Source: Sphingopyxis sp. DBS4
GTDB lineage: Bacteria; Pseudomonadota; Alphaproteobacteria; Sphingomonadales; Sphingomonadaceae
Direction: 5' to 3'
Length of the DNA stretch: 64,000 nt
Assembly: GCF_024628865.1 (NCBI RefSeq)
Contig: NZ_CP102384.1
Location: 4,289,001-4,353,000, forward strand
The translations under genes and the position numbers were made by a program. Under the pieces are notes generated by a model that was given only the letters and a program-made list of their open reading frames with translations, was not told the origin of the DNA and did no database searches. Below, in pieces: positions 1 to 64,000 of the stretch (position 1 is its first letter; the number at the start of each line of letters is the position of its first letter).

Positions 1-46
1 CAAAGGCCGCCGAACGGAAGAGATGGGATTTGCTTTGCATATCGCT

Positions 47-1483
47 TTACCGCAGCGCCCGGATCGCGCCGACCGCGCTGCCGAACGAGGTCTGGAAATC
101 GGTGGGTTTATAGAGGTTGGGGTCCTTGACCGACGTATAGGCGCGGTCGATGTCGGCCCGGATTCCGGCTGCGGCGCCGACCGTGACCCGGCCCGATGAG
201 ACCATCGCGTTGAGCAAGGTGTCGATCCCCATCACCGCCTGCTGCGATCCCGTATAGTCGGTGAAGCGGTCGGCGGACGCCTTTGCCGCGATCGCATCGA
301 CCAGCGTGAAGGCGTCGGCGCCCGAGAAACCGCGCGATGCGAAGGCGCTCTTGAGCGCCGACACGGTCTGGCCGAGTTCGGCCGCGGCGGCGACCGCACT
401 CGCGCGGTCGATGGTCATCGCCTTGTGGAACGCCGCGGTGCGCGCCGCAAGCTGCTCGGCAAGCGCGGGCGCGGCGACGCGCGCGGCGGCCGCCAGCATG
501 ATCAGATTCTCGTCATTATAGGGCGGCATGCCTTCGGGAAGCGCGGCACGGCCGGGATTGTCGACGCTGGTCTTCACCGGCTTCGCCTGGTCGTAGATGC
601 GACGGTGGCAGCTATGGCAGTCGAGGAAATAGAATTCGGGGAACATCCCCTCGGTCCCGCGCCGCGACTGGAAGAGCGACAGGCTGCGTTCGAGCGCGGT
701 CGCCTGTCCCACCGCCCACATCTGGACATGGTCGGTGCGCGCATTGGCGGCGCCGAACTTGCGCCAGCCATAATCACTGTCTTCGTGATGATGCGCCTGG
801 AGCGAAGAAAAGAGATCGAGCTCGAACGAGATGCGCGGATGGCCCGCCGCCATGATGCGGTGGGTGACGAACTGCCCCTCGCCCGCCGCGCCGAAGTGGC
901 AATCGACGCAGACGCCCGCGCGCACCACCGGATCCTCGAGCTTGCGAAGCCCCGCGCGCAGGTTGGCGAGATGCTTTTCGCGCATTTCGCGGTCGGGGTC
1001 GGCGGTGGCGGCGATCCCGGCATAATGGCTGGCGATCCAGCCGCCCGCCGGGCCGTGGCACGATTCGCAGCCGACGCCGTCCTCGGCCGGCACCGCGCGC
1101 GCCGTCCCCGCGGTGCTGTGGCAGCCGAGGCACATCGGCGCCCTTGCCGGATCGCCGATGCCGAGATTGCGCGCGATGAACTGGCTGCGGCTGCCCTGCA
1201 GCACCGCCCAGGCACGGCTATGCGCGCCGCCGGGAGTTGAGGGCTCCTGCCATTTCATCAACTCGTCCTGGCGGACGACAGTGCCGTCGCCTTCCATCCG
1301 GCCGTGGCAGGTCGATCCGGCGCAGGAGGCCACCCCGACATAGCGCGCGCCGCCCTCGCCTTGCGAACGCGCAGGCGGGGCGGAGACGAGCGCCGCGACG
1401 ATCAACGCGAGCAAAAGAAGCGCGAGCGCACCCATGGCCGCCCATGGTCGCTCGCCGCGCCTCGCTATCGCGTCGGTCGTCAT
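47..1483 (-). CDS. Membrane-anchored multihaem c-type cytochrome (five haem motifs)
   Basis: Probable electron-transfer protein facing the periplasm. Residues 16-35 form a hydrophobic signal or anchor segment following a basic N-terminus. Five c-type haem attachment motifs are visible: an unusual CX4CH (CAGSTCH, residues 54-60) and four CXXCH (CLGCH 118-122, CESCH 139-143, CVDCH 192-196, CHSCH 289-293). Many further histidines between residues 208 and 252 could be distal ligands. Residues after about 300 lack haem motifs and look helical. The layout resembles cytochrome c554/c3-type multihaem families, but the redox partner and substrate cannot be read. The start has a purine-rich stretch (AAGGGGA) about 10 nt upstream. 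It is followed on the same strand by no obvious oxidase or reductase. A CcmI-like TPR gene at 3058 may relate to haem attachment. Confidence 0.8.
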   Translation of the reverse strand: MTTDAIARRGERPWAAMGALALLLLALIVAALVSAPPARSQGEGGARYVGVASCAGSTCHGRMEGDGTVVRQDELMKWQEPSTPGGAHSRAWAVLQGSRSQFIARNLGIGDPARAPMCLGCHSTAGTARAVPAEDGVGCESCHGPAGGWIASHYAGIAATADPDREMREKHLANLRAGLRKLEDPVVRAGVCVDCHFGAAGEGQFVTHRIMAAGHPRISFELDLFSSLQAHHHEDSDYGWRKFGAANARTDHVQMWAVGQATALERSLSLFQSRRGTEGMFPEFYFLDCHSCHRRIYDQAKPVKTSVDNPGRAALPEGMPPYNDENLIMLAAAARVAAPALAEQLAARTAAFHKAMTIDRASAVAAAAELGQTVSALKSAFASRGFSGADAFTLVDAIAAKASADRFTDYTGSQQAVMGIDTLLNAMVSSGRVTVGAAAGIRADIDRAYTSVKDPNLYKPTDFQTSFGSAVGAIRALR

Positions 1484-1531
1484 GCCCTGTGTCCCCTTTT
1501 CCCGCCTGACGCTTTTGCGCCTAGACTCTGA

Positions 1532-2887
1532 TCACACAACCCCGAAAGCGAGCATCGCGTCGGCAACCTTCTTGAAACCCGCGATATTCGCGCCCTTCAC
1601 ATAATCGATATAGCCGTCGCCGCGATCGCCATAGGTCAGACAGCTCTTGTGGATGCCGTCCATGATGTCCTTGAGCATCTGCTGCAGCTCGCCCTCGCTC
1701 CACGCGCGGCGGCCGCTGTTCTGGCTCATTTCGAGGCCCGACACCGCGACGCCGCCGGCATTGGCGGCCTTGCCCGGCGCAAACATGATCTTCGCGTCGC
1801 GGAAGTGATGCGCGCCTTCGAGGTTGGTCGGCATGTTGGCGCCCTCGCTGACCGCGATGCAGCCGTTGGCGACGAGCGTCTTGGCATCCGCGCCGAGCAG
1901 CTCGTTCTGCGTCGCGCACGGCAGCGCGACGTCGCACGGGACGCCCCACGGCGTCTTGCCGGCGGTGAAGCTCGCGCTCTTGAACTCGGCGCAATAATCC
2001 TCGATCCGGCCGCGGCGGTGCGTCTTGTGCGCCTTCACCCAGTCGATCTTGTCCTGGGTGATGCCGTCGGGATCGTGGATGAAGCCCCCCGAATCGGACA
2101 GGGTGAGCACCTTGCCGCCCAATTGGACGATCTTTTCGGCGGCGTGGGTCGCGACATTGCCCGAGCCCGAGATGACCGCGCTCTTGCCGACGAGATCCTG
2201 CCCCTTGGCGGCGAGCATGTTGGCGAGGAAATAGACCGCGCCATAGCCCGTCGCCTCGGTGCGGATCAGCGAGCCGCCCCATTCGAGGCCCTTGCCGGTC
2301 AGCACCCCGGTGAATTCGTTGGTGATGCGCTTGTACTGACCGAACATATAGCCGATCTCGCGCCCGCCGACGCCGATGTCGCCCGCGGGAACGTCGATGT
2401 CGGCGCCGATGTGGCGATAAAGCTCGGTCATGAAACTCTGGCAGAAGCGCATGATCTCGCGCACGCTCTTGCCCTTGGGGTTGAAGTTCGACCCGCCCTT
2501 GCCGCCGCCCATCGGCAGGCCGGTGAGCGCATTCTTGAACGTCTGTTCGAACGCCAGGAATTTGAGGACGCTTTCGGTCACCGACGGGTGAAAGCGGATG
2601 CCGCCCTTATAGGGGCCGATGGCATTGTTGTTCTGGACGCGCCAGCCGCGCTGGACGCGGATATTGCCGTTATCATCCTCCCAACAGACGCGGAAGGAGA
2701 CGACCCGGTCGGGTTCGGCGATGCGCCGCAATATCTGCTGCGCGTGATATTCTTCCTTGTCGGCGATGAAATCGAAAATGTCCTCGGACACTTCCTGAAC
2801 CGCCTGAACGAACTCGGGTTGCCCCGGGTTGCGCCGCTTCACGCCTTCCATGAACGTCGAAAAGTCGACATGATCCGAAACTGCCAT
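1532..2887 (-). CDS. gdhA: NADP-specific glutamate dehydrogenase
   Basis: Interconverts 2-oxoglutarate plus ammonium and L-glutamate in the cytoplasm. At 451 residues it has the length of the hexameric NADP-type enzymes. The glutamate-binding and catalytic segment LPMGGGKGGSNF lies near residue 125, and the nucleotide-binding fold carries GSGNVA near residue 240. The C-terminal half (SEGANMPTN, APGKAANAGGVAVSG) is typical of the family. The start is supported by a strong GGGAGGGG ribosome-binding sequence just upstream. It is transcribed away from the TPR gene at 3058, so the 170-bp gap holds divergent promoters. The cofactor assignment rests on overall family resemblance. Confidence 0.95.
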   Translation of the reverse strand: MAVSDHVDFSTFMEGVKRRNPGQPEFVQAVQEVSEDIFDFIADKEEYHAQQILRRIAEPDRVVSFRVCWEDDNGNIRVQRGWRVQNNNAIGPYKGGIRFHPSVTESVLKFLAFEQTFKNALTGLPMGGGKGGSNFNPKGKSVREIMRFCQSFMTELYRHIGADIDVPAGDIGVGGREIGYMFGQYKRITNEFTGVLTGKGLEWGGSLIRTEATGYGAVYFLANMLAAKGQDLVGKSAVISGSGNVATHAAEKIVQLGGKVLTLSDSGGFIHDPDGITQDKIDWVKAHKTHRRGRIEDYCAEFKSASFTAGKTPWGVPCDVALPCATQNELLGADAKTLVANGCIAVSEGANMPTNLEGAHHFRDAKIMFAPGKAANAGGVAVSGLEMSQNSGRRAWSEGELQQMLKDIMDGIHKSCLTYGDRGDGYIDYVKGANIAGFKKVADAMLAFGVV

Positions 2888-3057
2888 GCACCCCTCCCCC
2901 TATTGCCTGGGAAAATCGGCGCGACCCCACTGACGATTTTATCGTTGACCGACCTCGCGGGTGAAAGGCTACACCATCGCGAAGCAAAGGCAAGACGCGA
3001 GCGCAGGGCGGCGATGTTTTTCGGCGCGCCGCCGGGTGGGCAAGGACGGGGACAAAG

Positions 3058-3996
3058 ATGAACGAGAGCAAGAAGATGGCGGGAGGGCTCGGCGGGGTCA
3101 ATCGGGCGATATTGATCGCCGCCTTCCTGTTGCTGGCGGGGGCGGTAGGCTATGCAATCTGGCGCGATTCCGCCGCTTCCACGCCGCCGGCGCCGGTCGG
3201 CGCCACCGCATCCCCCGACGACCAGCTCGCCGCGCTCGAAGCGCGCACGACGCGCGAACCGAACAGCGCCGCGGCGTGGACGGCGCTCGGCGCGGCCCGG
3301 TTCGACATGAGTGATTATCCCGGCGCTGCCGCCGCTTACGAGAAGGCGACGGCGCTTTCGCCCGAGTCGGCGGGACTGTGGTCGGCGCTCGGCGAAGCGC
3401 GCGTGATGGCAAGCGCGCGCGATCCGATGCCCGCAGCGGCGCTCGAAGCCTTCGACAAGGCGATCGCGCTCGATGCGAAGGATCCGCGTGCGCGCTATTT
3501 CCTCGCGGTCAAGAAGGACATCGGCGGCGACCACAAGGGCGCGATCGAGGACTGGTTCGCGTTGCTCGCCGACACGCCGCAGGGCGCGCCGTGGGAAGCG
3601 GATCTCCGCCGCACGATCGAACAGGTCGCGGCGATCCACAAGATCGACGTCGGCGCGCGGCTGATGAACACGCAGGCGCGGCCGCTGAAGCCCGAGGAGA
3701 TGCCGGTCGCGGCACGCGCCATCCCCGGCCCGAGCCGCGCCGACATGGAAGCCGCCTCGCAGCTTCCCAAGGGCCAGCAGGACGCGATGATCGAAGGCAT
3801 GGTGAGCGGATTGGAAGCCAAGCTGAAGGCCGATCCGGCGAATGTCGACCGCTGGATCATGCTGATGCGCAGCCGCATGACGCTGGGCGAAACCGCGAAG
3901 GCCGCGCAGGCGCTGAAGGACGGCATCGCTGCCAATCCGGACGCCGCCACGCGGCTGAAGGCGCAGGCGCAGATGCTGGGAGTCCCGGGGGCATGA
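3058..3996 (+). CDS. TPR protein, CcmI/CycH-like
   Basis: Membrane-anchored tetratricopeptide protein of 312 residues. A single membrane segment (about residues 17-35) is followed by a proline/alanine linker and TPR units: EPNSAAAWTALGAARFDMSD and the next copy near residues 80-150, and another at ADPANVDRWIMLMRSRM (about 255-275). The arrangement matches the C-terminal TPR domain of cytochrome c maturation factor CcmI (CycH/NrfG), which presents apocytochrome to the haem ligation complex. The rest of a ccm operon is not in the window, so the cytochrome role is an inference, weakly helped by the multihaem cytochrome upstream. It may instead be a generic TPR protein. The ATG at 3058 precedes the membrane segment directly. 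Confidence 0.75.
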   Translation: MNESKKMAGGLGGVNRAILIAAFLLLAGAVGYAIWRDSAASTPPAPVGATASPDDQLAALEARTTREPNSAAAWTALGAARFDMSDYPGAAAAYEKATALSPESAGLWSALGEARVMASARDPMPAAALEAFDKAIALDAKDPRARYFLAVKKDIGGDHKGAIEDWFALLADTPQGAPWEADLRRTIEQVAAIHKIDVGARLMNTQARPLKPEEMPVAARAIPGPSRADMEAASQLPKGQQDAMIEGMVSGLEAKLKADPANVDRWIMLMRSRMTLGETAKAAQALKDGIAANPDAATRLKAQAQMLGVPGA

Positions 3997-4212
3997 TTGC
4001 CGTTGGCGAATAACTCCAAAACGGTTATAACCACCGCGCTGCTGGGGGAACCATATAAGAGGTCGCCGTGGCACACGCCGCGAGACGCTTCGGGCGTATC
4101 GCCTGGGACAGCCGTCCACTCTGTATCGGGCCTCGCGGTCTTTGGAAAATCCTACCGCTCCATCGGCGGATTTTCGACCGGCGCGTGATTGAACCTTGAG
4201 CCAAACACAAAT

Positions 4213-4296
4213 GTGTCCCCGCGAAGGCGGGGATCCATCTCCGACCGGTTCAAACTGGCACCGAACGGAGATGGGCTCCCGCCTTCGCGGGCGCAC
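4213..4296. repeat. Intergenic palindromic repeat (CCCCGC-arm type)
   Basis: Two arms of about 30 nt (4213-4243 and 4266-4296) are imperfect reverse complements built around GTGTCCCCGCGAAGGCGGGG. Related copies occur at 19486-19579, 37447-37552 and, as a single hairpin, 61065-61084. It lies between convergent genes (the TPR gene and putA) and is followed on the plus side by CTTTTT at 4300-4305, so it could act as a terminator. The rest of 3997-4326 shows no convincing gene. Confidence 0.8.
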
Positions 4297-4326
4297 GGGG
4301 CTTTTTCAATTGAAGTCGATCACACC

Positions 4327-7300
4327 CTAACCCGCCATCAGCGCCGCATTGCCGCCCGCGGCGGTGATGTCGGTCGAGATCGACTTTTCCTCGGCGAAGC
4401 GGTGGAGGTAATGCGGGCCGCCCGCCTTCGGCCCCGTTCCCGACAGGCCGCGACCGCCGAACGGCTGCGAGCCGACGATCGCGCCGATCTGGTTGCGGTT
4501 GACATAGACGTTGCCGACCTCAGCCCGCGCCGCGATATGCGCTGCAACCCCGTCGATGCGCGTATGAACGCCGAGCGTCAGGCCATAGCCCGAGGCGTTG
4601 ATCGCATCGATCAGCGCGTCGAGTTCGCCGCCCTTCCACGTCGCGACATGCAGCACCGGGCCGAAGATTTCGCGCTTCAGATCGGTGACATGGTCGAGGC
4701 GGATCATCACCGGCGGCACGAAATGACCGTCCGCTGGGAGGTTCGTTCGTCCCGCCTCGGCGATCACCCGGCCCGCCGCGCGCGCCTCGGCGACATAGGC
4801 GGCGATATTGGCGCGTGCTTCCGCGTCGATGATCGGGCCGACATCGGTCGCGAGGAGCGCGGGATCGCCCACGTTCAGCTCGGCCATCGCGCCCGCGACC
4901 ATCGCGATCATCGTGTCGGCGACATCTTCCTGCACGCAGAGGAGACGGAGCGCCGAACAGCGCTGGCCCGCCGACTGGAAGGCCGAGGCGACCGCGTCGC
5001 GCGCGACCTGTTCGGGGAGTGCGGTCGAATCGACGATCATCGCGTTGGCACCGCCGGTCTCGGCGATCAGCGTCGCGATCGGGCCGTCGCGCCCGGCGAG
5101 GCTGCGGTTGATCGCGCGCGCGACTTCGGTCGAGCCGGTGAAGGCGACGCCGATGATGGCGTCATGGCTCGTCAGCGCCGCGCCCACGGTCTCGCCGCGA
5201 CCTGGCAGATAGTGGAGCACGTCGCCAGGAACGCCTGCTTCGAGCAGCAGCTCGATCGCGGCGTGCGCGATGAGCGGGGTCTGCTCGGCGGGCTTGGCGA
5301 GCACCGCGTTGCCCGCCGCAAGCGCCGCCGACACCTGGCCGAGGAAGATGGCGAGCGGGAAGTTCCACGGGCTGATGGCGACGAAGACGCCCTTGCCTTC
5401 GAGGATCAGTTCGTTGCGTTCGCCCGTTGGGCCGGGAAGCGCGATGGGGTAAGTGAAGTCGGCGCGCGCCTGCGCGGCGTAATAGCGCAGGAAGTCGGCC
5501 GCCTCGCGCACCTCGGCGATGGCGTCGACGAGCGTCTTGCCGGCTTCGTCGATCGCGAGCCCGAGGAAGAAGGCGTCGCACTCTTCAAGCAGGTCGGCGG
5601 CGCGTTCGAGCCGTTCGGCGCGGAAGGCGCCCCCGGCGAGGCTCCAGTCGCTCTGCGCCTTGCGCGCCGCTGCAACGGCGGCATCGACCGCCTTCGCATC
5701 GGCCTCGATCACCTGCCCGACGATGGCGCCGGTCGCGGGATTGCGGACCGGCTCGTGCTGGCCGCCCAGTACCGCGCCGCCGACGATCGGCGCCGCGACC
5801 AGATCGCCGCGTCGCGCCTTGGCGATGGCGGCAACCAGACCCTCGGGCACACCAGGATCGCCTAGGTCATAGCCGCGCGAGTTGCGCCGAGCGGGATCGA
5901 AAAGCTGAAGGCCGGTGGGAATTTTCGACGATGAGCTCGCGATGCTGCGCGGATCGACCGCCAGTTCCTCGGCAGTCACGTCGGGGTCGGAGAATTGATG
6001 GACGAAGCTGCTGTTCGCGCCGTTTTCGAGCAGGCGGCGAACGAGATAGGCGAGCAGGTCGCGGTGCGTGCCGACCGGGGCATAGACGCGCACCGGGCGC
6101 GGCGGCGGCGACAGCAGGGTGATCGCGTCATGCGCGCCTTCGCCCATGCCGTGGAGCCGCTGCAGCTCGTAATCGGCGCCCGCGAACAGTTCGGCGACGA
6201 AGGCGAGCGTCATCGCATTGTGGCTGGCGAAGGCGGGGAAGATGCAATCCTGCGCCTCGCGCAATATCTGCGCGCACTGCATGTAGTTGAGATCGGTATG
6301 GTTTTTCGCGGTGAACACCGGAAAATCGCCGAGGCCGAGCGTTTGCGCGCGCTTGATTTCGGTATCCCAATAGGCGCCCTTGACGAGCCGCATCGACAGC
6401 TTGACGCCGCGCTGGCGCGCGCGATCGGCGACCCAGCGGATCACCTCCGGCGCGCGCTTCTGATAGGCCTGGATGACGATGCCGAGCCCGGTCCAGCCGT
6501 CGGCGATCCCGGCGTCGATCAGCGCGCCATAGACGTCCATATGCGGTTCGAGCCGGTCGCTTTCCTCGGCATCGATCATCAGCGGGATGTTGACGTCACG
6601 CGCGGCGCGGGCGAGCTCGATCACGCGCGGGATCAGCTCCTCGCGGACGCGCTGCCCTTGCAGATACTCGTAGCGCGGGTGGAGCGCCGACAGCTTGATC
6701 GAGATGCCGTGGTTGGCGAAGGGGTCGCCCGCCTTTGCCTTGCGGCCGATGCGCGCGATCGCATTCGCATAGCTGTCGTAATAGCGCGCCGCGTCCTCAG
6801 CCGTGCGCGCCGCCTCGCCGAGCATGTCGAAGCTTGCCAGTTCCGATTTGTCCTTGTCGGCGCGCTTGACCGCGGCGTCGATGGTCTCGCCCATCACGAA
6901 CTGCTGGCCGAGCATCTTCATCGCCGCGAGCGCCGCCTGGCGGATCACCGGCTCGCCCGAGCGGCGGATCATCGCCTTGAGCAGGGTCAGCGGATTCGCC
7001 TTGCTGCCGAGCGCATCGAGCATCAGCGTCGCCGACCCCAGCGACAGTCCCCGCGCCGAGAGCGCGACGATCAGCGGGCTGTCCTCATCCTCGCCTTCTT
7101 TCCAGTGGCGCCCGGCGATCTTGTCGCGGATCAGCGCGTTGGCGGTCGCGCTGTCGGGGACGCGGAGCAGCGCCTCGGCGAGGCACATCAGCACGACGCC
7201 TTCCTCGGTCGACAGGCGGTAGCGGTTCATGAGCTGCGCGACGAGCGTCTCGCGGTCGCCCTCGGCCTTCGCCTTGCGGATCAGCGCGAGCCCGCGCGCG

Positions 7301-7419
7301 GTGGTCGCGGCGACTGTGGCAGGCGAACGCGCGAGATCGGCGCGCAGATCGGCGACGATGTCGGTTTCGGAGCGGCGGGCGAGGGCGCGGAGCGCGGCGC
7401 GGTCGGAGGGCTGGGTCAT
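4327..7419 (-). CDS. putA: Bifunctional proline dehydrogenase / L-glutamate gamma-semialdehyde dehydrogenase
   Basis: Oxidises proline to glutamate in two steps. From the ATG at 7419 the protein has 1030 residues. The FAD-dependent proline dehydrogenase barrel occupies about 125-440 (LSALHPRYEY, RLVKGAYWDTEIK, YAPVGTHRDLLAYLVRRLLENG). The aldehyde dehydrogenase domain covers about 520-1000, with ISPWNFPLAIF, GFTGSTEV-like AFTGSTEVAR, the catalytic glutamate in ETGGANAM and the catalytic cysteine in SAGQRCSALRLL. There is no N-terminal ribbon-helix-helix domain, so it cannot be a self-repressing PutA. Control presumably comes from the divergent Lrp-type gene at 7518. An upstream ATG at 7461 adds 14 residues but lacks a ribosome-binding site, so 7419 is preferred. 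Confidence 0.96.
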   Translation of the reverse strand: MTQPSDRAALRALARRSETDIVADLRADLARSPATVAATTARGLALIRKAKAEGDRETLVAQLMNRYRLSTEEGVVLMCLAEALLRVPDSATANALIRDKIAGRHWKEGEDEDSPLIVALSARGLSLGSATLMLDALGSKANPLTLLKAMIRRSGEPVIRQAALAAMKMLGQQFVMGETIDAAVKRADKDKSELASFDMLGEAARTAEDAARYYDSYANAIARIGRKAKAGDPFANHGISIKLSALHPRYEYLQGQRVREELIPRVIELARAARDVNIPLMIDAEESDRLEPHMDVYGALIDAGIADGWTGLGIVIQAYQKRAPEVIRWVADRARQRGVKLSMRLVKGAYWDTEIKRAQTLGLGDFPVFTAKNHTDLNYMQCAQILREAQDCIFPAFASHNAMTLAFVAELFAGADYELQRLHGMGEGAHDAITLLSPPPRPVRVYAPVGTHRDLLAYLVRRLLENGANSSFVHQFSDPDVTAEELAVDPRSIASSSSKIPTGLQLFDPARRNSRGYDLGDPGVPEGLVAAIAKARRGDLVAAPIVGGAVLGGQHEPVRNPATGAIVGQVIEADAKAVDAAVAAARKAQSDWSLAGGAFRAERLERAADLLEECDAFFLGLAIDEAGKTLVDAIAEVREAADFLRYYAAQARADFTYPIALPGPTGERNELILEGKGVFVAISPWNFPLAIFLGQVSAALAAGNAVLAKPAEQTPLIAHAAIELLLEAGVPGDVLHYLPGRGETVGAALTSHDAIIGVAFTGSTEVARAINRSLAGRDGPIATLIAETGGANAMIVDSTALPEQVARDAVASAFQSAGQRCSALRLLCVQEDVADTMIAMVAGAMAELNVGDPALLATDVGPIIDAEARANIAAYVAEARAAGRVIAEAGRTNLPADGHFVPPVMIRLDHVTDLKREIFGPVLHVATWKGGELDALIDAINASGYGLTLGVHTRIDGVAAHIAARAEVGNVYVNRNQIGAIVGSQPFGGRGLSGTGPKAGGPHYLHRFAEEKSISTDITAAGGNAALMAG

Positions 7420-7517
7420 GCCACTGCCATAGCATATCCGGTACAGTCGATCTGACTTCATATATGTTTTCAGATTTATATTTTGACCAAATTATTTATC
7501 TATCTTAGTCTGATTAT
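7420..7517. promoter_or_regulatory. putA / Lrp divergent control region
   Basis: This 98-bp gap separates two divergent genes and is strikingly AT-rich (7455-7517) against its GC-rich surroundings. Lrp/AsnC regulators bind AT-rich degenerate palindromes, so this is the likely site of proline-responsive control of both genes. The exact operator cannot be defined by eye. Confidence 0.6.
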
Positions 7518-7988
7518 ATGAAAATTGATCGATCCGTAGTCGAACTGGATGAGTTCGACCGCAAGATATTGAGCATATTGGGGCGCGACGGGCGGATCAC
7601 CTACACCGACCTCGCGCAGCGCGTCGGGCTATCGAAGACACCGTGCCAGCAGCGGGTCAAGCGGCTGGTCGCGAGCGGCCTGATCACCGGCTTTCGCGCG
7701 ATCGTCGATCCTGCAAAGGTCGGGCTCGACCATGTCGCCTTCGCCGAAGTGAAATTGTCCGATACCCGTGAGGAAGCGTTACGGCAGTTCAACGCGGCGG
7801 TGCGACAGATCGCCGAGGTCGAGGAATGCCATATGATCGCAAGCAGCTTCGACTATCTGCTCAAGGTCCGCACCCCCGACATCCGTCGCTATCGCATCGT
7901 GCTCGGCGAGAAGATTTCGAGCCTGCCGCATGTCGCGAGCACCTCGACCTTCGTCGCGATGGAGACGATCCTGGAGTCGGCGCGCTGA
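7518..7988 (+). CDS. Lrp/AsnC family transcriptional regulator, probable proline-responsive activator of putA
   Basis: A 156-residue regulator with the standard Lrp architecture: an N-terminal winged helix-turn-helix (residues 10-60, LDEFDRKILSILGRDGRIT followed by RVGLSKTPCQQRVKRL) and a C-terminal RAM ligand-binding domain (about 75-150). Divergent adjacency to putA with a shared AT-rich gap matches the PutR arrangement known in alphaproteobacteria, where the regulator activates putA in response to proline. The specific assignment is from context. The ATG at 7518 starts just before the HTH, as is usual. Confidence 0.9.
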   Translation: MKIDRSVVELDEFDRKILSILGRDGRITYTDLAQRVGLSKTPCQQRVKRLVASGLITGFRAIVDPAKVGLDHVAFAEVKLSDTREEALRQFNAAVRQIAEVEECHMIASSFDYLLKVRTPDIRRYRIVLGEKISSLPHVASTSTFVAMETILESAR

Positions 7989-8012
7989 ACCGCGGTAAGA
8001 AGGCTCTTACCT

Positions 8013-8090
8013 CGTCATCCCGGCGAAGGCCGGGATCTCGCCGGTACGTCATGGCGATAGGGGGAGATCCCGGCCTTCGCCGGGATGACG
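8013..8090. repeat. Intergenic palindromic repeat (GTCATCCCGG-arm type)
   Basis: Left arm 8013-8042 and right arm 8063-8090 are near-perfect reverse complements (core CGTCATCCCGGCGAAGGCCG). It lies between the convergent Lrp and acyl-CoA dehydrogenase genes. Related copies are at 25716-25792, 25828-25906 and 35843-35925, with a half copy at 33094-33109. Confidence 0.85.
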
Positions 8091-8100
8091 GAAACGGGGG

Positions 8101-9051
8101 TTAGAGGAGTTCCCGCACATAATCGACCGACCCGCGCGCGTCGCCGAGACGTGCGGCGCCGAGCAGGCGGTTCCAATAGCTTTCCGACCCGTCGGCCAAT
8201 CGTCCTTCGTGCAGGCGGCGAGTGTAGAGTTGGAGGTCATATTCCTCGCTGATCCCGATCGCGCCGTGGACCGCGTGCGCGGTCGCGGCGAGGCGGACGG
8301 CGGCGGCGCTCGTCACCGACTTGGCGGTCGCCGCGGCGGCGAGGCTTGGCGGCAGGCCGCCCGCGCAGCCGAGCGCGGCCGCGATGCGGCACGCGACCAT
8401 ATCCTCGGCCATCACCGCCATCTGCTGCTGGAGCGCCTGCTGCTTGCCGATCGGCTTGCCGAACTGGACGCGCTCGCCGGCATAGGCGGCGGTCATCGCC
8501 GTCAACCGGTCGGCGGCACCCGCGATCAGCGCGGCACGGAGAATCGCGGCGATCGCGCGAAGGCCGCCTGCGGGAGCGGTGCCGACGTTGGCCGAAGGAA
8601 CCGCATCCCAGCACATCCGCGCGGCGAGACTGCCCGGCACGCCGGTCGGCTCGCCCGCCGCATCGACCAGATAAAGCGTTCCGTCGATTTCGAGCAGGAC
8701 ATGGCGCGCGACGCGGCCGAAGGGCACGACGATCCCGACCCCCGGCTTCGCGGTCGCGAGCGCGATCGGGCCGTCGGGAGCGTCGGCGAGCAACGCGCGC
8801 GCGAGCATCGTCTCGCCGACCGGGAGCGGCACGGCGTGGCGGCCGAGTGCCTGCCACAGCGCGCCGACCTCGGCGAGCGGCAGGCCCGCGCCGCCGCGCT
8901 CCTCGGGAACCAGCGCATCGAGGAAACCCGATTCGGCGAGGCCGTCCCACAGCGCGTCGGCGCTGGCGCCCGCCTCGACCGCGCGGACCACTGCGGGCGG
9001 CGAGAGATTTTCCAGCATCCGTTCGAAGGGCAGGAGAAATTCGCTCATCAC
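8101..9051 (-). CDS. Acyl-CoA dehydrogenase family protein (short subunit)
   Basis: A 316-residue acyl-CoA dehydrogenase-like protein, shorter than the usual 380-400 residues. The N-terminal helical region (ALVPEERGGAGLPLAEVGAL, about 45-65) and the C-terminal helical domain (ERVQFGKPIGKQQALQQQMA near 200, HAVHGAIGISEEYDLQLYTRR near 265) are recognisable, while the middle beta domain is reduced. The start codon overlaps the stop of the full-length dehydrogenase at 9048 by four bases (ATGA), so the two are translationally coupled. Such paired, unequal dehydrogenases often form heterotetramers acting on sterol or other bulky acyl-CoAs; that is an inference here. The substrate is unknown. Confidence 0.85.
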   Translation of the reverse strand: MMSEFLLPFERMLENLSPPAVVRAVEAGASADALWDGLAESGFLDALVPEERGGAGLPLAEVGALWQALGRHAVPLPVGETMLARALLADAPDGPIALATAKPGVGIVVPFGRVARHVLLEIDGTLYLVDAAGEPTGVPGSLAARMCWDAVPSANVGTAPAGGLRAIAAILRAALIAGAADRLTAMTAAYAGERVQFGKPIGKQQALQQQMAVMAEDMVACRIAAALGCAGGLPPSLAAAATAKSVTSAAAVRLAATAHAVHGAIGISEEYDLQLYTRRLHEGRLADGSESYWNRLLGAARLGDARGSVDYVRELL

Positions 9052-10202
9052 CGTAACCCCATCCCGCGCGCGATGATCCCGCGCAATATCTCGCGCGTCC
9101 CGCCGCGCAGCGAAAAGCTCGGCGCGACATGGGTGACGTAGAGCAGGGCGCGATAGAGCTCCGCATCGACCGCCTCATCGGGATGCGCGGCCAGATCGTC
9201 GCCGATGGCCGCCGGCAGTTGCTGCTCGAACGCGGTGCCGAGGTCCTTGACCAGCGACGCCTCGGTCACCGGACTTTCGCCCGCCGCGAGCCGTGCGGTG
9301 CAGGCGATCGACATCGCGCGCAGCACGCCGAGCCGCGCGGTGAAATCGCCGACGAGCGCGAGGGTCGCCGGATCGTCGCGGCGCCCCGTGCGCTGTAAAT
9401 GCGCGATCCACGCGTCGAGCAGCACGACGCTCGAATAGATGCGCTCGGGCCCGCTGCGCTCGAAGGCGAGTTCGGCGGTGACCTGTTTCCATCCCTCGCC
9501 CTCTTCGCCGATCAGCGCGTCGGCGGGCAGATCGACATCCTCGAAGAAGACTTCGGCGAAATGTTCGTCGCCCGCAAGGTCGCGGATCGGGCGGATGGTG
9601 ACGCCGGGCGCCTTGAGGTCGATGATGAGCTGCGACAGCCCGGCGTGGCGGTCTTCGGGGCCGCCCGAGGTGCGGAGCAGCGCGATCATATAGTCGCAAT
9701 GCGGCGCGCCCGACGTCCAGATCTTCTGCCCGTTGACGCGCCAGCCGGTTTCGGTGCGCGCCGCGCGGGTACGCACACTGGCAAGGTCGGAGCCCGACCC
9801 CGGCTCGCTCATTCCGATGCAGAAGAAGATTTCGCCGCGCGCGATCCGCGGCAGATAATATTCGCGCTGCGCTTCGTTGCCGAAATTGAGGATCAGCGGC
9901 GCGCTCTGCCGGTCGGCGATCCAGTGCGCCGCGACCGGCGCCCCGACGCCAAGCAATTCCTCGACGACGACGAAGCGCGCGAACGGCCCGCGCTCGTGCC
10001 CGCCATAGCGCTTGGGGAGCGTGAGGCCGAGAAAGCCCGCCTCGCCGAGGCGACGGCTGAAGGCGGGATCATAGCCCTGCCACGAGCGGACGCGGCGATC
10101 GGCACCGGCCGACGAGGCGGCTTCAGCCGCAAGCGCGCGAATCGCCGGCCGGATCGCTTCATCGGCGGCCGGCAGGCTGGCGAGGCTGAGCGTATCGAAC
10201 AC
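9048..10202 (-). CDS. Acyl-CoA dehydrogenase (long subunit)
   Basis: FAD-dependent alpha,beta-dehydrogenation of an acyl-CoA. At 384 residues it has the full family length: N-terminal helical domain (LGLTLPKRYGGHERGPFARF), middle beta domain with the FAD and substrate signatures CIGMSEPGSGSDLASVRT and WRVNGQKIWTSGAPHCDY (about 130-175), and a C-terminal helical domain ending with SLRGGTREILRGIIARGMGL. It is the first gene of a coupled pair with 8101-9051. The gene ends about 130 bp from the tRNA-Gly on the opposite strand. Substrate range is not evident. Confidence 0.92.
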   Translation of the reverse strand: MFDTLSLASLPAADEAIRPAIRALAAEAASSAGADRRVRSWQGYDPAFSRRLGEAGFLGLTLPKRYGGHERGPFARFVVVEELLGVGAPVAAHWIADRQSAPLILNFGNEAQREYYLPRIARGEIFFCIGMSEPGSGSDLASVRTRAARTETGWRVNGQKIWTSGAPHCDYMIALLRTSGGPEDRHAGLSQLIIDLKAPGVTIRPIRDLAGDEHFAEVFFEDVDLPADALIGEEGEGWKQVTAELAFERSGPERIYSSVVLLDAWIAHLQRTGRRDDPATLALVGDFTARLGVLRAMSIACTARLAAGESPVTEASLVKDLGTAFEQQLPAAIGDDLAAHPDEAVDAELYRALLYVTHVAPSFSLRGGTREILRGIIARGMGLR

Positions 10203-10335
10203 CGGCTTCTCTCTCCCTATGTCTTGTCTCCTTGCCGCTATTGCGCCGCGCGCGCCGCGACAAGCTGCTTTTTGTGCGAGCGGTACGGCGAAGGATTGAC
10301 CGGCGGCGCGCGAAACGGCAAAGGCCGGACAGCGC

Positions 10336-10409
10336 GCGGGTGTAGCTCAATGGCAGAGCAGAAGCTTCCCAAGCTTACGACGAGGGTTCGATTCCCTTCA
10401 CCCGCTCCA
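10336..10409 (+). tRNA. tRNA-Gly (anticodon CCC)
   Basis: A 74-nt cloverleaf with acceptor stem GCGGGTG (10336-10342) pairing with CACCCGC (10399-10405), discriminator T10406 and encoded CCA. The D arm (GTAGCTCAATGGCAGAGC) and T arm (GAGGG-TTCGATT-CCCTT) are standard. The anticodon loop TTCCCAA places anticodon CCC at 10368-10370. Its 3' half carries one copy of the island attachment repeat (10387-10403), so integration leaves the tRNA intact. Confidence 0.95.
10387..10403 (+). repeat. attL: left 17-bp direct repeat in tRNA-Gly 3' end
   Basis: TTCGATTCCCTTCACCC within the T arm and acceptor stem of tRNA-Gly is repeated exactly at 15704-15720. A tRNA 3'-end core with a tyrosine integrase 170 bp away is the classic signature of site-specific island integration. 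Confidence 0.88.
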
Positions 10410-10523
10410 TCTTGCTGCCCACGCGCAGTCGCTGATGGTTGAAAAAACCCTGAAAATCCGCTAGTTTTTGAGCATTCACTGGCTTCCGGTGATTGCCCAT
10501 GATCGCGTGTAGCTGAACGATTC

Positions 10524-10542
10524 GGGGGCATATCCGGGGGCC
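10524..10542 (+). other. Putative integrase arm-type site (left)
   Basis: GGGGGCATATCCGGGGGCC matches 16 of 19 positions with a sequence at 15632-15650, in the same orientation, near the other end of the island. Paired repeats inside both att regions suggest arm-type binding sites of the integrase. This is a pattern-based inference. Confidence 0.5.
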
Positions 10543-10574
10543 TTTCCAAAGCCCCTGATTTGCGAGGCCCCCAA

Positions 10575-11783
10575 ATGGCGCTCACCGACACCGCGATCCG
10601 CAAAGCGAAGCCAAAAGATAAGCCATATAAGATATCAGATTCGGGCGGCCTTTATCTTTTGGTCAATCCTACCGGCAGCAAACTCTGGCGCGTTAAATAT
10701 CGCCTGCATGGAGTGGAGCGCAAACTGGCCCTCGGCGCTTATCCCGCAATTACGCTCGCGGAAGCGCGAGCGGCTAGAGAAGATGCAAAGAAGCAGCTCG
10801 CCCATGCAGTCGATCCCAATACTGCCAAGCGGCAGGCTCGAATCGCTGCGAGCATCAGCGCGGGCAATAGTTTCTCGGCGGTCGCTGAAGAGCTGATAGC
10901 GAAGCGAGAGAAGGAAGGAGTCGCAGCCGCGACACTCGAAAAGCATCGCTGGCTTCTGCGGCTGCTAGGCGCGGAGTTCGGGCGGCGGCCGGTGGCCGAC
11001 ATCACGCCTGCGGAGTTACTCCACGAACTGAAAAAGCAGGAACGGCGCGGGCGTTTGGAGACCGCCAAGCAGGTCCGGTCGTTCGCGAGCCGCGTTTTCC
11101 GCTACGCCGCCGCCACGGCGCGGGCCGAACGCGATCCCGCACAGATGTTGCTTGGCGCGCTAATTCAACCGACCGTCAAACATTTCGCGGCAATCACCGA
11201 CCCAATTGAGTTTGGCGCTCTACTCCGTGCGATTGAGGGATATGTCGGTGACCCAGCAGTGATGTATGCGTTAAAGCTAACCCCGCATGTCTTCCAGAGG
11301 CCCGGCGAACTGCGTCAAATGGAATGGACAGAAATCGACTTCGCGAAGGCAGTTTGGACGCTACCCGCAGCGAAGATGAAGATGCGCCAACCGCATGCGG
11401 TGCCTCTATCGCGCCAAGCGCTCGCGATTTTGGAAAGTATGCGTGGGCTCTCGGGCAACGGCAGATACGTGTTTCCATCGGTACGAACACGGGCGCGACC
11501 GATCAGCGACAACACGATCAACGCAGCGCTTCGTCGTCTGGGCTATTCCAAGGAGCAAATGACGGCCCACGGGTTCCGGACCTCGGCCTCTTCGCTGCTT
11601 AACGAGTCTGGCAAGTGGAACCCCGATGCCATCGAACGTGCCCTTGCCCACATGGTCGCGGGCAGCATTCGCCGCATATACAATCAGTCGGCTTATTGGG
11701 CTGAACGCGTCGAGATGGCGCAGTGGTGGAGTGATTATTTGTGTCAGCTCTGTGATGGAGGCAATGTAGCCATCCCTCGCTAG
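10575..11783 (+). CDS. int: Tyrosine-type site-specific integrase (P4 family)
   Basis: Catalyses integration and excision of the island at tRNA-Gly. The 402-residue protein begins with an Arm DNA-binding domain of the DUF4102 type (residues 1-80, LTDTAIRKAKPKDKPYKISD, GLYLLVNPTGSKLW), then a core-binding domain (about 100-200) and the catalytic domain (about 210-380). Catalytic residues are visible: R in GELRQMEW, HGFR, the histidine of ALAHM and the nucleophile Y in RRIYNQ. The ATG at 10575 is preferred over a TTG at 10560 because it follows GAGG (10564-10567) with a 7-nt spacer and begins with the conserved LTD motif. The next gene starts 6 bp after its stop. Confidence 0.95.
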   Translation: MALTDTAIRKAKPKDKPYKISDSGGLYLLVNPTGSKLWRVKYRLHGVERKLALGAYPAITLAEARAAREDAKKQLAHAVDPNTAKRQARIAASISAGNSFSAVAEELIAKREKEGVAAATLEKHRWLLRLLGAEFGRRPVADITPAELLHELKKQERRGRLETAKQVRSFASRVFRYAAATARAERDPAQMLLGALIQPTVKHFAAITDPIEFGALLRAIEGYVGDPAVMYALKLTPHVFQRPGELRQMEWTEIDFAKAVWTLPAAKMKMRQPHAVPLSRQALAILESMRGLSGNGRYVFPSVRTRARPISDNTINAALRRLGYSKEQMTAHGFRTSASSLLNESGKWNPDAIERALAHMVAGSIRRIYNQSAYWAERVEMAQWWSDYLCQLCDGGNVAIPR

Positions 11784-11789
11784 GAGAAG

Positions 11790-12644
11790 ATGGTGGAGGA
11801 CCGAAAGGAAGTATTGCCGCTCCGCAGGGTTGCAGCCCGCTTCATCAACACCGATGAGCAGACTGGCCTTGCCGAGCTTGACCGCATCACGGCGGATGCC
11901 TCGCGCGCCATCCAGAAACGATACTGGCTCTGGTCCACCTCATTTGCGGCGACTGCTTTCGCGACAACCGTTACACTTCTTCCTGGGCTCATCCTCACTT
12001 TCAATGAGGCGCCCGCCGCCGATGCAGTCAGGCTGATTGGATTGGGCTGTTCTGGATTGATGATCGCGGTTGGCGCATCCTGGCGCGTGTTTCAATACGG
12101 CGGGATGCAGGCATCTACACCGCAGAATCCTGTCTATGCGGACCCGGGAGACTCTGCTGTCCGCAATCTGGAACGACTGTTCGCCATCCTTCAACTCGAA
12201 ACGTCCCCGCGCGCCTTTTACCTCACCCGAAATGGCGCGCGCCGCTACGTTGACCATCGCTATTTCTTCGGAAAGCTTCGCGCCGCCCATGTGGCCAAGG
12301 GCAGCACGATCCGCAACGCGCTCTTCGGCCCTGCGGGTCTCTGGTTCGACCGCGAACTGTTCCTTGAAGCGGACGTCGACAAACTGATCGCTGACGCCAA
12401 GGCCAAACCGAGTCGCAAGGGGGCACCGAAGCAGTACGATCATACCAATGCAATCATCGCGCTGATTGATCACCCCAAGGTGCGGGCGCTCGACATCTCG
12501 AAGCAGCGCGGCAATCAGAAGGAAATAATCGAGCTGCTGGAGGATTGGTATGAAGGCAGGCGTCTGAAGGTGCCCAGCCAGTCCCAGCTTGCGCCTTACG
12601 CAAATCAAATTCTGGAGACGATCGCGAAAAATCGTTCGTCTTAA
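11790..12644 (+). CDS. Unrecognised island protein with two N-terminal membrane helices
   Basis: I do not recognise this 284-residue protein. Residues 46-69 and 79-98 are hydrophobic and probably form a membrane hairpin. The remaining 180 residues look soluble, charged and cytoplasmic, with a basic stretch at about 205-220 (AKAKPSRKGAPKQYDH) and a C-terminal segment rich in acidic and basic residues. It starts with ATG after AGGAG (11782-11786), which overlaps the integrase stop codon, so it is in the integrase operon. A hairpin at 12663-12688 follows it. Its position as the main cargo gene of a small island makes an accessory function such as defence or exclusion possible, but nothing in the sequence proves one. 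Confidence 0.8.
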   Translation: MVEDRKEVLPLRRVAARFINTDEQTGLAELDRITADASRAIQKRYWLWSTSFAATAFATTVTLLPGLILTFNEAPAADAVRLIGLGCSGLMIAVGASWRVFQYGGMQASTPQNPVYADPGDSAVRNLERLFAILQLETSPRAFYLTRNGARRYVDHRYFFGKLRAAHVAKGSTIRNALFGPAGLWFDRELFLEADVDKLIADAKAKPSRKGAPKQYDHTNAIIALIDHPKVRALDISKQRGNQKEIIELLEDWYEGRRLKVPSQSQLAPYANQILETIAKNRSS

Positions 12645-12662
12645 TCCTATTCTGAATTATCG

Positions 12663-12688
12663 GGGAACCACGCATTTGCGTGGTTCCC
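12663..12688 (+). terminator. Hairpin after the integrase operon
   Basis: GGGAACCACGC and GCGTGGTTCCC form a perfect 11-bp stem with a 4-nt ATTT loop, 18 bp after the stop of the 11790 gene. No T-run follows, so it may be a terminator or an RNA-stabilising structure. The rest of 12645-12821 shows no gene. Confidence 0.55.
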
Positions 12689-12821
12689 GAGATAGGCAAT
12701 TACCGGGGAGTAGCCACGAACGGCAGATTTCCACTGCATCCACATGCTGTTGGAACTGTCAGCGCTTAGCTGCAAATGATCCTGTCGCCCGCCGCATCGC
12801 GGCACTCCAACGGAGGCGACA

Positions 12822-12989
12822 ATGGATGAACTCGCATACTCGATTAACCGCACGGCCAAGGCGCTCGGCGTCGGCCGCAGCACGATCTACAAGCTCATCA
12901 AGACCGGACAGGTCGATGCCCTCAAGATCGGAACGCGGACGCTGATCACCACCGCGTCGATCAGACGGCTGACCCAGACTCAGGCCTGA
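12822..12989 (+). CDS. AlpA-like excisionase / small MerR-type HTH regulator
   Basis: A 55-residue protein too short for most gene finders. It starts with ATG after a strong GGAGG (12812-12816). Residues 5-50 match the helix-turn-helix 17 / AlpA pattern: YSINRTAKALGVGRSTIYKL followed by IKTGQVDALKIGTRTLI, a recognition helix and wing. Such proteins act as excisionases or as activators of the integrase gene in P4-type islands. It lies downstream of the integrase operon rather than divergent from it. The family call is good; the role in excision is inferred. Confidence 0.85.
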   Translation: MDELAYSINRTAKALGVGRSTIYKLIKTGQVDALKIGTRTLITTASIRRLTQTQA

Positions 12990-13055
12990 TCCCCCGAGGG
13001 CGACACGTCGCCCACCATCCCACCGACACATCCCATTTTATTGAAAGGACACCGT

Positions 13056-13604
13056 ATGTCCATTCTGAGCAAAACCGTCGACCGGCTCGCCAATTTCTTC
13101 CGCTTTGACCACAAGGTCATCCTGCGTTTCGCCGTCGACCGATACAACGCACCCTGTGTCGTTCCGCTCATAGAGAAGCTGATCGCTGACGGTGAAGACG
13201 GAGATACCTATCGGTCCGCGCTCGCTGCCTGGAACCGGGCAGAGCGCCCGCCTATCGCTCTCTATGACGGCGAAACCAGTTTCTGCCGCATAGATGGTCC
13301 GTACCAGTGGGCGGGCAACCATGTTTTCCCGCTGGGCGGTCTCATTCTCAGCTCCGGTGTCACCGCCCACCTCGATCCTTATCAGGCGAGCGATCTTCAT
13401 TTTCAAATGCGGGCGGCGATCGAGCGGGCGATACAAGCGTGGGTTGCCGATAACGGTCTGCGAGAATGTCCGATGACGCCGGTCGCGTTTGATCGCGAGG
13501 CTGCCGATCGCAAGGCTAAGACGATGATCGCGGCAAGGGGCGACATCTTCGATCAGGATCGCATGGTCGCGGCTGCCCGCAAGGAGGGCTCGGATCATGT
13601 CTGA
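13056..13604 (+). CDS. Unrecognised 182-residue island protein
   Basis: No family recognised. The ATG at 13056 follows GAAAGGA with suitable spacing; a TTG at 13041 is less likely. The N-terminus (SILSKTVDRLANFFRFDHKV) is amphipathic, the middle contains ALYDGETSFCRIDGPYQW and GGLILSSGVTAHLDPY, and the C-terminus is charged. There are no clear membrane helices or catalytic motifs. The composition is that of an ordinary soluble protein and codon use is GC-rich, which supports a real gene. The next start codon (13597) lies inside its last codons. Confidence 0.7.
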   Translation: MSILSKTVDRLANFFRFDHKVILRFAVDRYNAPCVVPLIEKLIADGEDGDTYRSALAAWNRAERPPIALYDGETSFCRIDGPYQWAGNHVFPLGGLILSSGVTAHLDPYQASDLHFQMRAAIERAIQAWVADNGLRECPMTPVAFDREAADRKAKTMIAARGDIFDQDRMVAAARKEGSDHV

Positions 13605-13815
13605 GACGATTGCTTCTGCGGCAAGGTTGCAGGGCCGCGATGCTACGCATCGGACCCGTAATTTGGATACACACCTCACGCACGGGTGCATCCAGCTTTT
13701 CCGCCACTTTTCGCGAGTACGGTTCGACTACAGGGAGTGCAGCCTGCATCGAGGCCGCAGATTTCCGCGCGTTCACGAGAGTGCTCCCCGTACTCTCGCG
13801 GGATCGGTGCGATGA
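13597..13815 (+). CDS. Possible truncated coupled gene, function unknown
   Basis: A 72-codon frame starting with ATG eight bases before the end of the 13056 gene and preceded by GGAGGG (13583-13588), so initiation is plausible. The first 15 residues (MSETIASAARLQGRD) look natural, after which the composition becomes arginine- and histidine-rich and gene-like character is lost. This suggests a gene interrupted by the rearrangement that also truncated the serine recombinase next to it. It could equally be non-functional. Confidence 0.3.
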   Translation: MSETIASAARLQGRDATHRTRNLDTHLTHGCIQLFRHFSRVRFDYRECSLHRGRRFPRVHESAPRTLAGSVR

Positions 13816-14282
13816 AGGCGGTTCAGTATATACTCGCCAGCCATGGCGCGCTTGACGCCCTTTACGATCGTCGAGACCGGGCTGCCGTCATTGTCGAACT
13901 GCTCCGCGCAATATTCGACGGCGATCCCTGCCCGCTTACAGATATATTCGTAGTAGGCGCTCTCGTCGGCGTCCTGGAACCGGCCCCAGCGACTGACATC
14001 ATAGACCAAAACCATCGTGAAATCGGTTGTCCCGGCCTGAACATCCTCGATCAATTTTTTAAGAGCGTCCCGGCCGTCGATACTCAATCCGCTTTTTCCG
14101 GCGTCGGCATAGGTTCTGACGATCTCAATTCCGCGAGTCTCAGCGTACCGGCGGATTGCCTCACCTTGATTCTCGGTGGAGTAACGCTGGTGATCGGTCG
14201 ACATCCGCACATATTCGGCAGCGCGAACCGTCGGCGACAGCGCTTCGCCTTCTTTTCGGAACTGATCGGACCATTCTGCCAC
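13773..14282 (-). pseudogene. Truncated serine recombinase (resolvase domain only)
   Basis: Residues encoded from about 14231 to 13830 match the N-terminal catalytic domain of large serine recombinases: AAEYVRMSTDHQRYSTENQ, with the serine nucleophile region near YVRMS/STENQ, then TYADAGKSGL, YDVSRWGRFQDADESAYYE and VKGVKRAMAGEY. Immediately after MAGEY the similarity stops and 18 unrelated residues lead to a stop at 13773; the recombinase and zinc-ribbon DNA-binding domains that normally follow (300 or more residues) are absent. The start is unclear: a GTG at 14282 is possible but weak, and there is no ATG close to the domain boundary. Interpreted as a remnant of a second mobile element. Confidence 0.75.
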
Positions 14283-14391
14283 TTCACCAGCCCCAAATCT
14301 AAAGAGGATGGCTCGCAGGGTCCGGCCGTATGCGATCCCCACGAGTCGATGACGCAACGCGGGGTGAGTATAGACGGCGAGGAGAGGTAAG

Positions 14392-14751
14392 ATGTTGCCG
14401 AAAACGGGCAAGAGTTTACCGCAACGACAGGCCGACATCACCTTCGCGGAACTGGTTTCAGCCGCGCTCACGGAGGAAGTCGGAGAGACCCATCGAGGGG
14501 TCAAAACGCTGATGCGATGGACGGGCGCCAGCGAGCGATGTGTGAAGCATTGGCTCGCTGGAACTCACGCTCCTAGTGGATCGCACCTACTCGCACTGAT
14601 GCGACATTCGGACGAACTTCTGCGTCACCTGCTCATCGCCGCCGGGCGGCGCGAAGCTACTGTTGGGCTCGAGCTCGCCAGCTTGCGCTTTAAGCTTCGC
14701 GAGCTCTTACTGTTGATGGACGAAGGAGGCGCGCCGCCAATACGTCACTGA
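14392..14751 (+). CDS. Small HTH-like DNA-binding protein next to recombinase remnant
   Basis: A 119-residue protein with ATG after GGAGAGG. Residues about 35-62 (GVKTLMRWTGASERCVKHWL and AGTHAPSGSHLLALMRHSDE) have the spacing of a helix-turn-helix in which a region resembling transcriptional repressors recognises DNA. The C-terminus is leucine-rich and helical. Its 5' end is divergent from the serine recombinase remnant, a common pairing on mobile elements. The precise family is not recognised. Confidence 0.65.
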   Translation: MLPKTGKSLPQRQADITFAELVSAALTEEVGETHRGVKTLMRWTGASERCVKHWLAGTHAPSGSHLLALMRHSDELLRHLLIAAGRREATVGLELASLRFKLRELLLLMDEGGAPPIRH

Positions 14752-14773
14752 CGCGCTGCCTCCTCCGAAACTA

Positions 14774-15109
14774 TCATTCGCCCGGCATGGTATTGGTCGA
14801 AGCGTAGTCCTTGAACTTGTCCGTGAAGTTCGCGTGATAGTCGTCGATCTGCATCTGCGCATTTTCCTCGGCATCGGCTTGCGAATCGCCGCCCGCCCGG
14901 TTGGTCGCCGTAACCGCTGCCTTAAATGCCGATTGTTCTGTGTCGCACGCCGACTTCACGGAAAGTTCAAACTCCGCCTCCGTCACCTTGGCCTCAAGCT
15001 GCTTCTTGAGATGCTCGCGGAGGCATTTCGTGAAGGCGGCTCGCGTCGCGTCGACATTGCCGGCCGGTGCTGGCGCCATTGCAGCCAAAAGAATTGAAGC
15101 GATAAGCAT
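14774..15109 (-). CDS. Small exported protein of unknown function
   Basis: A 111-residue protein with a probable signal peptide (MLIASILLAAMAPAPAG) and a mature part rich in charged and alanine residues. Two cysteines (KCLREHLKK, KSACDTEQS) about 25 residues apart might form a disulfide in the periplasm. The helical periodicity suggests a small all-alpha protein. I do not recognise a named family. It lies convergent to the HTH gene, 22 bp apart. Confidence 0.65.
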   Translation of the reverse strand: MLIASILLAAMAPAPAGNVDATRAAFTKCLREHLKKQLEAKVTEAEFELSVKSACDTEQSAFKAAVTATNRAGGDSQADAEENAQMQIDDYHANFTDKFKDYASTNTMPGE

Positions 15110-15425
15110 CCTGCGACTCCCCGTTTGCAGATGTTCTGTGGTTAGAAATTAGCGCAGCCCGAAAAAAAATGGGAGCGCCATTTTGCGCCACCATTCGATC
15201 CGGTCGTTCGCCAAGTTAGCCCCTGCAACCAACGCATGCCTCCGCGCGATATTGAATCAGAAGCCAAATGATGGAATTCGCCGCAAGCCGTCAGGCTAGC
15301 GCGAGGGGTGCCCGGTTCTGGGCTCCCTATCCCTTTCGGGACTGGGCCGGGCACCAATTCCTATTTCGTACGTCAGAACAAGAACGCGGGTTTCCTACTA
15401 TATTCGGTCGTGTCATTGTCGGCAT
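15110..15425. other. Island intergenic stretch without a supported gene
   Basis: No frame here has convincing start, ribosome-binding site and protein-like composition. A short inverted repeat (CGGTTCTGGGCTCCCTATCC region, 15311-15350) is the only structure seen. Confidence 0.4.
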
Positions 15426-15551
15426 ATGGCAAAGCAAGCGAGGAAATGGCGGGACAGGGCGCTCGCGATCGAATTTTGGATCGCGACCTGTGTAGTGGGC
15501 GGTTCCTTTGTCGTTGGCCTTCTCAGAGCGCTGGGTTATCTTTTCGATTAG
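15426..15551 (+). CDS. Possible single-helix membrane microprotein
   Basis: A 41-codon frame: a basic start (MAKQARKWRDRALA) followed by one clear hydrophobic helix (EFWIATCVVGGSFVVGLLRA) and a short tail ending LGYLFD. This basic-then-helix design is typical of small inner-membrane proteins, toxins or pump regulators. The ribosome-binding site is weak, so expression is uncertain. Confidence 0.4.
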   Translation: MAKQARKWRDRALAIEFWIATCVVGGSFVVGLLRALGYLFD

Positions 15552-15631
15552 AGGAGGAGTCGTCGGCCGAACATGCTCAACAAGCTCCACGGTCGGAATC
15601 GAACCTCCGGACTTTTAAGTACAGTACTTAC

Positions 15632-15650
15632 GGGGGCTTTTCAGGGGGCC
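15632..15650 (+). other. Putative integrase arm-type site (right)
   Basis: GGGGGCTTTTCAGGGGGCC, same orientation and 16/19 identical to the left-end site at 10524-10542, located 54 bp inside attR. Confidence 0.5.
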
Positions 15651-15703
15651 TCCAAATTAGCATCGGACTGAATGACTAGGCTTCCCTTCGGTTCTTGCGA
15701 TTA

Positions 15704-15720
15704 TTCGATTCCCTTCACCC
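15704..15720 (+). repeat. attR: right 17-bp direct repeat
   Basis: Exact copy of tRNA-Gly positions 10387-10403. Outside it the sequence does not continue as a tRNA, so this marks the right junction of the island. The 15721-15822 stretch up to the YeiH gene has no gene. Confidence 0.88.
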
Positions 15721-15822
15721 TCCAGTCATTCAGAAATCGACGAAAGCTAAAAAGGCCCCGGCCTGTGGTGACTGCGTTGTTGTCATGCTGGATCGGCGCG
15801 TACCGCGTGGTTATCGGCCCGA

Positions 15823-16917
15823 TCAGCCGAGATGGAGCATCGTGACCAGCGCAAAGCTGATCGCCCCGAGCACCAGCAGCGACAGCACCACCGCTGCCGT
15901 CACGCGCCCGCCCGCCTTGGCGACGGTGCGGACATCGACGCCGAGGCCAAGCGCCGCCATCGACACCACGGTCAGCAGCGTCGCGGCGCCGGCGATCGGC
16001 GCCAGAGCCGCTTGCGGGATCAGCCCGAACGAGCGTGCGGCGATCATGCCCAGAAAGCCGAGGATGAACCACGGCACAAGATGATGGATCGGCAGGCGGT
16101 TGGCTTTCCGGCGTTCGGCGGATGCGAGCCGGGCGAGCTCGGTGCCATCCTCGCAAAGACGCGGGGCGAGAATCGAAAGGGTCAGGCAGACCGGACCGAG
16201 CATCAGCACGCGGACCAGCTTGACCAGCGTGCCCATCTGGATTGCCGTCGCGCCCATCGGCGTGGCGGCGGCGATGACCTGGGGCACTGCATAGACGGTG
16301 AGCCCGGCGAACGCGCCATATTGGAGTTCGCTAAGGCGTAGCGCCAGCCCGAGCAGCGGCAGACCCAGTACGACCCCGACGCCGAGCACCGCCGTAAAGG
16401 CGATCGCCGCCGCGACGTCGTCGCTGTCGGCGCCGATCACCGGAGCGACCGCTGCGATCGCCGAATTGCCGCAGATCGAATTGCCGCACGCGACCAGCGT
16501 CGCCATTCGCCTGGGCAGGCCAAGCAGCCGCCCGATCGCGAAGCTCGCGCCGATCGCAAGGAAGACGGTGGCGGCGATGCCGATCAGCAGCGCCGGACCC
16601 GCGGCGAGGATCGTTGCGGCGCTGACCGATGCGCCGAGCAGAACCACGGCGATTTCGAGCAGCAATTTGGCGCTGAAATCGATTCCCGGAAGCCAGCGAG
16701 CCGGCGGCGTCCAGATGGAGCGGATCGCAGTGCCGATCAGGATCGCCAGCACCAGCGCTTCCAGCCAGACCTCGCCGAACAATCGCTGCTCGATGCCGGC
16801 CAGCGCGAACGCGACGCCGGTGACGCCGAGGCAGAGCGCCAGCCCGGGAACGATCCGTTCGATCCTGGCGGTGCGGGGCCTGCGGATTGCGGCGGCGGAA
16901 AGGGGGACGGTCGCCAT
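15823..16917 (-). CDS. YeiH/UPF0324 family membrane transporter (putative sulfate exporter family)
   Basis: Polytopic inner-membrane protein of 364 residues with about ten hydrophobic segments. Family signatures include LLEIAVVLLGASVSAATIL, VACGNSICGNSAIAAVAPVI (a conserved half-helix motif, about residue 145) and PWFILGFLGMIAARS near the C-terminus. The family is annotated as putative sulfate exporter; direct transport evidence is limited. The ATG at 16917 is preferred over an upstream in-frame start at 17004 because the extension is arginine-rich and unlike the family. A divergent LysR gene at 17168 is the usual partner. Confidence 0.9.
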   Translation of the reverse strand: MATVPLSAAAIRRPRTARIERIVPGLALCLGVTGVAFALAGIEQRLFGEVWLEALVLAILIGTAIRSIWTPPARWLPGIDFSAKLLLEIAVVLLGASVSAATILAAGPALLIGIAATVFLAIGASFAIGRLLGLPRRMATLVACGNSICGNSAIAAVAPVIGADSDDVAAAIAFTAVLGVGVVLGLPLLGLALRLSELQYGAFAGLTVYAVPQVIAAATPMGATAIQMGTLVKLVRVLMLGPVCLTLSILAPRLCEDGTELARLASAERRKANRLPIHHLVPWFILGFLGMIAARSFGLIPQAALAPIAGAATLLTVVSMAALGLGVDVRTVAKAGGRVTAAVVLSLLVLGAISFALVTMLHLG

Positions 16918-17167
16918 GACGGCTTCTTTCTGAAAGGCGGGTAGGCGGTAGGTCGCCCTCGATGCCTTCGCTATCGGCCGCTTTTCCGGTCGCCTCCAAC
17001 GCAAGTTGCTGCTCGTTTCAATCGCCTGCGCTTGTTGATCGCGTTCACGCTAATCAATCGATTTTAATTGTTGGAACGACCGATATATTCGCTTGGACAG
17101 ATTGAATGGCGCGGCGCATCCTGCGTGCAAAGGAGACGATCATGCGCGCCTCGATGGCACCGATCCC
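16918..17167. promoter_or_regulatory. yeiH / lysR divergent control region
   Basis: A 250-bp gap between divergent genes. The segment 17035-17095 is AT-rich and contains interrupted dyads around AATCAATCGATTTTAATT, as expected for LysR-type binding. No other gene is supported here. Confidence 0.5.
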
Positions 17168-18037
17168 ATGACGCTCGAGCAGCTCCGCATCTTCGTCGGG
17201 GTCGCGGAGCGCGAGCATATGACGCGCGCGGCGGAGGCGCTCCACATCACCCAGTCGGCGGTCAGCGCGGCGATCAAGACGCTGGAGGAGCGGCACAATG
17301 TCCCGCTGTTCCACCGCATCGGGCGGCGGATCGAACTGACCGACGCGGGCCGGCTGTTCCTGGTCGAGGCGCGCGCTGTGCTCGGCCGCGCCGCGAGCGC
17401 CGAGCGCACGCTGGCCGAGTTCGGCGGGTTGGAGCGCGGCACGCTGACGCTCGTCGCCAGCCAGACGATCGCCGGCTATTGGCTGCCCCCGTTCCTCGCG
17501 CGGTTTCGCCGACGCTACCCCGGAATCGCCGTCACGCTGTCGATCGGCAACAGCGAGCAGGCGGCGGATCGGGTGCGCGAGGGCAGCGCCGAGCTTGGCT
17601 TTGTCGAGGGGTTGATCGACGATCCGGCGCTGGCGCGCTGGACGGTCGGCCACGACGATCTTGCGCTGGTCGGCTCCGAAGCCGCGCCGGGCGGCGCCGA
17701 CAGGGATTGGCTGGTTTCGGTCCCCTGGGTGCTGCGCGAGGAAGGGTCGGGCACGCGTTCGACCTTCGAGGCTGCGCTCGCCCCGCTCGGCCTGACGCTC
17801 GCCGACCTCGACGTGATCCTCACCCTGCCGTCGAACGAGGCGGTCCGCTCGGCGGTCAGCGCGGGGGCGGGCCATACGCTGATCTCGACGTTGGTCGTCG
17901 AGCCCTTGCTGCGCGCCGGACGAATCCAGCGCACCGCTTTCGACCTCGAACCGCGCCCCTTCTATGGTCTGCGCCACAAGGAACGCTATCGCGGCAAGGC
18001 GGGCGACGCGCTGCTCGCGATGATCGAGCGCGGATAG
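17168..18037 (+). CDS. LysR family transcriptional regulator (YeiE/CysB-type partner of YeiH)
   Basis: A 289-residue LysR regulator. The N-terminal winged HTH covers residues 1-60 (MTLEQLRIFVGVAEREHMTR, LHITQSAVSAAIKTLEE), followed by a linker helix and a periplasmic-binding-protein-like effector domain (about 90-289). The ATG at 17168 starts exactly at the family's N-terminus; the longer reading from 17093 adds atypical residues. Position, divergent from yeiH, suggests that it controls the transporter in response to a sulfur or other anionic metabolite. The effector is not evident. Confidence 0.92.
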   Translation: MTLEQLRIFVGVAEREHMTRAAEALHITQSAVSAAIKTLEERHNVPLFHRIGRRIELTDAGRLFLVEARAVLGRAASAERTLAEFGGLERGTLTLVASQTIAGYWLPPFLARFRRRYPGIAVTLSIGNSEQAADRVREGSAELGFVEGLIDDPALARWTVGHDDLALVGSEAAPGGADRDWLVSVPWVLREEGSGTRSTFEAALAPLGLTLADLDVILTLPSNEAVRSAVSAGAGHTLISTLVVEPLLRAGRIQRTAFDLEPRPFYGLRHKERYRGKAGDALLAMIERG

Positions 18038-18048
18038 CGGCAACCGGC

Positions 18049-19455
18049 TCAGCTTTTCGTCCACCGTCCGCCAAGCGCCCGGAACAGGTCGACCTGCGCA
18101 TCGGCGATGCGCGCGTCGGCGAGCGCCAGCGAGGCTTCGGTTTCGGCGAAGCTGCGTTCGGCGTCGAGCGCGGCGAGTCCGTCGATCGCGCCTTCGCGCT
18201 GCTGCGCGCGCGTGATCTTCACCGCCGTCGCGGCCTGATCGCGCGCCGCCTGCAGCGCCGTTCGCCGGTCGAGCTGGTGCGCATAGGCGGAGAGTGCGGT
18301 TTCGGCTTCCTCAAGCGCGCGCAGCACCGTGCCGTCGAACTGGGCGAGCGATGCCTGCGTGTCGGCCTCCGCCCCCGCGATCCGCGCCCGCGCGCCTTCC
18401 TGGTTGAGGAAATTCCAGTTGATCAGCGGGCCGAGCAGCCAGCGCAGCGGCCCGCCGCCGAACAGATCGCCGAGGCCGCTGCTCGTCTGGCCGACCGACC
18501 CGCCGAGCGTGATCTTCGGATAGAGGTCGGCCGTCGCGACGCCGATGCGCGCGGTCGACGCCGCAAGACGGCGCTCGGCGGCAGCAACGTCGGGACGTCG
18601 CGCGAGCAGCGCGGCACCGTCGCCGACCGGGATCGGCTGGTCGAGCCGCAACGTCGTCGTGCGTGCGGCGGCGACCGGCGGCAGGTCGGCGGGGGCGCGG
18701 CCGGTCAGCGTCGCGAGACGGAACAGCGCGGCGTCGCGTTCGGCGGCGATCGCGGGAATGTCGGCGCGGCGCTGATCGCGCAGCGCCGCGATTCGCGCGG
18801 TATCGAGCCTGGTCGTCAGCCCGACCTCGGCGCGGCGCGCGGTGAGCGCCACCGACTGGTCGAGCAAGGCGACGATGCGCGTCGCGACGCCCAGCCGCTC
18901 GGCGGCCGAGGCGGCGTCGGCATAGGCGCGCGCGGTTTCGGCGGCGACGGTAACGCGCACCGCATCGGCATCGGCCTCGGCGGCGCCGAGGTCACCGCGC
19001 GCGGCCTCGACCCCTCGCGAGACGCGGCCGAACAGGTCGACCTCGTAGCCGACGGTAAGGCCGCCATCGACCTGCCAGCCGGTGCGGTCGGCCCCCGGCG
19101 GCACCTGCCCTTCGCTGACGCGTCCATAGGTCGCCCCGGCGCTGAAGTCGGTCGACGGCAGGCGGTCGCCGCGCACTTCGCGTAAGGCTGCCCGGGCCTT
19201 GGCGATGCGGGCGACGGCAACGCGGACGTCGGTGTTCGCGGCGAGCGCGTCGGCGATCAGCCCGTCGAGCACCGGATCCTTGTAAAGCCGCCACCATTCG
19301 GCATCGGCGGGTAGGGGGCTGGTCACGCCGGCTTGGGTCGAGAGGAAGGGGCCGGACGACGCCGCAGGGGGAGCGGGGCGGGCGTAGTCCGGCCCGACCG
19401 CGCACGCGGCCAGCGTGAGCGCGGATAGGGTGGTGAGCAAGGGGCGAAGGATCAT
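18049..19455 (-). CDS. RND efflux outer-membrane channel lipoprotein (NodT/OprM family)
   Basis: Outer-membrane component of the tripartite pump. The 468-residue protein starts with a lipoprotein signal (TTLSALTLAACAVGPDYARP; lipid-attachment cysteine at about residue 18) and has the two repeated OEP domains of the family: the first at about 65-265 and the second at about 275-460. Family hallmarks include WWRLYKDPVLDGLIADALA and RRPDVAAAERRLAASTARIG. It is the last gene of the RND operon, separated from the pump gene by a palindromic repeat. Which drugs are exported cannot be told. Confidence 0.93.
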   Translation of the reverse strand: MILRPLLTTLSALTLAACAVGPDYARPAPPAASSGPFLSTQAGVTSPLPADAEWWRLYKDPVLDGLIADALAANTDVRVAVARIAKARAALREVRGDRLPSTDFSAGATYGRVSEGQVPPGADRTGWQVDGGLTVGYEVDLFGRVSRGVEAARGDLGAAEADADAVRVTVAAETARAYADAASAAERLGVATRIVALLDQSVALTARRAEVGLTTRLDTARIAALRDQRRADIPAIAAERDAALFRLATLTGRAPADLPPVAAARTTTLRLDQPIPVGDGAALLARRPDVAAAERRLAASTARIGVATADLYPKITLGGSVGQTSSGLGDLFGGGPLRWLLGPLINWNFLNQEGARARIAGAEADTQASLAQFDGTVLRALEEAETALSAYAHQLDRRTALQAARDQAATAVKITRAQQREGAIDGLAALDAERSFAETEASLALADARIADAQVDLFRALGGRWTKS

Positions 19456-19485
19456 CGAAAATCTCCAGACTTTGCTTTCAAGATC

Positions 19486-19579
19486 TCCGTGTTCCCCCGC
19501 GAATGCGGGGGCCCATCATCGGACGGTGCAAACGGGAACCGACCGGAGATGGGTCCCCGCCTGCGCGGGGACACACGGA
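19486..19579. repeat. Palindromic repeat between pump and channel genes
   Basis: Arms 19486-19517 and 19548-19579 are imperfect reverse complements with CCCCCGCGAATGCGGGGG cores and TCCGTGT/ACACGGA ends. Same family as 4213-4296. It sits within the RND operon. Confidence 0.8.
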
Positions 19580-19593
19580 AATTGGGGCAGGCA

Positions 19594-22500
19594 TTATTCC
19601 GCGGGCACCGGAGCTGCCGCGCCATGCTCGCCCCTACGCCGCCGCTGTGCCAGCCAATCGCCGAGCGCGCGGCAGACGACATAGAAGGTGGGGGTGAAGA
19701 GCAGGCCGAAGGCGGTGACCCCGATCATCCCGAAGAAGACCGCGGTGCCGAGGGCCTGCCGCAGTTCCGCCCCGGCGCCGCTCGCGATCAGCAGCGGCAC
19801 CGCGCCGAGGATGAAGGCGAAGCTGGTCATCAGGATCGGGCGCAGGCGATCGCGCGCGGCGCGCACCGCGGCCTCGACCGGCGACAGCCCGTCCTGTTCT
19901 TCGGCCTGCCTGGCGAATTCGACGATCAGGATCGCATTCTTCGCCGCGAGCGCGATGAGGACGACGAGCCCGATCTGCGTCAGGACATTATTGTCCATTC
20001 CGCGCAGATTCACGCCGACCATCGCCGCGAACAGGCACATCGGCACGATCAGGATGATCGACAGCGGCAGCGTCAGGCTCTCATATTGCGCGGCGAGGAC
20101 GAGGAAGACGAACACCACCGCCAGCGCGAAGACGAGCGCCGCCGTGCTGCCCGCCGCCTTCTGCTGGAAGGCGATGCCGGTCCACTCGGTGGCATATCCT
20201 GCGGGCAGGGTGTCGGCGGCGAGCTTCTCCATCGTCGTCAGCGACGCGCCCGACGAATAGCCCGGCGCGGTGTCGCCATCGACCTCGACCGCAGGATAGA
20301 GGTTATAGCGGACGACGCGGTACGGACCGGTCTTGTCCTTGAAGGTCGCGACCGACCCGATCGGCACCATCTCCCCCGTGTTCGAGCGCGTCTGGAGGTT
20401 GGCGATATCGGCGACCGACTGGCGGAAGGGCGCATCGGCCTGCGCGGTGACGCGGTAGGTGCGACCGAGCAGGTTGAAATCGTTGACGAACGCCGACCCC
20501 AGATAGACCTGCAGCGTCTCGAACACGCGCTCGGGCGGGACGCCGAGCAGGTTCGCCTTCGCCCGGTCGATGTCGGCATAGACGCGCGGGGACCCGGTAT
20601 CGAAGAAGGTGAAGACCTGCGCCAGACCCGGCGCTTCATTGGCCTTGCCGATCAGCTTGCCCGATTCCTCGGCCAGCTTCTGGTATCCATGGCCGCCGCG
20701 ATCCTGCACTATCATCCGATACCCGCCGGCCGAGCCGATGCCCTGAATCAGCGGCGGCGGAATCACGATCACGCGCGCTTCGGTGATGTCGGCGACGTCG
20801 GCGCGCGCTTCGTTCATGATCTCGTCGAAACTGACGCCGAGCTTCTTGCGCTCCTCGAAGCTCTTGAGCGGAAAGTAAGCGGCGGCAGCATTCGGGGCGA
20901 GCGTCTGCGACGGCCCGTCGAAGCCCGCGAGCATCACCGATCCGAGAATGCCCTTGTTCGGCAGGATACGCGCAGCAACCTTGCGGAGCGCCGCGTCGGT
21001 GCGCTCGACCGAGGCCCCCGGCGGCAATTGCACGACTGCGAGGAAATAGCCCTGGTCCTGTGCGGGGATGAAGCCGGTCGGGGTTGCCCAGAACAGGCCC
21101 ATGGTCGCAGCGATCAGCCCGCCATAGGTGATCATCATCCGCTTCGGCTGGCGGACCAGCCGCGCGGTGAGCGATGCATAAGCCGTGCTCATCTTCTCGA
21201 ACGCTTCGTTGAAGGCGTCACCGGCACGGGCCGCGAGTTCGCGGAGGCGTGAGGGCTGTTCGGGTTCGGCGTGCGGCTTCAGCAGGATGGCGGCCAGCGC
21301 GGGCGACAGGGTGAGCGAGACGATCAGCGAGATGATCGTCGCGGTCGAGATCGTTACCGCGAACTGCCGATAGAAGGCGCCCGACAACCCGGTCAGGAAC
21401 AGGGTGGGGACGAACACCGCGCACAGCACGAGGACGATCGCGACGAGCGCGCCCGACACCTCGTCCATCGATGTCTGCGCGGCTTTCAGCGCCGACAGCC
21501 CGCGCTCGAGGTTTCGCTCGACATTCTCGACCACGACGATCGCATCGTCGACGACGATGCCGATCGCCAGCACGAGTCCGAAAAGCGACAGGCTGTTGAG
21601 GCTGTAGCCGAGCCCCGCGAGCACCGCGAAGGTACCGACGAGCGAGATCGGAATCGCGACGATCGGGATCACCGCGGCGCGCCATTTCTGCAGGAAGACC
21701 AGGATCACGATGACGACAAGCACCATCGCTTCGAGCAAAGTGTCCTTCACCGCGTCGATCGACTGCTCGATGAACTTGGTGGGGTTATAGATGACGCGAT
21801 ATTCGAGGCCCTTGGGAAAGCTCTTCGATGCCGCCGCCATCTCGGTCTCGATCGCCTTTGCGGCTTCGAGCGCGTTCGAGCCCGGACGCTGGAAGGCCGC
21901 GAGGATCACTGTCGGATCGCCCGACAGATAGGTGTTGCTGTTATAATCCGACGCGCCGAGCTCGACGCGGGCGACGTCGGCGACGCGCACCTGCCGCCCG
22001 TCGGCATCGGTGCGGATCACGACGTCGGCAAACTGCTGCGCGTCGGCGAGGCGGCCCTGCGTCTCGACATTGAGCTGATAGGCGTTGCCGTTCGCATAGG
22101 GCGGCTGGCCGAGCGATCCCGCCGCGACCTGCACATTCTGCGCGCGCAGCGCCGCGACGATTTCGCCTGCCGTCAAGTTCAGCGAAGCGGCGCGCGTCGG
22201 GTCGATCCACACGCGCATCGCATAGTCGCGCGCGCCGAACAGGCGGACATCGCCGACGCCGTCGATGCGGCTGAGGCGGTCTTTGAGCTGGGTCAGCGCA
22301 TAGTTGGAAAGATAGGAACGATCGAGCGACTTGTCGGGCGAGACGAGGTTCACGACCATCAGAAAGTCGGGCGAGGTCTTGCGCGTCACGACGCCGAGCC
22401 GCTGCACCGCTTCGGGCAGGCGCGGCACCGCGATCGCGACGCGGTTCTGCACCAGCACCTGCGCGGCGTCGAGGTCGGTGCCGATCTTGAAGGTGACGGT

Positions 22501-22776
22501 GATCGTCACATTGCCGTCGCCGGTCGACTGGCTCGACTGATAGAGCATGTTGTCGACGCCGTTGATCTCCTGCTCGATCGGCGTCGCCACCGTCTCGGCG
22601 ACGGTCTCGGCCGACGCGCCGGGATAGCTGGCGGTGACCGTGACCGTCGGCGGGACGATGTCGGGATATTGCGAGACGGGCAGCGACCAGTAAGCGATCG
22701 CGCCGACGAGAGTGATGATCACCGCGATGACCGCGGCGAAGATCGGGCGGATGATGAAGAAGCGCGAAAGACGCAT
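19594..22776 (-). CDS. RND multidrug efflux pump, inner-membrane transporter (HAE1 family)
   Basis: Proton-driven AcrB/MexB-type pump of 1060 residues. The N-terminus MRLSRFFIIRPIFAAVIAVI is standard for the family. Two halves each have one plus five transmembrane helices flanking large periplasmic loops. The proton-relay aspartates occur in helix 4 (GIVVDDAIVVVENVER, about residues 400-415), and helix 10 carries the family lysine region in ALAAKNAILIVEFARQ. The porter-domain motifs GDVRLFGARDYAMRVWIDP and PGSTIK-like PPGASVERTD are visible. Tripartite partners flank it: adaptor at 22940 and channel at 18049, both on the same strand. A TetR gene upstream is the likely repressor. Confidence 0.97.
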   Translation of the reverse strand: MRLSRFFIIRPIFAAVIAVIITLVGAIAYWSLPVSQYPDIVPPTVTVTASYPGASAETVAETVATPIEQEINGVDNMLYQSSQSTGDGNVTITVTFKIGTDLDAAQVLVQNRVAIAVPRLPEAVQRLGVVTRKTSPDFLMVVNLVSPDKSLDRSYLSNYALTQLKDRLSRIDGVGDVRLFGARDYAMRVWIDPTRAASLNLTAGEIVAALRAQNVQVAAGSLGQPPYANGNAYQLNVETQGRLADAQQFADVVIRTDADGRQVRVADVARVELGASDYNSNTYLSGDPTVILAAFQRPGSNALEAAKAIETEMAAASKSFPKGLEYRVIYNPTKFIEQSIDAVKDTLLEAMVLVVIVILVFLQKWRAAVIPIVAIPISLVGTFAVLAGLGYSLNSLSLFGLVLAIGIVVDDAIVVVENVERNLERGLSALKAAQTSMDEVSGALVAIVLVLCAVFVPTLFLTGLSGAFYRQFAVTISTATIISLIVSLTLSPALAAILLKPHAEPEQPSRLRELAARAGDAFNEAFEKMSTAYASLTARLVRQPKRMMITYGGLIAATMGLFWATPTGFIPAQDQGYFLAVVQLPPGASVERTDAALRKVAARILPNKGILGSVMLAGFDGPSQTLAPNAAAAYFPLKSFEERKKLGVSFDEIMNEARADVADITEARVIVIPPPLIQGIGSAGGYRMIVQDRGGHGYQKLAEESGKLIGKANEAPGLAQVFTFFDTGSPRVYADIDRAKANLLGVPPERVFETLQVYLGSAFVNDFNLLGRTYRVTAQADAPFRQSVADIANLQTRSNTGEMVPIGSVATFKDKTGPYRVVRYNLYPAVEVDGDTAPGYSSGASLTTMEKLAADTLPAGYATEWTGIAFQQKAAGSTAALVFALAVVFVFLVLAAQYESLTLPLSIILIVPMCLFAAMVGVNLRGMDNNVLTQIGLVVLIALAAKNAILIVEFARQAEEQDGLSPVEAAVRAARDRLRPILMTSFAFILGAVPLLIASGAGAELRQALGTAVFFGMIGVTAFGLLFTPTFYVVCRALGDWLAQRRRRGEHGAAAPVPAE

Positions 22777-22823
22777 GACCGGCTCCCCGGACTGGAGGAT
22801 CGAAAAATTTGATCTTGTTTCAT

Positions 22824-22932
22824 CCCCTCCCGCTTGCGGGAGGGGCAGCGAGAGTTGCGAACTTGTTCGCTACTCGCAGCGGGGAGGGCGGTGACAGGCC
22901 CTCCCCAAACCCCTCCCCGAAGGGAGGGGCTT
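22824..22932. repeat. CCCCTCCCGC-type palindromic repeat
   Basis: Starts with a perfect hairpin (CCCCTCCCGCTTGCGGGAGG and following bases, 22824-22845) and ends with another GC-rich hairpin near 22909-22929. It shares both hairpin and linker wording (GGCCCTCCCC) with the element at 63434-63535 inside coaBC. It lies between adaptor and pump genes of the RND operon. Confidence 0.8.
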
Positions 22933-22939
22933 CAAGGCG

Positions 22940-24217
22940 TTACCGTGCGAAGGTGGCTTCGCCGACCAGCGCCTCACTCGGCGGCGGGGCGGTTTCGGCA
23001 ACCGGCGAAATCTTGCCCGCGCGCGTCTGCACCTTCGTGCCTGGTTGCGCGAGCTGGGTGCCGGTGATCACGATGCGGTCGGTCGGTGCGATGCCGCCGC
23101 GCACGACGCGGAGGCCATCGACGACCGGACCGAGCCGGACCTCGCGCGTCGCGACCTGACCGTCCTTGCCGACCACCAGCAAAGTCTTGCGCGCCTGGTC
23201 GGTCTGCACGGCCGCGTCGGGGACGAGCAGCGCGCGCTCGCTGGCGCCGCTCGCCAGCCGCATGTTGCCGAACATCCCCGGCGACAGGAACAGGTCGGGA
23301 TTGGCGATCACCGCGCGGCCGCGGATCGTCCCCGATCGCGGGTCGATGCCGTTATCGGTGAAGTCGAGCTTTCCGGTGCGGCTGTAGTCGGCCTCGTCCT
23401 GCAGCTTGATCTGCACCTCGGTTCCCTTCGCCCCGTCTTCCTGAGCGCGCTTGGCTTTCAGGAACAGGCCTTCGGAGCCGTTGAAGCTGAAATAAATGGG
23501 ATCGAGCGCGTTGATCGTCGTCAGCAGGCTACCGGCGCTGCCTTCGCCTGCGGCGACGAGATTGCCCGCGTCGACGCGGCGATCGGAGATGCGTCCGCTG
23601 ATCGGTGCGCGCACCTGCGTAAACTCCATGTCGAGCGCGCGCGAGCGCACGCGCGCATCGGCGGCCGCGAGCGCGGCCGACGCCGCGCGCAGCTTGGCGC
23701 CGAGCTGGTCGAGGTCGCTCTGCGACACCGCGTCGTCGGCGACGAGCCGGTTGGCGCGCGCAAGGTTGGTCTGCGCGAGCGCCAGATCGCTGCGCGCGCT
23801 GGCCGCTTCGGCGCGCGCTTCGGCGAGCGCGGCGGCGAAGGGGCGCGGGTCGATCGAGAAGAGAAGCTGGCCCTTGCGGACGATCTGACCGTCGGTGAAA
23901 TGGACGCCGACGAGCTGGCCCGAGACGCGCGGGCGCACTTCGACGGCCTGGCTTGCCTCGAAGCGGCCGACATAATCGTCCCATTCGTCGATGTCGCGGA
24001 CCAGCGGGGCCGCGACGGTGACGACCGGGATCGGCGGCGCGGCGTTGGCCGGCGCCTCGCGGTGAGTCAGGCCCCAGCCGCCGGCGATGACAAGCGCGAC
24101 CGGCAGGCCGATCTGCAGGGTCCGGCGCCAGCGGCGCGGGGGCTGGGTCGGGGCGAGGGCGGCGTTCGCCGTCTCCTCGGACTCCAAGGGGGGCCGGATC
24201 GGGGAGAGCATGTTCAT
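22940..24217 (-). CDS. RND efflux periplasmic adaptor (membrane fusion protein, MexA/AcrA family)
   Basis: Connects the inner-membrane pump to the outer-membrane channel. From the ATG at 24217 it has 425 residues: a cytoplasmic proline-rich start, a membrane anchor (LQIGLPVALVIAGGWGL), a lipoyl-like domain (VEVRPRVSGQLVGVHFTDGQ, IVRKGQLLFSIDPRPF), a long helical hairpin (ALAEARAEAASARSDLALAQ), then beta-barrel and membrane-proximal domains (GRISDRRVDAGNLV, FLSPGMFGNMRLASG). ATG codons at 24217 and 24211 are both possible. It begins only 4 bp after the small gene 24222-24632, so they are co-transcribed. Confidence 0.94.
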   Translation of the reverse strand: MNMLSPIRPPLESEETANAALAPTQPPRRWRRTLQIGLPVALVIAGGWGLTHREAPANAAPPIPVVTVAAPLVRDIDEWDDYVGRFEASQAVEVRPRVSGQLVGVHFTDGQIVRKGQLLFSIDPRPFAAALAEARAEAASARSDLALAQTNLARANRLVADDAVSQSDLDQLGAKLRAASAALAAADARVRSRALDMEFTQVRAPISGRISDRRVDAGNLVAAGEGSAGSLLTTINALDPIYFSFNGSEGLFLKAKRAQEDGAKGTEVQIKLQDEADYSRTGKLDFTDNGIDPRSGTIRGRAVIANPDLFLSPGMFGNMRLASGASERALLVPDAAVQTDQARKTLLVVGKDGQVATREVRLGPVVDGLRVVRGGIAPTDRIVITGTQLAQPGTKVQTRAGKISPVAETAPPPSEALVGEATFAR

Positions 24218-24221
24218 GGGT

Positions 24222-24632
24222 TCACTTTCGGAAGAGGCGGGCGACGTGGACTTCGGCGACGCGCTTGCCCAGCAGTTCATAATGATCGGTGCTGAAACCC
24301 GCGGCGAAGAAGGCCTTGAGTTCGGCCTTCGGCACCGAATAGCTGTGGTGCCAGGTCAGCACCGCCATCCGGCGCAGCGCTTCGAGCCGCGGATCGGCGA
24401 GACGGCGGTTCACCGCGTCGCCAAAAATCCGCCCGAGCCATTTCGCGACCCGGCCGGGCTCGCGCAGGCTCGATGGCCGGTCGTGACGGGCAAGCATCAC
24501 GACCGACCATTCCAGCGCCGAAAAGCCTGCGGGACTATCGGCTTTCGGCGCTGCGGGGGAAAATGTGGGGGAGAAGGCGGAAGCCGGCGCGATGGCGGCG
24601 GCGACTCCGTCGGTCAGGGCAAGATAGGCCAT
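24222..24632 (-). CDS. Small uncharacterised protein leading the RND operon
   Basis: A 136-residue protein from the ATG at 24632 (MAYLALTDGVAAAIAPASAF). The N-terminal 45 residues are alanine- and proline-rich; the rest is helical and basic, with SALEWSVVMLARHDRPSSLR, LGRIFGDAVNRRLADPRLEA and SVPKAELKAFFAAGFSTDHY. No membrane helix or known catalytic motif is seen. It ends 4 bp before the adaptor start, so it is translationally linked to the pump genes. No family recognised; a pump-associated or regulatory role is only an inference. Confidence 0.7.
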   Translation of the reverse strand: MAYLALTDGVAAAIAPASAFSPTFSPAAPKADSPAGFSALEWSVVMLARHDRPSSLREPGRVAKWLGRIFGDAVNRRLADPRLEALRRMAVLTWHHSYSVPKAELKAFFAAGFSTDHYELLGKRVAEVHVARLFRK

Positions 24633-24858
24633 GGTCGGTCCTCCGTGGATATTTGCCGGGCGCAAGGGGGCTCACGCCCCGGAACGCTTGCGCCCGGCGA
24701 GGGGAGAGTCTGGATGCAGGAAGGCGATCCCGCCTTCATCGATGGCGGGGCGCGATCCTGCGAAACATGTCTGTCTGGGTTGGCCCGGGATCAGGCCGGC
24801 ACAGCAGGAGCGGAGTGCATCCGCGCTTCTTGTGGCGCGGCGGTCATTCCAACCATCT

Positions 24859-24872
24859 GTACCACACGGTAT
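24859..24872. promoter_or_regulatory. Putative TetR operator O1
   Basis: GTACCACACGGTAT: TACC and GGTA half-sites with 4-nt spacing, matching the O2 layout at 24906. It lies in the 366-bp region between tetR and the first pump-operon gene. Confidence 0.5.
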
Positions 24873-24905
24873 ATAAACATGCCGTTCATCTTGTCAAGGA
24901 GTTTT

Positions 24906-24919
24906 ATACCGACCGGTAT
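24906..24919. promoter_or_regulatory. Putative TetR operator O2
   Basis: ATACCGACCGGTAT, a perfect 6-bp inverted repeat around a 2-nt centre. It is the clearest palindrome upstream of the RND operon and the expected target of the repressor at 24999-25610. Confidence 0.65.
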
Positions 24920-24998
24920 CGAAAAATTCGGTGGCCCTGTTTCGGCCGCCCCCTGTCGATCCCCGATCAGGCCCGGGATGCGAGGCAAAAGACCGTCT

Positions 24999-25610
24999 TC
25001 AGGCGCTGGGCCAGAGCGCCAGGCTGGTGTCGACCAGCCGCTCGAGCTCGTCCATCGTCGCGCCCGCGCCGGCCTGAACCGAAATCCCCTGCAGCAGGGC
25101 GTAGAGAAGGCTGGTCAGCCCCTGCGCGTCGACATGCGCGGGCAGGTCGCCCTCGGCCTTCGCGCGCTCGAAACGCTCGACCAGCGCGCGCTGCGACGAG
25201 GCACGGCGCCCCAGCACGTCGGCCTTGATCGACTCGGCTTCGGGGCTGCAGGCGAGCGAACTCAAAATACCCATGCATCCTTTGGGGTCGGTGGTGCCGG
25301 CGTGCGTCATCAGCGCGCCGTGGAGATAATATTCGGCGACCTTGCGCGCGGTCGGCTGGTCGAGCGCGGCGCGCGTATATTCCAGCTTTTCGGTCTCGTA
25401 GAGGTCGAGCGCCTTGTGAAACAGCGCTTCCTTGTTGCCGAAAGCGGCATAGAGGCTGGGCTTGGTGATCCCCATCGCCTCGGTCAGGTCGGCCATCGAC
25501 GCGCCGTCATAGCCCTTCGCCCAGAAGACGTGGAGGGCTTCGGCCAGTGCCTTGTCGACACAGAATTCGCGCGGGCGCCCCTTGACCGGGGTAGCGATGT
25601 CACTTTCCAT
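24999..25610 (-). CDS. TetR/AcrR family repressor of the RND efflux operon
   Basis: A 203-residue regulator read from the ATG at 25610. The DNA-binding domain occupies residues 10-60 (VDKALAEALHVFWAKGYDGAS, EAMGITKPSLYAAFGNKEAL), followed by a helical ligand-binding domain. GCMGILSSLACSPEAESIKA near residue 115 is reminiscent of the AcrR/ComR-type subfamily. It is co-directional with and upstream of the pump genes. Three related palindromes, two before the operon and one over its own start, suggest repression of both the pump and itself. Confidence 0.93.
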   Translation of the reverse strand: MESDIATPVKGRPREFCVDKALAEALHVFWAKGYDGASMADLTEAMGITKPSLYAAFGNKEALFHKALDLYETEKLEYTRAALDQPTARKVAEYYLHGALMTHAGTTDPKGCMGILSSLACSPEAESIKADVLGRRASSQRALVERFERAKAEGDLPAHVDAQGLTSLLYALLQGISVQAGAGATMDELERLVDTSLALWPSA

Positions 25611-25622
25611 AACGAGCGGTAT
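25609..25622. promoter_or_regulatory. Putative TetR operator O3 overlapping the tetR start
   Basis: ATAACGAGCGGTAT has the same half-sites as O2 with one mismatch and overlaps the start codon (25608-25610). This would give negative autoregulation by blocking transcription initiation or elongation. Confidence 0.5.
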
Positions 25623-25715
25623 ATAATCGATCGGGCCGGAAAGTCTAGGGGTAGCGGTTCGGCTGGGTTCTGGGGGCAGCGTCCGCAATCGACCGGAAGC
25701 CGACCTACCTTACGT

Positions 25716-25792
25716 CGTCATCCCGGACTTGATCCGGGATCCATTCAACCGGCGCTGAGAGAATGGATCCCGGATCAAGTCCGGGATTGACG
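25716..25792. repeat. Palindromic repeat (GTCATCCCGG type)
   Basis: Arms 25716-25752 and 25761-25792 are reverse complements around CCCGGACTTGATCCGGG, with GAATGGAT next to the loop. It lies between tetR and the S41 protease gene. Confidence 0.85.
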
Positions 25793-25827
25793 AGAGGCTG
25801 AAAATCGCGCGCAGTATCTCTTACCTT

Positions 25828-25906
25828 CGTCATTCCCGCGAAAGCCGGAACCCAGAGTGGGGTCAGCCGACGCACGCTCTGGGTTCCGGCTTTCGCGGGA
25901 ATGACG
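25828..25906. repeat. Palindromic repeat (GTCATTCCCGCGAAAG type)
   Basis: Arms begin CGTCATTCCCGCGAAAGCCG and end in its reverse complement; the interior (AGAGTGGGGTCAGCCGACGC) recurs in the 35843-35925 copy. Only 36 bp from the previous repeat. Confidence 0.85.
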
Positions 25907-25951
25907 AAAGTTAGGAAGGGGCCGCTCCCCCACCCCAAAACCGACGTTTCG

Positions 25952-27406
25952 TCAAAACAGCCCCGGCAGTTCGCGCTGCGCCGCGCGGGGCTTTGCGGGC
26001 GTCAGCATCTCGGGCTCGGCGGCCATCCGGACGCTGCGGCTTTGCGCGGAGGCGCCGGACGGGGCCTGGGCGATGGGCGTCGTGCAGCTTCCCCCCGCCA
26101 GGAAATCGATCGCCGCGCGCACCGAGGCTTCGCGCGGGTCGCCGAGCGGCAGGGACAGGTCGTCGTCCGCCGCGCAGCTGTTGCCGATCTTCGGCGCCAG
26201 CCCGTCGAAATAGTCGCCGCTGCTCGCCGCATTGCCGGTCGCAAAGGCGATCACGCGCATCCGCTCGTCGCATTCGCTCTTGTCGAGCGCAATCTGTCCG
26301 ACGGGCTTGCCATAGGTGTTGCTGCCGACCAGCGTCATATTGGTGCCGAGGTAGGGCAGCATCCCGTTGATCACCAGTTCGCTCGCCGAGGCGGTCGATC
26401 CGGTGCCGATGAAGGCGATGCGCGTCGGCGCGATCGATTCGGGCTGCGTGGTGAAGGTGTGGCGCGTGTTGTTCTCCGATTTCGATGAGCGGAAATTGGT
26501 CTGCGAGAACAGGTCGCTGGCGGCCCGGTTGCGGCCGAGCAGGTCGCCGAACAGCTCGGCGGTGGCGACGAGCCCGCCGCCATTGTAGCGCAGATCGATG
26601 ACGACGTCGGTCACCCCCTGGTTGCGGAAATTCAGGAAGGCGGCGCGAAGCTGGGGGTCGGCCGAACTGATGAAGCTGCGCAGGTTCACATAGCCATAAG
26701 CGTGCCCGCCCTCGCTGATGATTTTCGCGCCGTAGCGGTCGGAAATCGGGTCGAGATCGTAATCGGCCTTGGTCACCGACACGTCGCGGGTGCCGCCGCC
26801 GGGTTCGACGATCCGCAGGACGCGGGTCACGCCGGGGTCGCTCGACCCCAGCGCGTCGGTGATCCCCTGCGTGCCTTCGCTGGCGACGATGGTCGAGATG
26901 GCGCGAATGTTCGACGCATTCGTTCCGATCCCCACGATTTGCGTGCCGCGATCGATTCCCGCCGCCAGCGCCGGGGCATTTTCATAGGCCTCGGCGATGA
27001 TCACGCGCTGGGTGGTCGGATCATAGGCGAGCCGGACGCCGAAGCCCGCACTCGATCCGTTGGTGAAGAAAGCCTCCTCCTCGGCGATCGAGGTGACATA
27101 GGTGAAATAGCGATCCTTGTTCAGCGCCCGGGACGGCGCGACGAGCGCGTCGATATAGGTCTGGACGTCGGCGAAGTTCGCGGGATTGACGTTCGTCGCG
27201 ACATCGCCGGGGAAGAGATACCATTCGTCGATCACCGCCTTGGCGAAGCTCTGGCGCGCGCTGAGGCCGCAGCTTGCGGTGGGTGTCGGGGTCGGCGTGG
27301 GGGTGACGGTGACCGGCCCGCCGCCACCGCCGCCGCTCGACCCTCCGCCGCCGCATGAGGCGAGCAGCAATGACAGGACGGTCAGCGATGCAATCCCGCT
27401 ACGCAT
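25952..27406 (-). CDS. S41 family peptidase, predicted outer-membrane lipoprotein
   Basis: A 484-residue protein with a lipoprotein signal ending LLLASC (attachment cysteine 18), then a glycine-rich and TPTPTP spacer. A PDZ-like region (SSAGFGVRLAYDPTTQRVII, about residues 115-190) precedes the tail-specific protease domain. The nucleophilic serine is in FIGTGSTASASELVINGM and the general-base lysine in NTYGKPVGQ. Substrates could be secreted or outer-membrane proteins. An asparagine/glycine-rich C-terminal tail follows. The gene is convergent with the TetR region across two repeats. Confidence 0.92.
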   Translation of the reverse strand: MRSGIASLTVLSLLLASCGGGGSSGGGGGGPVTVTPTPTPTPTASCGLSARQSFAKAVIDEWYLFPGDVATNVNPANFADVQTYIDALVAPSRALNKDRYFTYVTSIAEEEAFFTNGSSAGFGVRLAYDPTTQRVIIAEAYENAPALAAGIDRGTQIVGIGTNASNIRAISTIVASEGTQGITDALGSSDPGVTRVLRIVEPGGGTRDVSVTKADYDLDPISDRYGAKIISEGGHAYGYVNLRSFISSADPQLRAAFLNFRNQGVTDVVIDLRYNGGGLVATAELFGDLLGRNRAASDLFSQTNFRSSKSENNTRHTFTTQPESIAPTRIAFIGTGSTASASELVINGMLPYLGTNMTLVGSNTYGKPVGQIALDKSECDERMRVIAFATGNAASSGDYFDGLAPKIGNSCAADDDLSLPLGDPREASVRAAIDFLAGGSCTTPIAQAPSGASAQSRSVRMAAEPEMLTPAKPRAAQRELPGLF

Positions 27407-27488
27407 GTGATTTCCCCCGATAATCGATGGACCTTCGATGATAGCGGCGACGGGCCGAATTGGAAGGGATGAAGGGGGCTGTGTCGTT

Positions 27489-27630
27489 CCTCCCCGGCAC
27501 GGGGAGGGGGACCATGCGAAGCATGGTGGAGGGGCACCCTCGGTTTACGCATCGATCCAGAAAAGGCGCACCATGTCGCACCTGCCCCTCCACCACCTTC
27601 GGTGGTCCCCCTCCCCGTGCCGGGGAGGAG
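27489..27630. repeat. Large imperfect palindrome (CCTCCCCGGC type)
   Basis: Arms beginning CTCCCCGGCACGGGGAG (27490-27506) and ending in the reverse complement (27611-27628), with inner matches around CCATGCGAAGCATGG and ACCACCTTCGGTGGT. It fills most of the gap 27407-27653. Confidence 0.75.
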
Positions 27631-27653
27631 CGGCGACGGCCGCCGTCCGGCCG

Positions 27654-28364
27654 TCAGTCCGCGTCGCCGTCTTCCTCGCGCCGCCCCTTGAAACCCTGCG
27701 CGATCACATAAAGTTCGGGCGATCCCTTGCGGCTTGCGGGCGGCTTGGCGTGTTTCACGGTAGCGAAATTCTGCTTGAGGACGGTCAGCAGTTCGCGGTC
27801 GGCGCCGCCCGCGAACACTTTCGCGACGAAAGCGCCGCCGGGCTGCAGGGTCTGTACCGCGAAATCGGCCGCGGTCTCGGCAAGCCCGATGGTGCGCAGA
27901 TGATCGGTCTGCGGATGGCCGACGGTGTTCGCCGCCATGTCCGAAATGACGAGATCGGGGGCGCTGCCCAGCGCCTCGATCAGCGCGTCGGGGGCGGCGT
28001 CGTCCATGAAATCCATTTCGAGGATCGCGACGCCTTCGATCGGTTCGCAGGCGAGCAGGTCGATTCCGGCAACGCGCGCGCGCGGATTGGCCTTGCGCAC
28101 GACCTGCGACCAGCCGCCCGGAGTGATCCCCAGGTCGACCACCGCGCGCGCTTTCCTGAGCAGGCCGAATTTCTCGTCGAGCTCGATCAGCTTGAAGGCG
28201 GCACGCGAGCGATAGCCCTCGGCCTGCGCGCGGCGGACATAGGGGTCGTTGAGCTGGCGCTGGAGCCAGCGGGTCGACGAGGCGGTGCGCTTGCGCGCGG
28301 TCTTGACCCGCACATGCAGGCCGCCGCGTCCGCCGCCGCTCTTGCCGCCCTTGCCACCGCTCAT
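27654..28364 (-). CDS. rlmE: 23S rRNA (uridine-2'-O-)-methyltransferase RlmE (FtsJ/RrmJ)
   Basis: Methylates U2552 of 23S rRNA during 50S maturation. At 236 residues from the ATG at 28364 it is of family size with an N-terminal glycine/lysine-rich extension. The Rossmann motif I (VVDLGITPGGWSQVV, about residue 75), DMAANTVGH and the catalytic lysine region AKVFAGGADREL are present. A basic N-terminal segment (RVKTARKRTASSTRWLQRQL) is typical. Its start overlaps the stop of the ppx/gppA gene by four bases (ATGA), so both form one operon. Confidence 0.95.
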   Translation of the reverse strand: MSGGKGGKSGGGRGGLHVRVKTARKRTASSTRWLQRQLNDPYVRRAQAEGYRSRAAFKLIELDEKFGLLRKARAVVDLGITPGGWSQVVRKANPRARVAGIDLLACEPIEGVAILEMDFMDDAAPDALIEALGSAPDLVISDMAANTVGHPQTDHLRTIGLAETAADFAVQTLQPGGAFVAKVFAGGADRELLTVLKQNFATVKHAKPPASRKGSPELYVIAQGFKGRREEDGDAD

Positions 28365-29464
28365 TTGCGATGCTCGCGCCGGGTAACCGGAATGTCGCGG
28401 CCCTGCATCGCCAATGTGCGCAAGATGCCCTCGCGGATGCCGCGGTCGGCAACGCCGACGCGCGCGGCGGGCCACAGGTCGATGATGCTCTCCAGAATCG
28501 CGCAGCCCGCAACCACCAGGTCGGCGCGCTCGCGTCCGATGCAGGCAATCTCGGCGCGCGCGTCGAGGCTCGCCTCGGCGAGGCGGCGGCTGATGTCGCG
28601 CATCGCGGTCGCGGGAACGGTGATCCCGTCGACCGCGCGCCGGTCGTAGCGCGGCAGCTCGAGAAAGACGCTGGCGAGCGTCGTCACCGTGCCGCTGGTG
28701 CCGAGCAGGCGCAGCGGCAGGTTCGCGAAGCGTTCGGCGCGGTCCGCGAAGGCGGCGAAGGCGCTGCGGGTCACTTCGCGCATCCGGGCATAACTTGCCT
28801 GCCGCGCGGCCAGGCTGTCCTCGCCCGGCGCGGCATGTTCGGTCAGCGACACGACCCCCCACGGCACGCTGATCCAATCGTGGATCTTTACGTCATGGTC
28901 CGACACGTCGACATGCATCAACTCGGTCGAGCCGCCGCCGATGTCGAAGATCAGCGCCGGGCCTTCGCCGGGTTCCATCAGATTGTGGCAGCCGAGCGCG
29001 GCGAGTCGCGCCTCTTCGGCAGCCGAGATGATGTCGAGGACGATGCCCGTCTCGCGCCGGACGCGCGCCGCGAGCTCGGTGCCGTTCACCGCGCGGCGGC
29101 ACGCCTCGGTCGCGACCGCGCGCGACAGGGTGACGTGGCGTCGGCGCAGCTTGTCGGCGCAGATGGCGAGCGCGGCAACGGTGCGGTCCATTGCGGCCTC
29201 GCTGATCCGTCCGGTCGCGTGCAATCCTTCGCCCAGCCGTACGATCCGCGAAAAAGCGTCGATGACGACGAGTTCGCCCTCGTGCGGGCGCGCGATCAGC
29301 AACCGGCAATTGTTGGTGCCAAGGTCGATCGCGGCATAGCTGCGGGGCCGGACGACCGGCACGGGGCGGGGCGGAGTTTCCCCTTTCTGTCTTCGGCTCG
29401 CCGGTGGGCCCATTTTCGAACCCGGCCGCGGCGATCGCCCTGAAGGCGCTGCCATTTGCCGCAT
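28361..29464 (-). CDS. ppx: Exopolyphosphatase / guanosine pentaphosphate phosphohydrolase family
   Basis: Ppx/GppA enzymes degrade inorganic polyphosphate or pppGpp. The actin-like ATPase fold is clear: phosphate 1 motif AIDLGTNNCRLLIA, phosphate 2 motif FDIGGGSTELMHVD and a conserved RLLGTSGTVTTL region. Read from ATG 29464 it has 367 residues; a GTG at 29491 would add nine. It is shorter than E. coli Ppx (513) and lacks the C-terminal HD-type domain, as in many alphaproteobacteria. It is coupled to rlmE by a 4-base overlap. Preference for polyP or pppGpp cannot be told. Confidence 0.92.
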   Translation of the reverse strand: MRQMAAPSGRSPRPGSKMGPPASRRQKGETPPRPVPVVRPRSYAAIDLGTNNCRLLIARPHEGELVVIDAFSRIVRLGEGLHATGRISEAAMDRTVAALAICADKLRRRHVTLSRAVATEACRRAVNGTELAARVRRETGIVLDIISAAEEARLAALGCHNLMEPGEGPALIFDIGGGSTELMHVDVSDHDVKIHDWISVPWGVVSLTEHAAPGEDSLAARQASYARMREVTRSAFAAFADRAERFANLPLRLLGTSGTVTTLASVFLELPRYDRRAVDGITVPATAMRDISRRLAEASLDARAEIACIGRERADLVVAGCAILESIIDLWPAARVGVADRGIREGILRTLAMQGRDIPVTRREHRK

Positions 29465-29573
29465 GGCTATGTTGACCTGTCTCTGACTCACGCATCCGCC
29501 AATTTGCGGACGTGCACTTGCGCGCGAACCTAGGCCCCGGCGGGCGCGATGGCAACCCCGCCCACCGACAGCA

Positions 29574-29604
29574 AAGCCCCGTCCGGCGCGGGCCGGACGG
29601 GGCG
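29574..29604 (-). terminator. Rho-independent-like terminator of the glycine-zipper gene
   Basis: On the minus strand a 12-bp GC stem (GCCCCGTCCGG/CCGGACGGGGC) is followed by TTTGCT. It lies about 80 bp downstream of the 29685 stop. A smaller hairpin (CCCTTTAAGGG) is at 29665-29675. Confidence 0.65.
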
Positions 29605-29684
29605 AAGGGGGGAGAGTCTTTTATTGGGGGTCGGGTCTGCCTTGATGGTGGCAGCCGTCATTCCCCTTTAAGGGGGCGGGCCCT

Positions 29685-30080
29685 TTAACGGCGGCAGCCG
29701 TCGTTGCCCTTGTCGATGGCGCGGCCGGCGATGGCGCCGACGGCGCCGCCGATGATCGTGCCGACGGTCCGGTCGCCGCGGCCGGCGATCTCGTGACCCG
29801 CCAGGCCGCCGGCGATCGCGCCGATGATCGTGCCACCGGTGCCGTTGTCGCACTGGCGATAATTACGATAGTTGCGGCGATCGTTGCCACGGTAATCGCG
29901 GCGGTCGTAACTGCGATAGTTGCGGCTATCATAGCGGCGGTTGTCGCGATTGTAGCGCGCGTCATAGCTCGAATAGCCGTCGCGGCTGTAATAGCCGTTC
30001 TGCGCCGCGGCGGGCGTAGCAAGGCCCAGCGTCGCGGTGGACATCAGGGCGGCGATCGAGAGGGTCACCATCTTTTTCAT
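29685..30080 (-). CDS. Exported glycine-zipper 2TM protein with RY-rich repeats
   Basis: A 131-residue envelope protein from the ATG at 30080, preceded by GGAG. It has a signal peptide (MKKMVTLSIAALMSTATLGL, cleavage near AAA-QNG). The next 45 residues are rich in Arg, Tyr, Asp and Asn in short near-repeats (YDRRDYRGNDRR, NYRNYR). A glycine zipper at about residues 80-118 follows (GTIIGAIAGGLAGHEIAGRG and VGTIIGGAVGAIAGR). Glycine-zipper 2TM domains form membrane hairpins, often in stress-induced outer-membrane lipoproteins; here no lipobox is visible. The role is unknown. Confidence 0.8.
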   Translation of the reverse strand: MKKMVTLSIAALMSTATLGLATPAAAQNGYYSRDGYSSYDARYNRDNRRYDSRNYRSYDRRDYRGNDRRNYRNYRQCDNGTGGTIIGAIAGGLAGHEIAGRGDRTVGTIIGGAVGAIAGRAIDKGNDGCRR

Positions 30081-30243
30081 CGTCGTTCTCCTTCTTTCGT
30101 CGTCAGGCCCTTGGGGTCTTTGGATCGATGATGCCCTTCTGCCCGATTCGCTTTGAGTGAAGCCTGAACATCGCTGTCGGCTGCCGTTCATCTTGGGGGG
30201 AGGCATCTTGCCGGGCCCGGCCGCGCGTCCTATCGCCGCGCCG

Positions 30244-31230
30244 ATGCGCCGTCTCCTGCCCGCCGTCCTGATCTTCGTTGCGCTCGGCCCCGTGCCCGGC
30301 ACGCGGCACTATCGTCCGCCGGTCGATCTCACCTCGCAGCAGATCACCGCGCGCCCGCTCCGTTATCCGGCGGGGGAGGCGGGTATGCTCCGCTTCGTGC
30401 GCGGTTGGCGCCTCGTCAGCCCGAACGACGCATTCGGTGGATTTTCGGCGCTCGCGATCCTCGGTCCCGATCGGTTCCAGCTTGCGGCCGACAATGGCTA
30501 TTGGGCACGGCTGACGCTCGCCGCCGACGGCGCGGTATCGGATGCGCGCATCGGCATGTTTCCGCCCGGCTCCGGCCCGACGCAGCGCAAGTCGCAACGC
30601 GACGTCGAATCGATGGCATTCGATCCCGCGAGCGGCAAAAGCTGGGTGGCGCTCGAGGGGCTCAATCAGGTCTGGCGGCTCGATCCGGCGCTGGAGCGCA
30701 TCGAATCGCGCGCGCGCCTGCCGCGGCCGCGCTGGCCGGTCAATCGCGGTCCCGAAGCGATGGTCCGCCTCGCGGACGGGCGCACCGTCATCTTTTCCGA
30801 AGACGCCGACGACGATCCGCGCGGCCGCGAGGCGCTGCTCTTCACCGGCGATCCCGCCGAGCCGGGGACGAAGGCGGTTCGCTTCTTCTATGATTCGCAG
30901 GGGAAGGGGCTGGTCAGCGACGCCGCGCCGCTGCCCGACGGGCGCATCCTGCTCGTCCACCGTCGGCTCGGGCTCGATCCCGTCTTCACGACGATCCTCG
31001 GCGTCGTCGATCCCGCCGCGATCCGGCCGGGCGCGCGGCTGACCTCGCGGACGATCGGCCGCGTGCCCGCGGCGCTCGCCGACAATTACGAAGGCGCGGC
31101 GATCGAGCGCCGCGACGGGCGCACCTTCCTGTGGCTCGTCTCGGACAATAATTTCAATGGCTGGCAGCGCAGCCTGCTCGTCGCGTTCGAGCTCGTCGGC
31201 TTGCCGGACAGCAAAAAGGCCGCGCGGTAA
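30244..31230 (+). CDS. Exported esterase-like phytase family protein
   Basis: A 328-residue protein with a signal peptide from the ATG at 30244 (MRRLLPAVLIFVALGPVPGT). A GTG at 30157 would add 29 residues, which lack signal-like features. The mature part resembles the esterase-like-activity-of-phytase family (beta-propeller type): FGGFSALAILGPDRFQLAAD and DARIGMFPPG near the start, then NYEGAAIERRDGRTFLWLVS and SDNNFNGWQRSLLVAFEL near the end. Substrate is unknown. It stands alone, convergent with rpmB. Confidence 0.8.
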   Translation: MRRLLPAVLIFVALGPVPGTRHYRPPVDLTSQQITARPLRYPAGEAGMLRFVRGWRLVSPNDAFGGFSALAILGPDRFQLAADNGYWARLTLAADGAVSDARIGMFPPGSGPTQRKSQRDVESMAFDPASGKSWVALEGLNQVWRLDPALERIESRARLPRPRWPVNRGPEAMVRLADGRTVIFSEDADDDPRGREALLFTGDPAEPGTKAVRFFYDSQGKGLVSDAAPLPDGRILLVHRRLGLDPVFTTILGVVDPAAIRPGARLTSRTIGRVPAALADNYEGAAIERRDGRTFLWLVSDNNFNGWQRSLLVAFELVGLPDSKKAAR

Positions 31231-31267
31231 TCCGGCGGCCTGATTGCATCGGCGATGCGAGGAAGCG

Positions 31268-31561
31268 TTAAGCGGCCTTTTCGGCCAGCTTCTTCGCGAC
31301 ATCCTTCTTGACCTTGCGGGCGTTCGCCGAAAGCTGGTCGTCGCCGGCCTTGAGCAGCCAGTTGTCGAGGCCGCCATTATGCTCGACCGTGCGCAGGCCG
31401 TGGGTCGACACGCGCAGCTTCACGCCCTTGCCGAGGGCGTCCGACAGCAAGGTCACATTCTGCAGATTGGGCAGGAAGGTGCGCTTGGTCTTGTTGTTGG
31501 CGTGGCTGACATTGTGGCCAACCTGGCGGCCCTTGCCGGTCAGTTCGCAAATGCGCGACAT
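31268..31561 (-). CDS. rpmB: 50S ribosomal protein L28
   Basis: A 97-residue alphaproteobacterial-type L28: [20 protein letters not shown] at the start, [20 protein letters not shown] in the middle and a lysine/alanine-rich C-terminal extension. The ATG at 31561 fits exactly. The extension beyond the core (about 80 residues) is normal for alphaproteobacteria. It is a stand-alone gene with its own promoter. Confidence 0.97.
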
Positions 31562-31689
31562 GATCTTCTTCCTCGAATCAATGGGCGGCGTCCGGGGTGG
31601 GCCAGAAGGCACCGAAAGGACCGGATGGGCCGGGAAAGGCGCGCGCTTATCGGCTTGCCGGAGATTCGTCAAGCGAATAGGGCGCTTTT

Positions 31690-32145
31690 ATGCCCTCGTT
31701 TCCGCTCCCCGAACCGATGCGCCGCGCGCTCGACCTCGCGCGCATCGCCGCGGAATGGGGCGAAGTGCCGGTCGGCGCGGTGATCGTCAAGGACGGGCAG
31801 GTCGTCGCCGAAGGCCACAACCGCCCGCGCGAATCGCACGACCCGACCGCGCACGCCGAAATCGTCGCGATTCGCGCCGCCGCCGCGAAGCTCGGCAAGG
31901 AACGGCTCGACGGCTGCGACCTCTATGTGACGCTCGAACCCTGCGCGATGTGCGCGGGCGCCATCGCCCATGCGCGAATCGCGCGCCTCTATTATGGCGC
32001 CGACGATCCCAAGGGCGGCGCGATCGCCCACGGCCCGCGCCTCTTCGCGCAGCCGACGGTGCATCACCGACCGGAAATCTACGAGGGCATCGGCGCGGGC
32101 GAGGCTTCGGGCTTGCTCCGGGATTTCTTCGCCGCGCGGCGTTGA
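31690..32145 (+). CDS. tadA: tRNA-specific adenosine deaminase
   Basis: Converts the wobble adenosine of tRNA-Arg(ACG) to inosine. At 151 residues it has the zinc deaminase motifs HAEIVAIR (HAE) and PCAMCAGAI (PCXXC), and the conserved opening LARIAAEWGEVPVGAVIVKD. A plain cytidine-deaminase-like role is unlikely because the tadA signature is complete. It faces cobB, separated by the inverted-repeat element 32151-32312. Confidence 0.95.
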   Translation: MPSFPLPEPMRRALDLARIAAEWGEVPVGAVIVKDGQVVAEGHNRPRESHDPTAHAEIVAIRAAAAKLGKERLDGCDLYVTLEPCAMCAGAIAHARIARLYYGADDPKGGAIAHGPRLFAQPTVHHRPEIYEGIGAGEASGLLRDFFAARR

Positions 32146-32150
32146 GGAAA

Positions 32151-32312
32151 TCTCACACAAAGACACAAAGAGGGTCGCTTCATCATAAACCGTTCGCCCT
32201 GAGCTTGTCGAAGGGCCGTTCTTTTCTTTGACGCTGCAAGAAGAACGGTGCTTCGACAAGCTCAGCACGAACGGATTTGAAAGAGACATCCTCTTTGTGT
32301 CTTTGTGTGAGA
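32151..32312. repeat. 162-bp element with 23-bp perfect terminal inverted repeats
   Basis: The ends 32151-32173 and 32290-32312 are exact reverse complements (core CTCACACAAAGACACAAAGA). Inside lies a second inverted pair, 32190-32222 and 32241-32274, built on CCGTTCGCCCTGAGCTTGTC. It begins five bases after the tadA stop and ends 28 bp from the cobB stop, in a convergent gap. The inner module is related to the repeat at 35952-36040. Confidence 0.85.
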
Positions 32313-32340
32313 CAAAGCGGAGCGAACCGACCCGCCGGCC

Positions 32341-33045
32341 TCATCCGCCCAGCATCGCCACCACCCACGCCGGCACCAGCACCGTCGCCGGTCCCTGCCG
32401 CGCTTCGTCGAACCAGTGGCTCCCCTCGCTCGGCTCCATGTTGAGCTCGAGCGTCCGCGCCCCCGACGCGCGCGCTTCGCGGACGAAACCCGCGGCGGGA
32501 TAGACCGCACCCGAGGTGCCGATCGACACGAACAGGTCGGCGCGGTTCAGCGCGTGATAAATCTCGTCCATCCGGTACGGCATCTCGCCGAACCAGACGA
32601 TGTCGGGGCGCAGACTTCCCGCGGCCTGGCACGCCGGACAGGCGGGCCGATCGAGCAATGCTCCGGCCCACGGCATCCGTGCGTCGCAGATCGTGCACCA
32701 GGCGTTCAGATGCTCGCCGTGCATGTGGATCAGCCGCTTCGCCCCCGCGCGCTCGTGCAGGTCGTCGACATTCTGGGTGACGATCAGCAGCTCGCCCGGC
32801 CATTCGGCATCGAGCCGCGCCAGCGCGCGATGCGCCGCATTGGGTTCCCTGGTCTGGATCGCCGCGCGCCGCTCGTCATAGAAGCGCAGCACCAGGTCGG
32901 GATCGCGCGCGAAGGCTTCGGGCGTCGCGACATCCTCGACGCGATGCTGTTCCCACAGGCCCCCGGCGTCGCGGAAGGTGTCGATGCCGCTCTCGGCCGA
33001 CACGCCCGCGCCGGTCAGGATCACGATATTCTGGATGGTCTTCAT
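32341..33045 (-). CDS. cobB: NAD-dependent protein deacylase (sirtuin)
   Basis: Removes acyl groups from lysines using NAD. At 234 residues it is a single catalytic core: NAD-binding GAGVSAESGIDTFRDAGGLW, then TQNVDDLHERAG, catalytic histidine in HMHGEHL and zinc cysteines CTIC and CPAC. The sequence FYDERR keeps the Tyr-X2-Arg pair that in class III sirtuins (CobB, SIRT5) binds succinyl or malonyl groups, so desuccinylation is possible. That substrate inference is from known family rules. Confidence 0.93.
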   Translation of the reverse strand: MKTIQNIVILTGAGVSAESGIDTFRDAGGLWEQHRVEDVATPEAFARDPDLVLRFYDERRAAIQTREPNAAHRALARLDAEWPGELLIVTQNVDDLHERAGAKRLIHMHGEHLNAWCTICDARMPWAGALLDRPACPACQAAGSLRPDIVWFGEMPYRMDEIYHALNRADLFVSIGTSGAVYPAAGFVREARASGARTLELNMEPSEGSHWFDEARQGPATVLVPAWVVAMLGG

Positions 33046-33093
33046 GGGCCCTCTCTATCGGGCCGCATCGACAGCTTCATCCCTTTTTCGTCA

Positions 33094-33109
33094 CCCGGCG
33101 AAGGCCGGG
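33094..33109. repeat. Single hairpin related to the GTCATCCCGG repeats
   Basis: CCCGGCGAAGGCCGGG, followed by ATCTCGACC as in the 8013 copy. Only one arm is present. Confidence 0.6.
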
Positions 33110-33206
33110 ATCTCGACCTCACTTATAACCACGGATGATGACCAGCGCATCTCGACTTCGCGCGACCCGAGGGGCTAAGGGGAGAATGGATAGGGGACAG
33201 CGAGTC

Positions 33207-33932
33207 ATGACCAGCATCGGCATTATCGGCAGCGAAGGGCGGATGGGCGTCGCACTCGCCGCCGCAATTTCGGAAGCCGGGCAGCGCAGTTGCGGCATCG
33301 ACAAGGGCGGCAATATCGTCCGGCTTGCCTCGGACGCCGACGTTCTCGTCGATTTCTCCTCACCCGTCGCGCTCGAGGCGACGCTCGACGCCTGCGTCGC
33401 GGCGAAAACCCCGATCGTGATCGGCACCACCGGGCTCGAGGAGCGCCACCATTATCTGATCGACGATGCCGCGCAGGACATCGCGGTGCTCCAGACCGGC
33501 AACACGTCGCTCGGCGTCACGTTGCTCGCACATCTGGTGCGCGAGGCGGCATCGCGGCTCGATGCCGACTGGGATATCGAGATCGTCGAGATGCACCACC
33601 GGAACAAGGTCGACGCACCGAGCGGCACCGCGCTGCTGCTCGGGCAGGCGGCCGCCGAGGGGCGCGGGATCGACCTTGCGAAATGCTCCGAACGCGGCCG
33701 CGACGGCGTCACCGGCGCGCGCGGCCACGGCAAGATCGGCTTCGCGAGCCTGCGCGGCGGCACCGTCGCGGGCGACCATGACGTGATCTTCGCGGGGCCG
33801 GAGGAGATGATCACTCTCGGCCATCGCGCCGAAAACCGCATGATCTTCGCGCGCGGCGCGGTGAAGGCGGCGCTGTGGCTGGTCCGCCAGAAGCCGGGGC
33901 GCTACACGATGCCGCAGGTGCTCGGGCTCTGA
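33207..33932 (+). CDS. dapB: 4-hydroxy-tetrahydrodipicolinate reductase
   Basis: NAD(P)H-dependent step in lysine and diaminopimelate synthesis. From ATG 33207 it has 241 residues. The N-terminal Rossmann motif GIIGSEGRMG, the substrate-binding EMHHRNKVDAPSGTAL with its catalytic histidine and lysine, and GHRAENRMIFARGAVKAALW near the end are intact. An upstream ATG at 33135 would add 24 residues that are not family-like. An M48 peptidase gene follows 26 bp later. Confidence 0.95.
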   Translation: MTSIGIIGSEGRMGVALAAAISEAGQRSCGIDKGGNIVRLASDADVLVDFSSPVALEATLDACVAAKTPIVIGTTGLEERHHYLIDDAAQDIAVLQTGNTSLGVTLLAHLVREAASRLDADWDIEIVEMHHRNKVDAPSGTALLLGQAAAEGRGIDLAKCSERGRDGVTGARGHGKIGFASLRGGTVAGDHDVIFAGPEEMITLGHRAENRMIFARGAVKAALWLVRQKPGRYTMPQVLGL

Positions 33933-33958
33933 ACCCGGCGAACATGGGGGAAAGACAG

Positions 33959-35137
33959 ATGGCGTTCGATCCGGCGACCGCAACCAAAGCCTATATCGAC
34001 GGCCTCGGCCCGGCGGCGCTCGCCAAGGCGGAAGCCTATACGACCGGCAACGAATGGCTGCTGCTCTGGGGTCTCGTCGTCTCGGCGGTCGTCACCTTTC
34101 TCTTCGTCCGCTTGCGCATCCTCGACCGGATCGACGCGCGGCTCGCGAAGCGCGGCTGGGCGCTGCGGACGTGGCTGCTCTGCGCTGCTTTCTTCCTGCT
34201 CTCGACGATCCTCACCCTGCCGTGGGACATCTACACCGGCTGGGGGCGCGAAACTGCCTATGGCCGCACCAGCCAGCCGCTCGGCGACTGGCTCGGCCAG
34301 TCGGCGATCTCGACGCTGCTCACCGCGCTCCTGGGCGGGCTTTTCTTCCTCGGCGTCTATGCGCTGATCCGCCGCACCGGGCGGCGCTGGTGGATCTGGT
34401 CGGGCGGACTCGCCGCCGCGGCGATCGCGGCCTTCCTTCTCGTCTCGCCGATCCTGATCGAGCCCCTGTTCAACGATTACAAGCCTGTTCCCGCCGGGCC
34501 GGTGCGCGATGCGCTCGTCGAAATGGCGGCAAAAGCCGACATTCCCGCCGATCGCATCTACATGTTCGACGGATCGCGCCAGTCGAACAATTTCACCGCC
34601 AACGTCTCGGGAATCGGCCATTCGGCGCGTATCGCCATTTCGGACGTTGCGCTCGGCAAGGCCTCGCTCGACGAGGTGCGCGCGGTGACGGGGCACGAGA
34701 TCGGCCATTATGTGCTTGGTCATATCTGGCGGATGGTGTTCGTTTTCGCGGGGCTCGCGATCCTGCTCTTCTTCGCCGCCGACCGGCTCTTTCCCCGCCT
34801 CGCGCGATGGTTCGGCAGCGATGCGGCCATCGGCGATCCGCGCGGCTTTCCGGTCCTGATCTTCTTCCTCTCGCTCTTCGGTCTCGTCACCCTGCCGCTC
34901 ACCAATACGCTGATCCGCGTCGACGAGAGCGAGGCCGACCATTATTCGCTGAAGACCGAGAACCGGCCCGACGCGCTTGCGACCGCGCTCGTCAAGACCG
35001 CCGAATATCGCAGCCCGCGCCCCGGCGCGGTCGAGGAGGTCATCTTCTACGACCATCCGTCGGTCGAACGCCGCGTGCGCGCGGCGATGGACTGGAAGGC
35101 GGCGCATCCGCCGGCGAACGCACCCGCGCCGAAATGA
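33959..35137 (+). CDS. M48 family integral membrane metallopeptidase (Ste24/CAAX-protease-like)
   Basis: A 392-residue inner-membrane zinc peptidase. Hydrophobic helices are at about 33-50, 70-88, 118-138, 147-168, 260-285 and 295-315. The zinc site HEIGH is at residues 246-250 with the third ligand likely the glutamate in ESEADHYSL. The opening (family-specific N-terminal region) resembles Ste24-type CAAX proteases. In bacteria such enzymes act in membrane protein quality control. Start ATG 33959 follows GGGGGAAAG. Its stop overlaps the nth start by four bases. Confidence 0.92.
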   Translation: MAFDPATATKAYIDGLGPAALAKAEAYTTGNEWLLLWGLVVSAVVTFLFVRLRILDRIDARLAKRGWALRTWLLCAAFFLLSTILTLPWDIYTGWGRETAYGRTSQPLGDWLGQSAISTLLTALLGGLFFLGVYALIRRTGRRWWIWSGGLAAAAIAAFLLVSPILIEPLFNDYKPVPAGPVRDALVEMAAKADIPADRIYMFDGSRQSNNFTANVSGIGHSARIAISDVALGKASLDEVRAVTGHEIGHYVLGHIWRMVFVFAGLAILLFFAADRLFPRLARWFGSDAAIGDPRGFPVLIFFLSLFGLVTLPLTNTLIRVDESEADHYSLKTENRPDALATALVKTAEYRSPRPGAVEEVIFYDHPSVERRVRAAMDWKAAHPPANAPAPK

Positions 35138-35790
35138 AGAAAGCCGACATCTTCGAATTCTATCGCTGCCTCGCCGAGCTCAACCCGAGCCCGGAGACCG
35201 AGCTTCAATTCGGCAACACCTATCAGCTTCTCGTTGCGGTCGTGCTGTCGGCGCAGGCGACCGATGTCGGAGTGAACAAGGCGACGCGCAAGCTGTTTCA
35301 GGAGGTGAAGACGCCGCAGCAGATGGTCGACCTCGGCGAGGACGGGCTCAAGCAGTACATCAAGACGATCGGACTGTTCAACGCCAAGGCGAAGAATGTC
35401 ATCGCATTGAGCGAAATCCTCGTGCGCGACCATGGCGGCTACGTGCCCGCCGACCGCGACACGCTCGTCGAATTGCCGGGGGTCGGGCGCAAGACCGCCA
35501 ATGTCGTGATGAACTGCGCCTTCGGGGCGGAGACTTTCGCGGTCGACACCCATATCTTCCGGGTCGGCAATCGCACGGGCCTGGCTCCCGGCAAGACCGT
35601 GCTCGCGGTCGAGAAGAAGCTCGAAAAGGAAACCCCGGCGCCCTTCCGCGTCGGCGCGCACCATTGGCTGATCCTCCACGGCCGCTACATCTGCAAGGCG
35701 CGCACTCCCGAATGCTGGCGCTGCCCGGTGATCGACCTCTGCCGCTACAAGCCGAAGACCCCGGCGCCGAAAGCGAAGAAGGCGGCGTAG
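35134..35790 (+). CDS. nth: Endonuclease III
   Basis: DNA glycosylase with AP-lyase activity for oxidised pyrimidines. The 218-residue protein has LSAQATDVGVNKATRKLF, the helix-hairpin-helix with catalytic lysine region (LPGVGRKTANVVMNCAFG), the aspartate in VDTHIFRVGNR and the [4Fe-4S] cysteines in C-X6-C-X2-C-X5-C (CKARTPECWRCPVIDLC). A lysine-rich tail follows. The start ATG overlaps the TGA of the M48 gene, showing translational coupling. Confidence 0.96.
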   Translation: MKKADIFEFYRCLAELNPSPETELQFGNTYQLLVAVVLSAQATDVGVNKATRKLFQEVKTPQQMVDLGEDGLKQYIKTIGLFNAKAKNVIALSEILVRDHGGYVPADRDTLVELPGVGRKTANVVMNCAFGAETFAVDTHIFRVGNRTGLAPGKTVLAVEKKLEKETPAPFRVGAHHWLILHGRYICKARTPECWRCPVIDLCRYKPKTPAPKAKKAA

Positions 35791-35842
35791 TCCGAGCTCC
35801 GAAACGGCCGCGTCTTTGGCGTGGAAAGCGGCCATTCCCCTC

Positions 35843-35925
35843 TTCGTCATTCCCGCGAAAGCGGGAACCCAGGGCGTGCGTCGGCTGACCCCACACTGGG
35901 TTCCCGCTTTGGCGGGAATGACGAA
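35843..35925. repeat. Palindromic repeat (GTCATTCCCGCGAAAG type)
   Basis: TTCGTCATTCCCGCGAAAGC at the left and its complement at the right end; the interior (GGCGTGCGTCGGCTGACCCC) matches in reverse the 25828 copy. Confidence 0.85.
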
Positions 35926-35951
35926 GGTAAGGGATGCGGAAATATGAATTT

Positions 35952-36040
35952 CCGTTCGCCCCGCGCTTGTCGAAGGGCCTTTCTTCCGTCAGCATGGTGA
36001 AGGTCAAAGGACGGGGCTTCGACAGGCTCAACCCGAACGG
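35952..36040. repeat. Inverted repeat (CCGTTCG-GCTTGTCGAAG type)
   Basis: CCGTTCGCCCCGCGCTTGTC at 35952 and its imperfect complement ending CCCGAACGG at 36040, 32 bp before the M20 peptidase start. Same module as inside 32151-32312. Confidence 0.8.
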
Positions 36041-36071
36041 ATCGAAACAGAGTGTAAAAGGGGTCGACGAT

Positions 36072-37442
36072 ATGCGTTTAGCTGCTGCTTTTCTTGCTTC
36101 CGCCGCCATGCTGGCCGCGGCGCCCGTTCACGCCAAGCCCGCCGATACCGCGACGGCGAAGAAGATCCTCATGGACAGCGTCGCGATCCCGACGGTCGAG
36201 GGGCGCGGCAAGGTGCCCGAACTGGCTGCTTACTATGCAAGCGTGCTCAAGGCCGCGGGATACAGCGACGCGGACATCGAAATCACCCCGATCGGCGAGA
36301 CCGCGACCTTCGCCGCGACGCTGCAGGGCACGACCAAGGCCAAACCGATCCTGCTGCTCGGCCATATGGACGTCGTCGAGGCCGATCCCAAGGACTGGAC
36401 CCGCGATCCCTTCGTGCCGGTCGAGGAGAATGGCTATATCTTCGGCCGCGGGTCGGAGGACAACAAGTTCGACGTTGCGATGATGGTCGCGACGATGGCC
36501 GAGCTCAAGAAGGAGGGGTTCAAGCCGAAGCGCTCGATCATCCTGCTGCTTTCGGGCGACGAGGAAACGGCGATGACGACGACGCGCGCGCTTGCGGCCA
36601 AATATAAGGACGCCGAATTTGCCTTGAACGGCGATGGCGGCGGCGGGCTGATCGGCGAGGACGGCAAGGCGAAATATTACGGGCTGCAGGCGGGTGAAAA
36701 AACATACGCCGACTATGTGCTCGAAGTGACCAACCCCGGCGGCCACAGCTCGCGTCCCGGCGCGGTCAATGCGATCGTCGAACTGTCCGAAGCGCTCGCC
36801 AAGGTCGGCGCCTATCGCTTCACGCCGCAGCAGAATGAGCTGACCAAGGTCGGAATGCCGATCGTCGCCGATCAGGTCGGCGGCGACATCGGCGCTGCGC
36901 TGAAAGCCTTTGCTGCCGATCCGACCGACGCCAAGGCGATCGCGACGATCCGCGCCGATCCCGAATATGTCGGGCAGATCGGCACGACCTGCGTTCCCAC
37001 GCTGGTCAAGGGCGGCCACGCCGAAAATGCGCTGCCGCAGCGCGCGACCGCGAACATCAACTGCCGCATCTTCCCGGGCGTCAGCATCGAGACGGTGCGC
37101 GCCGAGCTCGAAAAGGTGATCGGCGATCCCGCGGTCAAGGTGAACACCGACCCCGACGCCACCGCGAGCGACGCCTCGCCGCTGCGCCCCGACGTGGTGG
37201 CGGCCGTCACCAGGGCGGTTCATGCGCGCTTCCCCGGCCTGCCGATCATCCCGTCGATGAGCGCGGGCGCGACCGACAGCCTGCATTTCCGCGCAGTCGG
37301 CGTGCCGAGCTATGGCGTCGCGGGGCTGTTCAGCAAGGCGAGCGACAGCTTCGCGCACGGCCTCAACGAACGCGCGCCGGTCGCCGCGATCCCCGGCGCC
37401 CTCGCGCATTGGGACAGCCTGCTGCGCGACCTGTCGAAATAA
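36072..37442 (+). CDS. Exported M20 family metallopeptidase
   Basis: A 456-residue zinc peptidase or amidohydrolase with a signal peptide (MRLAAAFLASAAMLAAAPVH). Metal-binding segments are LGHMDVVEADPKDWTRDPF (histidine and aspartate ligands), GRGSEDNKFDVA and SGDEETAM with the catalytic glutamate. The dimerisation domain (about 240-350) is present (NPGGHSSRPGAVNAIVELSE). Substrate may be a dipeptide or acylated amino acid; periplasmic location is inferred. The ATG at 36072 is chosen over an in-frame start at 35934 that would run through a repeat. Confidence 0.92.
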   Translation: MRLAAAFLASAAMLAAAPVHAKPADTATAKKILMDSVAIPTVEGRGKVPELAAYYASVLKAAGYSDADIEITPIGETATFAATLQGTTKAKPILLLGHMDVVEADPKDWTRDPFVPVEENGYIFGRGSEDNKFDVAMMVATMAELKKEGFKPKRSIILLLSGDEETAMTTTRALAAKYKDAEFALNGDGGGGLIGEDGKAKYYGLQAGEKTYADYVLEVTNPGGHSSRPGAVNAIVELSEALAKVGAYRFTPQQNELTKVGMPIVADQVGGDIGAALKAFAADPTDAKAIATIRADPEYVGQIGTTCVPTLVKGGHAENALPQRATANINCRIFPGVSIETVRAELEKVIGDPAVKVNTDPDATASDASPLRPDVVAAVTRAVHARFPGLPIIPSMSAGATDSLHFRAVGVPSYGVAGLFSKASDSFAHGLNERAPVAAIPGALAHWDSLLRDLSK

Positions 37443-37446
37443 GTGT

Positions 37447-37552
37447 CGTGCCCCTGCGAAGGCAGGGGCCCATCACCGGCCTTCGGTTTCTTCCCAGCCG
37501 GTCGTTCAGAACGCGATCGCGGGTGATGGGCCCCTGCCTTCGCAGGGGCACG
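37447..37552. repeat. Palindromic repeat (CCCCTGCGAAGG type)
   Basis: CGTGCCCCTGCGAAGGCAGG at the left end and its complement at the right (ends 37552). Related to 4213 and 19486. It begins four bases after the M20 stop and could terminate it. Confidence 0.8.
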
Positions 37553-37554
37553 GG

Positions 37555-37701
37555 CTAGGACGGGTCGACATTCAGGAGATGGCGAGTCGAAAATGGCGGA
37601 TTTTCGTGACCTGGAGCGCAGCGTGCTCATGGCACGTGAGCACCGGAAGCACGAAAGCCGCCATTTGCAGGCCGCCAGAACTGAATGTCGATCCGTCCTA
37701 G
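37555..37701. repeat. 147-bp MITE-like element with 21-bp terminal inverted repeats
   Basis: The terminal 21-mers 37555-37575 and 37681-37701 are reverse complements with one mismatch (CTAGGACGGGTCGACATTCA at the left). A second inner inverted pair (around AAAATGGCGGATTTTCGTG and CACGAAAGCCGCCATTTG) gives a cruciform-capable structure. Its right end contains the TAG stop (37698-37700) of the tetR gene at 37698-38291. No open frame of its own is convincing. Confidence 0.8.
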
Positions 37702-38291
37702 GGTAGCAACGCCCCCACCGCGCGCTCGACCATCTCGACCGCCGCCTCGGCGCCGAAGCTTGTCGAGTCGAGCGACAGTTCGAGCCACAGCCCGTCGACC
37801 ATCGCGGTCAGCAGGATTGCGAGCCGCCCGGCGTCGGCGGCGCCGCACGCGGTCAGCAGATTGGCCAGTCGTTCGCGATAGCCCGCGTAACTTTCCGCGT
37901 GAATCGCCGCCATCCGCGCGTCGCTCCGTGCGAGCGCCCAGAAGGCGGTCCAGGCGCCGAGCAGCTCGGGATCGGTCACTGGCGGACGGAAGCTCGCGGT
38001 CAGATAGGCGGTCAGGCGGTCACGGGGATCGTTGCCCGCGTCCGCGACCGCCTCCGCGAAAATCGCGTCCATCCGGTCGCTCGTCGCGGCGTATGTGGCG
38101 GCGATCAGATCGTCGATGCCGTCGAAATAATGGCGCAGCAGCCCCGGCGATACGCCCGCTTTGGCGCAGATCGCGCGGACATTTGTCCCCGCGAGCCCCT
38201 GTTCGGCGAGCACCGCCGCCGTTGCGTCGATCAGGTCGGCACGGCGGGCGCCGGCGCTTTCGCGCGTAAAGGCTTGGCGAGCGGGTTGCAT
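37698..38291 (-). CDS. TetR family regulator (BetI-like) of the Rieske cluster
   Basis: A 197-residue regulator from the ATG at 38291 (another ATG at 38303 is possible). The HTH lies at about residues 16-55 (DLIDATAAVLAEQGLAGTNV, AICAKAGVSPGLLRHYFDG). The C-terminal part (SDARMAAIHAESYAGYRERL, LLTAMVDGLWLELSLD) resembles BetI-type repressors. It is divergent from the Rieske oxygenase gene, 33 bp apart, with a 22-bp palindrome in the gap. The stop codon comes from the terminal inverted repeat of an inserted element, so the last residues may be altered relative to relatives. Confidence 0.9.
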   Translation of the reverse strand: MQPARQAFTRESAGARRADLIDATAAVLAEQGLAGTNVRAICAKAGVSPGLLRHYFDGIDDLIAATYAATSDRMDAIFAEAVADAGNDPRDRLTAYLTASFRPPVTDPELLGAWTAFWALARSDARMAAIHAESYAGYRERLANLLTACGAADAGRLAILLTAMVDGLWLELSLDSTSFGAEAAVEMVERAVGALLP

Positions 38292-38292
38292 A

Positions 38293-38314
38293 TTGTTATA
38301 CATTTGTACAACAA
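38293..38314. promoter_or_regulatory. Palindromic operator between tetR and the Rieske gene
   Basis: TTGTTATAC - ATTT - GTACAACAA: two 9-nt arms matching at 8 of 9 positions. It starts two bases from the tetR start codon and ends 10 bp before the Rieske start, so one bound repressor could block both. Confidence 0.65.
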
Positions 38315-38324
38315 GGAACGATAT

Positions 38325-39491
38325 ATGGCAACTGCACGGCTTCGCGATTCGAATATCGACCCGCTCGATGGCTGGTCGCTGCCAGCATGGACCTATAGCG
38401 ATCCGGATTTCCACGCCGCTGAAATGGAGCGGATCTTCCGTCCGAGCTGGCAGATCGTCTGCCATGACAGCGACATCCCGAATGCAGGCGATTGGCACAG
38501 CATCGATATGTGCGACGAGAGCGTGATTCTGGTGCGCGGCGCCGACCGCATCGTCCGCGCCTTCACCAACGTCTGCCGCCACCGCGGGTCGCGGTTGGTC
38601 GATGGCGCCGCGGGCTGCGCGAAGAAGCTCGTTTGCCCCTATCACGCCTGGACCTACGAACTTGACGGCCGGCTGACCGGCGTTCCCGATTCGGCGAGCT
38701 ACCCGACGCTCGACAAGGGCAAGGCAGGACTCGCCCCGGTCGGGCTCGAGCAATGGCGCGGCTTCTGGTTCGTGCGGCTCGATGACGACGGCGGCCCGTC
38801 GGTCGCGGCGATGATGGCGCCCTATGAGGCGATGATCGCCCCCTATCGCTTCGAGGAACTCGGTGCCCTCGGCCGCGTCACGCTGCGCCCGCGCGCGGTC
38901 AACTGGAAGAATGTCGGCGACAATTATTCGGACGGCCTGCACATCCCCGTCGCCCACCCCGGCCTGACGCGGCTGTTCGGAAAAAGCTATGGCGTCGAGG
39001 CCGAGGCCGGGGTCGACCGCATGTGGGGCGACCTGATCGACCGGCCCTCGGCGAACTGGTCCGAACTCATGTATCAGCGCCTGCTGCCGCCGGTGCCGCA
39101 TCTGCCGGAAGCGAACCAGCGCCATTGGCTCTATTTCAAGCTGTGGCCGAACATCGCCTTCGACATCTATCCCGATCAGGTCGATTTCATGCAGTGGCTG
39201 CCGACCGGGCCGACAAGCTGTCTGATCCGCGAAATCTCCTATGTCCTTCCCGATGCGCGGCGCGAAATGAAGGCCGCGCGCTACCTCAACTGGCGCATCA
39301 ATCGCCAGGTCAATGCCGAGGATACGGCGCTGATCACGCGCGTGCAGCAGGGGATGCAGTCGAAAAGCTTCACCATGGGGCCGCTCAGCGACAAGGAGGT
39401 CTGCCTCAGGCATTTCTGTTCGCGGATGCGCGCGATCATCCCCGAGGCGCGGCTGGAGCAGGCGCCGGCCGCAGGGTGGAGCCGCCGGTGA
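38325..39491 (+). CDS. Rieske non-haem iron oxygenase, alpha subunit (choline monooxygenase/GbcA-like)
   Basis: A 388-residue oxygenase. The Rieske [2Fe-2S] ligands are C84, H86, C104 and H107 (CRH-X17-CPYH). The non-haem iron site is in GDNYSDGLHIPVAHPGL, with H206 and H211, and an aspartate near YPDQVDF (about 284) as third ligand. The C-terminal layout (DTALITRVQQGMQSKSFTMG, LSDKEVCLRHF) resembles monomeric or homotrimeric oxygenases acting on quaternary amines or aromatic acids. No ferredoxin or reductase gene is nearby, so electrons must come from elsewhere. It overlaps the next gene by four bases (GTGA). Confidence 0.92.
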   Translation: MATARLRDSNIDPLDGWSLPAWTYSDPDFHAAEMERIFRPSWQIVCHDSDIPNAGDWHSIDMCDESVILVRGADRIVRAFTNVCRHRGSRLVDGAAGCAKKLVCPYHAWTYELDGRLTGVPDSASYPTLDKGKAGLAPVGLEQWRGFWFVRLDDDGGPSVAAMMAPYEAMIAPYRFEELGALGRVTLRPRAVNWKNVGDNYSDGLHIPVAHPGLTRLFGKSYGVEAEAGVDRMWGDLIDRPSANWSELMYQRLLPPVPHLPEANQRHWLYFKLWPNIAFDIYPDQVDFMQWLPTGPTSCLIREISYVLPDARREMKAARYLNWRINRQVNAEDTALITRVQQGMQSKSFTMGPLSDKEVCLRHFCSRMRAIIPEARLEQAPAAGWSRR

Positions 39492-40708
39492 GCACCGCCG
39501 CGCCCGTCGTCATCGTCGGCGGCGGCCCCGCGGGCATGGTCGCGGGGCTGCTCTTCGCGCGCGCCGGCGTGCGCGTCACCATACTCGAAAAGCACAAGGA
39601 TTTCCTCCGCGATTTCCGCGGCGACACGGTGCATCCCTCGACGCTCGAACTGTTCCACGAGATCGGCCTGCTCGACGCGCTGCTGAAGGAATCGCACGCC
39701 GCGATCGACACCATGACGCTGAACCTGCTCGGCGGGCGCTACACGGTCGCGACGATGAAGCATCTGCCGGTCGCCGCGCCGTTCGTCGCGATGATGCCGC
39801 AATGGGATCTGCTCGATTTCATCGCGGGGGAAGGGCGGCGCTATCCGACCTTCGACCTCCGCATGTCGACCGAGGCCATCGGACTGACCCATGACGCCGG
39901 TGGTCGCGTCAGCGGGGTGACGCTCGCGAATGGCGACGTGCTTTCCGCGCGGCTCGTCATTGCCGCCGACGGGCGCCGGTCGGTACTGCGCGAAGCCGCC
40001 GAGCTGCCGCTCGACGATCTCGGCGCGCCGATGGACGTGCTCTGGTTCCGCGTCCCCGTTCCTGCGGGCATGGACATGGCGGAGGTCGCGCTCGGCACGA
40101 TCGACAAGGGCGGGATGGTCGTCGCCATCCCGCGCGGCGATTATTGGCAATGCGCGCGAATCATCGAGAAGGGCAGCTTTCCGCCGATCGAAGCGCGCGG
40201 CATTGCGGCCTTCCGCGATGAGATCGTCGCCATCGTTCCCGGCCTCGCCGCGGGTATCGAGGCGATCCGCAGCTTCGACGACGTCAAGCTGCTCTCGGTC
40301 GCGCTCGACCGGCTGACGCGCTGGTCGCGCCCGGGCCTGCTCGCGATCGGCGACGCGGCGCACGCGATGTCGCCGGTCGGCGGCATCGGCATCAACCTCG
40401 CGGTGCAGGATGCGGTCGCCGCCGCGAATATCCTCGCGGCGCCGCTTTCCGCCGGGGCCGATCCCGATCCGTTGCTCGCCCGGGTGCAGGCGCGCCGCTG
40501 GAAACCGACGACCCGGATGCAGGCGCTGCAGCGCTTCGCGCACCAGCGCGTCATCGAACCGATGCTGCGCGGAGAGGTCACCCGCGTGCCCTTCGCCGTC
40601 CGCCTCCTCGACGCCATCCCGCTGCTCCGCCGCATTCCGGGCCGCATCCTCGGCCTCGGCTTCGGCCGCCAGCATGTCCAATCCCCGCTTGCGAAAGACT
40701 TTTCATGA
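39488..40708 (+). CDS. FAD-dependent monooxygenase (PHBH fold)
   Basis: A 406-residue flavoprotein starting with GTG at 39488 inside the stop of the Rieske gene. The FAD-binding GXGXXG motif VVIVGGGPAGMVAGLLFARA, the DG motif (VIAADGRRSVLREAA) and the second FAD motif GDAAHAMSPVGGIGINLAVQ are all present. It is related to p-hydroxybenzoate-type hydroxylases and would act on a ring or enol substrate with NAD(P)H. Specific substrate unknown. The next gene again starts in its stop codon. Confidence 0.92.
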   Translation: MSTAAPVVIVGGGPAGMVAGLLFARAGVRVTILEKHKDFLRDFRGDTVHPSTLELFHEIGLLDALLKESHAAIDTMTLNLLGGRYTVATMKHLPVAAPFVAMMPQWDLLDFIAGEGRRYPTFDLRMSTEAIGLTHDAGGRVSGVTLANGDVLSARLVIAADGRRSVLREAAELPLDDLGAPMDVLWFRVPVPAGMDMAEVALGTIDKGGMVVAIPRGDYWQCARIIEKGSFPPIEARGIAAFRDEIVAIVPGLAAGIEAIRSFDDVKLLSVALDRLTRWSRPGLLAIGDAAHAMSPVGGIGINLAVQDAVAAANILAAPLSAGADPDPLLARVQARRWKPTTRMQALQRFAHQRVIEPMLRGEVTRVPFAVRLLDAIPLLRRIPGRILGLGFGRQHVQSPLAKDFS

Positions 40709-42309
40709 CCAAAGCCTATGACGCGCTGATCATCGGCGCCGGCCACAACGGTCTCGTCTGCGCCTTTTATCTCGCGAGGGCGGGACTGAAGGTGCGTATC
40801 GTCGAGGCGCGCGACGTCGTCGGCGGCGCCGCGGTGACCGAGGAATTCGCGCCGGGCTTCCGCAATTCGGTTGCGAGCTACACGGTCAGCCTGCTCCAGC
40901 CAAAGGTGATCGCCGACATGAAGCTCGCCGATCACGGCTATCGCGTCATCGAGCGGCCAATCAGCAATTTCCTGCCGCAGGAGGATGGAACCTATCTGAA
41001 GCTCGGCGGCGGGCTCGAGCGCACGCAGGCCGAATTCCGCAAGTTCAGCGCGCGCGATGCCGAGGTACTGCCGCATTATTACGACGCACTCGAAAATGTC
41101 GCCGAACTGCTCCGCGACCTCGCGCTGCGCGTGCCGCCGAATATCGGCGAAGGCCTGCGCACGCTTCTCGATGGCGCGCGGCAGGGACGGCGCTTCGCGA
41201 CGCTCAGCCTCGAACAGCAGCGCGACGTGCTCGACCTGTTCACCAAATCGGCGCGCACGATGCTCGATAGCTGGTTCGAAAGCGAGGCGGTCAAGGCCGC
41301 GTTCGGCTTCGACGCGGTGGTCGGCAACTACGCCAGCCCCGACACGCCTGGCAGCGCCTATGTCCTCCTCCACCACGTTTTCGGCGAGGTGAACGGCAAG
41401 AAGGGCGCGTGGGGCCATAGCGTCGGCGGCATGGGCAGGATCACCGAGATCATGGCGAAGGTGTGCCGCGACATGGGAGTCGAGATCAGTCTCGAAAGCC
41501 CGGTCGCGAAAGTGCTCGTCGATGGAAACAGGGCAGTCGGCGTCAAGTTGGTGGGCGGCGAGGAGATTGCCGCGGCGCGGGTGATCGCCAATGTCGGACC
41601 GAAATTGCTCTACGAACGCATGATGGATGCGGCCGACCTGCCGCAGGATTTTCAGCGCCGCATCAAGGGTTTCAAGGCGGGCAGCGGCACCTTCCGGATG
41701 AATGTCGCGCTCAGCGAACTTCCCAGATTCACCTGCCTGCCCGAACCCGGCGAGCATCACCAGTCGGGGATCATCCTCGCGCCGACGCTCGACTATATGG
41801 ACCGCGCGTTCCTCGACGCGAAGCAGCATGGCTGGTCGAAGGCGCCGATCGTCGAGATGCTGATCCCCTCGACCGTCGACGACAGCCTCGCGCCGCCGGG
41901 TGCCCATGTCGCCAGCCTCTTCTGCCAGCAGTTCGCGCCCGAATTGCCCGATGGACGGGACTGGGACGATGAAGAGGAAGCCGCCGCCGATTGCATCATC
42001 GACACGGTCGAGAAGCACGCGCCGGGCTTCCGCGCCAGCATCGTCGGCCAGACGCGCCTCAGCCCCAAGGGGCTCGAACGCAAGTTCGGCCTGATCGGCG
42101 GCGACATCATGCACGGCAATATGAGCCTCGATCAGCTTTGGGCGGCGCGGCCGGTGCTTGGCAACGGCGGCTATCGCGGGCCGGTGAAGGGTCTTTATAT
42201 GTGCGGTGCGGGCACGCATCCGGGCGGCGGCGTCACCGGCGCGCCGGGGCATAATGCGGCTGAGGTCATTCTACGCGACCGGGGCTTCTTCGCGCCCCGC
42301 TGGCGCTGA
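40705..42309 (+). CDS. NAD(P)/FAD-dependent oxidoreductase, PYROXD2/phytoene-desaturase-like
   Basis: A 534-residue flavin oxidoreductase. It begins DALIIGAGHNGLVCAFYLAR, the dinucleotide motif, followed by ARDVVGGAAVTEEFAPGFRN typical of the PYROXD2/phytoene desaturase group. The C-terminal FAD motif GLYMCGAGTHPGGGVTGAPG is intact. In this operon it probably oxidises or desaturates an intermediate. The last 39 bp overlap in antisense with the 3' end of the APC permease gene. Start ATG overlaps the previous stop (ATGA). Confidence 0.9.
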   Translation: MTKAYDALIIGAGHNGLVCAFYLARAGLKVRIVEARDVVGGAAVTEEFAPGFRNSVASYTVSLLQPKVIADMKLADHGYRVIERPISNFLPQEDGTYLKLGGGLERTQAEFRKFSARDAEVLPHYYDALENVAELLRDLALRVPPNIGEGLRTLLDGARQGRRFATLSLEQQRDVLDLFTKSARTMLDSWFESEAVKAAFGFDAVVGNYASPDTPGSAYVLLHHVFGEVNGKKGAWGHSVGGMGRITEIMAKVCRDMGVEISLESPVAKVLVDGNRAVGVKLVGGEEIAAARVIANVGPKLLYERMMDAADLPQDFQRRIKGFKAGSGTFRMNVALSELPRFTCLPEPGEHHQSGIILAPTLDYMDRAFLDAKQHGWSKAPIVEMLIPSTVDDSLAPPGAHVASLFCQQFAPELPDGRDWDDEEEAAADCIIDTVEKHAPGFRASIVGQTRLSPKGLERKFGLIGGDIMHGNMSLDQLWAARPVLGNGGYRGPVKGLYMCGAGTHPGGGVTGAPGHNAAEVILRDRGFFAPRWR

Positions 42310-43617
42310 GCGCCGCATCGCGAGATAGATCGGAAATCCCGCCGCGGTCATCGCGGCGCTCCACAGGCTCGCCTCCAGCCCGGCGCCATAGAAGGCCCAG
42401 CAGCTATAGACGAAGCCCGCGATCGTCGCGGCGGCGAAACCCGCCGAAACCCGGATCGCGCCCCGCCGCTCGAGCAGCAGCGCGGCGAGCGAGCCGACGA
42501 TATAGAGGATGATCGCGGTCGAGGTCGTCACCTTGACCATGAAGGCGAACAGGTCGGCGAGCCCGCGCGAATAATTGGCATAGACGATCGCGCTCGCCAG
42601 CCCGCTCGATACGATCTGGGTGATCCAGGGTGAGGCGAAGCGATTGTCGCGCGCGAAGGCGGCGGGAAGCAGACGGCGGTGCGCAAGGTCGCGCGGGATA
42701 TCGCCCTGCAGCAGTACGAAGCCGTTGAGCGCGCCGAGCGCGGCGATCGCGGCGAACAGCGCGACCACCTGTCCGGCGCCGGGGCCGACGAGCCGCGCGA
42801 AGAAGGTCGCATAGGCGGCGTTCGATTCGTGGAGCGCCGCGACCGGCACCAGCAGCGTCACCGTCGTGCACGACAGGAGGTAGAGGAGCCCGACCGCCGC
42901 AGCCGCGATCACCGTCGCGCGCGGGATCGTGCGTTCGGGATCCTTGACGCGGTCGCTGACGACGCACGCGCTCTCGAAACCGAGCAGCGCGAAAAGCGTC
43001 AGCGTCGCCGCGCCGCTGACCCCCGACAGGCTGAGCGGCTCGGTTCCCGCCATCGTCGGCGGTGGGGCCGCACCGCTGCCAAGCGCCCAGGCGCCGACGA
43101 AGACCGCACCCACGACGGGGATCAGCTTGAGGGCGAGGGTGAGCATCTGCGCGCCGCCCGCGCGGCGGACACCCCCGAGATTGACGAGCGTGAAGAACCA
43201 GATGCAGCCGATCGCGATCCACGCCGGCGCCGCGCCCTTTTCGCCGAGCCAGGGCAGCAGGATCGACATGTTGCTGATCGCCGCGACCGCGAGCGTCGCG
43301 ACGACTGTCCAGCAGCTTATCCAATAGCTCCATGCAACGATGAAGCCGGTGCCGGGGCCGAAGGCGGCGGCGCCATAGGTGAAGGCGGCACACCCCTCGG
43401 GAAGCCGTCTCGCGAGCCTCGCGAATACGACCGCTAGGCACAGCGTGCCCGCGATCGACACCAGCCAGCCGACGATCGCGTTCCAGCCGAGCGGCGCGAG
43501 ATCGCGCGGGAGCAGGAACACCCCCGACCCGATCATATTGCCCATGCCGAGCGCGATGCACATCGACAGGCCGAGCTTCTGGCCCGGCCCCTCGGTGCTG
43601 GCGACGGTGGCGGTCAC
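42271..43617 (-). CDS. APC family amino acid / polyamine permease
   Basis: A 448-residue transporter with about 12 membrane helices. The family signatures ALGMGNMIGSGVFLLPRDL in helix 1 and ATLTLFALLGFESACVVSDR in helix 6 are clear; VKDPERTIPRA follows helix 6 as in the APC family. It probably imports an amino-containing substrate or exchanges amino acids. It is convergent with the Rieske operon, whose last gene overlaps its 3' end by 39 bp, and its start is 4 bp from the TonB receptor stop, so these two genes are co-transcribed. Confidence 0.92.
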   Translation of the reverse strand: MTATVASTEGPGQKLGLSMCIALGMGNMIGSGVFLLPRDLAPLGWNAIVGWLVSIAGTLCLAVVFARLARRLPEGCAAFTYGAAAFGPGTGFIVAWSYWISCWTVVATLAVAAISNMSILLPWLGEKGAAPAWIAIGCIWFFTLVNLGGVRRAGGAQMLTLALKLIPVVGAVFVGAWALGSGAAPPPTMAGTEPLSLSGVSGAATLTLFALLGFESACVVSDRVKDPERTIPRATVIAAAAVGLLYLLSCTTVTLLVPVAALHESNAAYATFFARLVGPGAGQVVALFAAIAALGALNGFVLLQGDIPRDLAHRRLLPAAFARDNRFASPWITQIVSSGLASAIVYANYSRGLADLFAFMVKVTTSTAIILYIVGSLAALLLERRGAIRVSAGFAAATIAGFVYSCWAFYGAGLEASLWSAAMTAAGFPIYLAMRRSAPAGREEAPVA

Positions 43618-43621
43618 CTGA

Positions 43622-46141
43622 TCAGAACTTGGCGCCCAGCCGCGCCCCGATCGTCTGGGGCTGGTTCACCAATATCTGCACCCGGCCGTCGCACTGGCCG
43701 CAGTTGGAGAAGCGCGACAGTTCGGCGCGCTCGTCGAACGCGTTCTGGAGGAACAGTTCGAAGCTGTAATTGCTCCAGTCGAAGCCGAGCGCGAAATCGA
43801 CCGTGGTCGATCCCCGGATTCGCCCGAGCGCGTTCGCCGTCGGGACGCGGATATCCGGCGTGGCCGAACTGCGATGCGCGATCACCGACTGGAAGTGCAT
43901 TTCGCCCGGCCCGACCGGGAATTGATAGCGCAGCGTCGCGTTGCCGTTGAACTTCGGCGTCACCGGCAGCCGCGTGCCCTTCTCCGCGGCGATCGAATTG
44001 CCCGGGTCGGTGCATTGATAGGTCGGGTCGTCGATCTCGCACAGATTGTTGCGGGTCCTGGCGTCGGTATAGGAGGCCGCGGCGGCGATCGTCAGCCCCT
44101 GAATCGGCCGGATGTTGACGTCGGCCTCGATCCCCTTGATCCGGGCGTTCGGACCGTTGTGGATCTCGGTAAAGCTGTTCTCGCCGAGGAAGGAGAATTG
44201 GAAGCGCTTCCAGTCCTGCAGATAGACGGCGGCGTTGAGCCGGACCATTCCGCCCGCCAGCGTGGTCTTGAGCCCCAATTCGTAATTGGTCAGGAAGTCG
44301 GCGGCATAGGGCGCGATCGTCCCGCGCCGATTGATCCCGCCGGGCCGGAAACCGCGCGACCAGGTCGCATAGGCGAGGATATCCTCGCTCGGTTTCCACG
44401 TCAGGTTCAGGCGGTGCGTGAAGCCGGTGTCCTTGGTGCGCTTGGGCACCAGCTTGCCGTTCACATAATCGGCGAGGTTGGTGCAGGGGCTGCCCTCCAC
44501 CGTCGCCGGCAGCAGCGTCCCGTCCGGATTGTCGCGCAATATCTCCCCGGTCGTCGTGTAGCAGCCGGCGACGCCCGTCCGCGAACTGGCCGCGCCATTA
44601 TAGGGCGGGCCGTCGGGATTGCGGCCGAAGCCGAAGAAGCCGATCAGGCTGTTGTCATATTTATAATAGCGCCCGCCGCCGGTCAGCGTGACGGTCGACG
44701 TGATGTCGAAGCTCGCTTCGCCGAAGACCGCATAATCCTTGTCGACGCGTTTCTGTTCGGTCAGCCACAGCGTTCCGGGATGGCCGTTGACCGACAGCGC
44801 GTCGGCGAGGCCCGGAATGATGTAGTCCTGGTGGATATGGTTGCTCTGGCGCTGGTAGAAGAGTCCGGCGACGACGCGGAAGCGCTCGTCCTGCGGTGAC
44901 GCGATGCGCAGTTCCTGGCTCATCTTGCGGAAATGGTCGGTGCCGATGATATATTGCCGCGGGTCGATGGTATTGCCGGCATTGTCCTGAAGATAGAAGC
45001 ATCCCCGAAGGCCGCTGCACACGAAATCGCCTTCGTAGGTGTAGTTCGCGTAAAGCTGGTCATAGGCTTCGGCATAATCGGTATAATCGTTGATCTGATA
45101 GGCCTTGCGGTCGAGATAGGCGCCGGCATAGGTGATGTCGAAATTGCCGATCTTGCCTTCGATCGTCAGCGCCGCCTGGATGAACTTGTCGGTGCGCTTG
45201 TCGGGGTAGAAGCGCTGGACCTGGAGGTCGCCGACCTTGGGGTCCTGATAGAAAGTGCCGTGGCTCGTCTGCTTCTGATAGAGCAGGGTCGGGGTGACCG
45301 TCCAATTGTCGTCGAGATCGACCTTCAGCGCGGCGCGGCCGCCATAGACTTCGGCGTCGTTGAAATTCTTTTCGACGAACGCGTTGTTGTTGACGGTGAT
45401 GCCCGGCTGGTTGCCGACCAGATTCCCGCCTTCATCGAGGATCGGCGCGCCGAGGAAGCTGCGCGTCCCCGGCACATTGTCGATATAACCGGCGTCCTTC
45501 TGATACCAGCCGACGAAGCGCACCGCCGCCATCGGGCTGATCGGCGCATTGAGCATGCCTTCGAGCCGGCCGCCCATGCCGCCATGCTTGATGCTGTTGA
45601 TCTCGCCGTCGACGCGGCCCTCGAAGGCCGAGGGATCGGGCTTGTTGGTGATGATGCGAATCGTGCCCGCCTGCGACGAGGCACCGTAGAGCGTGCCTTG
45701 CGGCCCCGCGAGCGATTCGATGCGGGCGATGTCATAGATATGGACGTCGAGGGTGCCGCCGATCGTCGTCACCGGCTGTTCGTCGAGATAGACGCCGACG
45801 CTGGGCAGCGAGCCCGAATGATTGCCGTCGCCGCCGCTCGCGACGCCACGCATATAGACGGTGGTGACGCCCGGCTGGCTCGACTGGAACGAGACGCTCG
45901 GCAGGAGCTTGGAAAAATCCTGGAAATTCGCGACGTTGAGCTGGTCGAGCTTCTTGGTCCCCAACGCCTGGATGCTGATCGGAACGTCCTGAAGATTTTC
46001 CTCGCGCTTCTGCGCGGTGACGACGATCTCGTCGCCATAATCGGTCTTCGAGGCCTCCTGGGCCCAAGCCGTTCCCGATGTCAGGATCGTCGAGGATAGT
46101 GAAGCCAGCAGCAGCGCGCGGCGTGAAACATGGACCCGCAT
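43622..46141 (-). CDS. TonB-dependent outer-membrane receptor
   Basis: An 839-residue receptor with signal peptide (cleavage near AWA-QEA), TonB-box-like EIVVTAQKREENLQDVPIS and a plug domain (about 35-190) followed by a 22-strand barrel. The C-terminus ends with the outer-membrane signature TIGARLGAKF (terminal Phe). Such receptors in Sphingomonads import diverse carbon sources. Neighbouring permease and oxygenases suggest the substrate of this locus, not iron. No sigma/anti-sigma pair is adjacent. Confidence 0.95.
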   Translation of the reverse strand: MRVHVSRRALLLASLSSTILTSGTAWAQEASKTDYGDEIVVTAQKREENLQDVPISIQALGTKKLDQLNVANFQDFSKLLPSVSFQSSQPGVTTVYMRGVASGGDGNHSGSLPSVGVYLDEQPVTTIGGTLDVHIYDIARIESLAGPQGTLYGASSQAGTIRIITNKPDPSAFEGRVDGEINSIKHGGMGGRLEGMLNAPISPMAAVRFVGWYQKDAGYIDNVPGTRSFLGAPILDEGGNLVGNQPGITVNNNAFVEKNFNDAEVYGGRAALKVDLDDNWTVTPTLLYQKQTSHGTFYQDPKVGDLQVQRFYPDKRTDKFIQAALTIEGKIGNFDITYAGAYLDRKAYQINDYTDYAEAYDQLYANYTYEGDFVCSGLRGCFYLQDNAGNTIDPRQYIIGTDHFRKMSQELRIASPQDERFRVVAGLFYQRQSNHIHQDYIIPGLADALSVNGHPGTLWLTEQKRVDKDYAVFGEASFDITSTVTLTGGGRYYKYDNSLIGFFGFGRNPDGPPYNGAASSRTGVAGCYTTTGEILRDNPDGTLLPATVEGSPCTNLADYVNGKLVPKRTKDTGFTHRLNLTWKPSEDILAYATWSRGFRPGGINRRGTIAPYAADFLTNYELGLKTTLAGGMVRLNAAVYLQDWKRFQFSFLGENSFTEIHNGPNARIKGIEADVNIRPIQGLTIAAAASYTDARTRNNLCEIDDPTYQCTDPGNSIAAEKGTRLPVTPKFNGNATLRYQFPVGPGEMHFQSVIAHRSSATPDIRVPTANALGRIRGSTTVDFALGFDWSNYSFELFLQNAFDERAELSRFSNCGQCDGRVQILVNQPQTIGARLGAKF

Positions 46142-46290
46142 AGAAAAGCCCCCCTCTTTGCCCGTTTGTCGCCGTTTGTGCGGCGCGGGAAAGAGGGTGT
46201 CGCAACATGGGGGGGATCGTCAATCGGACATGTGAAATCGGCTCCGCGCGGCGGCGGATTCGCGGTCACTATGACAAAATTGCAACAGGC

Positions 46291-47886
46291 TCAGGCGGAC
46301 GCCGGATAATCCGCCAGAACCGGCCCCAGCGCCTCGACCAGCGGCCCCAGCCACGGTTCCATCGCGCGCCACTGGTCCACACCGTCGCGGTTGATAGGCC
46401 GCCGCACCTGCTCAGAACTCGCGGTGCGCACCGCGCGGTCGCTCTTGTGGAAATCGAGGCAGGACGGCTCGAACGGCAACCCGAGATAGGTCAGCAACGC
46501 CCGCACCTCGCCTTCCAGATCGGCGATCACCCGTTCGTGAAACACGCGGTGGACGTGGCCGGGCAGCACATGATCGAAATGGTCCATCAGGCCGACATAA
46601 TCGGCATAATAGCGCCCCATGTCGGACAGGCTGTAGCTGAACGCCTGCCCGCGCGCGAAATGCTGTTTGAAGTTGGAGAAACAGCAATCCATCGGATGGC
46701 GGCGCGCGTCGACGATCCTGGCGTTCGGCAGGATCAGCCGGATGAAGCCGGTGTACAGCCAGTTGTTCGGCAGCTTGTCGATATAGAAGGGCTTGTCGCT
46801 TTTGCGTTGGACCTGGGTGTCGCGCAGATATTGCTCGCCGAGTTCGCGGGCCTGGTCCGCGGTCAGGCCGGCGACGCCGCCCATACCGCGCGCCTTTGCG
46901 TATAATTTGGGGATGTCGGGCAGTTCCATCGTGCCCTCGACCAGCGAGTGGCTCGACAATATCTGCTCGATCAGCGTCGACCCCGCGCGCGGCATACCGA
47001 CGATGAAGATCGGATCGGGGGCGGGGGCGCCATGGCCGCTGCGCGCCCTGAAAAATTCGGTCGTGTAGAGCGTCCGGGCATGATCGACCGCGGCGCGCGT
47101 TTGATCGGCGTCATAGTCGAGCAGCGTCCGTCGCAGCGCGTTGCCCCGGTCGTAATGGGCAAAGGCGGCCTCCGCCCGCTGTCGCTGTTCCTCGGCCCGG
47201 CCCAGCGCGAAATGCAGGTGGAAGCGGTCTTCGGGAGTGATGTCGCCGCGGTCCAGCGCCGCCTCCATCGCCGCGACATCGGCATCGTCGAAGCGCAGCG
47301 TCTTCAGATTGGCGAGGCTCCACCAAACCTCGCCCAGCGCCGGGTTGAGCGCCAGCGCCTGGCGATAGGCGGCGACGGCATCGGCCTGGCGCCCGACCGT
47401 CTTCAGCATATGGCCATAGGACATCCAGATTTTCGGCTGTTTGCCAGCGTTTTGCAAAACCTGCTGATAAAGTTCGAGCGCCTCGTCAAACTCGCCGACG
47501 CGGCCGAGCGCGGCGGCTTTCAGATTGGCGTTGCCGAGATTGCCGGGGTCGGCCTGTTGCAGCGCGTCGAGTTCGGCGATCGCTTCGGCCGAGCGGCCCT
47601 GGCGATGCAGGACGGTGGCGAGGTTCGACCGCGCGGCGAGGAAATCGGGCGCGAGTTCGAGCGCGCGGCGCAGCAGCGCTTCGGCATCGCGATAGCGCTC
47701 GATCCGCCCGGCGAGCTCGGCGAGCATGCGGATCGCGGCGACATCGAACGGATCGCGCTTCAGATGCGCCTTGAGCACGGGCTCGGCATCGTGGAGCCGC
47801 CCTTCGACCAGCGCGAGTGCCGCTGCCATCAGTTCGGGATTGCGGACCCCGCGCGCGATCGATGCCTGCGCCCGGTCCGCCTTCAT
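46291..47886 (-). CDS. TPR domain sulfotransferase family protein
   Basis: A 531-residue protein from the ATG at 47886 (a TTG two codons upstream at 47892 is possible). Residues about 10-240 are TPR units (AAEL/LA…LGEVWWSLANLKTL pattern) and residues about 290-520 form a P-loop sulfotransferase domain with the PAPS-binding 5'PSB loop IFIVGMPRAGSTLIEQIL and the 3'-phosphate region (NARIVDARRHPMDCCFSNFK). Similar TPR-sulfotransferases are often found beside TonB receptors in Sphingomonads. The acceptor is unknown. It starts 2 bp after the stop of the DsbA-like gene. Confidence 0.9.
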   Translation of the reverse strand: MKADRAQASIARGVRNPELMAAALALVEGRLHDAEPVLKAHLKRDPFDVAAIRMLAELAGRIERYRDAEALLRRALELAPDFLAARSNLATVLHRQGRSAEAIAELDALQQADPGNLGNANLKAAALGRVGEFDEALELYQQVLQNAGKQPKIWMSYGHMLKTVGRQADAVAAYRQALALNPALGEVWWSLANLKTLRFDDADVAAMEAALDRGDITPEDRFHLHFALGRAEEQRQRAEAAFAHYDRGNALRRTLLDYDADQTRAAVDHARTLYTTEFFRARSGHGAPAPDPIFIVGMPRAGSTLIEQILSSHSLVEGTMELPDIPKLYAKARGMGGVAGLTADQARELGEQYLRDTQVQRKSDKPFYIDKLPNNWLYTGFIRLILPNARIVDARRHPMDCCFSNFKQHFARGQAFSYSLSDMGRYYADYVGLMDHFDHVLPGHVHRVFHERVIADLEGEVRALLTYLGLPFEPSCLDFHKSDRAVRTASSEQVRRPINRDGVDQWRAMEPWLGPLVEALGPVLADYPASA

Positions 47887-47888
47887 CC

Positions 47889-49475
47889 TCAATCTTTCTT
47901 CCGCGCCTTGGCGATCGCCTGCCGAAGCGCGTCATAGCCGACCTGGCCCTGGAAGAGCTGGTCGCCGACGATCCACGTCGGGGTGGCGTTGAGTTGAAGC
48001 TGGGTCGCGAGCGCAAGGTTCGAATCGATCTCGCGCTGGAACAGCGCCTCGTTCGCGGTCGCGTCGGCGCTGCCGTCGGTGACGACCCCCGCCTTCTGCG
48101 CCGCCGCGGCGATCGCCGACGGGTCGAGCGAGGAGGCGGCGAACATCGCGTGGTGGAAGGCGTCATATTTGCCCTGCCGCGCGGCGGCGAGCGCCATGAT
48201 TGCGGCGTCGCGGCTCTGCGGCGAGATGATCGGCAATTCGCGGAAGACGACTTTCAGGCGCTTGTCCTCGCGGATCAGCCGGTCGACGTCGGGCACGCTC
48301 GCGCGGCAGAAACCGCAGGCATAGTCGGTGAAAACGACCAGCGTGACGTCGCCGTCGGCATTGCCCGCCCATGCGCCGGCATAGGGCTTTTCGAGTGCGG
48401 GACGCACCGCATCGACCGCCTTCGCCATTTCCTTGTTCCGCTGCGCCTCAAAGGCTTCGGGGATCATCTCGGGGTGCGCGCGGATATAGTCGGCGACGAT
48501 GGTTTCCACTTCGCTCTTGCTCATTCCGCCGCCGAAGCGACCGCCGAGCCAGAAGACGGCGCCGAGCAAAAGCAGAGCGCCAAGCGCCATCGCCCAGAGC
48601 GGCGCGGAGATGGCGTTTCCGGGCGCCGCGGCGCGCGGCACGGGGCGATGCGGCATACGGTCGTCGGGTTCGGGGCCGGAGATCGAGGGCGGCGGCGTCG
48701 CGGCGGCGGCCTTTGCTCTGGCGGGTTTCGCGGGCGACGTCGCGGCGGCGGCAACCGCCCCGCCGGTGAAGAGCGGCAGGTCGGGCGCGGCCGCTTCGGC
48801 GACGCCTGCTTCGGCCTCTTCGCGCGCGAGTAGCTGTTCGAGGCCCGAGGGCGGCGGTCCGGCCTCTTCGCGCGGCGTGGGGCGCAATTTGGTCGCGGCT
48901 TCGCCGATCTGTTCGCGCAGGCTCTCGCTGCCCGCCTTGGCGACATGGCTGATCCCGGCCCTGGTCTTGCCCGCAACCTCGCCGATGCCGCGCCCGGCTT
49001 CGCTCGACAGTCTGGCGACCTTGTCGCCGAGCGCTATCTTGTCCCAGGTTTCGCCGCTCGCTTTTGCCGCGGCGCGGCCCGCTCTCGCCGATCCCCGCCC
49101 GATGGCGCTTGCGGTGCGCGCCGTCAGTGCGCCCGTCCTTGCGGCCAGTTCGCGCGAGCGGCGCGGGATTTCCATCGCCTCGACGCGCGCGGGAATGTCG
49201 GCGCGTTCGCCGACCCCGATCGTCCAGTCGGCGAAGGCTTCGGCGCCGTCCCGGACGCGGTCCCAGAGCCTTGCGGCACCTGCCTTGATCGCTTCGGGTT
49301 TCACCAGCGGCGCTTGCGGCTTTTCGGTGGCCTTGTAGCGCGCGAGGTCGATTCCGATGGGCGGCTCGTCCTTGGGCTTGGCCAAGCCTTCATCGCGCGC
49401 GGGGGCCGACGCTTCGGGCGTCGGGGCCGGGTCGCGCAGCCACGGCTGGTAATAATCGTCTTTCTTTTCGGTCAC
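47889..49475 (-). CDS. DsbA-family thioredoxin with a long cytoplasmic N-terminal extension
   Basis: A 528-residue protein. Residues 1-290 are a low-complexity, alanine- and proline-rich, probably cytoplasmic region with repeated short helices (AARTGALTARTASAIGRGSA, about 111-130). A membrane helix at 291-312 follows. The periplasmic part (about 318-528) is a DsbA/Com1-type thioredoxin domain with the CGFC active site at 387-390 and a cis-proline in NATPTW. Typical members of this domain family are 200-280 residues, so the extension is unusual. Its function is unknown; an anchor or partner-binding role is a guess. The downstream sulfotransferase is co-transcribed. Confidence 0.85.
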   Translation of the reverse strand: MTEKKDDYYQPWLRDPAPTPEASAPARDEGLAKPKDEPPIGIDLARYKATEKPQAPLVKPEAIKAGAARLWDRVRDGAEAFADWTIGVGERADIPARVEAMEIPRRSRELAARTGALTARTASAIGRGSARAGRAAAKASGETWDKIALGDKVARLSSEAGRGIGEVAGKTRAGISHVAKAGSESLREQIGEAATKLRPTPREEAGPPPSGLEQLLAREEAEAGVAEAAAPDLPLFTGGAVAAAATSPAKPARAKAAAATPPPSISGPEPDDRMPHRPVPRAAAPGNAISAPLWAMALGALLLLGAVFWLGGRFGGGMSKSEVETIVADYIRAHPEMIPEAFEAQRNKEMAKAVDAVRPALEKPYAGAWAGNADGDVTLVVFTDYACGFCRASVPDVDRLIREDKRLKVVFRELPIISPQSRDAAIMALAAARQGKYDAFHHAMFAASSLDPSAIAAAAQKAGVVTDGSADATANEALFQREIDSNLALATQLQLNATPTWIVGDQLFQGQVGYDALRQAIAKARKKD

Positions 49476-49531
49476 TTGTCGCCCTTGTGCATCGCTCGCG
49501 ACGATGCGTCCCTATCGTATCTCGTTTGAAT

Positions 49532-50935
49532 CTAGCGCTTTTTGCGTTCGCGTTCCACCTCGGCGCGCGACACCAGTGCAATATCCTGTGCGCGAATCCA
49601 GTCGGGCGACCCTTCGGGCAAGCCCTGCATCGCCGTTTCGGCATTACGCAGCGCGAGCCCCGACTGTCCACCTTCCAGATTATAGCGTTCGGCCGAAGCG
49701 AGCGCGGCGCGCGCCTGATCGCCCTTGTTCGCATAGACGATGCCAAGCTGATACCAAGCGAAAGGATTTTGATTGTCGAGCGCGACCGCGGTTTTCAGCA
49801 CCTTCTCCGCCTCGGCGAAATTGGCGGGATCCTCGGTCGCGATCAGCGCGTGGCCGAGCGTCGCAGCGATCAGCGGCTGCGAGCGCGAATTGGCGACCGC
49901 CTCGCGCAGCGGCGGGATCGCATCCTTGGGCCGCCCCGATTCGAGCAGCACCTGTCCCTCGAGTTCGAGGAAATAGGGGTCGTGCGGATCGGTCTTGAGC
50001 AGTCCTTCGACCTCGCCGAGCGCCTTGTCGGGATAGGCGCTCTTGTGCCATGCATAGGCGCGGGCGTAGCGCGCCGGGATACTGGTGTCGGTCTCTGGAT
50101 ATTTGCGCAGGGTCCGGTCGGGATCGGCGATATAGCCCGACAGCTTCGCCTTGATGCGCTGGAAGCGCGCCTCGATCTTCGGGTCGGCGGGCTTGTTCCA
50201 CGCGGGATCGACGACATAGGCCTCGCGCAGCGTCTGGATGCGGTCGCCCGACATCGGGTGAGTGCGGCCATAGGCCTGCTCGTCGTCCTGCTTGACGCCA
50301 TAGCGGAACTCGAGATTCTGCAGCTTCTTGAAAAAGGCGAGGCTGCCGCGGCCGCTGATTCCGGCCTTCGACAGATATTGCGCGCCCGCGGCGTCGGCGG
50401 TCGCTTCCTGGGTGCGGCTGAAGGCCAGATATTTGCCGAGCGCCGCCTGCTGGCCCGCCATCATGATACCCATGCCGGCGTCGCCACCGCCCGCGGCGAT
50501 CGCCGCGGCGCCGAGCAGCAGGCTGAGCAGCGAGATTCCGGTCGCCGTCTTGGCGCCTTCGCTCGCGCGAATCGCGTGACCGCCCATGATATGGCCAAGT
50601 TCGTGTGCGAGCACGCCCTGCACTTCCTCGGCGCTGTCGGCGGTTTCGATCAATCCGCTGAAGACGTAGATGTCCTGGCTGCCCGCGACGAAGGCGTTGA
50701 TGCTGCGGTCGCCGAGCAGATGGACCTGCACCTGTCCGGGACGCAGCCCCGCCGCAACGAGCAGCGGGTCCATCATGTCCTGGAACAGCGCCTCGGTCTC
50801 GGCATCGCGCAGGATCGATTGCGCCGCCGCGGGGCGTGCCGAAATCACGATCATCGCGACGATCGTCAGCAGAAGGCGAAAAAGCGCGCGCCATCCTTGC
50901 GCGTGGAAAGCGCTGTGCGGGGAAAGGGCGGTCAT
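49532..50935 (-). CDS. Periplasmic M48 metalloprotease with TPR domain (BepA-like)
   Basis: A 467-residue exported zinc protease resembling BepA (YfgC), which monitors assembly of outer-membrane proteins such as LptD. A signal peptide (residues 1-39, ending ARPAAAQ) precedes the M48 domain with HELGH at 111-115 and the conserved EATADAAGAQYL third-ligand region. The C-terminal half contains TPR repeats (DPHDPYFLELEGQVLL, and NPFAWYQLGIVYANKGD). Fits the family throughout. Single gene; flanked by hairpins at its 5' side. Confidence 0.93.
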   Translation of the reverse strand: MTALSPHSAFHAQGWRALFRLLLTIVAMIVISARPAAAQSILRDAETEALFQDMMDPLLVAAGLRPGQVQVHLLGDRSINAFVAGSQDIYVFSGLIETADSAEEVQGVLAHELGHIMGGHAIRASEGAKTATGISLLSLLLGAAAIAAGGGDAGMGIMMAGQQAALGKYLAFSRTQEATADAAGAQYLSKAGISGRGSLAFFKKLQNLEFRYGVKQDDEQAYGRTHPMSGDRIQTLREAYVVDPAWNKPADPKIEARFQRIKAKLSGYIADPDRTLRKYPETDTSIPARYARAYAWHKSAYPDKALGEVEGLLKTDPHDPYFLELEGQVLLESGRPKDAIPPLREAVANSRSQPLIAATLGHALIATEDPANFAEAEKVLKTAVALDNQNPFAWYQLGIVYANKGDQARAALASAERYNLEGGQSGLALRNAETAMQGLPEGSPDWIRAQDIALVSRAEVERERKKR

Positions 50936-51073
50936 CGCCGCCTCTCTCTCTCGCCGCGCGTCTGAACCTCGACTGAAGTCATGGAGGCTTATTGGGGCGC
51001 AAGGTGCGCAGGTGCAAGCTATGAGATTGCGGTTATGCGATCAGTTGCGCAGCCGTGCAGCCTATTTCCCTCG

Positions 51074-51097
51074 TCATTCCCGATTTTGCGGGAATGA
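51074..51097. repeat. Short hairpin of the TCATTCCCG type
   Basis: TCATTCCCG-ATTTTG-CGGGAATGA, half of the dispersed GTCATTCCC repeat family, upstream of the M48/BepA gene. Confidence 0.6.
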
Positions 51098-51112
51098 TGG
51101 ACATATTTCGTC

Positions 51113-51145
51113 TCCGCGAGGGGAAGCATCCCTTCCCCTCGCGGA
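51113..51145 (-). terminator. Hairpin downstream of rne
   Basis: TCCGCGAGGGGAAG and CTTCCCCTCGCGGA form a perfect 14-bp stem with a 5-nt loop, eight bases after the rne stop. No U-tract follows, so intrinsic termination is uncertain; it may protect the mRNA 3' end. Confidence 0.6.
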
Positions 51146-51153
51146 AAATCGGT

Positions 51154-53784
51154 TCAGTTCCCGAAGGTGCGCTGCCACCAGCCGCGACGGGGTTCGCCGT
51201 CGGGGGCGTCCTGATCGGCATCCGCTTCGGCCGCCACCGGTTCGGCGGGGGCTTCAGCCGGAACCGGTTCGGCGTCGCCAGCCGCGGCAGGTTCCAGCGC
51301 GGCTTCGGGCGCCGGCTCGGCTTTCTTCCGGGCGCGGCTCGCGCGCTTCTTCGGCGCGGGCTTTTCGACATCGGGCTCGGGTTCGGCGGCGGGCGCCTCG
51401 ACCGTTTCGGCTGCTTCCGCGGCCTCGGCTTCGGCAGCAAGCGCGGCCTTGGTCTTGCGCGGCGCGCGCTTGCGCTTCGGCTTTTCCTCGGCCGCCGGCG
51501 CTTCCTCGGCGACAGGTTCGGCAACGGCTTCGGCTTCCGCCGGCGCGGCCTCTTCGGTCGCGACCGTTTCGGCTTCGGTCTCCGTCCCCTCTTCGGCCTT
51601 CTTGCGGCCGCGTCCGCCACGCCGGCGACGCGGTTTCGCTTCGGCTTCCTCGGTTTCGGCGGTTTCGGCCTCTACCGGCGCAGCCTCTTCGGCAGGTGCC
51701 TCCTCGGCATCGGCGTCGTCGCCAGCCTCGGCGTCGGGAATTTCATTGCCTTCCTCGTCGCGGCGACCGCGCCGGCCGCGACGGCGGCGGCGGCGGCGTT
51801 TACGGCCTTCGCCGTCGCCCTCGTCTCCGCCGTCCTGGCGTTCGTGGCGAGCCGGACGGGCCTCGGCCTTTTCCTCGGCGGCTTCATCCTCGTCCTCTTC
51901 GACGAAGTCGTCTTCCTCGTCCTCGATCTCGACGATCGGGGCGAAGCTGCGGCGCTGGACCGGCGGCGGACCGCCGACCTCGACCGCCATCCGCGCGCCT
52001 TCGGTCTCGCCGTCGGGGAGGATTTCGACGCTGACGCCGTAGAGCTCTTCGATCTCGCGCAGTTCGCGGCGCTTTTCGTTGAGGAGGTAGAAGGTCGCTT
52101 CCTGGCTCGCGCGCAGGATGATCTTGCTGCCCTTGCCGCGCGCGGCTTCCTCTTCGATCAGGCGCAGCGCGCTGAGGCCCGCCGACGAAGCGGTGCGGAC
52201 GAGGCCGGTGCCCTCGCAATGCGGGCAGGGGCGCGTCGAGGCTTCGAGGACGCCGGTGCGCAGCCGCTGGCGGCTCATCTCCATCAGGCCGAAGCCGGAG
52301 ATGCGGCCGACCTGGATGCGCGCGCGGTCGTTCTTGAGCGCGTCCTTCATCGCGCGCTCGACCTTGCGGACGTTCGAGCCGTGATCCATGTCGATGAAGT
52401 CGATCACGATCAGCCCCGCCATGTCGCGCAGGCGAAGCTGGCGCGCGATTTCGTGCGCAGCCTCAAGGTTGGTGCTGAGCGCGGTCTGCTCGATATTATG
52501 TTCGCGCGTCGAGCGGCCCGAGTTGATGTCGATCGACACCAAAGCCTCGGTCGGGTTGATCACCAGATAGCCGCCCGATTTCAGTTGCACGACGGGATTG
52601 AGCATCCCCGCGAGCTGATCCTCGACGCCGTAGCGCTGATAGAGCGACACGGGGTCGGCATATTGCTTCACGCGCCGCGCGTGGCTCGGCATCAGCAGCT
52701 TCATGAACTGCTTCGCGGCCTTGTAGCCCTCGTCGCCCTCGACGAGCACTTCCTCGATATCCTTGTGATAGATGTCGCGGATCGCGCGCTTGACGAGGTC
52801 GCTGTCCGAATGAATCAGCGCCGGCGCGCTCGACCCCAGCGTCTTGTCGCGAATCTCGTCCCACAGGCGCGCGAGATAGTCGAAGTCGCGCTTGATCTCG
52901 ACCTTGGTGCGGCTCATCCCCGCGGTGCGGACGATGCAGCCCATCGTCGGCGGCAGGCCCATCTCGTCGATCATCGCCTTCAGCTTGCGGCGATCGGCGC
53001 CGTTCGAAATCTTGCGGCTGATTCCGCCGCCGTGCATCGTGTTGGGCATCAGCACGCAATAGCGGCCGGCAAGCGACAGATAGGTGGTCAGCGCCGCGCC
53101 CTTGTTGCCGCGCTCCTCCTTGACGACCTGCACCAGCATCACCTGGCGGCGACGGATGACGTCCTGAATCTTGTAGCGGCGGCGCAGCGACATGCGGCTT
53201 TCGCCGTCCTCATCGTCGCCGCGGCGGCTGCGTCCGCGACCCCGGCCGCCCCCCTTGCGACTGTCGCGCCCGCGACGCTTGCGGTCGCCGCGATCATCCT
53301 TGCCCTCTTCGGCGCCCTCTTCGCTTTCTTCGGCGTCACCATTTTCGGCGCCCTCTTCCTCGTCGCCATCGGCGTCTTCGCCGATGGTTTCGGGGGCGGG
53401 GGCGTCGCCATTGTCGTCGTCATGATATTCGACGTCAGCGACATCGCCTTCGAGCTCGTCGAGGTCCTCCTCGGCGCGCAGCGCGGCCTCGGCGGCATGT
53501 TCGGCCTCTTCGCGCAGCAGCGCGTCGCGGTCTTCCTTCGGAATCTGGTAATAGTCGGGGTGGATTTCGCTGAAGGCCAGGAAGCCGTGGCGGTTGCCGC
53601 CATATTCGACGAACGCCGCCTGCAGCGACGGTTCGACGCGGGTTACCTTGGCCAGATAGATATTGCCCTTGAGCTGCTTGTGCTCGGCGGACTCGAAATC
53701 AAACTCCTCGATGCGGTTTCCCTTGGTGACGGCGACCCGGGTTTCTTCCCGGTGCCGCGCGTCGATCAACATGCGCGTGGTCAT
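51154..53784 (-). CDS. rne: Ribonuclease E/G
   Basis: Main endoribonuclease of mRNA decay and rRNA processing. From the ATG at 53784 the protein has 876 residues. The S1 domain begins NIYLAKVTRVEPSLQAAFVE (about 45-75) but is interrupted by roughly 100 residues of acidic and then basic low complexity (about 90-190) before resuming at VKEERGNKGAALTTYLSLAG. Catalytic aspartates are in VSIDINSGRS and LIVIDFIDMD; the zinc link is CPHCEGTG. After residue 550 comes an alanine/glutamate/arginine-rich scaffold ending RRGWWQRTFGN, a probable degradosome and membrane-binding tail. Its long 5' leader suggests autoregulation. Confidence 0.95.
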   Translation of the reverse strand: MTTRMLIDARHREETRVAVTKGNRIEEFDFESAEHKQLKGNIYLAKVTRVEPSLQAAFVEYGGNRHGFLAFSEIHPDYYQIPKEDRDALLREEAEHAAEAALRAEEDLDELEGDVADVEYHDDDNGDAPAPETIGEDADGDEEEGAENGDAEESEEGAEEGKDDRGDRKRRGRDSRKGGGRGRGRSRRGDDEDGESRMSLRRRYKIQDVIRRRQVMLVQVVKEERGNKGAALTTYLSLAGRYCVLMPNTMHGGGISRKISNGADRRKLKAMIDEMGLPPTMGCIVRTAGMSRTKVEIKRDFDYLARLWDEIRDKTLGSSAPALIHSDSDLVKRAIRDIYHKDIEEVLVEGDEGYKAAKQFMKLLMPSHARRVKQYADPVSLYQRYGVEDQLAGMLNPVVQLKSGGYLVINPTEALVSIDINSGRSTREHNIEQTALSTNLEAAHEIARQLRLRDMAGLIVIDFIDMDHGSNVRKVERAMKDALKNDRARIQVGRISGFGLMEMSRQRLRTGVLEASTRPCPHCEGTGLVRTASSAGLSALRLIEEEAARGKGSKIILRASQEATFYLLNEKRRELREIEELYGVSVEILPDGETEGARMAVEVGGPPPVQRRSFAPIVEIEDEEDDFVEEDEDEAAEEKAEARPARHERQDGGDEGDGEGRKRRRRRRRGRRGRRDEEGNEIPDAEAGDDADAEEAPAEEAAPVEAETAETEEAEAKPRRRRGGRGRKKAEEGTETEAETVATEEAAPAEAEAVAEPVAEEAPAAEEKPKRKRAPRKTKAALAAEAEAAEAAETVEAPAAEPEPDVEKPAPKKRASRARKKAEPAPEAALEPAAAGDAEPVPAEAPAEPVAAEADADQDAPDGEPRRGWWQRTFGN

Positions 53785-54391
53785 TATTATTACTCCAGGC
53801 GCGCCGCAGCGCGCCAAACAAAAAGGCCGCGACCATCCGGGACGGACGGCGGCGGTCGCTAAGGTTCAAAGAAAAGATGGGGTTCAAAGAAAAGATGACG
53901 TTATTGCCGTGCGCGGCCTGCGTCCGGTCCTGGACGCGCATGCGGTCTCCGGCCGCGACAAGCGCAGGGACGAAAGCACCTGCGTCGCGATCTGAAGAGG
54001 GCATGGCAAGCCTCATGCGGCATCAACCTGGTTACTTGGGTGAGCGGAGAGGCCGATCGACATTCCAAGGGGAAGGTCGCACCGGCCGCCCGATCATCCG
54101 GGTGGACTGACGGACGTGCGTTCTTCCCCACGTGCCCGGCACCGGGGCGGCCTCGATCCGCGATTCGCGCGGGCCGGGCCTTCCCCTCAAAAGGCCGGAC
54201 GGCGCCGGGAAGGACACCGTCAGTGTGGGGGGTGCTAGCATCGGCATGCGCCCACGGCAACCTCGCCACCGCACAAAGATGGGAATATGTCACCCTATTG
54301 CAACCATCACGCGCCTTTCGCGAACGGTTAACCGCTGTTTGACAGGATAGGCCTAATAAGGGATTCACCGTGTTTCACGGCCGAGGGCTTC
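53785..54391. other. Leader region between rne and the amidase gene
   Basis: A 607-bp gap with no gene. It must hold divergent promoters and the rne 5' untranslated region, which in proteobacteria mediates RNase E autoregulation. The 17-nt sequence GGTTCAAAGAAAAGATG is duplicated in tandem at 53863-53879 and 53881-53897 (period 18). TTGACA at 54339-54344 could be part of a promoter for the amidase. Confidence 0.5.
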
Positions 54392-55357
54392 ATGGTTTCG
54401 AACAGACGCTGGATCATTTCATGGTCGCGACGCGGCGGTCAGGCGGCCGCGCTGGGGTTCGCTTTCGCGAGCCTGTCGTCGCCGATGGCGCAATCGGCTG
54501 ATGCCTTCCGGCACAGCACCGGGCTGGAGCGCGTCTCGCGGCCCGATATCGCCCGGTATCGCGCCGAGCGCCCGAAAAAGCGCTACAGCGTCACCGTTCC
54601 GATCGGCAAGCCGAAGCCCGCGCTGCCGCTTCCCGCGATCGAGGGACCTGCCGACCCGCGCCTGCCGCTCGTGGTGATCGACGCGGGGCATGGCGGGCAC
54701 GATCCCGGCGCGATCTCGCCGCACGGCGGCCAGCGCGAGAAAGACATCACGCTCGCGCTCGCCAAGGCGATCCGCGATGCACTGGTCGCGCAGGGCCGCG
54801 TGCGCGTTGCGCTGACCCGCGCCGACGACCGCTTTCTGGTGCTCGAGGAGCGCTACGGCATCGCACGGCGGCTGAAGGCCGATCTCTTCCTTTCGATCCA
54901 CGCCGATGCCGCCGCGAACGAACAGGCGCACGGCGCCTCGGTCTATACGCTGTCCGAGGTCGCATCGGACCGCGAGGCGGCGCGGCTCGCGGCGCGTGAG
55001 AACAAGGCGAACATCATCAACGGCGTCGATCTCGGCGCGCATGGCAGCGCGGTGTCGTCGATCCTGCTCGACCTCACCCAGCGCGAGACGATGAACATAG
55101 CGTCGGATTTCGCGCGCCTGCTCCAGCGCGAGGCGTCGGACGAGGTCGATTTCCGCACGACCGCGCATCGTTTCGCGTCGTTCGTGGTCCTGAAGGCGCC
55201 CGACACGCCGTCGATCCTGTTCGAGACCGGCTTCGTATCGAACAAGGCGGACGCCGAATTCCTCTCGTCGAAGGCGGGGCAGCAGAAGATTGCGCGCGGG
55301 GTGCGCGATGCGGTGCAGATTCATTTCGCGCGCCGGATCGCGGCGACGGGACGCTGA
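54392..55357 (+). CDS. amiC: N-acetylmuramoyl-L-alanine amidase (AmiC-type)
   Basis: Cleaves septal peptidoglycan between muramic acid and peptide. The 321-residue protein has a signal peptide or twin-arginine-like start (SNRRWIISWSRRGGQAAALG) and a zinc amidase_3 domain from about residue 90 (VVIDAGHGGHDPGAISPHG) with conserved EKDITLALAKAI, LSIHADAAANEQAHGASVYT and FETGFVSNKADAEFLSS. The N-terminal AMIN domain of E. coli AmiC is absent, which is common. PBP1A lies 1.25 kb downstream on the same strand. Confidence 0.9.
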   Translation: MVSNRRWIISWSRRGGQAAALGFAFASLSSPMAQSADAFRHSTGLERVSRPDIARYRAERPKKRYSVTVPIGKPKPALPLPAIEGPADPRLPLVVIDAGHGGHDPGAISPHGGQREKDITLALAKAIRDALVAQGRVRVALTRADDRFLVLEERYGIARRLKADLFLSIHADAAANEQAHGASVYTLSEVASDREAARLAARENKANIINGVDLGAHGSAVSSILLDLTQRETMNIASDFARLLQREASDEVDFRTTAHRFASFVVLKAPDTPSILFETGFVSNKADAEFLSSKAGQQKIARGVRDAVQIHFARRIAATGR

Positions 55358-55361
55358 CGGC

Positions 55362-56507
55362 ATGAGCGACGACCTTAGCCTTCATGCGCATCTGATCGGC
55401 CGACAGGGCTCGCGCGCCGACCTCAACACGCCGGTGCTGGTACTCGACGTTGCGGCGCTCGACCGCAATATCGCGGCGATGGCGGCACACGCGGCCGGTC
55501 ACGGCGTCGGCCTGCGCCCGCATGCCAAGACGCACAAGAGCGTCGATATCGCGAAGCGCCAGATCGATGCCGGGGCGCTCGGCGTTTGCTGCGCGAAGAT
55601 CGGCGAGGCCGAGGTGCTGGCCGAAGGCGGTATCGCGGGTATTCTCATTACCTCGCCGGTCGCCGCGCCGCGCGCGATCGAACGGCTCGCCGCGCTCGCG
55701 GCGCGTGCCGAGGGGCTGATGGCGGTCGTCGACCATCCCGCCGTCGCCGAACGCATCGACGTGGCGCTGGAAACCGCAGGCGCGACGCTCGACATCGTGA
55801 TCGACATCGATCCGGGCATCCGGCGTACCGGGGTCGCGTCGGCTGAGGCGGCGGTCGATCTCGCGCGCGAGATCGCGGCGCTGCCGCGCCTTCGCTATCG
55901 CGGCGTCCAATATTATTGCGGATCGCAGCAGCATATCGAGGATTATGCCGAACGCCGCGCCGCGATCACCGAGCGCACCGATTATCTGAAAAGCGTGATC
56001 GCGGCGCTTGCCGATGCAGGCTTCGCGCCCGAAATCGTTACCGGATCGGGCACCGGCACGCACCGGATCGACCTCGACCTTGGCGTTTTCACCGAGCTTC
56101 AGGCGGGATCCTATGTCTTTATGGACAAGCAATATCTCGATTGCGATTTGACAGGCGCCGGCGATGCCCCGTTCGAGGTCGCGCTCGGCGTCGATGCGCG
56201 CGTCGTCAGCACCAATCATTCGGGACTTGTCACGATCGACGCCGGGTTCAAGTCGCTGTCGACCGACGGCGGGGTCGCGGTCGTCCGGCGCGGCGCGCCC
56301 GAGGATGCGCGCTTCGCCTTCATGGGTGACGAGCATTCGGCGCTGATCGCTTCCGGTATCGGAGACCGGCTCGCGCCGGGCGATCCGGTGACACTGACGG
56401 TTCCGCACTGCGACCCGACGGTGAATCTCTACGACCATTATCATGTCGTGTCGGGCGATACGCTGGTCGCGATCTGGCCGGTGAGCGCGCGCGGGCGGGC
56501 GCGTTGA
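55362..56507 (+). CDS. PLP-dependent enzyme, alanine racemase N-terminal fold (D-threonine aldolase / DSD1-like)
   Basis: A 381-residue fold-type III PLP enzyme. The PLP lysine is in RPHAKTHKSVDIAKRQ near residue 55, as in D-threonine aldolase and D-serine dehydratase of the DSD1 family. Zinc-binding residues of the C-terminal domain are apparent in TVPHCDPTVNLYDHYHVVSG. The middle contains VDHPAVAERIDVALETAGAT. It probably acts on a D-beta-hydroxy amino acid. The ATG at 55362 is four bases after the amidase stop, so the two genes are co-transcribed. Confidence 0.88.
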   Translation: MSDDLSLHAHLIGRQGSRADLNTPVLVLDVAALDRNIAAMAAHAAGHGVGLRPHAKTHKSVDIAKRQIDAGALGVCCAKIGEAEVLAEGGIAGILITSPVAAPRAIERLAALAARAEGLMAVVDHPAVAERIDVALETAGATLDIVIDIDPGIRRTGVASAEAAVDLAREIAALPRLRYRGVQYYCGSQQHIEDYAERRAAITERTDYLKSVIAALADAGFAPEIVTGSGTGTHRIDLDLGVFTELQAGSYVFMDKQYLDCDLTGAGDAPFEVALGVDARVVSTNHSGLVTIDAGFKSLSTDGGVAVVRRGAPEDARFAFMGDEHSALIASGIGDRLAPGDPVTLTVPHCDPTVNLYDHYHVVSGDTLVAIWPVSARGRAR

Positions 56508-56609
56508 TCTTCTACTGACGTCGGAAGGGGCCGGTGCCGCCGAGCCAAAGCGCAGCCCGCCGCAACCCCGCTTCCCTTTCGCGCGCGCAGCCTTTAGAGG
56601 CTTGGCCCT

Positions 56610-59126
56610 ATGCCGTCCGAGACCATGTCCCATTTCCGCTACCGCCTGCGCCGCGACGGCAATGCGGCCATATCCTGGTTTCGCGAGATGTGGCTGCGCC
56701 GCTGGTTCCGCTGGCTCGGCTATCTGGCCGGCGCGGGGCTGCTGGCGCTGATCCTTGGCTGGATCGTTTTCGCACGCAACCTGCCGTCGGTCGACCAGCT
56801 TCGCGATTATGAGCCGCCGTTGCCGACGATGGTCCGCGATGCCGAGGGCAAGCCGGTCCACAGCTATGCCCGCGAACGGCGCGTCCAGCTCGAATATAGC
56901 GAATATCCGCCGCTCCTCGTCCGCGCCTATCTGGCGGCGGAAGATCGTACTTTCTTCGAGCATGGCGGGATCGACTATCCCGGCATCGTCAGCGCGATCA
57001 TCACCAATCTGACGAACAGCGGCCGCCCGATCGGCGCCTCGACGATCACCCAGCAGGTCGCGAAGAACCTGCTCCTGACCAACGAGGTCAGCTACACCCG
57101 CAAGATTCGCGAGGCGATCCTCGCCAAGCGCATCGAGGCGGCGCTGACCAAGGAGCAGATCCTCGAACTTTATCTGAACGAGATTCCGCTCGGCCGCCGC
57201 AGTTTCGGCGTCCAGGCGGCGGCGCGCGCCTATTTCGACAAGGACGTCGACCAGCTTGCGCTTCACGAAATGGCCTTCCTCGCCATCCTGCCCAAGGCGC
57301 CCGAAACCTATGGGCGCGCGCGCAACGCGGAGAAGGCGATGGCGCGCCGCAATTTCGTCCTCTCGGAAATGTTCCGCAACGGCTGGATCACCGCGGCGCA
57401 GCGCGACGCCGCGCAGGCGATGCCGCTCGGCCTCTCCGAAACGGGCAATAAGGCGGTCGCGCAGGTCGGCGGCTATTATATGGAAGAGGTGCGCCGCCAG
57501 CTCATCGACCAGTTCGGCGAGACTCCCGACGACGGCCCGCTGTCGGTCTATGGCGGCGGCCTGTGGGTTCGCACCGCCTATGACGGCAAGATGCAGGATG
57601 CGGCGACGAGCGCCTTGCGCAAGGGGCTCCAGCGATATGACGCCGGCAAGGGCTGGTCGGGACCGATCGCGCGGATCGAGGTCGACGATCAGTGGCAGAG
57701 CCGTCTCGCGTCGAGTTTCATCGGCATCGACTATGACAATTGGCGGGTTGCGGCGGTGCTGTCGAAATCGGCCGGCGGCGCGCGGATCGGCTTTGCGAAC
57801 GGCGATACCGGCACGCTTCCGGCAGGCGCAGCCGCGCTCGGTTATCGCAAGACCGGCGGCAGTGCCTTTTCGGCGATGCGCCCCGGCGACCTGATCGCGG
57901 TCAAGGCGACCGCACCGGGCGTTTATCAGCTCCGCAATATCCCCGAAGTGTCGGGCGGCATGGTCGTCGAAAGCCCGCATTCGGGGCGCATCTATGCGAT
58001 GCAGGGCGGCTTCGACGTCCGCCTGTCGCCCTTCAACCGTGCGACGCAGGCCGAGCGTCAGCCTGGCTCGACGATCAAGCCCTTCGTCTACGCAACCGCG
58101 CTCGACAACGGCATGACCCCGGCGACGATGATCGTCGATGGGCCCTTCTGCGTCTATCAGGGCGCGAACCTCGGCAACAAATGCTTCCGCAACTTCGGCG
58201 GCGGCGGCGGGTCCGGCGAGCATACGATGCGCTGGGGTCTCGAACAGTCGCGCAACCTGATGACGGTGCGCACCGCGAGCCAGATCGGGATGGAACCGAT
58301 CGTCGAGACGATCAAGACGATGGGCATCGGCAAGCACGAACCCTATCTGTCGACCGCGCTCGGCGCCGGGACGACGACGGTCGAGCGGATGACCAACGCC
58401 TTTTCGATGCTCGCGAACCACGGCCGCGAATTGAAACCGCGGCTAATCGACTATGCGCAGGACCGGCGCGGCAAGGTGATCTTTCCGAAGAACTGGCGTC
58501 CGTGCGATGGCTGTAATGCCAAGGATTGGGACGGGCGTCCGATGCCGCGCTTCGCGCCGTCGGGCAAGCAACTCATGGATCCGCTGACCGCCTATCAGGT
58601 CGTCCATATGCTTGAAGGCGTCGTCCAGCGCGGCACCGCAGTGCGGCTGCGCGATCTCGGCGTGCCGCTGTTCGGCAAGACCGGGACGACCACCGGACCG
58701 AATGACGTCTGGTTCGTGGGTGGTTCGCCCGACGTCGTCGCCGGCGTCTATATCGGCTTCGACAAGCCGCGGAGCATGGGCGGCTATGCGCAGGGCGGCA
58801 GCTTTGCGGCGCCGATCTTCAAGGATTTCTTCCTCGGCGCCTTGGCGGACGCGCCCCCGGTGCCGTTCACGGCGCCGAAGGGTATCCGGATGGTGCGCAT
58901 CGACCGCCAGTCGGGCCGCCGCGTCTATGGAAGCTGGCCGGGCACCGATCCGAAAGCGGCGATCATCTGGGAGGCCTTCAAGCCCGAAAGCGAGCCGCGA
59001 CGGACGATCCGCGAAGAGGAAATCAAGCCGGTCAAGACGCCGAAACGCCAAGATACACCCGTCCAGCAGGGCAATGGCCGGCGCACCGATGCCGACTTCC
59101 TCGACGATCGCGGCGGGATCATCTGA
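56610..59126 (+). CDS. mrcA: Penicillin-binding protein 1A (bifunctional transglycosylase/transpeptidase)
   Basis: Polymerises and cross-links peptidoglycan. The 838-residue protein has a membrane anchor (about 38-55), the GT51 transglycosylase domain with the catalytic glutamates in AAEDRTFFEHGGIDYPGIV and IGASTITQQVAKNLLL, and the transpeptidase domain with SxxK (GSTIKPF), a serine-x-asparagine-type motif (around EQSRNLM) and KTGTT. The PBP1A OB/ODD-type insertion is present between them. Starts at 56610 or 56625 are both possible. A proline/lysine-rich tail closes the protein. Confidence 0.95.
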   Translation: MPSETMSHFRYRLRRDGNAAISWFREMWLRRWFRWLGYLAGAGLLALILGWIVFARNLPSVDQLRDYEPPLPTMVRDAEGKPVHSYARERRVQLEYSEYPPLLVRAYLAAEDRTFFEHGGIDYPGIVSAIITNLTNSGRPIGASTITQQVAKNLLLTNEVSYTRKIREAILAKRIEAALTKEQILELYLNEIPLGRRSFGVQAAARAYFDKDVDQLALHEMAFLAILPKAPETYGRARNAEKAMARRNFVLSEMFRNGWITAAQRDAAQAMPLGLSETGNKAVAQVGGYYMEEVRRQLIDQFGETPDDGPLSVYGGGLWVRTAYDGKMQDAATSALRKGLQRYDAGKGWSGPIARIEVDDQWQSRLASSFIGIDYDNWRVAAVLSKSAGGARIGFANGDTGTLPAGAAALGYRKTGGSAFSAMRPGDLIAVKATAPGVYQLRNIPEVSGGMVVESPHSGRIYAMQGGFDVRLSPFNRATQAERQPGSTIKPFVYATALDNGMTPATMIVDGPFCVYQGANLGNKCFRNFGGGGGSGEHTMRWGLEQSRNLMTVRTASQIGMEPIVETIKTMGIGKHEPYLSTALGAGTTTVERMTNAFSMLANHGRELKPRLIDYAQDRRGKVIFPKNWRPCDGCNAKDWDGRPMPRFAPSGKQLMDPLTAYQVVHMLEGVVQRGTAVRLRDLGVPLFGKTGTTTGPNDVWFVGGSPDVVAGVYIGFDKPRSMGGYAQGGSFAAPIFKDFFLGALADAPPVPFTAPKGIRMVRIDRQSGRRVYGSWPGTDPKAAIIWEAFKPESEPRRTIREEEIKPVKTPKRQDTPVQQGNGRRTDADFLDDRGGII

Positions 59127-59188
59127 CGCTTGTCTATGGCGCGCCAGCCTTTATGGCCGGTGCTCGACCGAATTTCAGGAGCAATACC

Positions 59189-60316
59189 ATGCGCGCCGAA
59201 GCGCAGGATCATGTCGATACCATCAACGCCGCGCTGGCGCTGCTGCGCCGATTCCTCGACTGGGATCGCGCGGTGCGCCGCCTCGATGAATTGAACGCGA
59301 AGGTCGAGGATCCGACGCTGTGGGATAGCCCCAAGGCGGCGCAGGAGGTCATGCGCGAACGCCGCCGTCTCGACGAGGCGATTACCGCGACGCGCGCGAT
59401 CGAGAAAGAGCGCGATGATACCGTCGAACTGATCGAATTGGCCGAGATGGAAGGCGACGAGGCGCTGGTCGACGATGCCGTCGCCAGCCTCGCGGCGCTC
59501 GCCGCCCGCGCCGAGGATGACAAGATCAAGGCGCTGCTCGCGGGCGAGGCCGACAGCTACGACTGCTATATCGAGGTTCATGCCGGTGCCGGCGGCACCG
59601 AAAGCCAGGACTGGGCCGAGATGCTCCAGCGCATGTACAGCCGCTGGGCCGAAAAGCGTGGCATGAAGGTCGAGCTGATCGAATATCAGGCGGGCGACCA
59701 GGCGGGGATCAAGTCGGCGACGATGCTGGTCAAGGGCGAGAACGCCTATGGCTATGCCAAGACCGAAAGCGGCGTCCACCGCCTCGTCCGCATCTCGCCC
59801 TACGACAGCTCGGCGCGTCGTCACACCAGCTTCTCGTCGGTGTGGGTCTATCCGGTGATCGACGACAATATCGAGATCGAGATCAAGGAAAGCGACCTCA
59901 AGATCGATACCTATCGCGCCTCGGGCGCGGGCGGGCAGCACGTCAACACGACCGATTCGGCGGTGCGCATCACCCATATGCCCACCGGCATCGTCGTCGC
60001 GTCGCAGATCGACCGCTCGCAGCACAAGAACCGCGCGACCGCGATGGGCATGCTGAAGGCGCGCCTGTACGAAGCTGAGCTGCAGAAGCGCGAGGCCGAG
60101 GCATCGGGCGAATATCAGGCGAAGACCGAGATCGGCTGGGGCCACCAGATTCGATCCTATGTCCTCCAACCCTATCAGCTGGTGAAGGATTTGCGCACCG
60201 GCGTGACCTCGACCGCGCCCGGCGACGTGCTCGACGGCGCGCTCGATCCGTTCATGGCGGCGGCGCTGTCGCAGAAGGTGACGGGCGAAAAGGTCGAGGT
60301 GGAGGACATCGACTGA
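59189..60316 (+). CDS. prfB: Peptide chain release factor 2
   Basis: Recognises UAA and UGA stop codons. The 375-residue protein has the GGQ peptidyl-tRNA hydrolysis motif (RASGAGGQHVNTTDSAVRIT) and the decoding-loop region RISPYDSSARRHTSF, where E. coli has the SPF tripeptide, so the third position here is Tyr. It reads in one frame from ATG 59189 (preceded by AGGAG); no in-frame UGA or programmed frameshift is present. Its stop overlaps the next start (TGATG). Confidence 0.96.
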   Translation: MRAEAQDHVDTINAALALLRRFLDWDRAVRRLDELNAKVEDPTLWDSPKAAQEVMRERRRLDEAITATRAIEKERDDTVELIELAEMEGDEALVDDAVASLAALAARAEDDKIKALLAGEADSYDCYIEVHAGAGGTESQDWAEMLQRMYSRWAEKRGMKVELIEYQAGDQAGIKSATMLVKGENAYGYAKTESGVHRLVRISPYDSSARRHTSFSSVWVYPVIDDNIEIEIKESDLKIDTYRASGAGGQHVNTTDSAVRITHMPTGIVVASQIDRSQHKNRATAMGMLKARLYEAELQKREAEASGEYQAKTEIGWGHQIRSYVLQPYQLVKDLRTGVTSTAPGDVLDGALDPFMAAALSQKVTGEKVEVEDID

Positions 60317-61038
60317 TGATCCGCCGCGCGGCCTTGCTTGCCGCGCTGGCGGCGCTGTCGCTCGGCGGCTGCGACAATCCGTGGAGCAGCGACAGCGACC
60401 GCCCCGAAACCGCGCGCGAGTTTCCGCCCGCCGACCGGCCGGTTGCGCCGATCACCTCGACCAAATGGTCGACCGAGGAAGCGCGCGACCGCGTCAACGA
60501 GGCCGACGACATCATGGATTCGGCCGACGTCCGCCCCGGCATGACGGTGGCCGACATCGGCGCGGGTGACGGCTATTATACCGTGCGCCTGGCGCCGCGG
60601 GTCGGCGCCACGGGCCGCGTCCTCGCGCAGGACATCCAGCCCGAGGTGATCGAGCGGCTTGCCGACCGCGTTGCGCGCGAGCGACTCGACAATGTCTCGC
60701 TGAAACTCGGCGCGGTCGACGATCCGCGGCTGCCCGCGGGCAGCTTCGACCGCGTCTTCATGGTCCATATGTATCACGAAATCGGCGAGCCCTACGCCTT
60801 CCTGTGGCGGCTGCGTCCGGCGCTTCGCAAGGGCGGACAGGTGATCGTCGTCGACGGCGACCGCCCGATCGCACAGCACGGCACGCCCTTCCGCCTGCTC
60901 GTCTGCGAGTTCGAGGCGGTGGGCTACAAGCTCGTCTCCTATGACGACAAGGCGCACGCCGGGGGCTATCTCGCGCGCTTCGTTCCCTACGGCAAGCGGC
61001 CCGCGCCCGACGCGATCACCGTGTGCAAGAATCCGTAA
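60316..61038 (+). CDS. SAM-dependent methyltransferase with lipoprotein signal
   Basis: A 240-residue class I methyltransferase-like protein. Residues 1-19 are a lipoprotein signal (MIRRAALLAALAALSLGGC; lipid cysteine 19). The SAM-binding motif I is VADIGAGDGYYTVRLAPRVG (about 77-96), followed by DIQPEVIERLADRV and FMVHMYHEIG. If truly exported, the lack of periplasmic SAM is a problem, so either the signal is misread or it acts on something else. It is coupled to prfB through a one-base overlap (TGATG). It is not PrmC, which carries NPPY. Confidence 0.82.
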   Translation: MIRRAALLAALAALSLGGCDNPWSSDSDRPETAREFPPADRPVAPITSTKWSTEEARDRVNEADDIMDSADVRPGMTVADIGAGDGYYTVRLAPRVGATGRVLAQDIQPEVIERLADRVARERLDNVSLKLGAVDDPRLPAGSFDRVFMVHMYHEIGEPYAFLWRLRPALRKGGQVIVVDGDRPIAQHGTPFRLLVCEFEAVGYKLVSYDDKAHAGGYLARFVPYGKRPAPDAITVCKNP

Positions 61039-61064
61039 ATCGCCGCCGTCAGAATATGGGTGTG

Positions 61065-61084
61065 TCCCCGCCTTCGCGGGGGAA
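61065..61084. repeat. Single hairpin of the CCCCGCGAAGG repeat family
   Basis: TCCCCGCCTTCGCGGGGGAA between convergent genes; may terminate the methyltransferase transcript. Confidence 0.6.
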
Positions 61085-61105
61085 CGGCTCAATATAAGGC
61101 GTGAG

Positions 61106-61471
61106 TCAAAAGACGACCAACTGATCGTCCGCGCCTGCTTCGGCCAGAAAACTCACCAGCCCGCCCGCACGGATATCCGGCACCAACTCGCTCGCCCTCA
61201 TGCCGGCAAGCGCCATGCCCGACTGGCAGACGATCAGCCGCACGCCCATTGCCATCGCCTCGGCGATCAGCGACGCGAGGTCGGGCTGGCCGGCGGCCCG
61301 GCGCGCGGGGTCGCCGTCGAACGAAACGGGGGCGCGGAGCAATGCCGCGGCCTCGCCTTGCAGAAAGACGCGCGTGGGGCGTCCCAGCGCGCTCGCCGCG
61401 GCCGCGGTTTCGAGCGCGGCATAGAAGCGGCCGCCGTCGGCCGCGGCGACGATAAGGCTCAACCCCCGCAT
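61106..61471 (-). CDS. DsrE family small protein
   Basis: A 121-residue protein of the DsrE/DsrF fold: GLSLIVAAADGGRFYAALET at the start and MGVRLIVCQSGMALAGMRAS around the conserved cysteine (Cys81). Such proteins carry sulfur on the cysteine in relay systems or serve as peroxiredoxin-like regulators. The start overlaps the stop of the HesA-like gene by 13 bases, implying coupled translation and possibly a joint sulfur-transfer role. Confidence 0.85.
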   Translation of the reverse strand: MRGLSLIVAAADGGRFYAALETAAAASALGRPTRVFLQGEAAALLRAPVSFDGDPARRAAGQPDLASLIAEAMAMGVRLIVCQSGMALAGMRASELVPDIRAGGLVSFLAEAGADDQLVVF

Positions 61472-62208
61472 ATCGGACACTCCGGTTCCTTGGCGACCGT
61501 GACCTCGCGCCAGCGTCGGTCGAGCATGTCGAGGATCGCCAGCCGGCCCGTCAGCGCCCGGCCCCAGCCGGTGAGCGCGCGCACTGCTTCGAGCGCCGCC
61601 ATCGTCCCGACCATCCCCGCGAGCGCGCCCATCACCCCCTGCTCGGCGCAATTGATGCCGGGACGGTCGGGATCGTCGCCGACGAGGCAGGCATAGCAGG
61701 GGCTGTCGGCGCGCCAGCCTTCGTAAAGCGCGACCTGCCCCTCGAAGGCACCGATCGCGGCGGAGAGCAGGGGGATATGCAGCGCGACTGCGGCCGCGTT
61801 GACCGCGAGCCGGGTCGCGAAATTGTCGCAACCGTCGAGGATCAGGCCGGCACCCGCGAGTAGCGCCTCGGCATTGCCTGCATCGAGCCGTTCCGCCATC
61901 GCCACCGCTTCGACATGCGGGTTGATCCGCCGCGCGGCATCGGCTGCGACCTCGGCCTTCAGCCCGCCGAGGTCGGTGTCGGTGAAGAGCGGCTGGCGCT
62001 GGAGATTCGACAGCTCGATCCGGTCATGGTCGATGATCGTCAGCTTGCCGACTCCCGCGGCGGCCAGGTAGGTGATCGCCGGGCAGCCGATCCCGCCCGC
62101 GCCGATGATCGCGACATGGGCGCCCTTCAACTTCGCCTGTCCCGCGCCGCCGAAGGCGGGCAGGATGATCTGGCGCGCGTAGCGGTCGAGTTCGGCGTCG
62201 CTGAGCAA
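61459..62208 (-). CDS. HesA/MoeB/ThiF family adenylyltransferase
   Basis: E1-like enzyme that adenylates the C-terminus of a ubiquitin-like sulfur carrier. The 249-residue protein has the ATP motif IIGAGGIGCPAITYLAAAGV (about 30-50), the RxxxxQ/D region ELSNLQRQPLFTDTDLG and two zinc CXXC pairs: CYAC (about residue 175) and CPIC at the C-terminus. A conserved cysteine in NCAEQGVMG may be the active one. The carrier partner is not in the window. Overlapped by the DsrE gene, and 3 bp after dut. Confidence 0.9.
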   Translation of the reverse strand: MLSDAELDRYARQIILPAFGGAGQAKLKGAHVAIIGAGGIGCPAITYLAAAGVGKLTIIDHDRIELSNLQRQPLFTDTDLGGLKAEVAADAARRINPHVEAVAMAERLDAGNAEALLAGAGLILDGCDNFATRLAVNAAAVALHIPLLSAAIGAFEGQVALYEGWRADSPCYACLVGDDPDRPGINCAEQGVMGALAGMVGTMAALEAVRALTGWGRALTGRLAILDMLDRRWREVTVAKEPECPICGG

Positions 62209-62211
62209 GGG

Positions 62212-62733
62212 CTATTCGCCCGGCGGGCGCATCTTCATCGCCGCGAGCGAGCCGACATTCTCGGGGATGTTGTCGTCCTCGATGGCTTCGTCGCTGGCAA
62301 CCCCGGTCGAGCCGAAACCGCCCGTCCCGCGCGCGGTTTCGTCGAGCGTCTCGACCTCGGCGAAGGTGGCGCGCTGGACGGGGGCGGGGACGAGCTGCGC
62401 GATGCGGTCGCCGCGGGCGATCTCGAAATTATCGTCGGACAGGTTGGCAAGGATCACCTTCACCTCGCCGCGATAGTCGCTGTCGATCGTCCCCGGCGTG
62501 TTGAGGCAGGTGATGCCGTGCTTGAGTGCAAGGCCCGAACGCGGACGCACCTGCACTTCATAGCCGGGCGGGATCGCCATCGCGAAGCCGGTCGCGACCG
62601 CGTGGCGCGCGCCGGGGCGCAAGGTCAGCGTCTCGGCCGCGACGACGTCCATCCCAGCTGCGCCGTCGCTGGCATAGGCAGGCAGGGGCAGTCCGCCGCC
62701 GTTCGGCAGGCGCTGGATCGCGATTTCAATCAT
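62212..62733 (-). CDS. dut: dUTP pyrophosphatase with C-terminal extension
   Basis: Hydrolyses dUTP to dUMP. From the ATG at 62733 it has 173 residues; ATG 62763 would add 10. Trimeric dUTPase motifs are intact: [10 protein letters not shown] (motif I), [10 protein letters not shown] (II), [11 protein letters not shown] (III) and RGDRIAQLV (IV), and the P-loop-like [10 protein letters not shown] (V). About 30 residues follow motif V ([20 protein letters not shown]), where most enzymes end within a few residues. The start overlaps the coaBC stop by eight bases. Confidence 0.93.
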
Positions 62734-64000
62734 CGGAAGCGGGCAGGCGGGCGTCGAGCTCATCGGCGATCTTTTCCATCAATTTGCGGGCGACGGCATG
62801 TTTCGGCAGCCGGTCCCAACTGTCCACGCCAGCCTTGCTGACGATATGCACGCGGTTCGTTTCGCCGCCCATGGGATCGGCGGAGACATCATTGGCGACG
62901 ATCCAGTCGCAGCCCTTGCGCGCGAGCTTTGCCTCCGCGTGCGCGATCACATCGTTGGTCTCGGCGGCGAAGCCGATCAGCAGCGGCGGGCGCCGCGCGC
63001 TTTTCGCAAGGCCGGCAAGGATGTCGGGATTCTCGGCCAGTGCGAGCGGCGGGACCGCGCCGCTGCCGTCCTTCTTGATCTTCTGCGCCGCGGTGTCGGC
63101 GGCGCGCCAGTCGGCGACCGCCGCGACCATGATCGCGGCATCGACGGGCAGGCTAGCCTCGACCTCGGCCGCCATTTCGCGTGCGGTCTCGACATCGACT
63201 CGAATTACGCCCGGCGGGGTCGGCAGCGGCACCGGGCCGGCGATCAGCAGCACCTCGGCGCCTGCTTCGGCGGCGGCGGCGGCGATTGCGAAACCCTGCT
63301 TTCCGCTCGACCGGTTGGCGATGTAGCGCACCGGGTCGATCGGCTCGTGCGTGGGGCCGGCGGTGATCAGAATGCGGCGGCCGAACAGGGGGCGATGGTT
63401 CGCGGGCGCGAAGTCGGGCTGGCCGTCGATGTCCCCCTCCCGCTTGCGGGAGGGGTTAGGGGAGGGCGTGTCCGTGGGGTTGCCGCTTGCCAACGAAACA
63501 GGCCCTCCCCCGGCCCCTCCCGCAAGCGGGAGGGGAGAAGAAAGCGCCTTGTCGATCGCCTCCCTGATCGCTTGCGGTTCGGGAAGCCGTCCCGGCCCAT
63601 ATTCGCCGCATGCCATTTCGCCCTCGTCGGGTTCCATCACGGTGATGCCGTCCCCGCGCAGCGTCGCGACGTTGCGCCGCGTTGCCGGATGCAGCCACAT
63701 ACGGACGTTCATCGCGGGTGCCGCGAGCACCGGCTTGTCGGTCGCGAGCAGCAGCGTCGTTGCCAGATCGTCGGCGATGCCTGCCGTCATCTTCGCGAGC
63801 AGGTCGGCGGTCGCGGGCGCGACGACGACGAGATCGGCCTCGCGGCTGAGCTGGATATGTCCCATCTCGACCTCGTCTTTCAGGTCGAAAAGATTTGTAT
63901 AGACTTTATTCTCAGACAGGGCGGCGAGCGTCAGTGGGGTCACGAACTGTTCGCCCGCGCGCGTCAGCACGCAGCGCACGACATGCCCCGACTTGCGGAG
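62726..64000 (-). CDS. coaBC: CoaBC: phosphopantothenoylcysteine decarboxylase / synthetase (5' end outside the window)
   Basis: Bifunctional coenzyme A biosynthesis enzyme. The frame is open to the window edge, so the first dozens of residues are missing. The CoaC flavoprotein part has [29 protein letters not shown] and [17 protein letters not shown]. The CoaB ligase part begins [20 protein letters not shown] and ends near [12 protein letters not shown]. Between them an approximately 34-residue proline/glycine-rich insert is encoded by a palindromic repeat (63434-63535). The gene leads a dut-hesA-dsrE run. Confidence 0.92.
63434..63535. repeat. Palindromic repeat inserted in frame in coaBC
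   Basis: Identical hairpin-forming ends, 63434-63455 and 63514-63535 (CCCCTCCCGC cores), 102 bp in all, a multiple of three. It encodes a segment such as [17 protein letters not shown] and [16 protein letters not shown] in the linker between the two enzymatic domains. The same family is at 22824-22932. Confidence 0.8.

Follow-up and report, generated by a model that had tools for sequence, protein, structure and literature searches.

The coaBC gene of Sphingopyxis sp. DBS4 carries an in-frame 102-bp palindrome that belongs to a dispersed, two-ended repeat family, and in the same genome closely similar ends bracket a gene encoding a DUF559 protein. Our overall reading, to which we give a probability of roughly 0.6, is that a mobile palindrome settled in the coaBC linker and that such palindromes are spread by a DUF559 nuclease. 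The insertion of a short palindrome into the linker is close to certain, and we lean towards DUF559 as the mover, with mobilisation itself inferred. Positions below refer to the window, that is, the whole 64,000-nt stretch that was analysed, and the features are as follows.

62726..64000, minus strand: coaBC (Flavoprotein PF02441 and DFP PF04127), truncated by the window end; from the open frame and Pfam.
63434..63535, minus strand: palindromic element of family ia, 102 bp, in frame in coaBC; from the inverted repeat and the fold.
63498..63535, minus strand: LE-type arm, with a 22-nt terminal hairpin (63514-63535), then the tail CCGGGGGAGGGCCTGT (inward, minus strand).
63434..63471, plus strand: RE-type arm, with a 22-nt terminal hairpin (63434-63455), then the tail TTAGGGGAGGGCGTGT (inward, plus strand).
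22824..22929, no strand assigned: a further copy, not in coaBC, in which the left hairpin, CCCCTCCCGCTTGCGGGAGGGG, is unchanged and the inner part and the right end have diverged.
27485..27632, no strand assigned: inverted pair with ends similar to the repeats around L076, a further DUF559 gene in this genome (family iv); recognized by eye only.

The element is an inverted repeat of two 38-nt arms (63434-63471 and 63498-63535) that are 89% complementary and separated by a 26-nt spacer. In coding-strand order it runs from an LE-type end (CCCCTCCCGCTTGCGGGAGGGGCCGGGGGAGGGCCTGTT) through a variable core to an RE-type end. Folding of the coding-strand RNA gave a predicted MFE of -86.5 kcal/mol (z -9.5), and none of 200 shuffles was equally stable. 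The full coaBC frame spans 480 aa from stop to stop on the minus strand, and the element contributes 34 codons to it; PF02441 (residues 1-150) precedes them and PF04127 (residues 207-387) follows, numbered on the 424 residues encoded within the window. On the minus strand, the coaBC frame and a second frame are open throughout the element, and the third has an internal stop. The sequence-only reading had placed an in-frame palindrome of 102 bp, worth about 34 residues, at the linker between the decarboxylase and ligase domains, and these results bear it out at exactly 63434-63535. It had also called the ends identical in type to those of the repeat at 22824, which is only partly right because the left hairpin is shared exactly, whereas the inner part and the right end of 22824-22929 differ; judged by its sequence, that repeat looks closer to a sister subfamily than to the coaBC element. 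A known RNA was rejected as the identity of the palindrome, since none of the 37 Rfam matches at E ≤ 1 reached its gathering score; 36 of them are look-alikes of microRNA hairpins and the other is a bacterial sRNA.

Related copies are abundant in the genome. BLASTN recovered at least 107 stretches matching the element (40 of 70 candidates scored), and a covariance model built from 12 copies, with 150 of 4878 candidates scored, found at least 80 matches over the two strands, corresponding to 44 distinct places that include sister subfamilies and the 12 training copies; the family thus goes far beyond one or two copies. We then checked 51 places, solo hairpins included, for spanning frames. Two conserved genes were seen to hold a further full copy in frame: mfd and the gene for a 2-oxoacid dehydrogenase E2 (between the lipoyl and E3-binding domains). 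One partial copy runs into the start of a frame that we read provisionally as SufS-like. Because the remaining places were judged by codon-position GC alone, this census of coding copies is non-exhaustive and gives a lower bound.

Copies of family ia share one layout, in which a left end (LE) and a right end (RE), each a 22-nt hairpin with a tail of about 16 nt, are inverted around a short variable core. Typically one end is LE, with the tail (T/C)CGGGGGAGGGCCTGT, and the other RE, with the tail (T/C)TAGGGGAGGGC.TGT. We chose 35 pairs by eye from the matches listed, each with a half-unit on the plus strand and, no more than about 80 bp further on, one on the minus strand. Both ends could be labelled in 31 pairs, all of them LE plus RE, and four pairs were ambiguous. 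The ia copies of this genome have near-identical ends and unrelated short cores (roughly 14-28 bp). Since the core differs among copies with common ends, simple transposition of a unit does not account for the copies. We also considered the core as captured target DNA and rejected this: set against insert-free linkers and codon-shuffled controls, 15 cores taken from coding inserts included none that clearly stood out, the best resemblance (L273) being equalled or exceeded by 14 of 200 shuffles. By eye, no target-site duplication was evident at coaBC or mfd, and neither an empty/filled pair of closely related strains nor transposition itself was seen in a sample that holds one genome per species.

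The CoaBC linker was read in 30 Sphingopyxis genomes, our own included, with six more of the same genus left aside. In 23 of them there is no insert, and the linker is short (25-35 residues in the stretch compared). The expectation of insert-free linkers in relatives thus held, and most relatives lack the residues altogether. One of these 23 (L040, in G022) has a small CCCGCCGGCGGG palindrome that might be a worn remnant. A family-i palindrome is present in four of the 30, in two reading frames: in G000 and G030 the frame gives SPLPLAGG..., and in G014 and G028 it is shifted by one and gives SPSRLREG.... Another palindrome occupies the linker in G029 and G011, and G004 retains an apparent deletion remnant, SSPLPQEGD. 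On a CoaBC tree built with the linker removed, at least five changes between insert and empty are required, and the sister pair G030/G029 (support 100/100) carries unlike palindromes at the same place.

Other genes of the relatives tell of the same kind of insertion. Searches for mfd and E2 spanned 60 genomes, and 30 loci of each gene were read. In Mfd, seven loci carry family i (with ia or ib tails), seven have a palindrome of a different kind (VERSRDT...STSLDTNG type), and 16 are free of any. In E2, six carry family i, one the CCCTCTCCCCTTCAGGGG type and four a third type (RAELVEAPS...PSTSSGQT, the PEPVEGPS variant included), 18 have a native Ala/Pro linker, and one could not be parsed. Of eleven further places in relatives, four could be assigned to a clear gene: carA, with an in-frame copy in two frames (G016 and G011) between the CPSase and GATase domains; valS, with a copy in the anticodon-binding region (G011); and the gene of a DALR-domain protein, probably GlyS, with an in-frame copy in G016. 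As these placements indicate, linkers are common insertion places, yet loops within domains are also used. Several palindrome families occupy the same linkers repeatedly, in different frames. In the window itself, 32187-32277 holds a palindrome, CCGTTCGCCCTGAGCTTGTCGAAGG, and a similar family lies in frame in the E2 of four relatives (L279, L284, L289 and L292).

Two other accounts of the coaBC insert were weighed against these distributions. The peptide might have been selected for a function, as an exapted linker, rather than tolerated; inserts are kept at the same linkers in several lineages, and E2 copies have Ala/Pro-rich cores that resemble the native linker. We regard this as quite improbable, because 23 of the 30 CoaBCs read do without the insert, its frame and sequence vary between species, and G004 appears to have deleted it. 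The inserts could also be ancestral linkers undergoing loss rather than gain, since the five or more changes on the CoaBC tree alone give no direction. This is the least credible of the alternatives and very nearly dismissed: inserts at one place differ in palindrome family and frame, and the family found in coaBC is a repeat dispersed elsewhere in the genome. Insertion of a mobile palindrome is the reading we retain.

We turn to the candidate mover. Matches to Y1_Tnp (PF01797, RAYT-type) were absent from this genome and present in eight of the 36 genomes searched. The genome has four DUF559 genes, one of which, L074 (C1:2545441-2545758), lies between an LE end (TCGGGGGAGGGCCTGTTTGGA) and an RE-like end (TTGGGGGAGGGCATGTTTGGA). 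Its 3' codons extend into the right hairpin (CCCCTCCCATTTATGGGAGGGG), and its ends are closely similar, not identical, to those of the short copies in the same genome. We scored flanking inverted repeats at 113 Sphingopyxis DUF559 loci (33 from searches, plus a further 80 among the matches listed). The local score was at least 18 at 98 loci and at least 25 at 81, and the other 15 scored below 18. No control interval reached 18, either in the window (0/1000) or in 90 other loci (0/1800), and shifted windows inside DUF559 loci did so in two of 33 (L096 and L099, with 25 and 36). Median distances from the DUF559 domain match are 29 bp for the repeat before it and 7 bp for the one after it.

Different clades of DUF559 go with different palindromes. 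Eleven families were labelled by rules that use the flanks alone and were written after the flanks had been viewed, and on a protein tree of 109 of the 113 DUF559 rows (four short ones dropped) the labels require 16 changes, compared with 78 when shuffled. Most clades keep to a single conserved genomic place, so the match of clade and family partly reflects vertical linkage. At the yqeY-dnaG gap, clade ia occurs with ia repeats in 15 species and clade ib with ib repeats in eight (in seven rows a second clade-ib locus is present); gene and repeats change together at this site. Seen at L074 and L166, the gap presents as a module swap, with two DUF559-repeat modules at one site across species.

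Within the DUF559 domain, R9, E16, W20, Q36, D45, E56, G59, H62, D69 and R72 are invariant in 107 of 107 sequences, and D58 is kept in 106, a pattern as expected, at the level of sequence, of an active PD-(D/E)XK-type nuclease. DUF559 is presumably such a nuclease, and Vsr-like. A solved relative is 3hrl, an 'Endonuclease-Like Protein' (E 1.3e-26). In the available parts of PMC12907096, the PD-(D/E)XK-type assignment is made for a Caulobacter DUF559 relative, and VsrA, a DUF559 protein of Caulobacter, is predicted to be a mismatch-repair endonuclease. An anti-phage defence role was set aside, as PADLOC returned nothing for the DUF559 protein.

In three families, repeat numbers tend to be higher in genomes with a cognate gene. 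We compared half-unit or hairpin counts across 60 genomes with tests that ignore kinship. The median number of ia copies was 8 with the cognate gene vs 3 without it (p 4e-4, or 0.0066 after subtraction of the two flanking copies), that of ii copies 5 vs 0 (p 1.4e-4, or 0.011) and that of v copies 25 vs 1 (p 1.5e-5, or 4.4e-5). The eight genomes without a DUF559 match have no ii copies, 0-1 of ia and 0-6 of v. Kinship-paired tests gave no contrary pair (p 0.125-0.5), with too few pairs for significance. Some genomes are rich in copies with no cognate gene found among the DUF559 matches listed, which cover the stronger matches, so that a gene among weaker ones would be missed: G026 (32), G073 (25) and G014 (18) for ia, G076 (17) and G014 (11) for ii, and G029 (46), G031 (35) and G074 (21) for v.

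Bracketing extends beyond the genus. We took 20 of at least 38 near-full alphaproteobacterial DUF559 places outside Sphingopyxis, from 18 genomes. Twelve, in 11 genomes, were bracketed at a score of at least 18 by varied palindromes, and eight scored below 18; the maximum for shifted windows within the 20 loci was 13. The AT-rich DUF559 locus L315 (G155) is bracketed by a repeat of the AATCCCCCTTT...AAAGGGGG type that is very long and scores 65, hinting that bracketing is not restricted to GC-rich genomes. Bracketing as a universal trait of DUF559 is ruled out by E. coli K-12 ycjD, which is unbracketed (score 9, null maximum 12). At that locus (L406), a hairpin of the CCCTCTCCCCAGAGGGG / CCCTCTCCCC type lies on one side only, some 200 bp away from the 3' end of the gene.

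The main competitor to DUF559 as mover, which we consider possible though the weaker of the two readings, is that the palindromes are mobile and DUF559 is a mere passenger that settled between two of them (which could, for instance, have given it terminators), while some other enzyme or host repair is responsible for their movement. It would fit the single fixed place of most clades, the many copies in genomes where no cognate gene was found among the matches listed, and the mismatch-repair role predicted for the Caulobacter protein in the available parts of PMC12907096. A passenger would less readily explain why different clades are bracketed by different families (11 labelled), why gene and repeats change together at the yqeY-dnaG site, and why the LE/RE polarity is common to gene-bearing and short copies. 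On our reading the 102-bp segment is a non-autonomous two-ended palindromic mobile element, REPIN- or MITE-like in operation, that entered the coaBC linker and persists as about 34 extra residues. We attribute its survival there to a length divisible by three, to the absence of stops from two of its three frames on the coding strand, and to a tolerant linker. The DUF559 nuclease would recognize its own hairpin ends and nick or cut DNA, thereby spreading short copies, and would fill the role ascribed to RAYT (Y1) transposases for GTAG REPs. Most coding insertions would be removed by selection, leaving those in linkers and loops.

In-frame insertion of REP- or RPE-like palindromes is known in kind. 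The nearest report of coding palindromes in the literature searched was PMC3733652 (2013). Its available parts describe intragenic GTAG and CGTC REPs in many non-Rickettsia bacteria, S. alaskensis included, argue that a REP landing in a linker or loop may be neutral, name RAYT-REP units REPtrons, take the GTAG tag beside the hairpin as the mark of the RAYT-linked REP superfamily, and present CGTC repeats as not associated with transposase genes. The likening of the coaBC insert to Rickettsia palindromic elements therefore holds for its kind, a dispersed in-frame linker insert with insert-free relatives, and fails for novelty: a protein-tolerated repeat outside Rickettsiales is not new, because in-frame REPs there were reported in that 2013 paper. 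The sequence-only reading also overlooked the use of the same linkers by several palindrome families and the tie of the family to a DUF559 gene. Titles and abstract openings of the open-licence literature gave no report tying DUF559 to repeats, and as far as these searches show the DUF559-palindrome link is unreported within the literature searched.

The system resembles REPINs and REP-RAYT units in that two inverted REP palindromes form one dispersed unit, a fixed-place gene is bracketed by its cognate repeat, and gene and repeat pair family by family. It differs in that the gene encodes a DUF559 nuclease-type protein and not a Y1 HUH transposase, so that it falls outside RAYTs proper; the GTAG tag is absent, the tails being of TTAGGGGAGGGC or CCGGGGGAGGGC types, and the ia copies, unlike REPINs, have mutually unrelated cores. 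As with MITEs, short copies share closely similar ends with a gene-bearing one (L074) in the same genome. Rickettsia palindromic elements, whose features we draw partly from general knowledge and partly from the literature, are likewise inserted in frame in unrelated protein genes (here coaBC, mfd, E2, carA, valS and the DALR-domain gene); the likeness is one of insertion mode, and the host here is free-living and has a candidate mobiliser. Vsr and EDxHD homing endonucleases probably belong to the same broad nuclease superfamily as DUF559 (the match to 3r3p is weak, E 0.16); what sets DUF559 apart here is its bracketing by hairpin repeats of a dispersed kind. The alpha-proteobacterial CGTC REPs, as described in the available text of PMC3733652, come from the same host class and are found inside ORFs, including those of S. 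alaskensis; their unpaired CGTC end motif is absent from ia ends. Inverted pairs of the CGTCATTCCCGC / CGTCATCCCGGC type at 8013-8090, 25816-25914 and 35842-35926 of the window look, by sequence, like the CGTC REPs in that portion of the paper, and no motif of this type was found in the flanks of the 113 DUF559 loci. The window also holds long inverted pairs of other kinds at 37447-37552 and 4213-4296.

There is, in our estimate, an even chance that the widespread DUF559 proteins, for the most part unexplained, are the founders of a second, RAYT-independent class of REP mobilisers ('DUF559 REPtrons'), each clade spreading its own two-ended palindrome through alpha-proteobacteria, in-frame sites in essential proteins included. 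If true, DUF559 would be a missing mover for palindromic repeats without a transposase. Through the tie, a common nuclease family labelled 'unknown' would gain a function and be linked to repeats that reshape essential proteins, and its family-by-family character makes the mover of alpha-proteobacterial palindromic repeats a testable question.
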